A DNA stretch of 64,000 nt, from contig NC_049988.1 in assembly GCF_000003815.2 (NCBI RefSeq), forward strand, positions 2,752,340 through 2,816,339. Direction: 5' to 3'. Both the position numbers and the translations under genes were made by a program. Positions 1 to 64,000 of the stretch are shown here, piece by piece. Position 1 is the first letter of the stretch. Each line of letters starts with the position of its first letter. The DNA is from Branchiostoma floridae. Taxonomy: Eukaryota > Chordata > Leptocardii > Amphioxiformes > Branchiostomatidae. The notes under the pieces were generated by a model. The model was given only the letters and a program-made list of their open reading frames with translations. It was not told the DNA's origin and ran no database searches.

Positions 1-66
1 AAGCTGCTCGATCTCCACAACGGCTGTGTGTTGCACGTGGTGGGCCCGTACATGGAACGAAGTTAA
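1..66 (+). CDS. Possible 3'-terminal coding exon of an upstream gene (partial)
   Basis: Frame 1 is open from the first base and gives 21 residues ending in VVGPYMERS, then TAA at 64-66. Codon choice is rich in G and C at third positions (CTG, CTC, AAC, GTG), unlike the AT-rich sequence that follows, which is why I take it as the end of a coding exon. An AATAAA at 606-611 and another near 902 could end its 3' UTR. The stretch is too short to assign a family, and chance cannot be excluded. Confidence 0.35.
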   Translation, partial: KLLDLHNGCVLHVVGPYMERS

Positions 67-2153
67 CCAGTGGTTATTATTTACAAACGGGCTGGTTGTT
101 CGATGTGCTAACTGCGAGTTCCGGGTACCTCCAAGTGCTTAATGCCATCTCTGGTCTCCCGAACATCACCCTTCCCCGGACTATGAGTCATAGTATGACC
201 TAACAAAATGCCCATAGAATATACAAAAGAATATCCCCTTACAAACTCATGCCTACGGGTACACGGGGGTGCAAGGTTCCGACGGTAAAAACCACAGCAT
301 GTGGCCTTCACAAATATATCCGCTTGGCTTGCGTCCTTCGAAGCCCTTACACTAAGTTACAGAGACATTGCAGACCGGTTTGGCGAGAATTCTTTCGTCA
401 TTGACAGAGTTGTGACTGGATTTTGCGTCCATGTGATCCAAAACCTTGCTGAACAGATACAGGTATTCTCACGCTTGATTTTGCTCCTAGTTTTCCTTTA
501 AGCAGATGCATCAATTGGCTGAGTTTGTTTGCGAAACATTGTTGCGGTAACGTTGCGAATTTATCCTCCAATGTTCCCTTGCGGTCACCTTACGTGACCT
601 CCACAAATAAAATGGCCGCGCCGGAAAAGTACATGTTTGTATCATCCTTAGTTTCAGCCCCTATTTAGATAAATGATGAATTTATCGTAAAATCGCAGTG
701 TTACTACTGAATTACAAACTTATAAGATATACCACGATTATAAAATTCGTCTAATTTAAAGAGATTTGCAGCGATCGCGACTGTTGGCAAGTAGTTTGCG
801 CTCATTAGACATTTTGTCTATTGCAATTTTTTTCATGAATTGACGAAATGTTGTGTAAAGAATAATGTTGAAGATTAGTTGTATGCACGGTATATTTTCA
901 CAATAAACGCGTCAGTTTGAATTCACAACATGTACACATGTATATACGTTAAAGCTGTGCGTGTAACAATTGTTCTGTTAACACCTACTACATACATATT
1001 TAACGGATAACTATACTAGTAATCACACATCTTTCGATCTTTTGACGTAACATGCATTGGCATAATACCGGTCATAAGCCTTATACCGGTCGATTAAAAA
1101 TAGTGGAACTTAAAGAGATCTACACATGCAACAATAGTTATTTCTGAGGTATGCACACTTCAGACATCTAGGTGTCCAATACATAATTTACAAAGCATCT
1201 ATAACAATGCATTCGAAGACAACAAGGCCAAAAGTTTTCAGGTCATTTTCGGGGCAGGCGAGCTCGTCGTGGGACAAACACACTGTCACGTTCATCGCCA
1301 GATTTGTAGATAATAATCACATGTGCTCACGGCACAAGACGAGCATGATTCAACAGCAATCTTGAATTTCTTTTGGTGACCTACAACTCGTGTAAAAGTG
1401 TGAGGAACCGTTGCATTATCGCCCGGATCTACGGCTGAATGGGTCAAATTGAACGTACGCCGCCATTTTCCCGCCATTTTTAATGCTACGGCCAGCAGTA
1501 AAGTTTTACGTCATAGCGGTTGTGACGGACCAAAATTAAATGAAAATTCTTGTCAGTATACGCCCATTTTCTCATGACTTTTTGTATGCTCATGCATATT
1601 TTTGTTTTGTGCAACTACTAACAGGAAAGAAAGGAACAACAGAGGATGAATAAAGGTACATAGCGGAAGTTAATTGTGCCGTGTTTCGTTCGGCCGGTAT
1701 AGTGCACCCCCTTCCAACCACGCGCCCGTTCTCCGTGCAATTCCGCGGTGTGTTCCAATTACGATATTGTGTTTTTAGCAGGACCAGAGAGACAAAATAA
1801 TTTACACAGAAGAAGTGGCAAAGGTAAGCTGTAACAGCAACATGTAACTGGAGAAAATGATGCGTTGATCATTTGCCAAATTAGCATTGCTTGAGAAATT
1901 GCAGTAAACCGACCGGTATTATGCCAATGGATGTTAGTGCCTACAAAACTTAACACATGGTTATTTTTTCATAATTCTCTGACTTATATTTCAGAAAGAT
2001 TTGAACAAAATCTGGACATTTTTTGTCTAGGTTGTAATGTTAACAGACATCGTTTTACACCATAATGTGCGCAAAAAAGTGTGAAAGGTCAATTATACCC
2101 CTTGGTTCATTAACTTTCCCGCCAACCTCGCCTGACGAGATTTTGACGGTCTC
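67..2153. other. Non-coding stretch, no gene recognised
   Basis: AT-rich sequence with no convincing exon on either strand. If the exon at 1-66 is real, the first few hundred bases would be its 3' UTR. I see no tRNA, rRNA or clear inverted-repeat element here. Confidence 0.4.
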
Positions 2154-2390
2154 TTATACCCCTGTCACATTTGGCGAAAATCGATCGGACGACGATTCTG
2201 CGGCAACCGCCCGAGCCTCGCTTATGATAATAACTTTATTGCACAACAATTGTACAAGGTACAAAGTATGGCTTATACGTGACAGGGACGGTTTTCAGGT
2301 GAAAACTACGCGTAACCCTCTGTTGGTCTAAACATGGCCGATCTTCCATCGATACGCCTGAAGATCGTGGATAATGTGACAGGGGTATTA
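2154..2390. mobile_element. MITE with termini TACCCCTGTCACATT
   Basis: TACCCCTGTCACATT near 2156 is mirrored by AATGTGACAGGGGTA near 2373-2388, giving an element of about 235 bp with no coding capacity. Its interior (about 2228-2275) matches a block at about 53309-53355 (ACAATTGTACAAGGTACAAA), so the element has either picked up or donated dispersed repeat sequence. Confidence 0.6.
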
Positions 2391-3411
2391 CGACTGGTCA
2401 CGTGTGACAGACTACCTTGAATTGGTCGCTAAATAGTTGAAATTGGCTTGATAGACAGAAAACATGCCCGAGAAGTTAGTAGGCCTGGGGCTGTAAGGTT
2501 TCTGTATATTCTGACGATTTTGTTTTCTGCGGCCTTCATCATGGAAAGTAAGTGGTCAGGAAGGCTGAACAAATGACAAATAAAAACGCAGAGCAATTCT
2601 TTATTTTTGTTTTTTTCATATGCATGTCGTTGCACGGGGCTTGAATCTTACTTGTTTCACATGACAAAAATTAGTACTTTTTTGCGTGCTGAACCTTATG
2701 GTAATGTTGCAAACCTTTTTTTAACGGATGGAGGAAAATCGATGCGCTCGCGGATGCCATGTATAAAGTACATCAAGATCGACTTAATGGTAAATGGTAA
2801 ATGATGGGAAGACCTGGATTATTTTACTATTACGAAAGCGCCGCCTGGCGGTTTACTTTCAAACTGTAGATTGCGAGCAATGACAACCTTGGGCGAAACC
2901 CTGCTGATTTGGCTTCGACATTTAATTCTATTCAATCTTATTGAATATTTCAACAGGGCAAGAAACAAAGCGAAATGTGCATTTCCAATGTATTATTAGT
3001 ACCCCTACCGGACTATTAATGTTCTACAAAGTTTCCTTATATAATCCTGAAACATGTAGTTTAACAATCATGTAAAAATGAAAGGCCCCAGGGCAGTAGT
3101 ACATGTATTTGCAACACCATATTCTAATTATGCAGGTATACATTGTGCAAGCATAAGTGTGTTTCATAAAGTGAACAAAGGAGTACAATGTTTGTCACAC
3201 ATTTTGAATCAACTGTTCAATTCAAACCCCCAATCTTTTAACAGACTGTAAAATACATGAATTCTCGTCACCCAGACTAGCCTGGATACCAGACCCCAGC
3301 CCGATCTCAAAAATATTCATGGCTATTTTGTGGATAGATATTGTTGAGATCGGTCTGCTGTCTGGTAGCTAGGCTACGCTCTGACGTCAGATGGCGAAAT
3401 TTGTGCCCCTT

Positions 3412-3920
3412 AGGCAACACCAATTTTATTTGTTGTTTCTCTGATTTTTTTCAGAAAAAAATTGGGTCGGTCGGTCGGTCGAAAAAAAATAAAAATAGAA
3501 CTTTTCAAAAAGTCGGGGGAAGGTAGCCTCCATAGCAGGCTCTCTATGGCCTTTTTTGGCAGTTTTGCTGGCCATTTCTTTTTGTACTGGGTCGCTGATT
3601 GCTGGCCTTTTCTGACAGCCGGCTATGGAGGCTAGGGGAAGGAGAGATTGGACAGGAAAACCTAAACTTTCAACATTTAGGGGTTCCCTGGTAGCAAAGT
3701 CCAAAGTTTGAAGAATAATGATAAACGTACCGTCCAAAATAGGCACGCCACAGCTACAGTAATTTGAGGCCCATAGTTATTTTGAGAAAGGAGAGGCAGT
3801 GAAATCTTGTCAACACGAGGTGTGGCCATCAATTTGAAAAATTTTTGTTCTGTTTTTTTCAAATCGGAAAAAAATAGGGTCGGAAAATCCGAGAAACAAC
3901 AAATAAAATTGATGTGGCCT
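3412..3920. mobile_element. MITE family A, copy 1 (termini GGCCACACCAATTTTATTTG)
   Basis: The left end (about 3413) reads GGCAACACCAATTTTATTTG and the right end is its near-complement, finishing ATGTGGCC at 3919. Inner arms carry a GGTCGG-rich block. Related full copies are at 10225-10575 and 34038-34404. A second element (3524-3634) is inserted in it. Confidence 0.75.
3524..3634. mobile_element. hAT-like MITE family B, copy 1, with 8-bp target duplication
   Basis: A 111-bp element with ends TAGCCTCCATAGC and GGCTATGGAGGCTA. It is flanked by GGGGAAGG at 3516-3523 and 3635-3642. Removing the element and one flank restores a sequence close to the uninterrupted relative at about 10460-10490 (read on the minus strand). 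An 8-bp duplication is typical of hAT-superfamily insertions. Confidence 0.8.
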
Positions 3921-4376
3921 TACCAGCGCTTTAGGTCGACCAAAAAAAAGGCTAGGGTCGAAAGGTTTTGCCTGGGTAGCTCGTGGAACTGCAAACATTT
4001 TTTCTAGGACGTCGTACCACAACTATTTCACACACACATTCCCCCGTGAAAAGCACACACACTCCCCGTTTTTTCAGACGTGGCTTACATGTCCTAATAA
4101 GGTCACGCATGAATAATTTAGAGGATGATGAGGCAATGTCTGCAGTCTGCAACAAAACCGCAATTCATCATTATTTTTAACCTTGGTCTGTGATCTAAAT
4201 TACTGTGATTTGATTAGATACGCAAAGAATACCGTAAATTCCTTTAAATTCGAATGGACTTTAATTTTGCGGTATGGGAAATTGAAGAGGGAGTTTTCGG
4301 TTGGGACACAGTGTGTATTGCTGACGCAAATGCTCTGCCATTCGCGCTGATGATTTTGTGAGTTTACCACAGAACA
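3708..4376 (+). repeat. 669-bp duplicated segment, copy 1
   Basis: This stretch recurs at 6123-6791 (offset 2415) with no difference that I can see. It holds the right part of MITE A copy 1 plus unique-looking sequence. The second copy stops exactly at the N gap. Confidence 0.9.
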
Positions 4377-5943
4377 TAAAACAGTTTATTCTCTCTACTT
4401 CTGAATATAAGCTGTTCACTTGATAAATTCCATGAACTTCATTTCAGTGATGACTTTTAAAAACGTTGCCCTACGCACGAGTTTGAAATATGTATTCCAT
4501 CCTTGAGAACACACGTAATATGCATTTTGAAATATATACGGAAGATGTTACAAGATTCATTATGTGCCAGAATTTGTTAAATAAGATATGCTTCGTTTCT
4601 GGATATTTGCTATGGTGAAACCCTAGTGATTTTCCATTGTGTCCCAGATGTTAGTCCACATTCCCTCACGCGCGAACTTGACCTACCTTGAACTCTCTTC
4701 TTGAACTAACAGTTCAGTACTGTAAACCTTAGAATTTTCACTATGTTTTTATTTCCTAAACAATCTAGATAAAATCACAGTCATAATCATCAAGGATTCT
4801 ATTGTCACGTATCTAACTGTATATCATTTTATATACGTATTGTTTAGGGATGTATGAATTAGTTTGATATCACTTGTTTCATAATTTTTTGGAGGAAAAA
4901 ATAAATAAATCACTCATTTCCTTATTTTGGGAGATTGTCAATCATAGACTGTTCAATTTTGTGTATTGTGACTTTTCTACCTATGTTTTGTTTGTTTTAT
5001 TCGTTTATTCAGTTCGACGTTTTAAGAAGGTAAGTGCGCAATTCAGCGTGAGATTTTTACCGGATCAAATTAGATAAACTGTTATCATTAGCCAAAGGCG
5101 CTACCCTTTTATTGTGCTAACCTCCACGAGACTCCTTTGGGGGTTAAACGTCAACCATATTCGGCTAATATCTACTATTCTGTGAACCCCCAAAGGAGTC
5201 TGGTGGAGTCTTCTGCGACGAAACAGCTGGGATCACCCCACCACCGCATTACCATGCACATGTCAATACAAACCGACAGGGGTGAAGAGAGAGAAGGGGT
5301 AGTTTGGCATATTGGCGTTATTTTCAAGAATGCTAGTCTCCTTTACAGCTTTCTGGGATTTCAACTGTGGGGTAAGGTTCTAGAAACACATAAATGATTT
5401 TTTAGAGGCACAGAAACGATTTTGTGGCATACTAACCGGCTAAATATCCAATCACGAATCGTGCCAAATGAATTCCCGCCATTCGCACTATGGAACTGAG
5501 CCTGGGTCATTCACACAACTGTTTTCCGATTGTCCGATAATGCTTTTATTGACTACTAAATGAGAATTAGAATGGTTTATTTTGTAAAACATCGCAGACT
5601 ATACTGAAGCTGAATTGTGCAATACATTGCATCAGATAGTGGCACATAGATAGTTTTCATTATATGCATTTCATAGATTCAAAATTAATTTTTAATTAAT
5701 TAATTAATTAAATTAATTCAAAATTAATGTTATTTGAAGTTCATAAACAAGATTAATTGACCCAACGTCAATAATTTCTTCATCTAAATTTTGCTGAAAA
5801 TCATTATGAAATTTTCAATAGGACCCCATTTCACTAGACAGCGATTGCGGTGTGGCCTAAATTGAATTTACGTAACGCTTGATTTAAAGATTGGATCGAT
5901 ATCATGCGAGGTGTAAAAGATTGACCGAAAAGACAACAAGATC
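4377..5943. other. Non-coding stretch with a small foldback and a TTAA microsatellite
   Basis: No gene recognised. At 5122-5208 there is a short foldback: CCACGAGACTCCTTTGGGGG pairs with CCCCCAAAGGAGTCTGGTGG, arms about 26 bp. A (TTAA)n run lies at about 5694-5716. Confidence 0.5.
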
Positions 5944-6117
5944 TAGCCTCCATAGCAGGCTCTCTGGGGCCTTCTTTGGCTCATAATACACTTTTGCTGG
6001 CCATTCCTTTTTGTACTGGGGCCAGTAATCGGCAATCAGCGACCCAGTACAAAAAGAAATGGCCAGAAAAAGTGTATTATGAGCAAAAGAAAAGGCCCCA
6101 GAGGCTATCCAAACTTC
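5944..6117. mobile_element. MITE family B, copy 2 (rearranged)
   Basis: It starts TAGCCTCCATAGCAGGCTCT like the copy at 3524, but its interior is an extra inverted repeat (CTCATAATACACTTTT against AAAGTGTATTATGAG) and the right end is degraded. I see no clear target duplication. It abuts the second copy of the 669-bp duplication. Confidence 0.6.
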
Positions 6118-6122
6118 AGGGG

Positions 6123-6791
6123 TTGAAGAATAATGATAAACGTACCGTCCAAAATAGGCACGCCACAGCTACAGTAATTTGAGGCCCATAGTTATTTTGA
6201 GAAAGGAGAGGCAGTGAAATCTTGTCAACACGAGGTGTGGCCATCAATTTGAAAAATTTTTGTTCTGTTTTTTTCAAATCGGAAAAAAATAGGGTCGGAA
6301 AATCCGAGAAACAACAAATAAAATTGATGTGGCCTTACCAGCGCTTTAGGTCGACCAAAAAAAAGGCTAGGGTCGAAAGGTTTTGCCTGGGTAGCTCGTG
6401 GAACTGCAAACATTTTTTCTAGGACGTCGTACCACAACTATTTCACACACACATTCCCCCGTGAAAAGCACACACACTCCCCGTTTTTTCAGACGTGGCT
6501 TACATGTCCTAATAAGGTCACGCATGAATAATTTAGAGGATGATGAGGCAATGTCTGCAGTCTGCAACAAAACCGCAATTCATCATTATTTTTAACCTTG
6601 GTCTGTGATCTAAATTACTGTGATTTGATTAGATACGCAAAGAATACCGTAAATTCCTTTAAATTCGAATGGACTTTAATTTTGCGGTATGGGAAATTGA
6701 AGAGGGAGTTTTCGGTTGGGACACAGTGTGTATTGCTGACGCAAATGCTCTGCCATTCGCGCTGATGATTTTGTGAGTTTACCACAGAACA
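6123..6791 (+). repeat. 669-bp duplicated segment, copy 2, truncated by the gap
   Basis: Identical by eye to 3708-4376 and cut off at the N run. The sequence after the gap (6906 on) does not continue the match. Either a recent tandem duplication or an unresolved assembly overlap. Confidence 0.9.
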
Positions 6792-6905
6792 NNNNNNNNN
6801 NNNNNNNNNNNNNNNNNNNNNNNNNNNNNNNNNNNNNNNNNNNNNNNNNNNNNNNNNNNNNNNNNNNNNNNNNNNNNNNNNNNNNNNNNNNNNNNNNNNN
6901 NNNNN
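6792..6905. other. Assembly gap (N run)
   Basis: 114 Ns. Confidence 1.
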
Positions 6906-7476
6906 GCTTATTATCATAATTTATGTATATCATTCAGTCCGTCGATTGAAATGGCAAGCTTTGTCTATTCAATGACGTCACTTGGTAATGTTTCGTGGCG
7001 TAGTTAGGGTATAGATACTGGCTTTTCTTTTTTCGGTTATTTGTTTACCATATATTCATATATTACGATACTGTCGTATACATTTGCAATACGTTTGCAA
7101 TAAAATTGAAAATTTAATGTTTTGGCTTTTCGTTAGTCTCGCAAAAAGTTATTAGGCGCTCGGGTATGATGAAGTGGCTGGTAAGGGATAGGGCGACGAC
7201 CGTACGTTCGGAACTTGGTCGGTTTTAATACGAGATGGAAAATTGCGTAGACATGCTAGTGGGATGGTGGTGTAAGTCTACAATTCAGATATTTGATCAT
7301 CATGCATTGCCAAATTGATAATTGTAATCATTTTCGGGCTGCTCCCGTATCTGCTTGGAGACAAAGGTTTTCTAAAAATAATCCCGGCGGGGGGTATCAA
7401 CCCCTCCACCCCCCGTAAGAATGACAGTGACTGGTGCCGCTCTTGAATAAATCTATGCAGTGACATCTATCCCAAC
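6906..7476 (+). promoter_or_regulatory. 5' flank and presumed 5' UTR of RetSat copy 1
   Basis: No TATA box is evident. A C-rich/G-rich hairpin-prone patch (about 7383-7415) lies just upstream of the start codon. The ATG context is CCCAACATGG, with A at -3 and G at +4, a good animal initiation context. The promoter position is inferred only from the gene. Confidence 0.3.
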
Positions 7477-10400
7477 ATGGCGGTCATCGGCAAGATCTTC
7501 GCGGCTCTCGCTGCGGCTGATGTCGGCGCCTCGGCGTGGTTTGCGGCGGGCTTCCTCGGCGTTCTCACCGCCTACCTCTTCTGGAAGCTCCGGAGCGGCA
7601 AGAGCCCGTTTGCCGAGGACTGCGCCCGCTCGCCCGCCCCGCTAGTCACCGACCAAGCCGCCCGCGACAAAGTGCTGAAACAAGGTACGGAAAAATACTC
7701 TCAATTTCTCTCGTATAAGACACCGATATTAGAATTTCATATTACAGGCATAGTTATTATTTTGATGATAAACATTTCAATGTTTTTCCTTCATATTTTC
7801 AAAATACGAGGCTGTTATCATTTTGCGAATAATAAACAATAAGGCCGGGTGACAGATGTTGTTCTATGCTCATTTTGCATCAGAATGGGGGCGGTACGTT
7901 GTAGATTACGGGTTGCCTTTGGGGACGGTGCATTGTACTATATGGGTGGCCTGTCTGTTTCTCACCCATTGTTGGAGTTAGCTGTCTAGAATCTGATATT
8001 TTTGCTCCATTTTAGGATAAGACAAATGAAGTGCTCAGGATGACTTTCAAATTTGTGTGCAAAAGATGCCCTCAGTCTATTAGTCACCTCATACTGTCAG
8101 TCGTTGTAATATATACAGTCGTTTTACTTTCACAGTCACCACCACAAAAATCGTGGTACGTACCATGAATATCTGTTTCCATTGTTATGATTGTATAACA
8201 GTGTTACAGAATTGTTCCATTTACCTTTCCCCTTATGCACCGAAATTGAGTTTCCACAAAAGTCCTGGAGGGTTCTAGCTAGTGCATTTTAGCGTAGTGG
8301 GCCACTACGCTAAAATAAGGGCCACTACGCTAATTTTTAACTAGTGCAGTGGTGCTTTGCTGTCATTTGCTTGTTCAACAATGAGAAATAAATGTCTGAA
8401 CAATGAAAAATGATGATATGCCACTCAAAACTGACTCCAAAATCCTAACTTTTAACTCTACATCTTCAAATCTCACTGTGGAAGGACCTTCCACACCAAT
8501 CTCCTGATTAGTTGCTTTGCTACCATGCCATTTCCACTACGCTAAAATAAAATCCTGGCTAGAACCCCCTAAGTGAATGGGTTTTACAGTAGGTGACTGG
8601 CTTGTTATTGTTCACCTAGACCTTGGGGTGGTAGCACATAGCCATTGGTTTACTTGCTGTTTCTACATAGCAGGGTACTGTAAATGCAGAAATGTTCGCA
8701 GCTCAGGCTTAACCGGTTAGGCTACAGGTTTGCTGCTGTATAAATTTTCCCATCAGATCCTGTCTGGTCCAGTTAGATTTCATTATCGAGAATCATACAC
8801 AACAGAAGATTATTGTCTCACAGTTAGCAGGAGCTGTGTACATACAGCTAAAGCATGCGGCTCAAGTGGTCATATTTTACAGTGTCAACAAGAAATCAGT
8901 GTGTCCCCAAGAGCCTTAAGCATTTGCACAAATCTTGTTAAAAATGCAGGAAATACTGTGCGAAAATGTGCACATTTTATGAAAAAACACAAATCACTAT
9001 GCGAAAATGTTCAAAGATTTTCATTTTTCTCATTAAAGTGTGTGTACTACGAAACCAAAGTACAACATTTTCTGATTATTTTCCACAACCATGGTAATAA
9101 TTTTGTTCAATTAACACACATGTTTGCATTCATGCCAAATATACGCCCTTTTCCTGTTATGAGACATTGTGCCATCAAAATTCTTTCTTCAGACCCCAGG
9201 ATTTTGTTGTAAGGTAGTCCAGAATTAATCATGCAAGTGACGTCATGTTAAACATGGCAACTAGTTCTTAATCAAGCACCACGGTTAGTGTAAAACATAC
9301 TTTTGAGAAGCAAAATTTGAGAAGTTCTTATCTTTAGCTGCTTAATCATTATGACTTTCTGTAATTGCAAGTTTTGCAACAGAACAATATTTCCTTTCGC
9401 AGCTCTTCACGAGTTCCAAATGCTTAATTGAATTTACCCCTGCAACAAAATGCTCGAGTCTGAAGAATGGTTTTTGATGGCGCAATGTGCAGTAACAGGA
9501 AAAGGGCGTATAGTTGGTGCAAATGCGAATGTGTATGTTAATTGAATGATACTATCTTGGTTGTGGAATATAAACAAAATTACTTGTGCTAATTGGTTAA
9601 GTACGCCATTTAACTTCTTCACCATGAACTTAAAACGGCCATGAATTTTTCCCTTTTGAATATAAAACCCTGTATCTTAGTTTCAACAACAAAGTTAAAA
9701 CCACAGCAAATACTGCATTTTCTCCTGACTGCGAAATCAAATCACTCAAAACATTTCCCCTTTTACAGTAGTCTTCAAGCAGATGTTCGGTGTGACTGTA
9801 AAGTTGTTGTTGTTATTGTGGACCACTATAAGTAACACTTTCCATTTCATCTTACTAAATCACAGGATTCGCCATCAAGAAAGTCCCAGAGAGTCTAGAT
9901 GCCATTGTGATCGGTAGCGGGATCGGAGGATTGGGGACGGCCGCCATCTTGGCGAAAGCGGGGAAGAAGGTCCTTGTTCTGGAGCAGCACGACCAGGCTG
10001 GGGGGTGTTGTCACACGTTTGTGGACAAGGGCTTCGAGTTTGATGTCGGTAAGTTTAGAATAACACCATAAAAGTGAGTTAACATCTTTCTCACACTGTT
10101 TGGCATATAGGACAGCTCCCATCTACGTTTGTATGGCCCTTGGACCACACAGTTGTGCAAGCACTACAGCAGTATAGCCTCTAAAGAAAAGGCTAAGGGA
10201 CTACATTTACCTACCTTTACCCAAGGCCACACCAACTTTATTTGTTGTTTTTCGGATTTCCCGACCCTATTTTTTCCGATTTGGAAAAAAAACTTTCAAA
10301 TTGATGGCCACAAAATTTCACTGCCTTTCTTTTCTCAAATTAATTATGGGCCTCAAATTCCAAATAGCTGTATGTGCCTATTTTGAACGGAACGTTTATC

Positions 10401-10658
10401 ATTTTTCTTCAAACTTTGGCTACCAGGGACCCCCCAAATGTTGAAAGTTTAGGTTTCTGCTGTCCAATCTCTCCTACCCCCGACTTTTTGAGAAGTGTTT
10501 TTTTTTTTCGACTGACCGACCGACCCAATGTTTTCTGAAGAAATCCAAGAAACAACAAATAAAATTGGTGTGGCCTAAATATCACTGCCATTGGTCTGTT
10601 GCCACCAGTTTTATGACATAGGATGAGGTAGATTGCACCTAGCCTAATTTAATTGCAC

Positions 10659-10738
<80 letters not shown>

Positions 10739-13700
10739 CAGCCCAACCAACACTACAAGTGTTACGGCCCTGGACAGTGGAGTTTGCGTTACACAGACAA
10801 AGTTGCATTGGTAGCCCTACTTCTCATCATTTTATATGACACAATTTTCCAAGGCCTATCATCACAGGGTACAACCTACGTTACAGGATGGCCTGAGACA
10901 CATTGGATACACAGGTAGAAATATCAGCTGCAACACGCAGGCACAATTGGTGGTGAGGCAAACCTGTCACCCCTCGCACGGAGAAAAGTTTGAGACCTGA
11001 GTACCAGCCACGACATGTAGACAAATTCGAAGCCGTGCAAAGCTATCAGCCGCATGCACAGTAATTTCAGCCTTAAGGTTGCCACACCAGGTGATGGCCA
11101 AACGTTTCTGCGCACGAGAGCTGACAGGTCGCCTCACCACCGAATGCCTGATATTTCTCCCCGTGTATCGAATATGTCCCGCCATCCCGCGATGTAGGTT
11201 GTACCCTGTGATTATGTAATTTTAGGACAACATAGCAAAGTTGATTTTCCTACCATTTGTATAGAAACCCTTATGATCTAGCTAGCCTGGTGTGTGCATA
11301 AATGGCTTGTCCGCCCCAGAAAAAGTTACAATGTAGTGTACAGTTTGTTGTTGTTTACACTCAGGGTCTGTTTTGAGATGTTTTGTACGGTTTTATTTTG
11401 CACAATTCACAAGCACTCAGAAGACCAAATATGCTGAAAAGTGGTTGTACAACTCATTAAAAGGCAGGAAGGTTTTGTTCTCAATAACATTTTCAATTTT
11501 GTGGCTAAAATCTCACCTAAAGTCCATTTTTTCAGGGATCCACTATGTGGGCGAGATTTGTAACCGACTTCCCAACCAAGTCATCACGGAACAGATCACG
11601 GAGGGGCAGCTGCAGTGGGAGGAAATGGACGAAGAGTATGACACCATCGCGCTGGGATCCTTCGACAAGGTACAGTATCATCAGACATTTCCCATTTACC
11701 AGCTTCTGTTATATAACGATGTATTATGTTTTTGCCCAGTGGTGCTTGCTTGAGTGCAACACTAAGTTGTGTACCGTATTTCCTTTTTGTTGTAATAAAA
11801 AAAAGTATGAAAAGCACGGACATGAAGGGCGACATGACATTGGGCCATAAATGCCATTATGGTAAATATAGAATACAACACGGTGCATTCCGTATCACCC
11901 GAGGTACCAGCCTGACCCGCGGGAGGGCTGAGACCGAGGGTGTTGCGGAATACACTATGTTGTATTTTGTTTATGTCATACCAAGGACGTTATATCAGGT
12001 GATATAACGTCCTTGGTCATACCCACCTGAGAAAACACAAGTTTTTGACCAGTGGAAGACTAGCTCTTCAGTGAGCTAAAATGTCTCAATATCACTTTCA
12101 TGTTACGTAATGTACATGTACATACATGACAGTGTGACTGTAACTCACAATATTTGTTTTGATTGGTTGCCCAGCCCCGATGGATTCCCATGAAGAAAGG
12201 TTACGAGAATTTTAAGAACAACCTTCTTCAGCACTTTCCGGAGGAAGGCAAGGCCATCAATGAGTTTGTCAGCCGACTACAGGTGAGTGAGACGGTCTGT
12301 GTGTGTCTGTATCGGTATAACCACTTTTTCATCATCATCATCATCTTTTGGTGTAACACACTAACTTCTGTATCTGTATAGCTGGTATAACTGCCTTTTG
12401 ATGTAACAAACCAGCTTCTGTATCTGTTTATGATAGCTGGTATAACCGCCTTTTGGTGTAACAAACCAGTCTCTGTATCGGTATCTGTATAGCTGGTATA
12501 ACCGCATTTTGGTGTAACAAACCAGTCTCTGTATCGGTATCTGTATAGCTGGTATAACCGCATTTTGATGTAACAAACCAGTCTCTGTATCGGTATCTGT
12601 ATAGCTGGCATAACCGCATTTTGGTGTAACAAACCAGTCTCTGTATCGGTATCTGTATAGCTGGTATAACCGCATTTTGGTGTAACAAACCAGTCTCTGT
12701 ATCGGTATCTGTATAGCTGGTATAACCGCATTTTGGTGTAATATATTACCAGCTTCTGTATAGCCGGTATAACCGCCCTTCAATGTAACACACCAGCTTC
12801 TGTATCGGTAAGCCTGTATAACTGCCTTTTGGCGTAACACACCAGCCTCTGTATCTGTATAGTTGGTACAACTCTATACCCTTCGGTGTAACACACCAGC
12901 TTCTACATCTGTATCTACATGGCCAGTATAACCACCCATTGACTTTGCACGCACATGGTGCAGCTCAGCTGGTTACGTTACACTGAACGACCTGGTCATA
13001 ACTTTGGTACATATAGAATACAACACGGTGTATTCCGTATCACCCTAGGTATCAGCCCGACCGCGAGTCAGGTCGCCCAACGGCCAAAGGGCTGGGACCG
13101 AGGGTGATGTGGAATACGCCGTGTTGTATTTTATTTATGTCATACCCACCTAAGAAAACCCCTGTTTTGATGCGAAATGTGCCAAAAGTTGAACAAATTT
13201 GGTTCCCTCGAACAAAAAGTGTTGCAACAGTAATGTTCCAACGTCTGAATCAGGTATTCGAACATTCGTTGGCACCGAACTGGGCCCGCTCGAAACTGTT
13301 CGATTTATTCGAATGGAGCCTGTGTGATACGCCTTTCGAACCGGTCTGATGCGGAAGTTATGGCCCGGTCCGGAACACCCGTATTGAACGTTTTCGCGTC
13401 ACGGGTGTGACATAAAGTACTGAAGCAAAGGGCACCACCTCCCGTACGTGCAATTTGTCCGTAGGTTTTTTTGGCTGGCCATTTCCGCCACGTATCTCTG
13501 AAAACGTTCAGGCTGTACAGGGCAGGCGTGTCACGGGGGCGAATCCGCAGCCCGATGGCACACAAAGTTTTACCAGCATGCACGTAAAGTTCTACGGCGT
13601 GTCTGCGTGCTCCAAAATCCGTCGGATTCCCTACGAGTTTGTACGAAGGCAGTACTTACCACTTACAGATCCCAAAAGATTGCTCACGTTTTGACATGCA

Positions 13701-16700
13701 GACAGCACGTATTTGCACGTACAGTGGGTTGTGCCCTTAGCTTGAACAACCTTGGCACAGTAGCTTTTCAGAAAAGCATGCTAGTGATGTTTTCAACCAA
13801 GCATGCCAGGTCACTCGTACTCTTTTCGATAAGTTTGCTTGGTTCTATTCCGTTCAGAGGTGAGGCTTACACCTTTCACCATCTGAAAGGATAAATATAA
13901 GTTATAACATGTACCCGAGTACTGGACCCCTGTTGCGAAAGAAATGGTGTGTACATCATCATCATCATCGGTCGACGTGATCACACATGTTCGCACATGT
14001 TTACACACGACAGGGTTGTACCGCCCCTTATGGGGTGACATACCCTTTCGCTGGCTAATTACAAGACAGGGATGCGCCAGGTCTCCCGTCCGGGTGAATG
14101 ATGTAAATCACCATGTGGCTGATTCGAGACAGGTTCGCCAGACCTCCATCCGGGTGATTTGAAGTTTGAATCACCAACTCCAGACGGAAGGATTTGTCCG
14201 CACACCGCACAGTCGCACGTGTGGGGGTTCTTTAACGTGCATGGGGTGTGGCTCTCCCCATACACGGGACCTCCATTTAACGTCTTATCCGAGGGACGGC
14301 CCTAGCCGAAGCTAGGTATTCATTCTCACCTGAGAAAAGTGAGCAGTGTTAAGTGTCTTCCCCAAGGGCACAAGATCGGTATAACGGCAGCCGGATTCGA
14401 ACCTGAGACCTCTCGGTCCCGAGGCAAACATGCTGCCACTGCGCTACCAGTCCCATGTTGTGTACACCGTTAACAATTTGTTTTTCTTCACATTTTGCCC
14501 AGTCTATCCAGAGAGGAGGTGTTATGTATGTTGTACTGAAGATCCTGCCTCTGTGGCTGGCCACCTTCCTGGTCAAGTCTGGGCTCATCCACTGGGTCAC
14601 CTGCTTCTTCAAACACCTCCGGCCACTCCGGACAGTCACTCAGGAGCTGACCGACAACAAGGACCTGCAGTGCGTCATGTCCTACAGTTTTGGAGACTAT
14701 GGTATGTTTGTTTGTTTGTTTATTTGTTTGTGTCGGAAAGAATTTGTAAATACTGTACATCTAAAGCAGAGGAATACGAAACACATTTTATTTCCAAGTG
14801 TTCATTAATTCAACCAAACAGAAAGAATCACTTTGTTTATGTTTATTGTTTATTCTTAGGCACTGTGGCCCATAAAGACAAACAATGTACATTTAGAGAA
14901 GCCACAAAGACATTTCCCAACTTCCCTACATTCACAGACGAACATAATCCACAAACTTGCACAACTTCCACAAACTTGCATATGCATATTTCAAGCCCTG
15001 CCCAACCACAATGAAGACTACTTTGCCAATGTACAGAGATTACAAGGTCCCCTAAACTCTGACAAAGTCATTCAGGTATTTTCTGAATTGAACAAAAGGT
15101 GGCAGTACAAAAGTACTGTCCTCATTCCATGGTGTAAAAATGGGTTCCAGAATTGGTTGGGGAGGTAAAAGGCGGTGGAAGCGGCCTTCCAATACCTTGC
15201 CCTAGACACAGTGGATAACAACCCACTATACCTATGGACTCAAAAAGGCTATATGACTATCTATAAAAACCTCTACCTTTGTTTCTAAGGTGTTCTACCG
15301 GAAAAAGCACCTTTTGCGATGCAAGCTATGGTGATGGCCCACTTCATGGAGGGGGGGTACTATCCGAGGGGCGGCGCCAGCGAGATAGCCTTCCACATTA
15401 TCCCTGTCATTCAGAAGGCAGGAGGGGCGGTGCTGGTCCGAGCTCCTGTCAATCAAATTTTGATTGGCAGCAATGGAGAGGCTTGTGGTAAGTGGTAACA
15501 GATGCTTCAACTGATCTTTTGTTTACTGAGAAAAATAAGCTTTTAAAAATTCTTTTACTCAAGGGAGTTTTGACCGAATGGTCTTTTTCAGATATTTGAC
15601 CCAAGTGCTGTAGACACGTGATTCTTTTTGTCCAACGTGACGTCACCAATGTGTCAAAGTTTATTTTTCACATTATGTAATTTACCGACTCAGATTACTT
15701 TTCATGGTACATGTAATAGATATTTAGTGGTGTCTAATGAAATGTGTGTATGAGTAACTGTACATTCATTTTAGTGTGACAATAATATCACGATTGGAGG
15801 GGAGATTGGAATTATAGTTGGAGACAAACTCCAAATGAATATTATATTAGTAATGGATTGCCTCTTGTTTCGGAAGGCGTCCGGGTCCACAAGAGCAGTG
15901 GAGATGTGGACATCCACGCCCCAGTGGTCATCTCAGGAGTGGGCTTCACCAACACTTACAAGTACCTCCTGCCTACCCAGATAGTGGAGAAACATGGTGA
16001 GTTCATGGATCCAATACGTACAATGTTGATGGCATCCATCTGTCTCGGAAGACAATGGTAGGCAGACAAATTAGGTTAGAGGACCTGCCAAGCCTTCGCG
16101 TGACTTTTTTTTTTAAGGTGGAGGAGGGGTGTGCACTCCCTTCTCCAACCTCTCGTCTACTAGCGCACAGGGACAAGAACTGCATGCCACGTGTAAGATG
16201 GCCCCAGCAGTTGCAGGTTTGTTGTTTGGAGTTTCCGTCTCCTAGGAAGACTTCAGACCAAGGATGCAAGGGGTTCCTCCTACCCCTGACTCGTGTATAG
16301 CGGATGCGTCATGCCTGAACATGCCACTAAGGCCTGCTACTGCTACAAAGGCCTGTCACTGCTACTAGCCGCAGCTAGGGACTCATTTACACCTGAGTGT
16401 TTGTTTGTTTGTTTGTTTGAACCTTTATTTATTCATGAAAGCTCAAATCGGCCTGCAGGCCGCTTTTCATTGAGGTCATGAGGTTATGAGTGTAGTTAGG
16501 AAAGTCCTGTAAAGTGCCAACAAGATCGGTGACACGGCAGGATTCGAACTCGGGACCTCTTGGGCCTTAGCCCAACGCACTGCCCATAGCGGCACTCAAT
16601 CCCACGCACAATATGCACAATAGACCCGTTTGAACCACACAAACTACCTACATCATAGGGGGGATTTTACTCCCGAATCATAACGTCATCACGCTTGTCC

Positions 16701-19700
16701 GTAAACACGTTCGAAAAAGACTGGCACTTTTGTTGGCACCCACCGCAACCATGACCTCCACGACCCCTAGAGTGACGTAGGGGTAATAAAAAGTACTGCG
16801 GCCTAAATCTGGAATCGTCTGTAAACACTGTAACGTGAAAGACAGCGGGGCATGAACTTTGCTCTATGGTAGTATAATGAGTCGACTTTCAGATCATGAT
16901 GTTTGCCTATAAGCTGTTACAGTATTAATGCACGTGACCTTTACAGCTGACTGCCTCCGCATGACCCCATTTGAAAAACCATAACTTTTGTTAGGTTTTC
17001 TGTTATTTTGTAGGTTAAAACCTTGACTTCAACATATCAGTTTGCCATGCTTCAGAAATGCACCCTACTATAATTTTATCCGTGTCCATGTCAGTCACCT
17101 TGTAATCCTTAACAGTTACTATAGAAATCCCCATAGGCCGAAAACTTTTTTCTGCTACCACAAAGGGTAACGGTGGCCGCCCTAAGATGGTTCCCGTCGT
17201 AAGACGGTACGGATTTTTTGCTGATCTTATTATCAATAAGTACACCGTGTTTGTTGTCACTGACAATGCTGATTACAAAGGTAAATAAATCAGGTCCATG
17301 CACACAGCTTTAATTTGCATTCCAAGTATACTTTAACATATTTACTTCATGTTTTTTTTTAAACAGAATTCTAACAGTAATGTTGACAGTGCTGAATCAC
17401 TGCGGTCACCGGCCTCTGCATATTGGCGGCTCATGTCCCTAACTATACGAACTCTTCCAAGCAGTCACACAACTGCCATGATACACATAAATAAAGCTCC
17501 ATAAAACACTATGAATATGGGTCTTCAAATGTTTGTTGAGTTGAAAAGCAACCAAAAGGAAGCGACATAAACATTGCCACCATTGTACTCCCAAGGAAGT
17601 GTGGCCGTGAAGGTGGCAGACTAGAGAACGCTCCAAAGATTTATTTGACTGTAACAAATGATTCGTGCTGTCTATGAAAATAAGACTTGATAGAGAGAGG
17701 TAGATGATATTTTCATAGAATCAGACAAAGTTTTGTTGATGTTGGCGGTGTCGTTTTTTCGTAATGGTTTTTTTTAGTCGGGCATTCGCAATCAGTGCAT
17801 TCAGCCCATTGCCCGTAAAAACATCAGCTGGATTGTTCTAGGTACAGCCTTCCTCCTGTGATACAAGAAGTACATACAGTCACAATTTTACTGTCAAAAG
17901 AAAGCTAAAATATCATACTGTTAATTTTTTTTCTGTGTACTTAAATTTACCACTTACTTCTGAAGAGAGCAAAATGTAAAAAAGCGTACCAAGTCGCAAG
18001 TTAGGCACACTGTCCAGCGTAGCACAAAATTGGAAGGTTACATACACGAAATTGTCTCACAGTGTTTGCCGCTTGTAACATGCAGCGCGAAAGGTTCATG
18101 AACCACATGAATGCATTTCTTATTCAAGTATGTTGTTAAGATCTATGTGTAAAAAATTCAGTCATCAAAATTTGACCACTCTCAGGCAACTAGCGATGGA
18201 GCGCCATGAGTTTGAGCGCAACAAAAAGCGTACCGTGTTGGGGCACCTCCCGTTACCAAAATACTTCAACATTAATGAAAAGTTGCCATTCTTTTTTTCT
18301 ACAGGATTGAATGACATATTCCAGTATGTGAAGCCTGGAGTTGGAGCCTTGAGTGTTTTCATTGGTCTGAAGGGAACCAAAGAGGAGCTTGGTCTCAAAG
18401 CACAGAACACCTGGGCCTTTATGGGTAAGACAAGCTCTACTATTGGTCAATTTTTGACTCAGACAATACCATTTTTAGAGGGGGGAAGAAGGAACTTGCA
18501 AACATCTATTTTTATTAGCTGATGCCTGAAATATTTCTGTGGATGACGTTTTCTGTGGATGGCGTTTTCAAATAAACTAAAATCTGCTTTAAAAAAATAA
18601 AAAAACCTACAAATTTGTAATGAATGATTGTGTGGATGCCATTCACAGAAATAACTTGGTTTGGCATTTAATAAATGTGCAAGTAAAAAGAAGCATATCT
18701 TCTTTTCATCCCTCCAATCTTTTCAACTTTAGCGGCATGTTTTACATCATTTAGCAGACAAGACAAAACATTTACAGTATTTCAATAGAACAAAATTAAA
18801 TGATTTCATTATGTGTACCTTATTTATATTTATTTATTTATACCTTATTATATTTGTATACTTCTTTTAATTTTGTTGAAAAAACATTAATATCTGCCTT
18901 TTTTTAACAACAGTTTTGTTATATTAAGTAGCTATCTTTTGAAAACTGATGAACAATTTTTTTTTGTCTTGCTTACAAAGTAAAAGCTCCTGAGTATTCT
19001 GAAACGGAATTTAACATTAAACTGTATCTCTAACTCCAAATACTGGAATTAGCCAAATTTTCGACGGACCAACTTTAGTGTTTGTCAAGGAATGAGCTAT
19101 CTGCTGTATCTGTGACATCACATTATGAAGATCTGATATAACATGTGACTCTGTGAGCAGTGGATCATAGGTTGCAGAAAGTCCATGGCGCCACCCGTCT
19201 CGATTGGTCCACTGCTCACAAAGTCATCATGTGTTATCAGCATAGCATGACGTCACAGAAGCAGTAGATTACTCATTCCTTAAAAAACACTGGAGTTGGA
19301 TGGTTAAAAATTTAAGTAAGTTTAGCTTTTTGGTGTTGAAAGGTTACAGTTTGAATTTTAGTATTACGTTTAGCATTCCATTCTTTTAGTATGGTAAGTT
19401 GCTGTCATTGAGAACTGGTTGAACATTCTAGGTTTAGTTAATATGTAACAGTTTAGGTGGTGAGATGTTACACTCATGCCATGGTGTAAGTATCTCAGGA
19501 AGCATCAAAGCATAATGATATTTGCATATTCGTGACACCTGGTTTGAAAATTTTGCACATAAAGTGAACCCACAACGTTTCTTTGTTTTGCATATCATTG
19601 ATGACAACAGAAATCATATTACATAGCACTTCTGTGCAGCAAACTACTAGGATCTAACACATTTTTGCAAAATAAGGACTCTTTTGGCTCTAATGCTTGC

Positions 19701-22700
19701 ATAAATTTGCATAACATATCTATATTTATAATAACTTTATATTAACTGAATATTCAAATTTTGAGGTGTACAGTGAATTATATTGGTGAGAGTGCCGTAA
19801 CTTTGCGACTTTGGTGTTTTCGCTTTTGCTTTTGACTTTTGCCCTGTTATGTTTGCTTTGTTTAATTGTTTGTTTTCTTGCAAAAGACTTTTTCTCTACT
19901 ACACAGAGAAATCTCTTTTCTGTGCCTAATATTGGAAATGCACTTTGAATTCACTATTAGTTGACTCACCTTCAAGCAAAAAGGAACCCGGTGAGTTTGT
20001 GACATATTGTTAACACGTTTTCAAAATAAGTACTACCTCTTCTTCTAAATCACTTTTCTAGCAGCCCTTCCAATGGATAGACCCCTGGAACTTTGATGGA
20101 CAACACCTCTAAGCCAGAAGGATTGGAAAAATCCTAGTGAGAAATAATCCTGACATCCTATTGGACTGATTTTCAAAGTGAGAAAGCATCCTGAACTCCT
20201 ATTGGTCCAATTTTTATAGTGTTAAAAGAATCCTGTCAGTGAGCTCCTATTGGACTGATTTTCAGTGTGAGAAAGAATCCCGAGCTCCTATTAGATCAAT
20301 TCTCAAAGTGAAAAGAATCCTAAGCTCCTATTGTACTGATTTTCAAAGTGGGAAAGAATCCTGTCAGTGAGCTTCTATTGGACCAATGTTCAAAGTGACA
20401 AAGAATCCTGACCTCCTATTGGACAGATTTTCAAAGTGAGAAAAAATCCTGGCCTCCTATTGGACTGATTTTTAAAGTGAAAAAAGAATCCTGAGCTCCT
20501 ATTGACTGACTTTGAAAGTTAGAAAGAATGCTGACCTACTATTGGATGAATTTTCCATGTGAGTAGGAATCCTGAGCTCCTATTGGATAATTCTACAGTG
20601 ACAAAGAATCCTAAGCTCCTATTGGTAATTCTCCTTTTTTGAACCAGTCTCCTGACCTAGAGGTGAAGAGCCACAAGTTCCTTGGGGAGGGGCTCCATAG
20701 AGAGTTTGTGTCACACAGACTTCTCTTCTTCTACAATCTGCACTCTACTTCTTACTAACCATTGGCTCAATTTATCCCCAGAATATTGATCTTTAGGATA
20801 AATTATGGATACTGATATCTAGCACTCACCTCATACTTATCATTTTGAAATCAAAAAGGACATTTTATATTGTCTCTGAACAGGTAAAAGATTGTCAGCA
20901 CTGAAGTAATCCTAACAGATGAAATTGCATCAGTAACTTTTATGAACCTTCTAACCCTTACACGTGTTTGTAATTATTAAAGGCAACCTACGCAATATTA
21001 GCCCGAGTCAAGGTTTTAGAACTTCAATTATGAAAGTCAATTTTGGGGGCACTTTTCTATGTAATAAGACGAAGCAACTCTATTCCATTCCATCCATGCC
21101 AACATTCAAGTGGCAATTGTTTGATGCTGCATTAGAACGCGGATGCCTTGAAGTCTAATTTTTGTGGGTTACATCCAGGGCTCTAGCCAGCTCGAAATTT
21201 TTTTCCATCAACCAATTCCCATTGTCGCGAAAACCGCGAAAACACTGTAGAGAGACTGAACTGAGATCTTGAAAAACTGTTTTTTTAATGAGATCATCGT
21301 ATGCGAAAGGGCACCGACACACATTATCAAACAATCATAACAATAGCAAAATAACAGTGTGTGGCTTTTACGCTGTGGACGGCGTCCCCAAGCCGCCTGT
21401 AGCTTCCACCAAGGATTTTTGTCGGTCAAGGTTGACGGATTGGTTTTAAGATTTTTCCGTCAGACGCAGCAAATTTCTGTCAATTGACGGAAAAACGGAC
21501 GCTGGCTAGAGCCCTGGTTACATCATTTAGGGAATCTTAGCGCAGCTTGTTTCTGAGACGTTTTTCGACTATTAAAGACTATGTAATAGTATCAATTATT
21601 TGATTATACTGCTGCTGGGATCCCTGACACGGGTGGGCAGCAGTCGGCTAGTCTTCACACCGCTCTTCCAAGCGGCTCTGTCCAGTGGGCTTATCCTAGT
21701 TAGACCCCAAAATTTGATATCTCTACACATTCCATCCAGGATTTCCTTGGTCTACCAAGACCTCTGTTGCCTGACAATTTCAATATGGTGCTTAGTTGAA
21801 AATAAGCGTAGTCCTAATTTAGCGTGCTGATCGCAAATAATAACCCATACGTATATACATGTACCTAGAAATGCACAAGCTCTCTGTTTTCCATCTTATT
21901 TTTAGGTAACGACCTTGACGGATACCTGAACAAGTTCATGGCCAAGGACAGGGCGTCGGCTGGTGAGGATGTGGTACCACTCATGTTCCTGTCCTTCCCG
22001 TCTGCCAAGGATTCCACCTGGAAGAACCGATACCCCGGTAAGACTATCAGGGCTGTCTCTTTCTTTTACCCGTTGCTACCGATAGATTACTGTACATGCA
22101 TTTAAGTTGGTGGGGATTTAATTTCGCAGTCCCTTTTCACGATGGTTTTAGACTCGCAGTAGCACCATGCACTGTAACCTCTTACTGCCATTGAAAAGCA
22201 GTGGTTTTAAGTTCACGGTGAAGCGGCCACCGCAAAAACCATGAACATTAAACCACCGCAACAGTTTCTGCATTAAATCACCCCACATTTGCAGTTATGA
22301 TTATGGGTAATTTTTTTACTTTTAGGCAACGTTGATTTGATTGTATGGGTGACATCCTCTGGGAACACAAACACTGATGCGAGTGTGTGAATAAAAAAAA
22401 GTGGTCAGGGAGGTTGAACTAATGACAAAATATTGTATAATATAAATACAGTGAGTGATATATTTGCCTTTTTGGCATTATGGGAGTTGTGACAGTTTTT
22501 TTTTGGCGACACCTCGTAGGCAAGTCCACCTGTGTGATCATCACCTTCACCCCTTACGAGTGGTGGGAAGAGTGGCAGGACAAACGGGTCATGAAGCGCG
22601 GCGAGGAGTACGATGGACTGAAGGATGCCATCGCGCAGCAGATGTGGAAACAAACCTGTCAGCTCTACCCTCAACTCAAGGATAGGGTGAGATGTTCATG

Positions 22701-25700
22701 ATAATCATATTGTTTTTATGCTCAATTGCTTGAGTTTGCCTATTGAGTTTGCATTTGTTACTTGTTATTGGCTGGGCCGACTACTCTCTCTTCACAGCAA
22801 GCTAAGGGCAGGGTTGGACAAGTTCACTAGTCCGATTGTCCAAGGCAAGTGATAGTGCTGATCGGGCAAGCTCATGTCCTACCCCACTTAACCGATTGGA
22901 CAAGTAAGATTTTTCGATGAGTAAGGTTTTGACACACTTACAACTTTTCACAGTCATGGCATCAAGCATTGGTCAACACAGAAAAATGGAGCCATAACAA
23001 AAGGATTCCATTGCTGGAAGTGAAAATACATAGAAAAAACTCAATCAAATTATGGGCAAGTGCAAAGTTGACTCGGGCAAGTAGATTTTGCCCAATGGGA
23101 CAAGTGAATTTTAGAAAACTTGTCCAACCCTGTATGTACGTAGGGGCTGAATTGTTAGCGGGGCTGACCTTACAATAGGCGGGGCTGGAGCGGCTGCCAT
23201 TTGATGCTAACTCAATGCAACGGCAATCTTTACCCAACTTCTAAAACCTGCAAAATAAGGTTGAAAAAAAATCACTATTAGACAACCAATCATTTAATCA
23301 ATCTCCTATCCGTTGTTTTTCTATTTTTCTACTTTTTCCTTGCTTTTTTATAGTATTTCGTATGATGTTATACAGTGGAAGCCGCTTAATTGCACACCCA
23401 ATTTGCCAGCAAATTCCGTGCAATTATCCGGCGTGTGCGATAATGCGAAGTTCCCCAGTTGGACCGCACCGCCACGGGATTTGGGGATTCCGTGCAATTG
23501 ACCGAAGCGTGCGTTAATCCGATGTGCAATTAACTGGCTTCCACTGTATTTCAATTTCTGTACTGATATTTGCTTTAAGTCATCAATTATTGAACTATCT
23601 TGAATTATTTTGTTCCTAAGTTATCATTTTGTTAATCGGTATCTCGCACTGGGTTATATTATTGTTTAATGTATAATTTTCATATCTATTCAATCTTGAT
23701 TACTTTATGAGTTGTTAAATTTGTTTTATGATTTGTAAATTTTGACGGGTGAAAAGCGTGTACAAGCCACGTGGCTTTTTTCTCCCTTCTGCATGTTTCC
23801 TTGCTTCCTTTAATTTGCTTTATGTTGGCTTTTTAAAAAATGTGCAAAATAAATCATCAACATCATCATTATCATCAATTGCCCCACGTGCGGCTGAAGG
23901 ATTTTAGGCTCTGAACCACTCACACCAGAAAGGACCCCTACTCTTTTCGATAAGTGCTGTGGGTTATTTAACATGCTCGAGGTGTGGCTCTCCTCAAACA
24001 CAGGACCTCCACATAACGTCCTATCCGAGGGACGGCCCTAGCCGAAAGGAAAGTCATGAAAAGTGATTTTCCCAAGGGCATAACGTCGGTGACACATCAA
24101 CAGATTTGAACCCAGGACATACAGGTTTATATGAACACCCTGCCGATTGAACCACACAACGCAACACTAAAGGCCTGCATCTGCATCGATATAGCTGGCA
24201 TAACTGCTCTTCGGCATAACACAGCATGTCTGCTGGCATATGGCATGGTAGCAGCAAGTTACAGCATACTGAACAACCTGTCACAACTAACCTTTGCACA
24301 TCTGCCTGTAAATGCTGTTTAAAGCTATCTAGTGAGGATGCGCCTATTGTACTTGATGGTAACAAGTTCTACTCTACAGTAGTTACGAATATTTGAACAC
24401 AGACTGACAACTTTGGTACTTGGAAGGAATGACCCTTTCTTGGTCTTGTCTGAGCTGGTATTGGATACTCAGTAGTTGGTTTGTCCACCAGTTGATTAGT
24501 AATTTTGTATATTTTGTCTTGTCTTGAATTTAAAAAACTGGTTGTAATGAAAGTTCATCTGTGTTGGTAAATGACATTATGAATAATCTGAACTTAACTA
24601 ACCAACACTCCAAATAAGTTGGGACTTGCCCCAAATTTTCGCGGAATGGACCCGTCTACTATAGAGAATATAGACGGGGGTTGATATAGGTTATCTGGCA
24701 TTTACGACCCTCTGCTGGAGTCACATGTTTTTGACATAACGTTACGGAAGCTACAGTAGACGGGTCCATTCTGTGAACCATCAGCTGAAAATTTGGGGTA
24801 AGTCCACTCAGGGTTATAGCCAGCACCCGTCCTTCTGTCCTTTGACGAAATTTTGCAGCTGGAGACAGAAAAAGATTTTGCCCATTCCGTCCTCTGTGAT
24901 GGACAAAAATCGATATGAATAGATATTAAAAAAGGTCTCCCTTGTGTGATTTTTCACCAAAACAAATGCCATTGAACTGCTTAGTCTACCAGCAAATTTA
25001 CACCTCAAAATGCAGGAAATAGCATTTCAGAGGGTCTAGATTTCAAAACTTTCAGGGGGAGCCTCTAGGAATGTTGTGCTGAAGTGCTCGATAGGATTCA
25101 AAATCGAGGGGACGGAAAATGATTTCAGGCTGGCTCCAACCCTGAGTCAACTTATTTATAGTGTTGGTTAGTTAATCAGTTCAGTTCCATAATGGCTGTA
25201 ATGTTGTTGTATTCCTCCGTAGCTGGAGTATATAGAGGTAGGGACCCCCATCACCAACAATTACTACATCGGCTGTGACCGCGGGGAGATCTACGGACTG
25301 GACCACGATGTGGAACGCTTCTCCGCTGAACTGGCACTGAAACTGAGGCCAGAGACACCCATTCCTGGGCTCTACATGACAGGTGAGTAGTCCTCCTTCA
25401 ATCTCTCCCTTCCTCCCTCCCTTCTTCACTCTCTTCCTTTCTTCCTTCCATCCATTCTTTTTTTCATCCTTCCCTCCCTTGTCAGGTCCTTAGCCTGTTC
25501 AATCTCTTTCCTGTCAATCTCTTTTCTTTCTTCCTTCCTTCTTTCCTTCCTTCTTTCTTCCTTCCTCCCTTCCTTTTCCTTCTTCCTTGTTTCCCTCATT
25601 CCTTCCTTTCTTCCCTCCTTTTCTCCATTTTTCTTTCCTCCCTTCCTTCCTTCCCTTTTCCCTCCTTCCTTTTTCATCCTTCAATTGCTCTCATTCCGTA

Positions 25701-26725
25701 GCCTGGTATCCAGCCGTAATATAGCTCCCGAGTCTCTTCTCTCCGCAATTGCAAAGAGGTCTCTCTGATTCTTGTCTTTCTTCCCAACCTCCATCCTTCC
25801 TTTTTTCCTCTTCTTCCTTCTTTCCTTCCTTCCCTTTGTCCCTCCTTTTTCATCTTTGTTCTCTCATTCCCTGCCTCTCCGATTCCTGTCTTATCCCCCC
25901 AACCTCTCTTTCTTCCTTCTTTCCTTCCTTCCTTTTGTCCTTCCTTTTTCATCTTTGCTCTCTCATTCCCTGTCTCTACAATTCCTGTCTTATCTCCCCA
26001 ACCTCTCCTTCTTCCTTCATTTCTTCCTTCCCCCTCTTTTTTATCCTTCGCTCTCTTTCTCTCTCATCTTGCCTCTCCAATTCTTTTCTTTCCAACCCGC
26101 TCAACTTCCTTCCTTCCTGGAAACTTTATACCCCATTAATGTATGACCTTATGCAAATGTGACATTAGACAATCTATCACAGGCTTTTAGCCAGGCATGC
26201 GTCAACGCGTCATCTGGATGCACTTTTCTTAGAATAACAAGAAATTTGATGCCCCTGGACGCCCTTACACTACAGAGAAAATTGTCTGACAAGCATGGGA
26301 TGCTACCAGGTCATCTGTGGTCACAGTCTTCTACTATGACCTCTGGAACAGTATTTTTGCCTCTTATATAGGGATACCTAAGAATGCACTTTTTAAACTT
26401 AAAATCATCAAAAACTCTGCACCATGGAAGGTGGATGTCCCCAGACCCTACAATAGTCACTTACCGCGACTCACCAATAAGTTTGGACTCCCTATTATAA
26501 AATCCTAGCTAAAAGCCTGATCTATCATGCTCTTGTGCTGTATGATTAGTATGAAATAAGCAAATCATCCCTGCAGGCCAGGACCTGGTTACCGGGGGTT
26601 ACGCCGGAGCGCTTGCTGGTGGCATGGTGACCGCTGGGTCCGTCCTGAACCGGAACATCTCGCTCTGGCTGGACCTATTCCTACTGGACGTCAGGAACTA
26701 TCTCACCAAGAAGAAAGAAGTCTGA
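7477..26725 (+). CDS. RETSAT: All-trans-retinol 13,14-reductase (RetSat), copy 1, 12 exons
   Basis: Exons: 7477-7684, 9866-10048, 11536-11669, 12175-12282, 14503-14701, 15290-15487, 15877-15996, 18305-18424, 21906-22037, 22520-22686, 25223-25382, 26577-26725. All junctions are GT-AG; the joined frame is open for 625 residues (human RETSAT is about 610). RetSat is an FAD-dependent ER membrane enzyme that saturates the 13-14 double bond of all-trans-retinol, giving 13,14-dihydroretinol. Seen here: a hydrophobic anchor at about residues 10-35; the dinucleotide-binding motif GSGIGG at 86-91 followed by [71 protein letters not shown] near 570-579; and a C-terminal KKEV. The order matches vertebrate RetSat throughout. 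Start chosen by Kozak context and by alignment of exon 1 with copy 2 (both end SPxPLVTDxxxRDKVLKQ). Exon 3 is the compact form, as in human. I found no AATAAA close to the stop. Function is inferred from homology; substrate preference of the copy is unknown. Confidence 0.93.
8269..8567. mobile_element. MITE family M, copy 1 (intron 1 of RetSat copy 1)
   Basis: Ends GGGTTCTAGCTAG and CTGGCTAGAACCCC form terminal inverted repeats. The interior carries repeated CACTACGCTAAAAT motifs. A second copy in the opposite orientation is at 62098-62459. Confidence 0.7.
10225..10575. mobile_element. MITE family A, copy 2 (intron 2 of RetSat copy 1)
   Basis: Complete: left end GGCCACACCAACTTTATTTG, right end CAAATAAAATTGGTGTGGCC. 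Same family as 3412-3920 and not interrupted, so it serves as the empty-site reference for the element inserted there. Confidence 0.8.
10662..10737. repeat. (TA)n microsatellite
   Basis: About 37 uninterrupted TA units in intron 2 of RetSat copy 1. Likely length-polymorphic. Confidence 0.98.
10861..11212. mobile_element. Foldback element with about 150-bp arms
   Basis: ATCACAGGGTACAACCTAC at 10861 is mirrored by GTAGGTTGTACCCTGTGAT ending at 11212. The similarity continues inward for roughly 150 bp per arm with substitutions (for example GATACACAGGTAGAAATATC against GATATTTCTCCCCGTGTATC). No coding capacity. Intron 2 of RetSat copy 1. Confidence 0.75.
11870..11967. mobile_element. Foldback MITE family S, copy 1
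   Basis: AGAATACAACACGGTGCATT is mirrored by GGAATACACTATGTTGTATT about 70 bp later. Other copies: 13015-13131 and 48942-49072. In this copy the shared right flank (TTTATGTCATACCCACCT) is split by the palindrome at 11983-12015. Confidence 0.7.
11983..12015. mobile_element. 33-bp palindromic insertion with 8-bp target duplication
   Basis: AAGGACGTTATATCA, a short spacer, and TGATATAACGTCCTT form a nearly perfect palindrome. It is flanked by GTCATACC at 11975-11982 and 12016-12023. The related copy at 13015-13131 has the same flank without the insertion (near 13135-13150), so it acts as an empty site. A second example is at 28244-28270. Confidence 0.75.
12365..12900. repeat. 56-bp minisatellite
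   Basis: The unit includes GCTGGTATAACCGCATTTTG and CAGTCTCTGTATCGGTATCT. Successive CTGG positions (for example 12493 and 12549) are 56 bp apart. The core at about 12437-12737 is nearly uniform and the edges are diverged. Because 56 is not a multiple of 3 and the unit lacks stops on the minus strand, it creates three long false minus-strand ORFs. Intron 4 of RetSat copy 1, starting under 100 bp after exon 4. Confidence 0.95.
13015..13131. mobile_element. Foldback MITE family S, copy 2
   Basis: AGAATACAACACGGTGTATT mirrored by AATACGCCGTGTTGTATT. Intact right flank TTTATGTCATACCCACCT, the empty-site counterpart of the palindrome insertion at 11983. Intron 4 of RetSat copy 1. Confidence 0.75.
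14190..14455 (-). mobile_element. tRNA-headed SINE (family 1)
   Basis: On the minus strand it begins with a tRNA-like head: box A TAGCGCAGTGG and box B GGTTCGAATCC. Then comes a central block (CTTGTGCCCTTGGGGAAGAC) and a tail (GGACGTTAAATGGAGGTCCC type, GAGAGCCACACCCC, CACGTTAAAGAACC). Other copies: 31795-32032, 23878-24165 and, more diverged, 16385-16605. It ends about 50 bp before exon 5 of RetSat copy 1. Confidence 0.8.
15125..15240 (+). mobile_element. SINE tail fragment
   Basis: CATGGTGTAAAAATGGG and GGTTGGGGAGGTAAAAG match the tail of the SINE at 33104-33275. There is no tRNA-like head, so it is probably 5' truncated. It lies between exons 5 and 6 of RetSat copy 1. Confidence 0.55.
16385..16605 (-). 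mobile_element. Diverged tRNA-headed SINE
   Basis: The minus-strand box B is recognisable (GAGTTCGAATCCTGCCGTG), as is ACAAGATCGGTGACACGGC on the plus strand next to it. A (GTTT)n run at about 16400-16420 lies in the body. Intron 7 of RetSat copy 1. Confidence 0.55.
19069..19300. mobile_element. MITE family Q, copy 1
   Basis: CCAACTTTAGTGTTTGTCAA at the left is mirrored by CTTAAAAAACACTGGAGTTGG at the right, with ATGAGC/CTCAT just inside. Intron 8 of RetSat copy 1. A second copy, split by later insertions, spans 44968-47410. Confidence 0.65.
20135..20635. repeat. About 42-bp minisatellite carrying repeated CCAAT boxes
   Basis: About 12 imperfect units built on AAAGAATCCTGAGCTCCTA then TTGGACTGATTTTCAAAGTG; some have a 6-bp TCAGTG insertion. 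Nearly every unit has CTATTGG, which is CCAATAG on the minus strand. Intron 8 of RetSat copy 1. Confidence 0.9.
21176..21516. mobile_element. hAT-like MITE with 8-bp target duplication GTTACATC
   Basis: Ends CAGGGCTCTAGCCAGC and GCTGGCTAGAGCCCTG are near-perfect inverted repeats. GTTACATC flanks both sides (21168-21175, 21517-21524). Non-coding interior. Intron 8 of RetSat copy 1. Confidence 0.85.
22088..22276. mobile_element. MITE family G, copy 2 (right end lost)
   Basis: TACTGTACATGCATTTAAGT start, then a GATTTAATTTCGCAGT block and ACCATGCACTGTA, matching 49732-49943. The terminal right repeat is not present. It starts about 50 bp after exon 9 of RetSat copy 1. Confidence 0.65.
22809..23132. 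mobile_element. MITE with ends CAGGGTTGGACAAGTT
   Basis: CAGGGTTGGACAAGTT at 22809 is mirrored by AACTTGTCCAACCCTG ending at 23132. About 324 bp, non-coding. No obvious target duplication. Intron 10 of RetSat copy 1. Confidence 0.75.
23371..23548. mobile_element. pogo/Tigger-like MITE family E, copy 1
   Basis: 178 bp, TACAGTGGAAGCCGCTTAAT to CTGGCTTCCACTGTA, with TA at each end as expected for Tc1/mariner-pogo type insertion. Nearly identical to 56102-56279 (about six differences counted). A diverged relative is at 27899-28097. Intron 10 of RetSat copy 1. Confidence 0.85.
23878..24165 (-). mobile_element. tRNA-headed SINE (family 1), diverged
   Basis: Shares the tail and body of the SINE at 14190 (ACCTCCACATAACGTCCTAT, GAGGGACGGCCCTAGCCGAA, TTTTCCCAAGGGCATAA on the plus strand); box B is degenerate (GATTTGAACCCAG). 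It is followed at about 24187-24285 by the dispersed repeat that contains the 56-bp minisatellite motif (ATAGCTGGCATAACTGC). Confidence 0.6.
24595..25175. mobile_element. MITE family P, interrupted by a nested element
   Basis: TTAACTAACCAACACTCCAA at the left is mirrored by ATAGTGTTGGTTAGTTAA at the right. The interior has CCGTCTACTATAG and TAGACGGGTCCATTC arms. The element at 24809-25144 sits near its right end. Intron 10 of RetSat copy 1, ending about 50 bp before exon 11. Confidence 0.7.
24809..25144. mobile_element. hAT-like MITE nested in family P
   Basis: Starts CAGGGTTATAGCCAGC and ends GGCTGGCTCCAACCCTG. Flanks AGTCCACT and AGTCAACT differ at one base, consistent with a slightly aged 8-bp target duplication. 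Confidence 0.7.
25395..26120. repeat. Polypyrimidine (CTTCC-rich) low-complexity tract
   Basis: About 0.7 kb of nearly pure C/T on the plus strand, built from TTCCTTCC runs and longer internal repeats (CTCTCATTCCCTGCCTCTCC and variants, then ATTCCTGTCTTATC). It can form triplex (H-DNA) in principle. The long KKEGRKEG-type minus-strand ORFs here are artefacts. Intron 11 of RetSat copy 1. Confidence 0.9.
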
Positions 26726-26917
26726 ACACAAAGCAAGTCAACTCTTTAGTAGGCCTTAACTGTCAACAGCATTTGCACCAATCAGTGTCCATCTTACTTA
26801 CAAGTCAAGCCATATCAGTAGATTTCATTGGTTCTCTGGTTGATTGAATCATGTCAAAGTCAGAACACAACAACTAATCTAAAGCCTGAGGTTATGGATA
26901 GTTATGCAAGCAAATGC

Positions 26918-27205
26918 ATAAGCCAAGTTGATTTGATTATATGGATGAAACCCTTTGGAAAACACAAAACTGATGCGAGCATCTTCTTTGACTTTGAAAT
27001 TGACTTTGGCATATTTTTTGGATTTGCGGTAAATATTTGCTCATTTTGCTGCTGCATTATACAATTTACAGCATGGTCAACAGCTTCTTCTTTCTATCAA
27101 AACAGGCGAGAATTGATGCTAGGATAGAGCCAGGAATGGAGAAGCTGTCTGCAGTACTGTTTAATATCACTAGAGGGCGTGAGGATCAAATCAACATGGT
27201 CTAAA
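26918..27205. mobile_element. MITE family C, diverged copy in the 3' flank of RetSat copy 1
   Basis: AGTTGATTTGATTATATGGA at the left and GATCAAATCAACATGG at the right match the ends of the element at 40142-40501. It begins about 190 bp after the stop codon and is probably inside the 3' UTR. Confidence 0.6.
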
Positions 27206-27395
27206 AATGGATTCAACTTTGATATCAGTCAAATTTGACGTTCACAAAACATGGTGATTGTTAAACCTTGTTCCTTCTGAAGTAACCTCTTTGCATCAAA
27301 CAGGTTACATGATTTATGTAGAGAGATAGTTAAGGAATAGTTCGAAATATCCATTTGATATTACAGGAAAAAGAGCCATATCATATCCTGATACT

Positions 27396-27657
27396 TACCC
27401 TGGGAAGCCAGACAGGACGGGTAGCTAGCGAGATTTGTTCGCGAGTTTTGTTCGGGGACGCAAGGCAGCCTGCCCGCCGACCTCACATTAGCGCTCCGGG
27501 TAGTTTCAGCCCGGTAGAGTATTCGGAGGGGTAAAGGGCAGGTGGACCTAATCGGGCTTAAACTCCCCGGGGAACTAATAGGAGCTCAGCGGGCATGACT
27601 GTCTTGGGCTACCGATAAACTGTCCAAGCTGCCCGACCCCGGATGGCTCCCAGGGTA
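27396..27657. mobile_element. MITE with 8-9 bp target duplication CCTGATACT
   Basis: TACCCTGGGAAGCCA at the left is mirrored by TGGCTCCCAGGGTA at the right. CCTGATACT stands directly on both sides. Interior is GC-rich compared with the flanks. Non-coding. Confidence 0.85.
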
Positions 27658-27898
27658 CCTGATACTTTGATGTGGAAATTTGTAGTGCTACATAACCATG
27701 GAATATATATAAGCCATATGACAGTGTCACTTATTAATTAAGTTGCAAGAAATATTTTTAAGTTGTTTAAAGGGTATTTGTAAAAATTATCTTTGCATTG
27801 AATTATTTCATGCGAAAGATATGGAATGTGAAGCAACTTTTTACTGATTTTTTCAGTATGAAATACATGTGATATGCATGTAGTGTTCATTGCTTGTA

Positions 27899-28097
27899 CA
27901 GTAGAAGCCATGAAATTGCACAGCCTATTTGCCAGTGTATTTCGTGCACCTATTTGGCTGGTGCAATTATGAATGCGAAGCTATCCAGCTGGACCGCATC
28001 TGTTTGGGATTTAATTTTGTAGGGATGTAAGGGATTCCGTGCAGTTAACAGAAATGTACTACGTTAATCTGTTGTGCAATTAATTGCTTACTGCATA
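27899..28097. mobile_element. Diverged pogo-like MITE family E, copy 3
   Basis: TACAGTAGAAGCC start, then blocks GAAATTGCACAGCCTATTTG and CCAGCTGGACCGCATC that match copies at 23371 and 56102 with many substitutions and small indels. Confidence 0.6.
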
Positions 28098-28243
28098 AGC
28101 AGATACAAGTCCAGTCGGACTAACACAAGTAACACAATCATAATGGTATTTATAGGATTATGATGAAAAACTGAAAGAACTGATCAGCGATCCGAACAAA
28201 TTAGGATTGGTGTGTTGAAGGGATAGGGTTATACATACTGACC

Positions 28244-28270
28244 AAGGACGTTCCTGATGTAACGTCCTTG
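28244..28270. mobile_element. 27-bp palindromic insertion with 8-bp target duplication
   Basis: AAGGACGTT, 8-bp spacer, AACGTCCTTG. Flanked by TACTGACC at 28236-28243 and 28271-28278. Same termini as the 33-bp insertion at 11983-12015 but a different target site. A degenerate third trace (AAGGAGGG then TAACGTCCTTGG) is at about 42473-42492. Confidence 0.7.
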
Positions 28271-28821
28271 TACTGACCAAATTCGTGGAATGTTGTTCAA
28301 ACCCATTCTATTATTTACGGACATGCGCGCTGACATAGACAGTCTATGAACGAAATCCCCCCCCCCCCCCCTGAAAAAAAAAACAGTTCAAATTTGTGGT
28401 CCAAATTTGTCTGGGCTTGTTTGCAATGGTTATGGTATTGTTTGCAGTGTAACCTATGACCTTACCCACAATGCTCTGTAACTGTGCACCAGTGGGCTTA
28501 GTATACTAGTATGTTAATGAGATGAGGTCATTGTTAGTGATGTGTCTTTAATGTGGTCCAATTGTCTTCCCTGTTTCATTGCAAAAGTGGAAAAAGTATG
28601 TGTTATAGTAGCCTGATGTGTGAAATGAAAGAAATAGTTGTAAGGAAATTGGCAGCTAGGGTGATACCATACTTGTGCTAGAGACTACAAGTTATGTATA
28701 TGTGAAAAGGTTGGGCCAGTAGAAAATGATATTTAGAATTATAGTGAGTCAGATCATTCGTATGGATGTCCCTGTAGCTCAATTGGTAGCAGCATTGCTG
28801 GTTGCAATTTTTTTGCAATCA

Positions 28822-29346
28822 GGCCACAGGAAGTAAATTTTATGGATGACATCCTATGCAGAGTGCAAAAATTATGAGATAGCCCAAAAAAACACAAGAT
28901 GGTTAAAGAAAACAAGATGGCTAAATTTTCAAAATAGACACCATAAACGTTGTAACAAGATCTAAAGTGACAAAAAGTGGCATTACAACTAACAAGGCAT
29001 TCATTCCAGTATTAAAAAAGTGAACTAGTGTTTTGTAGTAAATGTGGTACTAGTGTGGTACACTGTCTTGTAACGCTTGCCAAGCTGGCAACTACAGTCA
29101 TGACTTCCATATTGGTGCCACTTTTACAACTATCCAACAAGTTTCACTTCTGCAACTACAGTCATGGCTACGTCCCTAGTGTCACTTCAGTCTACAAGTA
29201 TGATTATTAGGCTACAACACAACATGTTTGCCTATTTTGGTTTATCTGACCATCCCCGAAGACGAAAAAAATTCTTGCTTTTTCTTATATCAGGCAAAAT
29301 TTGATGAGGGCGCTGATGTCATCCATAACATTTACTTGCTGTGGCC
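28822..29346. mobile_element. MITE family D, full copy
   Basis: GGCCACAGGAAGTAAATTTT with ATGGATGACATCC inside at the left; GATGTCATCCATAACATT then TACTTGCTGTGGCC at the right. Interior matches 53759-54075. A poly-C run lies upstream (about 28357-28371), and a tRNA-like box A (TAGCTCAATTGG at 28775) sits directly upstream of the element, without a box B. Confidence 0.8.
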
Positions 29347-30227
29347 TTAGCGGACTGTACCAGACTGACCGAAACGCCCCCTTTCATGTTATCTTTGAAA
29401 TGCAAGGATAGTATTTGTAACTGCTTGTGGATTTAGACAAACATATGGATATTGTCTTCCGTATCTTTATTGCAAATTAATGATTACCACAACTTTGCTG
29501 TATATAGATTTTCAACTTGTTTTAATTACTTTTTGTTGCGCTATTTATTGCCATAATTAACAGTGAATATGAAAATATAACTTATGTCTACTAGTATTTA
29601 TGAGGGTGCAATATGCTGGAAAAAGAGATGGAATGTTTTATTAATTTATAATATGCAGTTTTATGTATCAATTTATAATATGCAGTTTGATGAATGTTGC
29701 GAAGCTAGCTTTTGGTGTGCAATTTTTATCTATTATTTATTGTTATATCATCATGATGATAGCTATCTATTATTTTTTATTTATTCATTTTTTATTTATT
29801 GTTATCAATTGCTTTTGAGGCTATGCATATACAGGTTGACACTGTCAAAGGCTAAACGTATTAGAATTTGGTGTCATTCATAAAGAAGCTTTTGAGCGTA
29901 GCATTTCAGTTTTATGTTACATTTTACATTATATTTAAGTGGCTACCTGCGTATTAGTAATACTCCTGTACTGCAAGCTAGTGTCGACAACAATGTGAAA
30001 TATTACAGTGAAAAGTTCCTTTCCTTCCCCAAAATGAACTCCCTACAAAAATTTGTGAATTTACAGTAAGTTGGTGTACTGTATAACAACATTATTGTAT
30101 GAGAGTAGTTTAAGTTGATTTTATTGTTGTAAGAAAATGACAAACTTGTGGAAAGGTATGACGCATAGAGAAACTATAAGTGTGACCTAGTGTTGACATA
30201 GCTAACGATTGCATGCTGTTTCAACTT
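29347..30227. other. Non-coding, no feature recognised
   Basis: AT-rich intergenic sequence with short open frames only. Nothing recognised. Confidence 0.4.
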
Positions 30228-30442
30228 AGGGCTGTTTCAAAAAATTATGTGATGTCAACAAACTATTTCTAAGGATAGAAGTTAAAAGACAAATTTGGGC
30301 TAACCATTATTAACAATAGGGGGTGTCAAAACATCTTTTCAACAGAGTTTGGCAACAATCTATACTTAGATAGTGGTGTAAAAAATTATTTCATCCCCAT
30401 GCCCCCACCCCCTCCCCTTAAGAAAATTTTTGAAACAGCCCT
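30228..30442. mobile_element. MITE with ends AGGGCTGTTTCAAAAAATT
   Basis: AGGGCTGTTTCAAAAAATT is mirrored by AATTTTTGAAACAGCCCT. About 215 bp, non-coding. Confidence 0.7.
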
Positions 30443-30718
30443 GAAAAGTTAGCTAGATCGTAAGTAGTAGCGTTAGATAAGATAACCTCATATTCAGTCG
30501 GAGGACGGTCTGTAAGCGTGGTTTACATGACACTTGTGCAATATCTAATGACAGGTAGAAGAACCAATGTTCTTACAGGTCCATCATGTAATGTGGAAAA
30601 GAAACACAATTTTCCTCTGTGACTGTTGGTGTGTTGTTCCTCTTGTTATTATCTCCGTGGAGGAGGTCAGTGACCCCCAACTGGTGTTACTATTTTGTCT
30701 GTGTTGTGTGTTTGTAGC

Positions 30719-31122
30719 TAGGGTGGGTACCGGTACAGAAAATCCAGGTCCGGACCTGAACCTGGACCTAATTGTTTTGGAATGGGCAATACTCAAAACC
30801 GTGAACGGCCCATTTCGCTACAAAGGAGTCTGTTTGGTGGTGTATCCTATCTTCACGTAAACAACGCTAACTGCCTCTGTTAAGTTAGACCAAGTTTGAC
30901 TGTAGAAACTTGATGAAAATAACTTTCAACTCTCCTCTACGTCGCTATTGCTATTTTCTTTGACCAATAAACCTCAAAACACGTGAACGCCTGCCGCCGT
31001 AGTGCCGGTATAATCTGTTCATTTTCTAATCGGTCCAACATCCGGTGCACTGAATTTTTTCAGGTCTGGTTTTTCTGGACCGATCCAACAAGAGAAACTG
31101 GTTTTGTACCGGTACACCCCTA
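30719..31122. mobile_element. MITE family T, copy 1
   Basis: Ends GGGTGGGTACCGGTACA and TTGTACCGGTACACCCCTA. Near one end the repeated CCAGGTCCGGACCTGAACC block is self-complementary. An inverted copy is at 36797-37183 and a fragment at 43711-43792. Confidence 0.75.
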
Positions 31123-31250
31123 TTTGTAGGCACATGTATAACTCAAGATCCTTTAGATGGATTTGTTTCAGTTTTGTCATGTAGGTAGTAGCTTTCACAA
31201 AAACCTACTTATATATACCTTGGTCACATTTGGAAAAAGGGCCTTTTTTC

Positions 31251-31359
31251 TAGCCTCCGGCCGGCTGTCAGAAAAGGCCAGCAATCAGCGACCCAGTACA
31301 AAAAGAAATGGCGAGTAAAAGTGCCAAAAAAGGCCATAGAGAGCCTGCTATGGAGGCTA
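31251..31359. mobile_element. hAT-like MITE family B, copy 3, with 8-bp target duplication
   Basis: Reverse orientation relative to the copy at 3524: TAGCCTCCGGCCGGCTGTCA to GCCTGCTATGGAGGCTA. CTTTTTTC flanks both ends (31243-31250, 31360-31367). This independently confirms the 8-bp duplication for the family. Confidence 0.85.
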
Positions 31360-31794
31360 CTTTTTTCACTTTCGGGCGTGACCTCTACGTGGCCTTGTGA
31401 GACACTGTGGGTACTGTGCTGTTTTGGGACACGACCGGGCCCGGGTTTTAACTCGGAGTTAGAATCAACCCGGTAACAAATAGACACCGTAAGATAATCG
31501 TGAACACATCGGCAGGTACCCCCTCCGTATCTGACAGTACACCGGCTTTGAGGCTTCGGGGCCCGGCCGGGACTACATCTCCTACGGGAACCGGTGCAAT
31601 TTTTTTTTTTCTAAATCATGTTGATGAAGAGCGGCCCATAGCGATAACTGTAGCAGCATCTCTTCTCCCTAAGTCAGAAACATCAAGCTTAAGCAAGCTT
31701 AACTCCACTGACTCAATAGGCGAAGCAGGGGTTACGAGGCTACTCGGGAAATCCCCTACCCCATTTTGGCCGGAATGGTTTGATCCGCCACATC
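31360..31794. other. Non-coding, GC-richer stretch
   Basis: Contains a poly-T run near 31601-31611. An open frame at 31500-31907 runs into the SINE that follows, so I do not take it as a gene. Confidence 0.35.
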
Positions 31795-32032
31795 GCACCA
31801 TCGCACATGTGGCGGGTTCTTTTACGTGCCCGGGGTATGGCTCTCCCCAAACACGGGACCTCCATTTAACGTCCTATCCGAGGGACGACTCATTTTCACT
31901 TGAGTAAAGTGAGGAAAGTCGTGTAAAGTGCCTTTCCCAAGGGCACAAGACCGGCAACACGGAGGCGGATTCGAACCGGCGACCTCTCGGTCACGGGCCG
32001 AATACACTACCACTGTGCTACACGGCCCCACA
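31795..32032 (-). mobile_element. tRNA-headed SINE (family 1), good copy
   Basis: Minus strand: box A TAGCACAGTGGTAG, box B GGTTCGAATCC, central block GTGCCCTTGGGAAAGGCACT, tail with GGACGTTAAATGGAGGTCCC, GAGAGCCATACCCCG and CACGTAAAAGAACCC. Best preserved member of the family in the window. Confidence 0.85.
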
Positions 32033-32799
32033 AATGTGTGAACCATAGAATCACGAAAATACTTTTGGTGTGTCCGTACTAATAAAGAAATATAAGCCGT
32101 CGTTTGTTAACTTTGTAAAACACCGCTCCCATCAACGACGTCGTATTGAAATCGATCCCTGCTTTGAATGATCGAACACTCAACCACGTACGTGCGAGTC
32201 AACAACCGTCCTGTCTCGAGACGCTTACGCTTAACGTTTCCGAGAGGGCGGACAATGATTTGAAAAAGTTGAAACGCCGTCTGATGCTTTTGTCTTTTTC
32301 ACGGTAACTGCGCAAACAAAAGTGGGGAAGTGTTCCCTGTTCAAGCAACTAGGTCGACGACAATATATGGACTTATTTCAGATGTAAAGCCGTACTTCAC
32401 AACAAAGAGTAGTAATTTACCGTAGTTGTCTGGAAAAATATCCTGTTTGGTATATCATCAAGTCTAACGTGCGCGTAGTTGGTAGTATACTCTTTTTTAT
32501 GGAAACATTTTAGCGTATCCGACTGTCATATAGATATCGACGAACGAGGTCTTCGTAATTCGTTTTCTTCTTATTTCTATCTCCAAACACTCTAGACAGC
32601 CAAATTATGGAACTTTCTTGATGACAACTGTTTCCCTTGTAACTACAACTTATCAGCCTTCAAAACAAATGTCACCGATATCTCCATACACAGTTGTTTC
32701 TAACTTCTTAGTTCATTGCCTTGAAGTGGTCTGATAACTTTGTCTTGAACAATCTCGATAAGAATATAAAAAGAAGATGATGTGTACTTCATCGTAGCT
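32033..32799. other. Non-coding, nothing recognised
   Basis: No exon, RNA gene or inverted-repeat element seen. Confidence 0.35.
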
Positions 32800-33012
32800 T
32801 AGGCTTAGGTCACATTTCCAAAGCATGGCCCGGCCGGGCAGCTTTCGAGAGCAAAACGAATGATATAAAAATTAATACATCAAAATACACAAAATCATGA
32901 CAAAATAAGATTCATGGGAATGATATCTGTATATTCCTAGGTATACAGTTTAATTTTCCGTTTCTTAAAACATCCCGGACGGGCCCCGCTTTGGAAATGT
33001 GACCTAAGCCTT
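32800..33012. mobile_element. MITE with ends TAGGCTTAGGTCACATTTCC
   Basis: TAGGCTTAGGTCACATTTCC is mirrored by GGAAATGTGACCTAAGCC; CCCGGCCGGG and CCCGGACGGG lie just inside. About 213 bp, AT-rich centre. Confidence 0.75.
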
Positions 33013-33103
33013 AGATTGTACTATGTATGTTAATGATAGAAATGTCGACACATTTAGTCCTAACGTTATTTAGTTACATACTATTAGAAAGTAGTTTAGT
33101 AGT

Positions 33104-33275
33104 GGCGTCGGGCGTGGCGTAACTGGTAGAGCGTTCGGCTCGGAATCTATAGGTCCTGAGTTCGATCCCCGCCGTGCCCCGCCCCGACGTTGTGCCCTCA
33201 CTTCACCCATGGCCAGGTGTAAAAATGGGCACCTGACTTCGGTCGGGGAGGTAAAAGACTACCTTTACCTTCTGT
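33104..33275 (+). mobile_element. tRNA-derived SINE (family 2)
   Basis: A pol III box A (TGGCGTAACTGG, 33115-33126) and box B (AGTTCGATCCC, about 33160) lie at tRNA-like spacing. The body follows: TGCCCTCACTTCACCCATGG, GTGTAAAAATGGGCACC, TCGGTCGGGGAGGTAAAAG. I reject a functional tRNA because positions 8-9 are missing and the D stem pairs poorly. The tail recurs at 15125-15240. Confidence 0.75.
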
Positions 33276-33694
33276 CTGTACCGTGTATGTGGCACTGTTA
33301 ATATAAGTTACAAAAACTTCAGTGCAGTACCACATTGTCCTCGTCTGTCCAAAACGCAAAATAGAAAAAAAAAGTAGTATCCCTCACTCCTCACTTAAGA
33401 CGCACTTTAGACGCACTGAGGTATATCATACTGAAGAATAGTAGTGCTAGGGAAGAGTTATTGGACAGTCCCCTTTAACCTATATGTCGCTCCTCCTCTG
33501 ACAAAGGACGATGACGTATTTTGATGAACTTTGGAAAGGTGAGATCTGATCAACAACAACAACCTGAGCCAAAATAAACAAACAGGTGCACAATGAACCC
33601 ACGTCGTGTTCATAGTCCATTTCAAAGTGCGAACGTATGTTTTTCTACTTTCATTGTAATCTCCAAGCAGATCCTACGATAGCATAACATAGCT

Positions 33695-33846
33695 AGTCTC
33701 CAAACAGACCCTACGGCGCCTTAGAGATAGTATCAAAGCTGGCAAAGGAGTATATAGCCGGCCCAAGAGAGTCAAAGGGGCACCGCTATACTCCTTTGCC
33801 AGCTTTGATACTATCTCTAAGGCACCGTAGGGTCTGCTTGGAGACT
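33695..33846. mobile_element. Long hairpin MITE family U
   Basis: AGTCTCCAAACAGACCCTAC to about 33755 is mirrored by the segment up to 33846 (GTAGGGTCTGCTTGGAGACT). Arms of about 60 bp pair almost perfectly, leaving a short loop. Diverged relatives are at about 33915-34005 and 42830-42970. Confidence 0.8.
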
Positions 33847-34037
33847 CTGGCAGTACTAAACTGGCCAAGGAGTGTAGTCAGCCAAGAGGTGTACATTTAA
33901 TTTGCCATGTAGCCCCGGTAGCCAAACACACTCCTAGGCTGGCTTCACTCCTTTGACAGTTTTTGATACTATCCTATGCTACCGTAGGTTCTGCTTGGAA
34001 ATTACTCTCGCTCTGAGCCTTTTTTTTCGCCTTCTAA

Positions 34038-34404
34038 GGCCACACCAATTTAATTTCTTGGTTCACGGATTTTTTCATAAAAAATATGGAGCGAGAGGGC
34101 GAAATAAAAATGAAAATAAAAATTGTAAAATAGTTGGGGTAAAGGTAACGGCTAATCCAAAACATAAAGAAAAAAAGTTTTCAGCTTGAAAAAAGTACAA
34201 AAACACTATTATTGTACAGTAACAGCACCTGTACCCACACTTTAAGGAGCTTATAATATAAAGGCCAATTTGCTACCCCAGAAAGCAGGTGAATGGTTTC
34301 ATTAATGGTGAAAATTTGCTGAGTGGTAATTTTTATTTTTATTTCATTTTCCAAAAAATAGGAGCGAGCGAATCCGTGAACCAAGGAATTAAATTGGTGT
34401 GGCC
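34038..34404. mobile_element. MITE family A, diverged subfamily copy
   Basis: GGCCACACCAATTTAATTTC start and GAAATTAAATTGGTGTGGCC-like end, with GGTTCACGGATT in place of the GTTTCTCGGATT found in other copies. About 367 bp. Confidence 0.7.
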
Positions 34405-34536
34405 TAAGGGGTTATCGTCGCTTGTGCTGCCGGCATAATAAAATGCCCGATCCTACCGATAACGTTAGAGATCCCGATCGGAATCGGAGTAAATTTTCAG
34501 CTATTCCCGACGAATAAAAAGAAAGTCAGTCAGACC

Positions 34537-34614
34537 TTTACCGCTCCGATACGAATAATAATTTCACGTCCCTTTAAAGTGACATGAAATTATTATTCGT
34601 ATCGGAGCGGTAAA
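34537..34614. repeat. 78-bp near-perfect hairpin
   Basis: TTTACCGCTCCGATACGAAT through AATAATTTCACGTC is mirrored after a short TTTAAA-centred loop. Arms of about 34 bp with one or two mismatches. Probably a small foldback element. Confidence 0.8.
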
Positions 34615-35433
34615 TTTACATCAATGAATATACGAGCGATCCCTATTGTTGTTTATACCCGGGGTATTCGATGGCTGGTGCCTACCAGGACGTCAGTTAG
34701 CAGATCTAGATATCGATTAAATTACTGGTTAATATGTAAATCAATCTTTTGCCAAACACCTGCTTTTTGCCTGCCACTGCGCATGCGTCACTGTGATATC
34801 ATCGCAATCGCTCGTATTGACTCAAAACCAGAAGATTTATAAATAGGAGACCCCCTATAAATGTTTAACACATTCCTACTCCTAGTGTCCTTGTGCACAC
34901 GATTGCTATTGACAGAGACTCCGATCTCGATCTCTGAACCGTAGAAACCTGACGATTATTATTCTAATCCAGCTCTCAATCTATTCTTCAGCTGACATCT
35001 GCTTAAACAGGGTCATACGACTTTAGTCCTCATTCACACTCCCCCGTCCGATCATTTTTGGACGGTCCCCTATTATGACCCAAACCGTACGACAGCAAAT
35101 AAAATAGTGACGTTACAAATAATAATGACGCAGCAGAAAAAAAAAATGGAATGAACGCTGACAAGCGCCATTTCCTTTTCAGTGTTTAAATTATTGATAT
35201 CTGAATATGTTCTAGAATATTTATGTCGTGCGACAATGGATTGTGCGGTACGGCAAAAACGATTTAGAACAAAACAGTGCCTGGGCGACCACAATGCAAA
35301 TACTCAAGAATATCACGTGTTAGGACACACATATTGCGTCATAGACAGACTTGGTAAAGTAAAATGGGTCGTGTCAGTCCTGTCAACCTCTAGGGCGATC
35401 GTGTCTTCATTGTAAGATTGCGGGCAATATACC
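34615..35433 (+). promoter_or_regulatory. 5' flank of RetSat copy 2
   Basis: No repeat element recognised in the 800 bp before the start codon. No obvious TATA box. The ATG context is TATACCATGG (A at -3, G at +4), a strong initiation context. The promoter assignment is positional only. Confidence 0.3.
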
Positions 35434-38400
35434 ATGGCGTTTCTATCTCATGTGTTGTCGGTGGTTGCGGTTAACACAAGCGCTAATGTAGTGTTCGGAT
35501 TGGTGTGCGTGACAGTAACAGCTGTGGTGGCTGGCCTCGTAAGGTGGCACCGATCGCCGGTCAACCCCTTCTCGGCGGACCAGGCGAGGTCGCCCGAGCC
35601 TTTGGTGACGGACCACGCTAGGAGAGACAAAGTCCTGAAACAACGTGAGTAGGCCTGCTGAAATTTATTGTACGGTTGTTGTGCATCTACGTGTGGTGTG
35701 CTGACGTCCTGTATTTTTGTGGCATTGTGATAATTTGTAATTTTTGTGCGATATTGTCCGGAGGTGCGCTCATTTAATGACTTTAGTTTAAATTCGTTAT
35801 TTATACGGATTAGCTATACGGATATATGCATACGAGCGGAAGGGGGCTTTCGTAACTCGAACAGCTTTGTAATACATATACACAATACTGCGTGGGTATT
35901 GGTTTGCGATCCTCGTAATACCAAGGACTTTATTCTATTAAATGGTACACAAAGCTTGGTCTGTTCAGCACCCAGCTTTTGGGGAAAGAGTATAATGGTA
36001 GTTGAACGCACACGTACTACCAGTGGACTTGGTCTACTCTCCTCGCAGAGGTTAGGCTCCGGCTGTTTTTGACGTTTTTTTTAGGCGTCTTCGTCGGGCT
36101 TTCTATTTTGTACCGTGTTCTTTATGTTCTCACAGCTACAATGTCTTGAAGTGATTAGGTTTATAATAGTTCCGTGTGGCGGCATAGGTTAGACCGAGAG
36201 ACACCAAGAAAACGGTACAAAATAGAAAGCCCGATAAATACGCCTGAAAAGCGTCACTGAAACAGCCGGAGCCTAACCTCTGCTTGGAGAGTAGACTAGG
36301 CCCCTGCTGTAGTGATTTGCTCAAAGCTGTGTGGTAACATACACTCTCATAAGCCATTATACCGCCAGCTAAAGAAACGTTGTTATAGAGGCCCTTCTCA
36401 AGATTGTCTTCAACACCTAAATATCTGAATTGTATTACATTTAAGATATCTAACATTCGGTGTTCAAGACAATCTTGGGAAGACCTCTTTACTAACGCTT
36501 TTTAGGTGGCGGTATAATGACACCTGGTGGAATTATGGGTTACAAGGGCTATAGAAACGGATATGTTTTTTTTAATCTAGGCATCATAGTGAGTTACCTG
36601 GGCAAATCTTCTTTCTAAACAAAAAAGACAGGTGAATCTCTAATGTCTCTATACAATCAGGTGGGGCTAAAGGTGGGTATTGTTTACCTAGTAACAAAGC
36701 AATGATGTAAGGATGGACCGATATCACGATTGTTCTTTGTGTCCACTATAGCGGACTTTATTACTCAATTGTTATGACGTTTCATGTCTATGTATTAGGG
36801 TTGGGTTTTTCTTATTGGACAGGTGCGGAAAAACCGGACCTGAAAAAAATCGGATGTTGGACCTTTTGGAAAATGAACAGGTTATATGATCAGGCATTCA
36901 CACGTTTTGGGGGCTTACCGGTCAAGGAAAATAACAAGAGTGAAGTAGAGTAGAGTCTATAGTCATTTCTACGAAGTTTTACCGTCAATCGTACAGAGGC
37001 AGTTAGCCTAGTAGGATTTTAAAACGCCAGTGGGAGTCGAATACTCCACAAAACAGATTTCTTGTAGTGAAATAGACCGTTGTTGTGAGTATCGTCCATT
37101 CACAAGTTTTCAGGTCCAGGTTCAGGTCCGGACCTGGACCTGAACCGAACCTGGACCCGAATTTTCTGTACCGGTACCCACCCGACTATGTATGCTACCA
37201 CAAGGAGGAACTGCGTTGATTTTGCTAGCGAAATACTAAACCTGAAATCCGTACAAGCCAGGAATGCGATGTATCGAATGGCATATTCCCACGGCGTTTG
37301 TAACTGTGTTTTGCTATAGATTAATATAAGCCAAGTATCGTGAGTAAAAAAGGCCCCAAATTAAATCCCCTGGGAATATAGAAATCCCTATGGCACTAGC
37401 TAATGATCTCAGAGTATATCGTTTCATTGTCGTTGTTCTACATCAATATTTCTGCAACACTGGTACTTTTTATGGTAAAGTTGTTTTCTTTTCCTTAATT
37501 CTTGCCCGTGAGTTAATTGCAGGTAACACAAGAGATTCAAACAGTGTAAAAACAATATCACAAGTGTCTACTCTAGTCTAAAGTTAGTAAAAGCTAACTC
37601 TAGATACAGGGTTATTGGGTTCGACTCCTTTGTAACGGTTATGTTTTGACGGTTCAGTTCCGACCGATAGTATACGTAGATCTACATAAGGAGATGAACC
37701 GTTAAGAAAATAAGAAATACAATACTAAGATAATTCCAGTGTTGCAAAAACAGACACTAAACACCGAGAACAAGCCAAATCCTAACATCTGCTTGGAGTT
37801 TGAAAATCCCACAGTCTATTGAATGAATCTGTTGGTTACGTTACCAACGGAGATGGTATTATTATTTGCTAAGGTGTGTGCTCCCGTATTGGATCGGTAG
37901 ACCGATTGAAAAGCGTATAGTGTGTCTAGTGTAGTGCCGTATTTGTCTGTGCGGCCTTTTAAACACGGGACCGTACGTTAATGATAGCGGATGGGGTTGT
38001 TAAGGCGACTGATCCAGTCTCAAAGTACTAGTAGACATGTCAGCTGGATGAAAAAAAAAGAGGAATTTGGCCCAATAAGTTGCCATGGGATTTCGGTCAG
38101 TCTTTTGCAGTCTATCCAGCTGGCCGGTCAGTTCACTCCTAGGTCAATGAACTCCTGCTTGGCTTTTATCCCTAACTTGGCCAAAGTCGACCCCTATTTA
38201 CTATTCAGCCAGGCCGGAGCCTGGGTATAGAGACTAAACTGATCTAGGCTGACCCTAGCAAAATCTGCCGACCCTAGCCTTTTTCGGGGGATTGTTTGCC
38301 CTCGTATTAAAATTTTCCCGTTATGCGTTTCTGACCTCTATGGTGTCACATCGGGGCAACGATCTTTGTACCTTGTACGCTCATCTGACGCAGAATAGCC

Positions 38401-41400
38401 TAAACATAGCCTGACTAAAATAGCGCTCCTAGCGGCCGGCCCTATTATACAGTTGCCGTGGAGGGGGTCATTAACCCCAGTCAGCGAGGGATTGTTTTCT
38501 ACGTAGTACCCAAGGTCACTTGGTTCAAAATCAGTGTAAGAATTCATTGAATCATAAAACGAGTGAATTATCAATTTGAAATCATAAGAGAAGGGGAGCC
38601 AGACACGTCATAACACCGTTATGACAATGTCGAAATTACATAGTTGATTTATAAGGGGGTCCATATTAAAAGGAAAGCGTACCATCTGAAAGACTTAGGG
38701 AAACGTCGATCAAAACACCAAACATCTGCTTGGAGATTTTCGCTCGCACGCACGCTCGCACGATATTCGGGCATTTCCGTTCCTTGTCGAATTTCGGTTC
38801 AATTAACAATCGGATATTTCCGCGTATGGTCGGATTTCTGATCGGTGCACATTCGGTCATTTCCGTGCCGTGTCGGTATGCATTCGGACATCTCCGTGCC
38901 GAGTCGAATTTCGGAACACATATTCGGCTATTTCCGGAGCGTTTCCTAACCATATAAGGCGTTATTCGGGTATCATCGGCTAGAAGACTCATCTGCATCA
39001 TCCACCAGGGAATTTTTGGCGGCAGGAAGACGAACTCGTGAGGTGAGAAAGTTTTCTGTCTTAAAATGTCGTCAAATATGTAAAGTTTATTGTGAATCCT
39101 TCGGACAGGATAAAACAGACATTCTAAGACACAATTTGGTGTATAGTTTGTTTGGTTTTGTGGCATTTTTTTTGCTCAGTATTCGCAAAAATTTAGAGAG
39201 TGTGTGAGAATTTTAGTTGACACAGGAGAACGAGGTGGTATGGAAAATTCCGTACTTTGTCGTCTTTAATAGAGGCGAAAATGTGTACATGTATTTTATA
39301 TGTGTTTAATATCGCGAGGGCCGTACAGATGGTTTGCTGAGGGTTGAATCTGAGTGGGAATAACTTTAAAGATACAAAATGAAGGGGTTTTTGAGGGGGT
39401 TAGGCTATTCTCCNNNNNNNNNNNNNNNNNNNNNNNNNNNNNNNNNNNNNNNNNNNNNNNNNNNNNNNNNNNNNNNNNNNNNNNNNNNNNNNNNNNNNNN
39501 NNNNNNNNNNNNNAGTTTATGGGATGACATCCCGGGTCTAGAGTGACCAAAAAAATGCCCATAAAATTCAATCCATTGCAGGTTTGGTTTGTCACATGTT
39601 TTGACTGTAAGAGCAAGGGCACTGTGCCCCCATGCCTTCAGACCATGTGCCCCCTTATCCTAGAAAGCAGAGGTATTGAGTGGTAAGCATAAAATTTTGA
39701 TTGAGTAACCTGCATCATAGACCCTGGGCAATGCAGATGGAGTTTTTTTAATAGGGGGTGGGAGGCGCTCTCTTTCTCGGAAAGGGGATAGCCGCATCAA
39801 CTAGTATGCTACGAAGTACAGGCTTTTGGGGAAATATAAAAGAAAAATATAAAAGTATAGCAATAGGTGAAATATTGGGAGCAAATACTAAAGGGAAAAC
39901 TTATAATTTGCATCGTATTTTCAGTAGTTTTTTTCAGTAGTTTCACTCTTTTATAGTAGTATGGTCAAGTCTGATTCCAAATCTGAGCCATTCTGTGTCC
40001 TTCTTGGGCATCAGCTGTAGGATCTTGAACTATGACCAAGACCACAATGTACATTCCACTTCTCATGCACACTGAAATATGCAAGATCGCTTTTACCAAA
40101 CACTTAATGATATAATTGTGCCGATATGAATTATCACCTTAGGCCATGTTGATTTGATTATATGGATGACATCCTCTGCGAATCCAAAAACTGCAAGCGT
40201 GCAAATAGAATAAAAATTCACCAAAAAATGTTGTCCTCATTATCATTATGAAGTCAAAGTGGTCAGGAAAGTTGAATAAATGACTGAACACACAGAATAT
40301 ACTATACGGAACAATTGGATTCTTCATTTTTGTTCTTTCACATCTTCTTTGACCTTTTGATGGTCTATGGCATTATTATACGTTTTCCAGTATTTACATT
40401 TGCAACCCACGGCATGTATTTGCTTATTTTGTGCGGTTTAGAGTATGGTTGAAAATTGATGTGTGAGCGGATGTCATCCATATAATCAAATCAACATGGC
40501 CTAACGGTCAGTTAAGTATTGCTGTCTGACCCACGTGTTTCAGCACAGCAGTTTCTGTATGTACAGTTTTGCCCAGAGGGGGTAAGTCTGCTATCTCTGA
40601 TCACCTTGTTTTTGTTGTCATTGCAGGTGTCTTACTCTTAACTGTTGGTATGGCATCGAGTGGCAAAAGTTCAGGTGACCACAAAAGAGAAGTAAAAGGG
40701 GCTACTAGCATGAAAACCTACAGGTGTGAGGAGTGTAGCAAGCAGTTCAGTTGTCTGAGTCAACTGAAGAGGCACAGGCAGACTCACACCGGGGAGAAAC
40801 CCTACAGGTGTGAGGAGTGTAGCAGGCAGTTCAGTCAGCTGGGTGATATGAAGAGGCACAAGCAGACTCACACCGGGGAGAAACCCTACAGGTGTGAGGA
40901 GTGTAGCAGGCAGTTCAGTAGATTGGCTAATCTGAAAACTCACATGCGGACTCACACAGGGGAGAAACCATACAGGTGTGAGGAGTGTAGCAAACAGTTC
41001 AGTCAGCTGCATGATCTGAAGAGGCACATTCGGACTCACACGGGGGAGAAACCTTACAGTTGTGAGGAGTGCAACAAGCAGTTCAGTGACCTCGGTACTC
41101 TGAAGAGCCACATGCTTACTCACACCGGGGAGAAACCCTACAGATGTGAGGAGTGTAGCAAACAGTTCAGTCAGCTGGGTGAGCTAAAGAGGCACATCCG
41201 GACTCACACAGGGGAGAAACCCTACAGGTGTGAGTTGTGCAGCAGTCAGTTCAGTACCCCGAGTAATCTAAAGAGACACAAGCAGTCTCACACAAGGGAG
41301 AAACAATAAAGGTGTGAGGAGTGTAACAGGCAGTTCAGTAGGCTGAGTAATCTAAAGAGACACAGGCAGACACTGGGTCAGAAACACTACAGACATGAGA

Positions 41401-44400
41401 AATGTTTAGTGGGCTGGATAACTAGAAGTCTCTCATGGTTTTAGTGAACAACAAATGCGGACTCGTAGGTAAGATCTCTGGAATGGATGATGGGTGATTT
41501 CGTGAGCAAGAGTTTTGTTGTTGTTTTTTTACCATTTTTTGACCATTCCTTTAGTTGGTTAACCTTCTTGCAAAGTGACATCAAAGTTATCATTTATTTT
41601 GAGATGTCTTAAGGCTATATCTTAAATGCAGTACAATCTGTACATGATATATAATGATATTCCTCTGTAGCCAATCTTCTATAGCCAATCTTCTATATAA
41701 ATATAGAAATTAAACAAGTAATGCAGTTGACTTGTATACAAGAAATGTAGACTTGTAGATTGAGTTATACTTAGAACTTTTGGGAACAATTCTATAACCT
41801 TTGATCTGAAGCTCTAAGTTACTACAAATGTCACTGTGAGATATGTTCTAGAACTACAGTATTATCTGTTCATTGGTTCATGTTACATGGATGATTTATA
41901 TTTGGAGCCAATGCATCTTGTTGAAAAAAAACTTTCAAATAAAGTCACTCTGTTACAACTTCAGAACCTTGATAGTGTAAGGTTGCATCAATGTCCGCAG
42001 GCTGGCTAGTTTTTAAAGGCTACCGTATATGTTCAATGCTGTACAATCATGTATGAGGCGTAGGAAAAAATGTTGAGTTTCCCTACCTACCCTAGAAAAA
42101 CCTGCCGACCCTAGCTTTTTTGGGGGGTGGGCAGTGGAGTCACATACCAGTAGCTTCCACTTAGAATTTTTATTCAGCCTGCTTCCTACTGAAGTAAAAA
42201 CACTGCTTGTCTTGTCTAATTAATTATAAATGTATCTATTAAAGTTAAAATCTAAGTCTGACATTGAAAGACAAGTGTTGTCGTGCATTTCAGTTTACTT
42301 TGTTCAACTGTATTTGTAATATGTATCACTACAGTTTTGGCCAGCCTAAAAAAATGAAAAGAAAAAAAAGATAATCGCTACCTACCGACTCTATTTTTTT
42401 CCCTAGGCCTAATGATCTTCCTCTCTTGTCATAATCTTCTATATAGAAATTATACATGTAATATTGTAATACAAGGAGGGTAACGTCCTTGGACTAATAT
42501 CAAGCTTGCAGATTAATGAGTTACACTTAGAGTGCATCTTTTTTTAACAATTCTGTAACCTTTGAGTAAATACATCTATTTCTGGAACAATCCAATATGA
42601 CCTTGTTCCCCAAACATCTCTTGAGACCAACTCTTCTCTTTTGAATTTACCATTAATATTGCCAGTGAGACACAAAAGGCAAGTAGAACAGTCTCCCGGG
42701 ATTCGAACCCGGGCCCGCCAAGTCACAAACCCAACGCCAGAGCTTCTAGGCCAAAAGGTCCGGATCTTTGTAAGCACTTGAATCCCACTGTTACAATAGG
42801 TTGCTGTCAGGAATTGCCAGAATTCTCTAATCTCAAAGCAGATCCCACGGTGCCATAAGATTGTATCAAAGCTGGCCAAGGAGTATAGCCGGCTAAGGGA
42901 GTCTAAAACGGCTACGTTACGTTTGATACTATTATTACAGTACGTCACCGTGGATCTGGTTGGAGATTACCCATGTAGGCCCTCATTCAGGATAAGTTTC
43001 ATACATGTAACGTTATATTGATATGCAAAGTTATATATGATGTTTGGGCCACCATTTTAACCATGAATTCATATGTCAATTGTACTTGTGCCTACAGGCT
43101 TCACTACAAAGAAAGTGCCTGATGACTTGGATGCGATCGTGGTCGGCAGCGGGATCGGAGGGTTGTGTACAGCTGCGCTCCTTGCCAAGACGGGAAAGAA
43201 AGTCTTGGTACTGGAACAACACGACCAAGCCGGAGGATGTTGTCACACTTACGTGGACAAGGGCTTTGAGTTTGATGTTGGTGAGTGTTGATAATACAAC
43301 CAGAAAGATGTTATACACATTCATGTTGTGCTACAATCCCTGTAAAATAATTCAAAACTGTGAAGCTATTAAAGCTCAACCAAAACTAACCCTTCTGCTA
43401 AGGGGAACCCCTCGCACGCGACTTAAGGTCCCCGTGGGAGTACTGCATACTAATTGGAACAGCAGACGGCTATGTAGGGAAGAATTTCAAAATAGGTAAA
43501 TTACTTGTCTTACTTAAGTCTTTAATTGTTTACAGTGGTGTTACTGTATTACAGAATAATTTCAACTGCAACCATAAATCACTCCAAAAAGCCTCTCCCG
43601 AGCTACTGCAAAAATAAATGAATTTGCAGTACTGTACAATTCATGGAGAAGGATTGGATGAAGCCTGAAAGTTCAAAGGACCAATGTTTTGAGTATCCCC
43701 CATTCACAAGCAATTAGGTCCAGACCTGGACCTGATCCTCTGGACCTGCACCGTACCAGTAGTACCTGAATTTTCTATACCAGTACCCACCCAAGAAGTA
43801 AATGTTTGTCAGTGTTTGCTTGAAGTTTTATGAAAAGAATGACTTGTTGCAGGTATCCACTACACGGGTAAACAGAACTGTGTGCGGACATGGCAGAAGG
43901 TCCTGAAGGGTGGGACAGTGAACCAGGCTCTGGTACAGCAGATTACTGAGGGACAGCTACAGTGGGCCGAGCTGGACAAGAGTTTCGATATCGTCATGAT
44001 CCAACATGGCGAGAAGGTAACATTTAAAAATTTGTATGTTCAGTTTCGATACTGTGTCTCAATTTTCAGTACGCATGATGATATTGTCATTCCGTGGGTC
44101 CAAAAAAAAATCAGCATTTCATAATTGGTTTTACAATTGCGTATCTGATCATATTCATACTTGTATACTGTGGCTTGAGTCACCAGATAAATGCAACCTC
44201 AATGCTTAGCCATATACAAATGTAGGTTGAATTCCGTTGATGCATGCGTATGAATTCCATCCCAGCGTCAGCGGACATGTTGTGAGGGATTGCAAGTGTA
44301 ACAGTGGGGTTCAAGCATCGCCAAACTGATCATGCCAAAGGCTTGGAGCTTTTGGTATAGCGGTTCAGTATGTTGGGTTTGTGATCTGACGGCCCAGATT

Positions 44401-47400
44401 CTAATCCCGGGAGCCAGGAGACAGTTTTAATACTTGCCTCTCTGCTTCTTTCTGTGGTTCCCATGCCGGGAATCGAACCCAGGCCATGAAACAAGTAGAG
44501 AAGCAAGTAGAAACAGTTTCCTGGCTCCTGGGATTCGAACCCGGGCCGCCAGATCACAGACCCAGCACGCTAAACCGCTACGCCAAAAGCTCAGAGCCAT
44601 TTGCATGGTCAGTTTGGCGGCACTTGAACCCACTCACCATTTTGAATGTTCAAAGTGTTGCAGGCCCTCCTGAATTTTCTGTTAAGCGTTGCCGGCTTGC
44701 TAATTTACCGTTAAGCATTACCAGGATCCCCCCAGCAGACCCTCATACGTGGCTGACAGTGTCTTTTTCTTCTTCTCTCATACAGCGACTAGAAGTGCCT
44801 ATCAAATCCAGCAGGGAGGAACACAAGAAAACCCTACTGGAACACTTCCCAAATGAAGGAAAGGCCATCGACGAGTTCTTCAGAATATGTGATGTAAGTA
44901 TTGTTAATTCTAGCTCAGAATTGAGCTGTACTTTCCAACACAAAAATTTGACATATTTTTGACTGTCCCAACTCCAGTCTTTGTCAAGGAATGAGCTTGA
45001 GAAATCCAATTTTGGGGGGTTTTGACACATTGTAGTGAGGGATTTCAGGGCTCGAAACACTTTTTTCTGCATACCTGCACTGGTGCAGGTAACAATGAAA
45101 ATTACCTGCACCAGACAAATTTCACCTGCACCACTCTGAATTTAGGAAGTATGGATCATGCTAAAATTGTTCAGAAACCATTGCAATTTTTTCTTTTATA
45201 CTTTATAGGTGGTAATAGTCAATGCAGCATAGGATATCATTTATAAAAACATGGACCTAGTGCAGATTGGGTGCAGGTAGACATCAGAAATACCTGCACA
45301 GCTCCAGTTTTACCTGCACTAACCTGCATATGCAGGTGGTATTTCGAGCCCTGGATTTGAATAGCCGCCGACAATGTATAAGAGGGTCAGTATGGGGGGT
45401 CCTGACAACGATTTACGCTGAATTCAGGAGAACCCCCTACGTATTACGCTAAATTAAGGAAGCCAATTACGCTAAATTTCGTCACCTCGCTACGATTTAC
45501 GTAGATAAGATGGTTTTCCCTACGAATCACGGGAAATAAAATAGGCTGCCTACGCCTTACGTAAAAGAGCTGCACAGTGTTCTCGCCAGGCCTTTTCAGC
45601 ATAGCGGGCCGATACGCTGTGGGCTGGAAAAATGACGCTGTAAAAAGCCCGCTACGCTGTATTTTCACCCAGCGTAGCGGCAAAAAAATGGGGGAAAACT
45701 GGAAAAATACCGTAGTAAAAATGCGAAAGCACGTGCCAAGCACGCGCCTCCGCTGTTTCAGGAAGTTTCAGCTAGAAGGGAGGTGTTTTATAGCACCCCG
45801 CGTACCGCTATCTCGCAGCCCCCACCCAGGACCGCCCCTTGCGCGGCGTGCGTTCTGTACTGTAAACAGAGAACCGGCACAAAACTTGTAAAAAGTTTCG
45901 GTTCAAGTCCGGTTAAAATCGGAACGGCAAGAAACGCTTCTTGGACTTGCACAAAAATAGCACTTGTATACATTCCCTTTTATGTTGCAGTATACTTGTA
46001 AATCATCTAAAACCTTCCAAAGATCGAGGAATTTGCGTTGAGAAATGACGAAAAACATCGTGCGTGCATGCATGCAGGCAGCTAGCGGTAATGGCGGCGA
46101 AAACATCGTAAAATCTCGCAAAAATTCTCGCGAGATCTGATGCGTCTCTGTGACGTCAGGGGAAGCTAGCGATCTCATTGGTTTAGGGCAAATTTCAGTA
46201 TTTCCGGACTTGCGCAGATGACCCAGTTTTAGTCCCCTCAGAATGCTTAGGTAGGCTTGGGAAAAGTGGCTGTAAAATTGTTTTTCTTGGGATATGTTTG
46301 GATTTTGGGGGTGCATCTTATAGGCAAGGGTTGTAGCTTCTATATTGTGTTGAAAAAACAGATTTTTAGTGATATTTGTGGTTGCAGTAGGCCTTAGAAG
46401 TTAGGTGTTTTGGTGTTGTTTACATGCAGTGAAAGGGGGTGAAAAGGTCTCCCACCTATGTTTTCATGGCGTATAATATAATTCCGCCGTAAATTTTTTC
46501 CCTTTTTTGTCGTTAAATTACTCTTCAGAGGTCGGACAACCTTGCCAATGTGAGTTTTTCATGTTCTAAAAGTCAGGTAGGTGATTTTTGACAGCCTCTT
46601 TCTCCCATGATTCCCATTGTTAAGAATATGCATAGGAAATATTGAAATTTAGCCTTTAGGATAAACAACAGCAACGACCGCCATTTTTGGCAGGGCAAAT
46701 TTTACCGTATTTTACCCCGAAAATTTTTGCCGTTTTGGAGATTTTGCGGGCCCAAAACTCATATCAAAAGGAAGCAAAGGTATTCTTGTTGTTTTTACGT
46801 CCAACACCTCTTATGTGAACGCATTATTCGTCCGCCGATCGCGAACTTGAAAGTCGGCCGGGGATTCCCCGTGCCGAGCACATGTTTCTGCGTGTTTTGT
46901 TCTGTTTACGATGAAAAAAATACGATGAAAACAGAGACTGTCGAAGTTGTTTATCTAGAAAAAGTTGGTGGCAAACCGGACAATATTTATGAGTACTGTT
47001 GAGCTGAGTAAAGTTTGTTGTTTATGAGTTTTTAGTTGTCTTTGATGCTTTGACTCAAAGTATCGTTACGTCAAACTGCTACAATTATCGTAGATATGCC
47101 CCTAAAAACTGATACAATAAGCCTTCTGAATAGCCTAAAATGCAAGAGCTTCAGGGGGGCTTCGCCCCCCTGGGGCCCCCCAATGGGGCTCTGCCCCTGG
47201 ACCCCGCCGGGGGCCTTCGGCGGCCCCCAAACCCCTGCCCTGACGCTGTGAAAAAATCCTGGCGAGAACACTGGAGCATACAGACCCTCGTATAACAATA
47301 CCCGGAAATTCTTCCTGCAAGCTCACTGAGTCACGTGTTCTATCTGCATAATGTGATGTCACAGCAATAGTGGATTGTTCATTCCTTGACAAAGACTGGT

Positions 47401-50400
47401 GCTGTTGAGTGGAGTCCAATTTTTGTGTTGGATATTACAGTTAAACTAATTCAAGAATATCCAGAAATGTTTGCCCACATTTTCACCTGGCAGAAGTAAT
47501 TCATACCTGCGAGACGCCAGGTCCTATAACTTTGGTTGGGTTCAATATAATATCATTTGAATGTGTTCTATTTCTAAGTATTATCTTAAAACAGACAATC
47601 ATACGTGATCACAGTTTGTGAGAAAAATCTCAATTGGGATGCAATTCTGTATCTATATAGCCAGTATAACTGCCCCTCTGCGTAACACACCAGCTTCGCA
47701 AGCACGCAGTGCGGCAGCAGCTTGTTATATTATACCGAACGACCCGTCACACAGAACAATTTGTTGGATTCAACTAGTTTGTTGAAAACTACCAAAACTG
47801 TTGATAACCGGAATTTGAAAGAATGAACCAATCAGAAAGACAGATACATAGGACACTTACCAATCAGAATGAAAGATACACAAAATGTAGGCTGCACGCA
47901 TGCGAGTTCAAACGGTTCAAACCATACTCCCTGAAATATGATATATGTGACGCATGGAAGTAAAGGATAGCTCAACATGAAATACATTACATGACACAAC
48001 ATATTACAACACTTAAAAGGATACAAAAACATGGAAGGCAGTTCAGCACCAAGGGCAAATAAAGTGAAAGGTAGACTTTCTTGAAAATACTTCCTCCTTG
48101 TCATTTCCAACCAAATTTTATATACATAACAGGTTTTAAATATATATAATTACAGGATTCAAATTTGTCTTAACTCTTCACTTCAGGTGCACACTGGGAC
48201 TCTGGACGGCTTCATCTTCATGAAGATCCTTCCACTGTGGCTGGTCAAGCTTCTGATCGGGACAGGACTGGTCAACAGGCTGACCAGCTTCTTCAGTGTC
48301 ATGTCACAAAGCACCAGGGACGTGCTGGACAGCATCACCGACAACCAGGACCTGAAGGCAGTACTGTCCTACAACTACGGAGACTTTGGTAGGGGTTTTG
48401 TAAGAAAGGAGTAGAAACAGAAAGTATTAATATCCTGAGTCCTGGGGTTTGAACCCGTGCCAAATCCAGGCCCCCAGATCAGAAATCCAGACGCTAGACC
48501 GTTACCCCGAAAGGCTTACACTTTCCAAGATTCGTCCTCGAATCTCCGAGTTCGATATCCCTGTGTGGCGAATCTCTAGCCAATTACATGCATTGTGGCA
48601 TGTCTCGAAAATACAGTATTTTTTGAGATCCTGTGCAATATCCTCAAATAAAGTGTGCAACAAGTCATTGGCAGCAACTTTCGATTTTGAATTTTTGGGA
48701 AAATGACTATTGTGTAATTTAATCCTGACAGGCTCTCCACCGAAGGACTCAGGTTTCCTGATGCAGGGTATGACAGTGCTGCACTTCCATGAGGGAGCGT
48801 ACTACCCGAAGGGCGGGGCCAGCGAGATAGCCTTCCACATTATCCCCGTCATCGAGAGGGCCGGGGGGGCCGTGCTCGTCGCTGCACCTGTCACTCAAAT
48901 TTTGATTGACAGCGATGGAAAGGCTTGTGGTAAGTACATATAGAATACAGCACGGGGTATTCCTTATTGCCCAAGGTATGGCTTGACCGCGGGTAGGATT
49001 GCCTGAAGGCCAGAGGGCGATCCCACCCGCGAGAGGGCCAAAACTGAGGGTGATACGAAATACACCATATTTATATCATGCCAACCCGAGCAAACTTGAG
49101 TTTATCACACACAAAATATAGACATCAACTGCACATTGCGTCAACAGCTTCGTCAATTCGAAAAAAAAAAGAACCTGACAAAGAAACGAAACAGTTTTTA
49201 ACAGAAGCGCACTCAAGCGAGTTTGAATAGTTTGAATCAAACTATGGATCCCTGCGCCACACCATAAAGTACAGACCGGTCGGAACACTGATATCAGACG
49301 TAAATACGGACCGAGTATGATCTAAAGCTAAGTATTGAAATTGAATGAATTTCATAAACCTCTGTGATATTATTTTTCATTCCAATCTAGCTCCTAAATT
49401 GTTCCCTGGCATGTTTAACCTTTCGCTTACCAATAAGAGATTAGATGATGCTGATTTCTGTCTGCTCATTTATACATTGCGTTTGTGCATGTGCTATTCT
49501 AGGTGTTCGTGTGCACAAGAGCAGCGGAGATGTGGACATTCACGCGCCGGTTGTCGTCTCGGCGGCGGGGGTCTGTAACACGTACCAGAAGCTCGTTCCT
49601 CAACCTGTGGTCAGCTCACACGGTAAGGCATTGATGTCCTCATCATTTATACGTGGTCAAACCTGCTCAAGTGACCACATCTGCATAAGGACCAACTCGT
49701 CATTGTGGCTAGTTTTTCATGGTTTCTTTAATACTGTAAATGCATTTAAGTTCGCGGAGATTTAATTTCGCGGTAGCGGGAAAATGGACTTTTCGCGGTG
49801 GATTTAATTTCGCGGTAGCACCATGCACTGTAGTCCCTTACTGTTAAGGAAAAATTTTTGCGGTGGTTTTAAATTCGCGGTGAACCGGCTGCCGCGAAAA
49901 CCACGAACATTAATCCACCGCGAAAGTTTCTGCATTTACAGTAATTTTTCCCATTGATGCATAACATAAACAAACGGAAGGCAGTTCAGCACCAAGGGCA
50001 AATAAAGTGAAAATTTAAAGAAAGCTAAAACTTTATCATAAGACACTTCCTCCTTGTCATTTCCAACCACATTTGATACTTAAACATACTATAACTTATC
50101 ATTAAAAGTAGTTACTGTAGTAGTAGTAAAACAGGTTTCCAGTGTAGTGACAATCAGACATCCAATGATGATTGGCAAGATCTACCGAAAATTCATTGTG
50201 TCATTTTGTTTTGGAACAGAGCTCACATGGATTCTACCAAGTGACATAGATTAGCAAATCTATTGACATAGGTGAAAATATGATGATAATCATGGATTCT
50301 TTTAAACAAGGGAACAGCGGCGCTGCGCCCTCATGCCCTGACCATGCGCCCCCTTACCCTGGGGAGCAGATCCTCTGATTGACCAGGGATCACATGTGGC

Positions 50401-53400
50401 CACTGTCTTCAACTGTGACTTATCTGATAGTAGTGGAGGCCCCTATAGGAAGCCATAGAATGTCCCATTTTAACTTAGAATTATCAAAAACTTTGTAATC
50501 TTGTAGGGAGAACCCTCTTGGTGGTGACACTCAATTGCAGTGCTCCTTCTTGAATTTTTTTTTCTAGAAAAACCCTGATAGTGATAATTGTTGTTGACTC
50601 CCTGCAGGTTTAGATGACATGTTCCACCACGTGAGTCCGGGCCTGGGAGCCTTCAGTGTGTTTGTTGGGCTAACTGGAACCTCACAGGAGCTGGGCTTGA
50701 AGGCTCACAATGCTTGGATGTTTCCAGGTAAATTCTGCTTACATTAAATATAATGTATTTGCTAATGATTAATATATATATGCCTCCTGGCGTCCGAGAA
50801 CGATATTGTTAGAGTGCTGTCATGCTCTGATGCTGTCTCCACAAGCACTTTCTGGAGTAACTACTGTAAGGTCGTGCACAGACCACGTGCACGATGAGAC
50901 GCAATGTGAGTCTTGTATTTTTTATTTTAAACAGTAGATTATTGTTCTTTCTTTTAAATGTACTGTCAATTGTCCGTCCATATGGGCCATAGTGCCTGAT
51001 AATAAACAGAACACAACAATATAGCAAAGTAACATTGACTCTCATATTTCCACTGGATGCCATACTGTAAATGCAACATTAGAAGATATCAATTTGGGTA
51101 AATGTGAGTTTGTAGCTTTCATCATTATGCAACATAGCTTCATTGCAGTGGTATGTACCAAAGTGCTGTATTTTCTCATAGAAAAAATAATATTAGGGGC
51201 AATGAAACCTGATGATGTCATCCGCATGACACAAAAAAATCAGATCTATGAATATTCATTACGGTTCCATTCTTTCTTAATTCAATAATGAGAAAACAAT
51301 GGAAGGTTAAAAATGCCAATTTATCCAGGTGAAATACCTTAATGTAGACTGAAAAGTTGAAAATCCATAGACAAAAGTTAGTCTTTTTATTTTACCTGCC
51401 TACTCTACATGTACTTACTGTAATTCCTGATTTTTTCAATGTTCTTTTATGTTCACAGTTTTCACGGTGACGACTGTAACATGAACTTATCATAACCGAC
51501 AACAAATAAATCACTGACCTTTTTTACACGTACCTGCTGCCACTGCAAACATTTAGTTCCGAGAACAAGTTCAATTTTCTCAGACCGTTACGGTTTAGTA
51601 CCAAGAAGACAATTTGTAAGTAAATTTTCTCACAACATCCAAGAACGACAGTAATATATTGCTACATGTATGGCTTTATGGTTGTACATTGTCCCTACCA
51701 CAGGAAATGACCATGACAAGTTGATAGAAGACTACTCCAGACTGACGGTACAGGAGGCTTGTGAGGAGGGAACCAAAACTCCTGTTCTCTTTGTCTCCTT
51801 CCCATCTGCAAAGGACCCCACATGGAACGCACGCTATCCTGGTAGGTATTGCCATGTTCATTACTAGTATATATACTGTAATTCCTGATTTTTTTTTCAA
51901 TTCAATTTTATGTTCACGGTTTTCACGGTGATGACCGTAACCTTATATCACCGATAACAAATAATTCGTCTTGGTGACGATGACAAATAATTCGTTCACG
52001 GTGAACATTTAGTTCCGAGAACAAGTTAAATTTTCTCAGACCGTGAAAGTTTGGTACCGGGAAAACAAAGTTAATTACAGTATATGTATGACATCCTCTG
52101 GGAACCCCAATTGAAAACTAATGCCAGCAAATTCAAAAACAAAGAAGTTTTGCCCCAAAAATTGTCTTCATTATGAAATTTACTGGTCAGAAGGTTAAGC
52201 TAATGACCAAGAGTATGGTATACCAAACAATAGATTCTTTATTTTTGTTCATTCACATCTTCCTCTTTTACATTTTTACTTTGAGACATTCGCATTATTC
52301 AACATTAGTTATCATCATCTGGTGTATTTTGCCAGCCAGTAGGTACCCAAAGTATGAGTAATGAGGCTTTTTAACGTGGTCGAGGCACCTCCTCGAGCAC
52401 GGGACCCCCGTTTTACGTCCCTCCCGGAAGACGATTTCGTGGAAAACTTCGTGAGGCTACAGCAATCCGGACGTCCTTGGTTGGTCCCCCATCCAAGCAC
52501 TATCCGGACCACGCGTTGCTTAACTTCCGAGATCGAGGGATCGGGTGTACCAACGCGCCACACGGCCGTAGCTATTGTATTGGGTTTTTTTTTAGCAATC
52601 TAAGGCATATATTTGCTCCAGTTACACCTGCAGCTACTTTGTACAATATGTTTTTTATTTTTTTGGAAACGGACGAAAATTGACAAACACGTGATACATG
52701 TTTTACATATAGCCAATCACATCATTCTCTCTCTTGTGTTGAAATATTCCTTTTCCCCCAGGAAAGTCGACTTGTATCATCATCTCCTTCACGCCTTACG
52801 AGTGGTTTTCTGAGTGGCAGGAAGGGAGAGTGAAGCACCGTGGCGAGGAGTACGAAAGCATCAAGAACAGACTCGCCCAGAAGATGTGGAGACAGGTCTG
52901 CCAACAGTACCCTCAGCTGCAGGGCAAGGTGAGCAGGCAGTGGGGACATCTAGTGATGTTTGGTGGTACTGCAGCTGCCATTACAAGCTATCAAATGAGG
53001 TTCTGTGTGCTATTTGTAGGCAACCTCAGCTTGAAAGCTGAAAGATAGGTTGCCCATGAACATTTCAGATTGGTGAAGGTTTAAAACCCTAGACTGAAGC
53101 CCTGTAAAGGTTTTTAACTGTTTAACATTGTTTATTAACATTGAGTTTAAAGATTTTTCATGGTAATAAAATGCCTGTAGAAAGAATCCTCTGTATACAG
53201 CTATTAACTGTTATCAGATACATTTGTAACATCATGCAATTAGGTAAAATTTAGATGTTGAGAATCAAATTAAGGACTCTTTTCTATCAATTTTATTGAT
53301 AATGATTAGCTATCTTTATTGTGCAACAATTGTACAAGGTACAAAGTATAGCATCTACTAGTACATAAGTACAGTTCTATAAGGCTAATCTACTTGATAC

Positions 53401-54286
53401 AAGGATACATAGTATGGGATGAAAATGGTCTATGGAGGGATTTCTAGCGTCTAGACATTCTTTAATATATTTTCCTATGTATACAGTACCATACAGAGGT
53501 TGTCACATGTCATAGTATATCAAAGTTTAAATTTACTATCTAAGTCCATTTTCTCCCTACTACAAAATCAAATCATTAGTTATTTTCCATGTAGGTTGAG
53601 TACATGGACGTGGGCACCCCCCTGTCCAACAACTACTACCTGGGTTCCACACGTGGGGAGATTTACGGACTCGATCACACCAGGGAACGCTTCTCTCTGG
53701 ACATCCTCACCAAACTCCGGCCTGATACCCCCATTCCTGGACTCTATCTCACAGGTATGGCCACAGCAAGTAAATTTTATGGATGACATCCTATGAAGAT
53801 TTGAAGTGTCAAAATGTGGCATCACAACTATCAAGGCATTCATTGGTAAAAGTGATACTATTGTGGTACACTGGTATCACTTGCAAGTTGGCAACTACAT
53901 TCGTTGCCTCCATATTGGTGCCACTTTTAAAACTATCCAACAAGTTTCACTTCTGAAACTACAGTCATGGCTACCTCCCTAGTGTCACTTCTAGAAGTAT
54001 GATTATTAGGCTACAACACAACATGTTTGCCTATGTTGGTCTATCTGACCGTCCCCGAAGAGTGCCTTACTTTTTCCTCAGCCTTACAAAATAAGTGTGT
54101 TAACATTATACTGGCATCTTATCGTTTCCAGGACAGGACATAGTGACAGCTGGCTTCGCTGGTGCGCTGGTGTCGGGGCTGCTGACAGCAGGTGCTGTGT
54201 TAAACAGGCATCTGATCCTGGACCTCATCATTCTGGAGGCTAAAGCCATGTTCAACAGCAACAACAACAACAAGAAGCTGGATTAA
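35434..54286 (+). CDS. RETSAT: All-trans-retinol 13,14-reductase (RetSat), copy 2, 12 exons
   Basis: Exons: 35434-35644, 43098-43280, 43853-44016, 44786-44893, 48187-48388, 48732-48929, 49503-49622, 50608-50727, 51704-51841, 52762-52928, 53595-53754, 54132-54286. All GT-AG; the joined frame gives 641 residues. Intron positions and phases equal those of copy 1, so it is a tandem duplicate, same FAD-dependent retinol saturase family. Seen: membrane anchor at about residues 17-38 ([17 protein letters not shown]); GSGIGG at 87-92; [71 protein letters not shown] near 584-593; C-terminal KKLD. Exon 2 differs from copy 1 at about 10 of 61 residues; exon 12 is much more diverged. Exon 3 has about 10 extra codons after GIHYTG, exon 5 one more and exon 9 two more than copy 1. 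Intron 1 (7.45 kb) contains a zinc-finger gene. A probable AATAAA lies at 55422-55427. Substrate and reaction are inferred from the family. Confidence 0.93.
36032..36297. mobile_element. Long hairpin MITE family V
   Basis: GTCTACTCTCCTCGCAGAGG and GTTAGGCTCCGGCTGTTT pair with AAACAGCCGGAGCCTAAC and CTCTGCTTGGAGAGTAGAC-type sequence at the other end; GGGCTTTCTATTTTGTACCG pairs further in. Intron 1 of RetSat copy 2. Confidence 0.8.
36355..36519. mobile_element. Hairpin MITE family W
   Basis: CATTATACCGCCAGCTAAAG and CAAGATTGTCTTCAACACC are mirrored by GGTGTTCAAGACAATCTTG and AGGTGGCGGTATAATG. Only about 60 bp after element V. Intron 1 of RetSat copy 2. Confidence 0.75.
36797..37183. mobile_element. 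MITE family T, copy 2 (inverted relative to copy 1)
   Basis: GGAAAAACCGGACCTGAAAA near the left and TGTACCGGTACCCACCC at the right match the copy at 30719-31122 in the opposite orientation. The left terminus is degraded. Confidence 0.7.
38755..38945. repeat. Degenerate repeats of ATTCGG-CATTTCCGTGCCG
   Basis: Four or five imperfect repeats of ATTCGGNCATTTCCGTGCCG plus GTCGAATTTCGG, spacing 30-50 bp. AACATCTGCTTGGAGA just before it is a motif shared with the ends of elements U and V. Intron 1 of RetSat copy 2. Confidence 0.5.
39414..39513. other. Assembly gap (N run)
   Basis: 100 Ns, a conventional unknown-size gap, inside intron 1 of RetSat copy 2. Confidence 1.
40142..40501. mobile_element. 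MITE family C, complete copy with 33-bp perfect ends
   Basis: GGCCATGTTGATTTGATTAT plus ATGGATGACATCC at the left is exactly mirrored at the right. TA on each side suggests a TA target site. Fragments of the same family are at about 22330-22480, 26918-27205 and 52086-52330. It ends about 150 bp upstream of the zinc-finger start codon and may sit in that gene's 5' region. Confidence 0.85.
40650..41309 (+). CDS. C2H2 zinc-finger protein, seven fingers, nested in RetSat copy 2 intron 1
   Basis: 219 residues. After a 23-residue basic leader come seven classical C2H2 fingers of 28 residues each (first at Y24, last at about 192-214), each CxxC-x12-HxxxH with TGEKPYR linkers, ending TREKQ. Such arrays bind DNA. 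Helix positions -1,2,3,6 read: CSQR, QGDR, RANT, QHDR, DGTS, QGER, TSNR. No KRAB, BTB or SCAN domain. The frame is open further upstream to an ATG at 40569, but that extension would be a hydrophobic stretch translated from TTTTTGTTGTCATTGCAG, which is a good splice acceptor (AG at 40625-40626). I therefore take M at 40650 (context GGTATGG) and expect a 5' UTR exon upstream. A likely poly(A) signal AATAAA is at 41938-41943. The fingers are very alike in DNA sequence, so the array expanded recently. The target is unknown. Confidence 0.85.
   Translation: MASSGKSSGDHKREVKGATSMKTYRCEECSKQFSCLSQLKRHRQTHTGEKPYRCEECSRQFSQLGDMKRHKQTHTGEKPYRCEECSRQFSRLANLKTHMRTHTGEKPYRCEECSKQFSQLHDLKRHIRTHTGEKPYSCEECNKQFSDLGTLKSHMLTHTGEKPYRCEECSKQFSQLGELKRHIRTHTGEKPYRCELCSSQFSTPSNLKRHKQSHTREKQ
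41310..41447 (+). pseudogene. Eroded eighth zinc finger beyond the stop codon
   Basis: Directly after the TAA (41307-41309), and in the same frame, the sequence reads [18 protein letters not shown], a clear finger, but the second zinc-binding His is Leu (HRQTL). The frame then runs about 25 more degenerate residues to TAG at 41445-41447. The usual codons CCC-TAC of the linker have become CAA-TAA. The ancestral array was at least one finger longer. Confidence 0.8.
41938..41943 (+). terminator. Probable poly(A) signal of the zinc-finger gene
   Basis: AATAAA about 630 bp after the stop, followed by a T-rich stretch. It lies within RetSat copy 2 intron 1, so the nested gene can end its own transcript there. 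Confidence 0.45.
42057..42410. mobile_element. MITE family BB, copy 2
   Basis: Matches 62694-63067 along its length (CAGTGGAGTCACATA, GAATTTTTATTCAGCCTGCT, CATTTCAGTTTACTTTGTTC). Ends are degraded: GGCGTAGGAAAAAATGTTG at the left, TTTTTTTCCCTAGGCCTAA at the right. Intron 1 of RetSat copy 2. Confidence 0.75.
42690..42765 (-). mobile_element. tRNA-headed SINE (family 3) head
   Basis: Minus strand: TTTTGGCCTAGAAGCTCTGG then box B GGGTTCGAATCCCGGG. Same family as the inverted pair at 44340-44600 and the copy at 48435-48516. Intron 1 of RetSat copy 2. Confidence 0.6.
43711..43792. mobile_element. MITE family T fragment
   Basis: AGGTCCAGACCTGGACCTGA and ATTTTCTATACCAGTACCCA match one end of family T. 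It is 60 bp before exon 3 of RetSat copy 2. Confidence 0.6.
44340..44600. repeat. Inverted pair of tRNA-headed SINEs (family 3)
   Basis: Left arm on the plus strand: GAGCTTTTGGTATAGCGGTT then TTGTGATCTGACGGCCCAG and GGGAGCCAGG. Right arm on the minus strand: GAGCTTTTGGCGTAGCGGTT, TCTGTGATCTGGCGGCCC, GGTTCGAATCCCAGGAGCC. A third box-B-like piece (CCGGGAATCGAACCCAGG) lies at about 44466. Read as RNA this would fold into a long hairpin. Intron 3 of RetSat copy 2. Confidence 0.75.
45046..45353. mobile_element. hAT-like MITE, ends CAGGGCTCGAAACAC
   Basis: CAGGGCTCGAAACAC is mirrored by GGTATTTCGAGCCCTG. The interior is a set of inverted CCTGCACTGGTGCAGG-type repeats. GATTT stands on both sides. 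Nested in the family Q element. Confidence 0.75.
45575..47273. mobile_element. 1.7-kb non-autonomous element, ends CAGTGTTCTCGCCAGG
   Basis: CAGTGTTCTCGCCAGGCC is mirrored by TCCTGGCGAGAACACTG. Inside the right end is a 100-bp GC-rich block of short hairpins (GGGGGGCTTCGCCCCCC, GCCGGGGGCCTTCGGCGGCC). No transposase is recognisable; the longest frames (45903-46316 minus, 46727-47002 plus) match nothing I know. Confidence 0.7.
48020..48118 (+). repeat. About 100-bp repeat, copy 1 of a local pair
   Basis: GGAAGGCAGTTCAGCACCAA, GGGCAAATAAAGTGAAA and CTTCCTCCTTGTCATTTCCA recur in the same order at 49974-50076, with an extra 20 bp or so in the second copy. It ends about 70 bp before exon 5 of RetSat copy 2. 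Confidence 0.7.
48435..48516 (-). mobile_element. tRNA-headed SINE (family 3) head
   Basis: Plus strand GGGGTTTGAACCCGTGCC (degenerate box B, antisense) and CCAGATCAGAAATCCAGACG, CTAGACCGTTACCCCGAAAG (antisense box A side). It starts about 45 bp after exon 5 of RetSat copy 2. Confidence 0.6.
48942..49072. mobile_element. Foldback MITE family S, copy 3
   Basis: AGAATACAGCACGGGGTATT start and ACGAAATACACCATATTTAT end. It starts 12 bp after the exon 6 donor of RetSat copy 2 (GT at 48930). Confidence 0.65.
49732..49943. mobile_element. MITE family G, complete copy
   Basis: TACTGTAAATGCATTTAAGT to TTTCTGCATTTACAGTA. Inside, TTCGCGGTGG / CCACCGCGAA motifs repeat in both directions. TA ends fit a TA target. 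Copy 2 is at 22088. Intron 7 of RetSat copy 2. Confidence 0.8.
49974..50076 (+). repeat. About 100-bp repeat, copy 2 of a local pair
   Basis: Matches 48020-48118. Direct orientation, about 2 kb apart, flanking exons 5 to 7. Confidence 0.7.
51416..51630 (+). mobile_element. MITE family H, copy 1 (right end degraded)
   Basis: TACTGTAATTCCTGATTTTT start, then TTCACGGTGACGACTGTAAC, GTTCCGAGAACAAGTTCAAT and CTCAGACCGTTACGGTTTAG. Matches 51874-52082 in the same orientation, on the other side of exon 9 of RetSat copy 2. Confidence 0.75.
51874..52082 (+). mobile_element. MITE family H, copy 2 (complete)
   Basis: TACTGTAATTCCTGATTTTT to AAGTTAATTACAGTA, terminal inverted repeats with TA ends. It starts 33 bp after exon 9 of RetSat copy 2. 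A family C fragment follows at about 52086-52330 (GACATCCTCTGGGAACCCC). Confidence 0.8.
52355..52572 (-). mobile_element. 5S rRNA-derived SINE (SINE3-like)
   Basis: On the minus strand, about 52572 down to 52454 reads like a 5S rRNA: GATCTCGGAAGTTAAGC, GGATAGTGCTTGGATGGG (box C region), GGACC and GCTGTAGCC, in the order of eukaryotic 5S. Downstream comes a body and a tail (GGACGTAAAACGGGGGTCCC, GAGGAGGTGCCTCG, CACGTTAAAAAGCC) resembling the tail of the tRNA-headed SINEs at 14190 and 31795. It is not a 5S gene, as the 5S part is diverged and fused to the tail. Intron 9 of RetSat copy 2. Confidence 0.75.
53759..54075 (+). mobile_element. MITE family D, 3'-truncated copy at a splice donor
   Basis: GGCCACAGCAAGTAAATTTT starts 4 bp after the exon 11/intron boundary of RetSat copy 2. 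The interior matches 28822-29346 (CATATTGGTGCCACTTTTA, CCAACAAGTTTCACTTCTG, GATTATTAGGCTACAACACA), but the right terminal repeat is missing. It ends about 55 bp before exon 12, so it fills nearly all of intron 11. Confidence 0.8.
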
Positions 54287-54287
54287 A

Positions 54288-54492
54288 CAGAGCTATCTCC
54301 AGGAATTGTCCCTTTTTGCCAGAAATTTGCTTGATGGGACAAACAAAATTTTCACATCCACCCCAGAAATTTGAACTTAATGACTGGAAATCAATGAAAA
54401 TGCATTTTTCCTAAAATTTTGTCACGGAAATAATAACATAGGCTCCCAAAATACAGGGAGACACAGAATTTTAAAGCTGGAGACAGCCCTGA
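54288..54492. mobile_element. hAT-like MITE in the 3' UTR of RetSat copy 2
   Basis: CAGAGCTATCTCCAGG starts 2 bp after the TAA stop codon and is mirrored by GCTGGAGACAGCCCTG. The start of the 3' UTR is therefore transposon-derived. No clean target duplication. Confidence 0.65.
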
Positions 54493-55421
54493 GCTGTAGT
54501 ACCACCTCATTCTGATAGGTGGCGTTAGGGACACATGAGAACATCCCAGCAGCCTGGAATCCATGCTACTCTAGGTCCGGTTCGTTCAACGATCGCAAGA
54601 AAAGTCTGGCCCCCCTAATGCCCATTCTAGATGTATGATCCTTACATCCTAAATTATCTCGGGGAGCAAATATTTCTCAGAGTGTAACTTCCAAATTCTT
54701 GTTTTAATCCTTGTAATATGCCATTATATGAGGACCGTATGAATTGCAGCCAATCAGAAGTCTCGCCTGTATTGTAGGCTAATATTCAAATGCCAATTGT
54801 TTTTCTATTAACAGATGGCATATTATACTACAGAGAAGCAATAAGAGGAGCGAACGAAGCTAGGATATTACAGGGTATTACCACAAAAAACTTGTACATT
54901 GTATACACGAAGAAAGTTGGAAACAGCAATGCACTGCAATGCAAAACTGTGTAATAGTAAATGTGTGTGACATTATAAGTAACATGTGTATGAATACTGT
55001 AGATTCATTTATTTTTGTGGGGATTTAATTCCAAGTACATAGAACGGAATTTTTTGCTGTTTTGTTTGAGGTGCATTTGGTAGCAAAAGAATACTGTCGC
55101 GATTTTGTGCTAGAACACTGTAATAATTGAAAAGAAAGCCACCACAAAAAAGGCAAGATCTACAGTAGTAAATGGAAATGATGCACTTTTTTTTAGTTCA
55201 ATAGCAATTTCTTTCCCATTTTCCAATTGTTGTGCCAAATGCCTAAGTGCAGTTTTTTTCTGATGCCAAAAGAAAAATGTACTTTCCTGCAGGGCATTTT
55301 TGCACAATTAAGTGTGCATATTAAAGTAAAAAAAAGAATTTCTGATGAAAATTGATGTGTAGATGTCGTCCATACACTACTTAACAGTTACTGTGTCCAT
55401 TATACTGCAATTTCACCTCAC

Positions 55422-55427
55422 AATAAA
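55422..55427 (+). terminator. Probable poly(A) signal of RetSat copy 2
   Basis: AATAAA followed within 20 bp by a T-rich stretch, about 1.1 kb after the stop codon. Confidence 0.4.
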
Positions 55428-56101
55428 ATCAGTTCTTTCATCCAACTTTTGATGTGTCAAAGATTTGGTGTGAGCTAGCTATTTTAATACCTCAGTGTCT
55501 TAGATCAGTAAAATAGTTTCTGGGAAGTTATTGTTGTCCTAAGAAGGTAGTTTCAAACTGTGAAAGTAGCACTTTAAACTGGAGACCAACTTACAGCATG
55601 GATGTTTGCTGCCTTTGCAACAACCTGAGATAGGTCACTTTTTTTAAATAGATAAGTTCAAACATGTTCAAACTTTCATTTCAATTGTTTGAACAATTTA
55701 AAACTACATTGTATTGTGTTTGAACTATTCTTTTATTTGAAATAGTCAAAACGTATTACAAATATTTAAAATCTCTCGTAGCCCTGTTTTACTAAGTTAC
55801 AATCAAACTCAAGTTCTACAGTTGCATACACTTTTCCATCTACACAGTTGCAAATGTTTTCTGCAGTACTGTTGCTATCCGTCACGGGGCGCTGCTAAAC
55901 ATGCCACCATGTCTAGAGCCTGCCGGATTTCCTGGTTCACTGCTTGTGACTGCCATGGTTAGCTGGGCTCAGAATAAATCTGAACAGCTTGTCTTTACAC
56001 ACTTTCAGTCAGAGGCAGTGATTCACAAACCAAGGGAATACTGCTGGTAAAATCCTTTTAAGAAAACAGCCAATCAGTGCTTTGTACATCCTAGATCCTA
56101 C
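55428..56101. other. Non-coding, nothing recognised
   Basis: No exon or repeat structure recognised. Confidence 0.35.
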
Positions 56102-56279
56102 TACAGTGGAAGCCGCTTAATTGCACACCCAATTTGCCAGCGAATTCCGTGCGATTATCCGGCGTGTGCGATAATGCGAAGTTACCCAGTTGGACCGCAC
56201 CGCCACGGGATTTGGGGATTCCGTGCAATTGACCGAAGTGTGCGTTTATCCGACGTGCAATTAACTGGCTTCCACTGTA
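56102..56279. mobile_element. pogo/Tigger-like MITE family E, copy 2
   Basis: 178 bp, the same length as 23371-23548 with about six substitutions. Ends TACAGTGGAAGCCGCTTAAT and CTGGCTTCCACTGTA. Confidence 0.85.
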
Positions 56280-56683
56280 TTATTATCCAACCACTTGGCT
56301 AGTAAAACAAAGAGGTCACAAAGCGTGACATCACAAGGCTCTGGTAAGAGTGAGGCTGAGGTCAAGGTTAGCCAGATTGCTAACACAGAGGGGATCGTTG
56401 CAAAAGTTCCATGTTCCTCCCAACATTCTAATCTGAACCATTTTGCACCCGATTTAAACTCGACATCCTTGACAAAATTGAATACCGTTAGTGGAAAAAA
56501 TCTTCATACACATAATTTCCATTTTTTTTTAAAATTGGTACTTAAAATTTTCTTTTGTATGATAACACCCCAGTATTTAAATTGATATCAAAGTACAAAT
56601 ATTTATAACATTTTCATTACATTCTAGCTTTTACTGGAGTGTGAGATGGAACTAGAGGTCAGGGGTTTGAGCCCTTTTGGTTG

Positions 56684-57307
56684 TACAGTCAAACCTGCCC
56701 AAGACGGCCACCCGGGGGACCGGAAAAAAGCGGTCGATTTGGACAGGTGGTCGCTGAGAAGAGTATCCACTCAAAACATGCCCGATGCAAAGTATAAATG
56801 GTTTCCGTTGTGTTTAATGGCAAATAGCAAGCACACTGCACGCACTCAAAGAAGCGAGGTCTTTTATGTCAAATACAACACGCACACTGTAAACTGTAAA
56901 TTTAACCCAAGCTTTTATCGAGCTTCTGTAACAACTGAATTCGGATTTTCTTACAACGAAATTTCCTCCCATTAGACTGTCCCATTGACCCACCTATTGA
57001 CCGTCGCTATCTTTATTCTAAACATAACATCGTAATGGCAGTCAAAATCCGACGCAAACTGGCCGATTTCGGCACAAAATCGCGCTAGTTATCATAAAAA
57101 AATCGATGAAAACCTCAATTTTGAAAATGATATGGTCGTTATGGGTCCCAATTTGGGCCGGTCGCGGTCACGTTGGCCAGGTGGTCGTTGAGAAAAGGTC
57201 GCTTAATGCTTACGTCAATGGGAAAAAAAATCGGGACCGAGAAAAAGCGGTCGAAATGGCCAGGTGGTCGCTGAGAAGAGGTGGTCGCTCGGGCAGGTTT
57301 GACTGTA
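56684..57307. mobile_element. pogo/Tigger-like element, ends TACAGTCAAACCTGCCC
   Basis: 624 bp. TACAGTCAAACCTGCCC is mirrored by GGGCAGGTTTGACTGTA. Sub-terminal GGTGGTCGCTGAGAAGAG motifs occur near both ends. No transposase in it, so non-autonomous. Confidence 0.85.
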
Positions 57308-59012
57308 TGTCAAATCTCTGCATGTATAAAAGTCAACAGAACACACTTGTCAAGATGATTAGGGGTCACCTAGTGTGATACGCATGGACAAGGTATATCC
57401 TTTATGTCTTACACAAAAATCCAAATCTTTCAAATACTCAGACACAAGAAAAGTCTGACAAGATACTGTTTGTAAGAAGAAAAGGTGTTTTTATATAATC
57501 CCATCCTGACAGTTCTCTCTATATTCTTAAACTTCTTTACAGTCAGTGGTTTGCTAGCATCACAATACCAAAGTTCACTGTACAAGTCAGCTATAACATC
57601 ACCGCTCTATAGGAAATGTTTGGCAGTAGTAAGTCTTCGGGATTCTTTCTCCCACATTGTACAAGATTACTAGAAATATTGTGGATTCATCATCATATGA
57701 TTTTTGCTTTTCAATATACACCGTAAGGGGCTTAAAAAGTTTTCTATAGACACAATGACTACCAAATTGTTATGCTCAGAAATTTTTCCCTAGGATCATG
57801 TAAAATTGTAACAAAATCAACTCTACATGTAAAGCAGTCTGCAATTATTATCCATTGAGGAACCAAAATCAACACATATCAGTTCATTTACAAAATGTAG
57901 TTAAAATAAAACAAAAAGGTGTATTCCAAAAATTCAGACATGCATGCCTCATATAAAAAGCTATCTAATTGTCTAAATTTATGTACATTCGAACTATCCA
58001 CTATTAAATGACGGACAGTCTTACAAAATGCCACACAAACACGTTTCCTTTTTCCTCCTAATTGTGATAAGTTAAGTCACATTGAACCAATGACAGACAG
58101 ACGTTAACTAGTCTACTAAAGTACCAAAGCCTACCGTACGGTTCTTACACACAGATATATACAGATACGTCCATCCAAGTCAGTTACTACTGTTTTCAGT
58201 GGTTTATACAGCAACCTATGGGTACAAAATGGCTCTTCATCTTTCTCAGTTCATGAAAACTGCTATAAAACGTAATCAGACATAGAGAAAACTAGTCTAT
58301 ACATAGTTGCACCACATTTTGACTTTCTGTACCGGGCATTTTGTGACTGTTTCACCATCTTTCTTGTGATACCATGTTTTGTAATAGATAGGGGTTGGGT
58401 AGGAAAAAGTTCTACATTTCCAAAAAAGGATGTATTTTTTTTGTTTTTCCATGGGAAAATATTGAATCCTAACCCCTTTCGATGTATAATTTCTGTTAAA
58501 ACATTAAGCTTTTTTTTTACTCTTGACTATTTCATCTGGCATTTGCTCTCATCTTTTAATGTTCTATAATATATGTAACCATTTCTTTGAAGCAAATATG
58601 AAATATAAAGAACCTTCTTTCAGAATTTTCCTTCAGTGCCAGATTTCTTAATTTGCAAGTTGCCAATTTCATTTTTTAGAATTAATGCTAACAGTTCATG
58701 TACACATCCCCATGATTTTTGTTATTATTGCCCTATCACTTGAATTTGAATAAAGGTGGGTTTTGAAACTGCCAATGTCTTCATGATAACTATTTGTAAA
58801 TTCACTGAGCTATGTTGCAACATTTCTTTGTATCTTGCATGCCCAAAACATTTTAACATAAATCTTTCTATCGCCTGGGTGCCATCCTAGTTAGTTTCCT
58901 TCAGTGTCACAGTATGGTAGACCCCTAAAACAAACTAGGATGCCCTGGGCAAACAATCTAACTTGACAATTGCTATAGTACATGCAAAAAAACTACACAG
59001 AGCAACAGAAAA
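57308..59012. other. Non-coding, nothing recognised
   Basis: AT-rich, short frames only. It may include 3' UTR of a neighbouring gene, but no evidence is visible. Confidence 0.35.
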
Positions 59013-59484
59013 GGCTACAGCAAGTAAATTCTATGGATGACATCAGAGCACACCATGATTTTTGCTTGATTTTGGGAGGGAAAAAAACAAATTCTATTTG
59101 CTCCAGAGATGGTCAACATGACAAGGAAATATTTTAAATGGGAAAATATGAAACCTTGAGTATACTTGAAGAACCGACAATAGTGGACAGCTACTAGTAA
59201 GGTAGCCATAAGTATAGTTGTATATAATGATACTAGTTCCGCAGTTGTCAAAGAGATACTAATGTTGTAGCTTTGAGTTTCGATGCATAAAACTAACGCT
59301 ATCTCACTGCCGTGACTTTATGCACTTCTTAAGAACATCAATTTTTGCTAGTACATTTAAGGCCTATATCAAAAAGACTTTAGGCATCTTGTTTTTTTAA
59401 ACCGAATTCTTTTCTTTTCTTCCCCCTCTCCCATTAGATTTAGTCTGCAGAGGATGTCATCCATGGGATTTACTTGCAGTGGCC
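59013..59484. mobile_element. MITE family D, copy 3
   Basis: GGCTACAGCAAGTAAATTCT with ATGGATGACATC at the left; GATGTCATCCATGGGATT then TACTTGCAGTGGCC at the right. The interior differs from the copies at 28822 and 53759, so only the ends are shared. Confidence 0.75.
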
Positions 59485-60869
59485 TAAAAATCAAGCACCA
59501 CTTCCCACCCTTAAGTGTTTGCTATTATTCAAATCACTTATCACCTTCTCTAAGAAGATTTTCTCCTTAAAGTGGTAAGCCTTGGTTGGTGCAAAGACAA
59601 GATACTACTCCAAAACTTTTTGGTGGTTTCATCTTCATGAAATCTCAACCATTATGTGTAAAACTGTATTACTATGTATTACTATATTTCCAATGTATTA
59701 CTGTATTTCTCACAAAGAACTTTTTTCTGTACAATATAACCACTGTGAAACTAAAAGACTTTCCACTAGCGATGAAGAACTTAAAACTCTCACAGCCTAG
59801 GTACCAGAGTTGTGTTGGTTTGGGGTATGGCATAATGTTTTTGAGTCTAAATTCAACTATCCTGATAACTGTGCGCAGAGGGCTCCTAGCTACCTTGACA
59901 AGTACTGCATATTCCTTTATTTTCAGCAGCACCACCCCATCTCTTGGACTCGATTTTGTCAGAAGAGTCAGATTTTACTGTGGATTTGTCGCAACCTAAT
60001 TTCATGGTCATTTAATAGATCACTGCTATCATAAAACCACCACAAACATTTCAAAACTTTCATTTTCATATTTGCCAAAATTTTTCCAATGACTTGATAG
60101 TAATGGATTTGTAGCTGGAAATTTATAACTGTTGTTTCAAATACTGTGCAGTATATGACTACAGCACTGTTGTAACCTTAAAACTGACGCCAACAGTCCA
60201 TTTCATTCCTACAATAAACGTCAAAGCAAACTTCAAATACATTGTGACTAAAAGTAAATACTTGTATAGCCCCCAGCCAACAACAACTGAAACAAGAAGT
60301 AGTATTAGAATTTGACAAATCAGACAATTTGGGAACTTCTGTCTTGTCTTAACCAACTCAAGGCTTACCACAAGGGTTAACACGGATATTGTAAGAACAT
60401 CATGTTTGGGCTTTGGGCCTAAAACATGATGTCCAAATTTCAAGGTGTCCAATTCAACAAGTACGTACTGTGTTCTAGGACACCAAAGCAGCTCTGTGAG
60501 ACCAAATAAAAAAACACAGTAAAACTACAAGTACACACGTACTTGCAGAACTGCAGCCCTACTTTTTTAACCGCTTTACTTAAAACACTTTCAATTGCAA
60601 ATTTTTTTGTTTTAAAAAAATGGGGTGCTGAGTTTTTATTTACATTTTCAGAACTTCATGGATGTTACCGTACATGAATTTTATTCTGCGGCTCTACAAC
60701 TTTTGCAGAGGGCATCTACGTTAGATAACGCCTTCTTTAAGTGCCTTCAGGAGGCCCCTGTACTGGAAATTCTAAACAGTGATGCAAACTGACCGGGTTG
60801 TGGCTTGATTTTATCAGGACCCCCTTGTACTGACTGAGGTAGGAAGAGGAATATCTTTTGCAAAACTGG
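59485..60869. other. Non-coding; candidate 3' flank of the minus-strand gene
   Basis: TTTATT at about 60635-60640 (AATAAA on the minus strand) could end the minus-strand transcript that stops at 61188. No other feature recognised. Confidence 0.3.
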
Positions 60870-61157
60870 CCAATCGGATGCTTGCAGAACTGACCAATCA
60901 GCTGCTTGCACAACTGGCCAATCAGCTGCCTGTACAACTGGCCAATCAGCTGCTTGTACAACTGGCCAATCAGCTGCTTGTACAACTGGCCAATCAGCAG
61001 CTTGCACAACTGGCCAATCAGCTGCTTGTATAAATCACCAATCAGCTGCTTGCACAAATAACCAATCAGCTGCTTGCACAAATAACCAATGAGCAGTTTG
61101 CACAGCTGGCCAATCAGCTGCCTGCAAAGCTGACCAATCAGCTGCCTACAAGACGGG
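60870..61157. repeat. 24-bp minisatellite, 12 units, each with a CCAAT box
   Basis: Twelve consecutive 24-bp units of the form CCAATCAGCTGCTTGTACAA plus CTGG. All twelve begin CCAAT (ten CCAATCAG). 24 is a multiple of 3, so the minus strand gives a false repeat protein (LIGQLCKQ). It lies 30 bp beyond the stop codon of the minus-strand gene, in its probable 3' UTR. Confidence 0.95.
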
Positions 61158-61187
61158 AGGGGCGTCGATGTCATGTCTACCAGATGG

Positions 61188-63174
61188 CCTCGGGTCATTT
61201 CTTGTTCTTCTGACTACTTGATTTGCTTGTTTTCTCTGACTTCTGTGAAGATACAAAAAAAGAAGCTTGAGTACAACAAAATATGGCAATCAGTCGGCAA
61301 ATCTACATCTAAATACATATGATCATTCATTTTTTGGCATACCTTTTCTGAAACTTCTCTGACGGACTGAACTGAACTTGACACTTGAATGTCAAGACAC
61401 GAAAAAAGAATATATTGTTTGGTATACCAGGTTCTGTAAGTTCATTTTTTTTCCGCACACCCAACTCAGTTTTGCAGTGCCCAGTGGATGTCATGACTAT
61501 GGCGTAGACATGAAATCGTACCTTTGCTGTACTACTGTCCGGCGGGCCATGGCCGTCCATCTGTGCCATGCCCGCTGGCCCGTGACCATCGCTCGGCCCC
61601 ATCCCCTGCTGTAACATCCCCGCTACCATCTGTCTGTGCATCAGTTGGTACACCAGCTCCTGGGGCATCATGGGACATAGAAATGCATTATGGGTCACAG
61701 AAATGCATTATGGGACACAGAGTGCATTATGGGACATAGAAATGCATTATGGGTCACAGACATACATTAGGGGTCACAGAGATGTATCATGGGACACAGA
61801 AATGCATTCTGGGACATAGAAATGCATTATGGGTCACAGACATACATTAGGGGTCACAGAGATGTATCATGGGACACAGAAATGCATTATGGGACACAGA
61901 AATGCATGATGTGACACACGTGCATTATGGGACATGTGAAACTTCAACAGCAGTCAGACTCAGAAAAGGTTTTTTTTCCAGAATGAAAATTTGAACTGTT
62001 CCTCACCTGTCTTGCTTTCTGTCCAGGTGGCATAAAGAATAAGACTCAACATGAATGCACGGTAATTCAAGTACACTGCAGCAATGCTAATCCATTCAGG
62101 GTTCTAGCCAGGATTTCATTTCAGCGTAGTGGAAATGGCATGGTAGCGAAGCAACCAATCAGGAGATTGGTGTGGAAGGGGGGTTTGGCCCCTCCACGGT
62201 GAGATTTTGACAAATTGTAGAGTTAAAAGTTGGGACTCTGTGAACATCACATGTACAGTAATTTGAAGGATTTTTTGGTCAGTTTTGAATGGCAATATCA
62301 TCATTTTTCATTGTTCAGACTTTGAACATTGTTGAACAAGCAAATGACAGCAAAGCACCACTACACTAAAAATTAGCATAGTGGCCCTTATTTTAGCGTA
62401 GTGGTCACAAATTGTAGCGTAGCGGCCCATCACACTAAAATGCACAAGCTAGAACCCTGCCTGACCATCAATTCTAATGTCTTTAGATGAGTGTGATTCA
62501 ATTTGATTTGATATGGTATGGACTACTTGGGAAAATCAATGGGACGAAAATACACACAGACACTGTAAACAAATCTATGTTTGCAGGGATTTAGTTTTAC
62601 AGTTAAGACAAAATACTTTTCTACTCCCTAACTCGTATCCCATCCCCACCCCCCAGGTCCCCACCCCCCAGGTCCCCACCCCCTGCCCTTGCCTTAGGCC
62701 TAGGAAAAAAAATGTTGTGTTTCCTGTTTCCCTACCTTCCCTAGAAAAACCTGCCGACCCTAGACTTTTTTTTGGGTGGGCAGTGGAGTCACATAGCTTC
62801 CAGTTAGAATTTTTATTCAGCCTGCTTCCTATTGAAGTAAAAACAGTCTGCTTGTCCTATCTATTGTGCACAAAATCAAAGTTTGACATCGAAAGACAAA
62901 TGTCCTCATGCATTTCAGTTTCCTTTGTTCAACTGTATTGTAATATGTATCACTAGATTTTTGGCTAGCCTAAAAAAAATTACAAAAAAAAAAGATATCC
63001 CCTACCTACCGACCCTAATTTTTTCAGGACTGAAACAGGAAACACAACATTTTTTTCCTAGGCCTTACCGGACTGAGCTGTTGTTGCTGCTGTAGTAGTT
63101 GGCTCATCTGTTGTTGCTGGTAGAACAGAGCCTGTCTCTGCTGGTCCGACAACATCTGTAGTGTCCCCATCTCC
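61188..63174 (-). CDS. C-terminal exons of an unidentified Gln/Met-rich protein (partial, continues off the window)
   Basis: Read on the minus strand. Exon 63174-63069 encodes EMGTLQMLSDQQRQALFY then a Q-rich run ending QQQQLSP. Exon 61659-61522 is exactly 46 codons: ELVYQLMHRQMVAGMLQQ, then GMGPSDGHGPAGMAQMDG and PPDSSTAK. A short exon of about 61366-61343 (SVREVSEK) is uncertain, and the last exon, 61235-61188, gives KSEKTSKSSSQKNKK and TGA. Donors are GTAAGG, GTACGA and GTATGC; acceptors are TTTAG, CCCAG and TTCACAG. Another acceptor for the short exon would change the final frame. Composition suggests a disordered region of a nuclear or RNA-associated protein, but I do not recognise the family. 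The 5' part lies beyond 64000 or in exons I could not see at 63175-64000. Confidence 0.5.
61664..61935. repeat. 20-bp minisatellite with an 80-bp higher-order repeat
   Basis: Units such as AAATGCATTATGGGACACAG. Four variant units form an 80-bp block that appears twice in tandem (about 61732-61811 and 61812-61891). It abuts the acceptor of the exon at 61522-61659. Confidence 0.92.
62098..62459. mobile_element. MITE family M, copy 2 (inverted relative to copy 1)
   Basis: CAGGGTTCTAGCCAGG to CAAGCTAGAACCCTG, with the CACTACGCTAAAAT block near the right end. Sits in an intron of the minus-strand gene. Confidence 0.75.
62694..63067. mobile_element. MITE family BB, copy 1, ending at a splice donor
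   Basis: TTAGGCCTAGGAAAAAAAAT is mirrored by TTTTTTTCCTAGGCCTTA, with GTTGTGTTTCCTGTTT and GAAACAGGAAACACAAC inside. Its right end (63061-63067, TAAGGCC on the minus strand) overlaps the donor GTAAGG of the exon at 63069-63174. A short GGTCCCCACCCCCCA repeat precedes it (about 62650-62690). Confidence 0.8.
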
Positions 63175-64000
63175 CTAAACATGTGCAACACACAATTTAC
63201 ATGTCAGGAATTTGTGCTGCACAAGAAAAACTTTTCCTTGCCTTGTATTTTTGTGTATTTTCAATCACAGAAATTAACAACATGGGGTCATAAATAATGA
63301 GTGGAATGGGAAAAAATTACATCTAGATATGCAGACAAACCTTAGCTGTAATACCACCTGTTTATGACAGGTGGTATCAGTGAGACATTGTGCCTATGAA
63401 AACATCCTAACAGCCTTATAGCCTTCCTTTTCTAGCTCGTTTGCTTTCTTCAGACTATTACAGCACCATCCACATTTAAGGTCTGGTATATACTTTATGT
63501 TTTGTATCAGTTCATGGATCAAAGATTTCTCAGAAACAGTATCATTCTGTCTAAGAGCCGTGTGACTTAGACTTCAACACATGTACATGTAAAACCCTTT
63601 CTTAACATTTTAGGCCAATATTCAGCAATGAAAACAACCAGGGCTTTTAACCAGTGCTCTAGTTAGAGTGTAATACCAGGCGAGTTATTTCTACCACTTG
63701 TATGGAATAACTACAAAACACTAGAATACAACATTTGATGTACAATGTAGCTAAGGAACCAGTAAGTGACTGCCATATGCATGTTGTTGTTTAACTTTAA
63801 CCAGTAGTTAGCTAGCACAGGTGATTTTTTTCCTAATGTGATAACACAGTGAAATCTATCTTAAATTATAGCTCTTGCAGCCCCGAACAAAATGCCGTTT
63901 TCGGATTTCAAATCGGATGAACTTAAGTCTAGAAATTAAATTTTGAAGTAATTAATTTGGGTATTTTTGTGGAAAACCTTAATCATTAGTTCAATGGGGC
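63175..64000. other. Probable intron of the minus-strand gene
   Basis: No exon recognised. The block at about 63345-63420 (ACCACCTGTTTATGACAGG, GAAAACATCCTAACAGCC) resembles 54491-54560, a dispersed repeat. Confidence 0.3.

Follow-up and report, generated by a model that had tools for sequence, protein, structure and literature searches.

The closest described counterparts of the sequences analyzed here belong to P-type transposons. P transposase makes its cut in the non-transferred strand 17 nt within the element, so that 3' extensions of 17 nt remain (PMC7776569), a stagger that the cited papers, where they touch on it, present as atypical and tied to the Drosophila enzyme. In Rad51-mutant flies, the Drosophila P{wa} junctions given in Tables 1-3 of PMC2895639 consist of a duplication, up to 17 nt of tip, a microhomology or insertion, the inverted tip and the second duplication. 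Many fly P excision junctions in that paper retain little tip, a class that the patterns used in the present work would miss. An AC insertion recurs among the fly junctions, with three isolates given in a single row of Table 1 of PMC2895639, so that recurrent fillers are possible. Galileo belongs to the P superfamily; its duplications measure 7 bp, a few of them 8 bp, with GTANTAC as consensus, and its target motif is a palindrome of 15 bp (PMC4168063; PMC2775673). Zebrafish THAP9 in fly cells produces larger flanking deletions than the Drosophila transposase (PMC10983969), and N-RAG-TP of Aplysia consists wholly of RAG1 N-terminal-like sequence (PMC8355894). Among the papers listed in searches on lancelet MITEs and P elements, on P/THAP9 excision and on N-RAG-TP, no title or abstract opening reports such footprints in a lancelet genome; searches for the shortest MITEs returned nothing relevant, and those listed among the papers matching the tip strings look unrelated by title.

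The 64-kb stretch of lancelet DNA that was analyzed (hereinafter the window) contains, at 11975-12023, a near-perfect palindrome (16+2+16 within CAAGG..CCTTG) flanked by GTCATACC. The letters read, in order, GTCATAC, CAAGGACGTTATATCAG-GTGATATAACGTCCTTG, GTCATAC and C, so the palindrome proper is CAAGGACGTTATATCAG+GTGATATAACGTCCTTG, 2 x 17 nt, bounded by the 7-bp duplications GTCATAC (Table 1). The initial annotation had recognized both this flanked palindrome and the uninterrupted flank in the foldback repeat at 13015-13131, and the window letters bear out both. Its proposal that the states before and after insertion coexist also holds: in addition to the empty paralogs in the window, uninterrupted paralogous sites are found elsewhere in the genome (L059, L060, L061, L002-L006 and L008), where the site reads GTCATACCCACC; the foldback paralog L007 diverges after GTCATACCCA. 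Because the same flank is uninterrupted in these paralogs, the window site carries a net insertion of 41 bp. The empty sites already have the C that follows the right duplication, and in the genome census only 8 of 38 perfect 7-bp repeats precede a C, which indicates that the eighth matching base is due to chance. The duplication is accordingly 7 bp and the unit 34 nt; the 8 bp and 33 bp originally assigned have to be corrected, and the duplication itself stands. L137, a diverged copy of the parent element described below, has the tip in its CAC form, with AAGGATTGAG after it; this form is the right-hand tip of the window palindrome, so that the join in the window is exactly 17+17.

Table 1. 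Transposon footprints and foldback copies in the window (positions refer to the window)
Feature	Coordinates	Strand	Remarks
Left 7-bp target-site duplication, GTCATAC	11975..11981	.	Window letters, genome census, empty paralogs
One transposon tip, 17 nt, CAAGGACGTTATATCAG	11982..11998	+	Intact inverted repeats of relatives run past nt 17
Other transposon tip, 17 nt, reverse complement CAAGGACGTTATATCAC, joined bluntly to the first	11999..12015	-	In relative L137, the same tip is followed by AAGGATTGAG
Right 7-bp target-site duplication, GTCATAC	12016..12022	.	The next base, C at 12023, is target sequence
Older foldback repeat, approximate limits, adjoining the transposon insertion point	11865..11974	.	
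Paralogous foldback copy, approximate limits, with empty (uninterrupted) site	13013..13160	.	Repeat noted at 13015-13131
Third foldback copy, approximate limits, more diverged, uninterrupted	48938..49110	.	Repeat noted near 48943-49090
Second footprint: TACTGAC, CAAGGACGTTC + CTGATGTAACGTCCTTG, TACTGAC	28236..28277	.	11 + 17 nt; tips at 28243-28270
Probable degenerate tip join, CAAGGAGGGTAACGTCCTTG	42472..42491	.	Lacks the 7-bp duplication: 1/7 match, 5/8 at 8 bp

The initial annotation overlooked the footprint at 28243-28270, the 11th base of which may be filler, and 42472-42491, which is probably a degenerate third tip join. Among CAAGG..CCTTG pairs of 8-70 nt in 40 versions of the window simulated with a first-order Markov model, none had a perfect 7-bp repeat at its flanks and one had a 6/7 match, compared with two perfect cases in the real window. 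Looser settings applied to the same 40 simulations gave, in total, one pair with a 6/7 match, four with one-mismatch tips and two long-distance pairs. These simulations rule out a chance origin of the palindrome together with its duplication. Two footprints in 64 kb, against approximately 1 per 1.3 Mb genome-wide (403 in 513 Mb), represent a local excess.

Several other repeats were observed in the window and in the foldback family. A ~56-bp unit forms a tandem array at 12345-12915, in the same intron as the palindrome; the segments at 9876-16070 and 48740-48930 contain what we take to be exons of tandem genes resembling retinol saturase (RETSAT). Related ~110-bp elements at 3524-3634 and 31251-31359, in which the ends read TAGCCTCC.. 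and 8-bp repeats lie on either side (GGGGAAGG; CTTTTTTC), probably represent another MITE family, and a ~85-bp stretch with TGTGGCC flanks that is found twice, at 3827-3914 and 6242-6329, 2.4 kb apart, is apparently a local duplication. In the foldback paralogs L002-L006 and L008, TTTATGTCATACC recurs ~300 bp or more away in the opposite orientation, so this repeat family may belong to a longer element that has inverted ends of its own.

The host genome (513 Mb, 431 contigs) contains 403 matches to the pattern CAAGGACGTT, 0-30 nt, AACGTCCTTG, and none to the reversed-pattern control; a scan of viral contigs gave no matches and is uninformative. Flanks were scored for all 50 matches listed of the 403. 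A perfect 7-bp duplication is present at 38 of these 50 and a match of at least 6/7 at 43, compared with perfect 8-bp duplications at two and none at 5, 6, 9 or 10 bp. The duplications anticipated in the initial annotation are thus a genome-wide feature, with a length of 7 bp in place of the 8 bp that it assumed. Both target duplications are kept around the tip sequence, the arrangement that characterizes a P-type excision footprint. The 49 sites with perfect duplications (these 38 together with 11 from the set of junctions longer than 34 nt) share the target motif nTnnGTnnnACnnAn over 15 bp, in which the outer T (37 of 49) and A (35) and the inner T (38) and A (35) are prominent, and the inner G (28) and C (16) are weaker. 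The tip subfamilies as a whole are those with CAAGGANNTT tips, and the figure of 403 counts the CAAGGACGTT..AACGTCCTTG pattern alone. We also observed a second tip subfamily, CAAGGAGGTT..AACCTCCTTG, with perfect 7-bp duplications at L082:5311-5341, L083:955-980 (where one tip of the pair has a mismatch) and L083:2260-2294, so that footprints probably number well over 403 in total. The four 10-kb stretches inspected next to single tips (L082-L085) yielded no intact partner tip flanked by a duplication.

The junctions between the tips are diverse. The 50 listed sites contain 32 distinct junction sequences, the commonest being one 24-mer (eight sites) and one 31-mer (four sites); the most frequent lengths are 31 nt (10 sites), 34 nt (nine) and 24 nt (eight), and the others range from 22 to 48 nt. 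The 34-mers include exact blunt 17+17 joins, the 31-mers are 17+14 joins, the 24-mers are joined at the self-complementary ATAT of the tip, and further sites contain short fillers. Such variable junctions, with microhomology, blunt joins and fillers, are characteristic of excision footprints. L010 and L011 are copies of one event, and leaving out L011 gives 49 distinct sites. The longer tip at these sites measures 16 nt or less in 27 cases, 17-18 nt in 20, 19 nt in one and 24 nt in one, the pattern requiring at least 10 nt of each tip and base 18 often being common to both tips. Tips therefore extend to 18 nt or less in 47 of the 49 distinct sites, whereas the inverted repeat itself runs for ~27 nt.

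Junctions longer than 34 nt account for 72 of the 403 matches, which by subtraction leaves approximately 331 at 34 nt or shorter. Among 20 of the longer sites, fetched from 50 listed of the 72 and partly picked so that recurrent palindromes were represented, the duplication is perfect at 7 bp in 11 and at 8 bp in three; two of these three (L110 and L111) lie 172 bp apart and share an identical duplication. Perfect palindromes of 36 nt (with centres CATG, ACGT and GATC) and 42 nt (AGGCCT) recur, mostly with different duplications. A strict 17-nt cut explains these palindromes only with recurrent fillers or longer retention of the tip. Together with the 21-24 nt of a tip that are retained at L026, L069 and L091, they call for fillers, for overhangs that are longer in some subfamilies, or for a different process.

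A search with one tip alone gives a similar picture. The 17-nt tip CAAGGACGTTAYATCAG occurs 262 times in the genome, and 35 loci were taken from 100 listed, in list order up to C3:25.2 Mb, with those already seen omitted. At these loci, which hold at least 17 nt of tip by choice, with position 18 left free, and some of which also fit the two-tip pattern, the match to the inverted repeat ends at nt 17 in 29 of 35 cases, at nt 19 in four, at nt 21 in one and at nt 24 in one; in L095, one of the four, nt 19 is the start of the duplication. An exact second duplication lies within 65 nt at 22 of the 35 loci, against ~0.3% per locus expected by chance, and is absent at 13. In the one-sided forms L079 and L095, 16-17 nt of one tip are retained and none of the other. 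A tip of no more than 17 nt derived from a longer inverted repeat, as expected of a P-type footprint, is thus the usual state, L026, L069, L091 and the recurrent 36-42-mers being the exceptions.

The same tips are found on intact elements. L022 contains a 1573-bp element with these tips and the 7-bp duplications ATATCTG, and a genome search with this element recovered at least seven full-length copies of 1538-1577 bp, the query included; the search scored the best candidates only, so this number is a lower bound. The other six copies are 95-98% identical to the L022 element. All seven are flanked by perfect 7-bp duplications, and their inverted repeats match at 26-27 of 30 positions and continue beyond nt 17 as NAGGACTG; the footprint tips are the first 17 nt of this repeat. 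Two further copies have duplications matching at 7/7 (L135, which carries an insertion) and 6/7 (the diverged L137) positions. The initial annotation had suggested that the palindrome could be two transposon tips joined with nothing between them, and that a longer element with the same tips should be sought; these 1.54-1.58-kb copies support both suggestions. The 1.57-kb element is a defined sequence repeated whole between duplications, as a MITE would be, and the scars, which vary in junction and length, are not. All seven full-length copies (L128-L134) also contain a scar nested at the same internal site, as the exact 24-mer in five of them, with one change in L134 and as an altered, shorter remnant in L133. 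Its presence at one site in all the copies marks an excision older than their spread, and the nested scar could possibly serve as a marker for dating that excision.

Candidate transposases were identified through PF21787, the P-type RNase H family, which has three hits in the genome. Two loci, L105 and L106, contain long frames with a TNP-like RNase H domain (E 8.6e-22 and 6.5e-21, respectively), and the RAG1 importin-binding model matches the same frame in L105 (E 7.1e-8) and a neighbouring frame in L106 (E 7.2e-10). Both loci contain a convergent second frame beside the transposase (L105:7974-9062 and L106:643-1698); the two are similar by eye, and this second frame matched no Pfam model and no phage record. 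The L106 transposase frame matched no solved structure. The THAP DNA-binding domain, usual in the P superfamily, was not detected in the 15 open frames surveyed at the two loci (five main frames and 10 short ones between the ends and the transposase), a survey that short exons could escape. We therefore describe the element as P-type, short of claiming full membership in the P superfamily, although the parent element does show the 7-8 bp target duplication with a GT..AC preference by which that superfamily is recognized.

The loci with transposase frames have ends of their own, CAAGGAGCTTTTATCAG (L105:1633) and CAAGGAGGTTGAATAAG (L106:8240), upstream of these frames, and they carry other tip subfamilies, CAAGGAGCTT and CAAGGAGGTT. 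The regions inside these ends are homologous to the 1.57-kb element: the best piece covers 82 bp at 77% identity in L105 (E 1.9e-10) and 199 bp at 68% identity in L106 (E 4.4e-12), the E-values referring to a set of seven loci. The end-to-end alignment of L106 with the element scores 78.5, whereas the highest score among 500 base shuffles is 36. The presumed far ends of L105 and L106 have 13 bp of tip in common and lack a matching duplication.

Taken together, these observations make it highly probable that the window palindrome is the excision footprint of a P-type transposon. On this reading, GTCATAC was the target of a transposon with tips CAAGGACGTTATATCAG/C, whose insertion generated the 7-bp duplication. 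Its transposase would later have made a staggered cut, on one strand at the end of the element and on the other 17 nt inside it, leaving the donor ends with 17-nt 3' tails of tip sequence, and end joining would have filled and sealed these tails to yield 17+17 nt between the two duplications. The site at 28243 would record the same type of event with one tip cut back to ~11 nt. The varying junctions, the tips that usually end at or before nt 17, and the one-sided forms all point to excision followed by end joining; the chemistry of the cut, the pathway of joining and the transposase that would have served are deduced indirectly, and the putative 17-nt staggered cleavage is read from the lengths of the scars. 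Against this reading stand the junctions longer than 34 nt, the 13 tip loci with no exact second duplication, the copy at 42472, the transposase loci with their other tips and unmatched flanks, and the frames in which THAP was not detected. No element and scar were seen as alleles of one locus among the loci examined.

The alternative implied by the initial annotation, namely that the palindrome is a self-contained MITE of 20-42 nt moved whole by a transposase, appears very unlikely. It would account for identical palindromes at different sites (the 24-mer at eight and the 31-mer at four of the 50 listed sites), for the recurrence of the 36- and 42-mers and for the empty sites of the window copy. 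It does not predict junctions that vary in length from 22 to 50 nt, 32 distinct sequences among the 50 listed, one-sided loci such as L079 and L095 with 16-17 nt of a single tip, the prevalence of forms that are 17+17, 17+14 or joined at self-complementary patches, or the presence of exactly these tips on intact elements. The requirements of known P elements bear on the same point: Drosophila P elements require no less than 138 bp at one end and 216 bp at the other, and Anopheles P-MITEs, which are more favourable to the alternative, retain less than 100 bp per end (PMC1562414). Given that the junctions vary, the tips usually end by nt 17 and one-sided forms exist, the idea that the short unit itself is mobilized, as one of the smallest known, is not supported.

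Internal deletion of resident elements, through aborted gap repair or recombination between the inverted ends and without excision by a transposase, seems if anything less probable. The minority of loci that retain 21-24 nt per tip (L026, L069 and L091) are compatible with it, but breakpoints spread across the element would be expected, whereas those observed fall at or before nt 17-18 in 47 of the 49 sites, in patterns that, the 17-mer search excepted, are blind to much longer remnants; moreover, 29 of the 35 tip loci end at nt 17 of a ~27-nt repeat. A hAT-type footprint or element has next to no probability. CAAGG fits the hAT end consensus, the initial annotation gave an 8-bp duplication, and two of the 50 listed sites have perfect 8-bp duplications, but the duplications are mostly of 7 bp (38 of the 50), where a hAT origin calls for 8 bp, and the transposase with homologous ends has a TNP-like RNase H domain. 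In addition, hAT excision leaves footprints of the flanks and not 17-nt tips. The hAT identity suggested by the CAAGG tip is therefore set aside on the duplication length and the type of transposase.

Returning to excision by a P-type transposase, we somewhat favour a broader interpretation in which a chordate P-type transposase that has exchanged THAP for a RAG1 N-terminal-like domain cuts with the 17-nt stagger, and its excisions have written hundreds of palindromic scars that form an archive of microhomology-mediated and templated end joining in the germline. The length of tip kept in natural scars would make the stagger of a transposase readable without biochemistry, and the present data suggest that a distant P-type lineage, one with 7-bp duplications and a RAG1-like N-terminus, shares the 17-nt stagger. 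Natural junctions in the hundreds, formed on near-identical ends, would likewise give access to germline end joining in a non-model animal. In the annotation of repeats, it should be borne in mind that a short palindrome between clean duplications can be a footprint and not an element.

Compared with the known systems, the lancelet scars have the same layout as the P{wa} footprints of Drosophila but are natural, number in the hundreds per genome, and have 7-bp instead of 8-bp duplications and unrelated tips. They resemble Galileo in the predominance of 7-bp duplications with few of 8 bp, the GT..AC consensus and the 15-bp palindromic motif; compared by description, Galileo has long foldback-like repeats, whereas the lancelet element has an inverted repeat of ~27 bp and no THAP domain was found in the frames surveyed. 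Pdre2/THAP9 is likewise a chordate P-type element starting with CA, and THAP9 excision has been shown in the zebrafish system (PMC10983969). Pdre2, as described there, differs in its 8-bp duplications and 13-bp inverted repeat, and the N-terminus of the lancelet transposase fits the RAG1 importin-binding model; the lancelet scars are clean, unlike the products of zebrafish THAP9, which counts against reading them as footprints. Finally, the lancelet transposase loci share with N-RAG-TP a RAG1 N-terminal-like region in a transposon protein (PMC8355894), but in the lancelet, unlike in N-RAG-TP, this region is fused to, or adjoins, a P-type RNase H.
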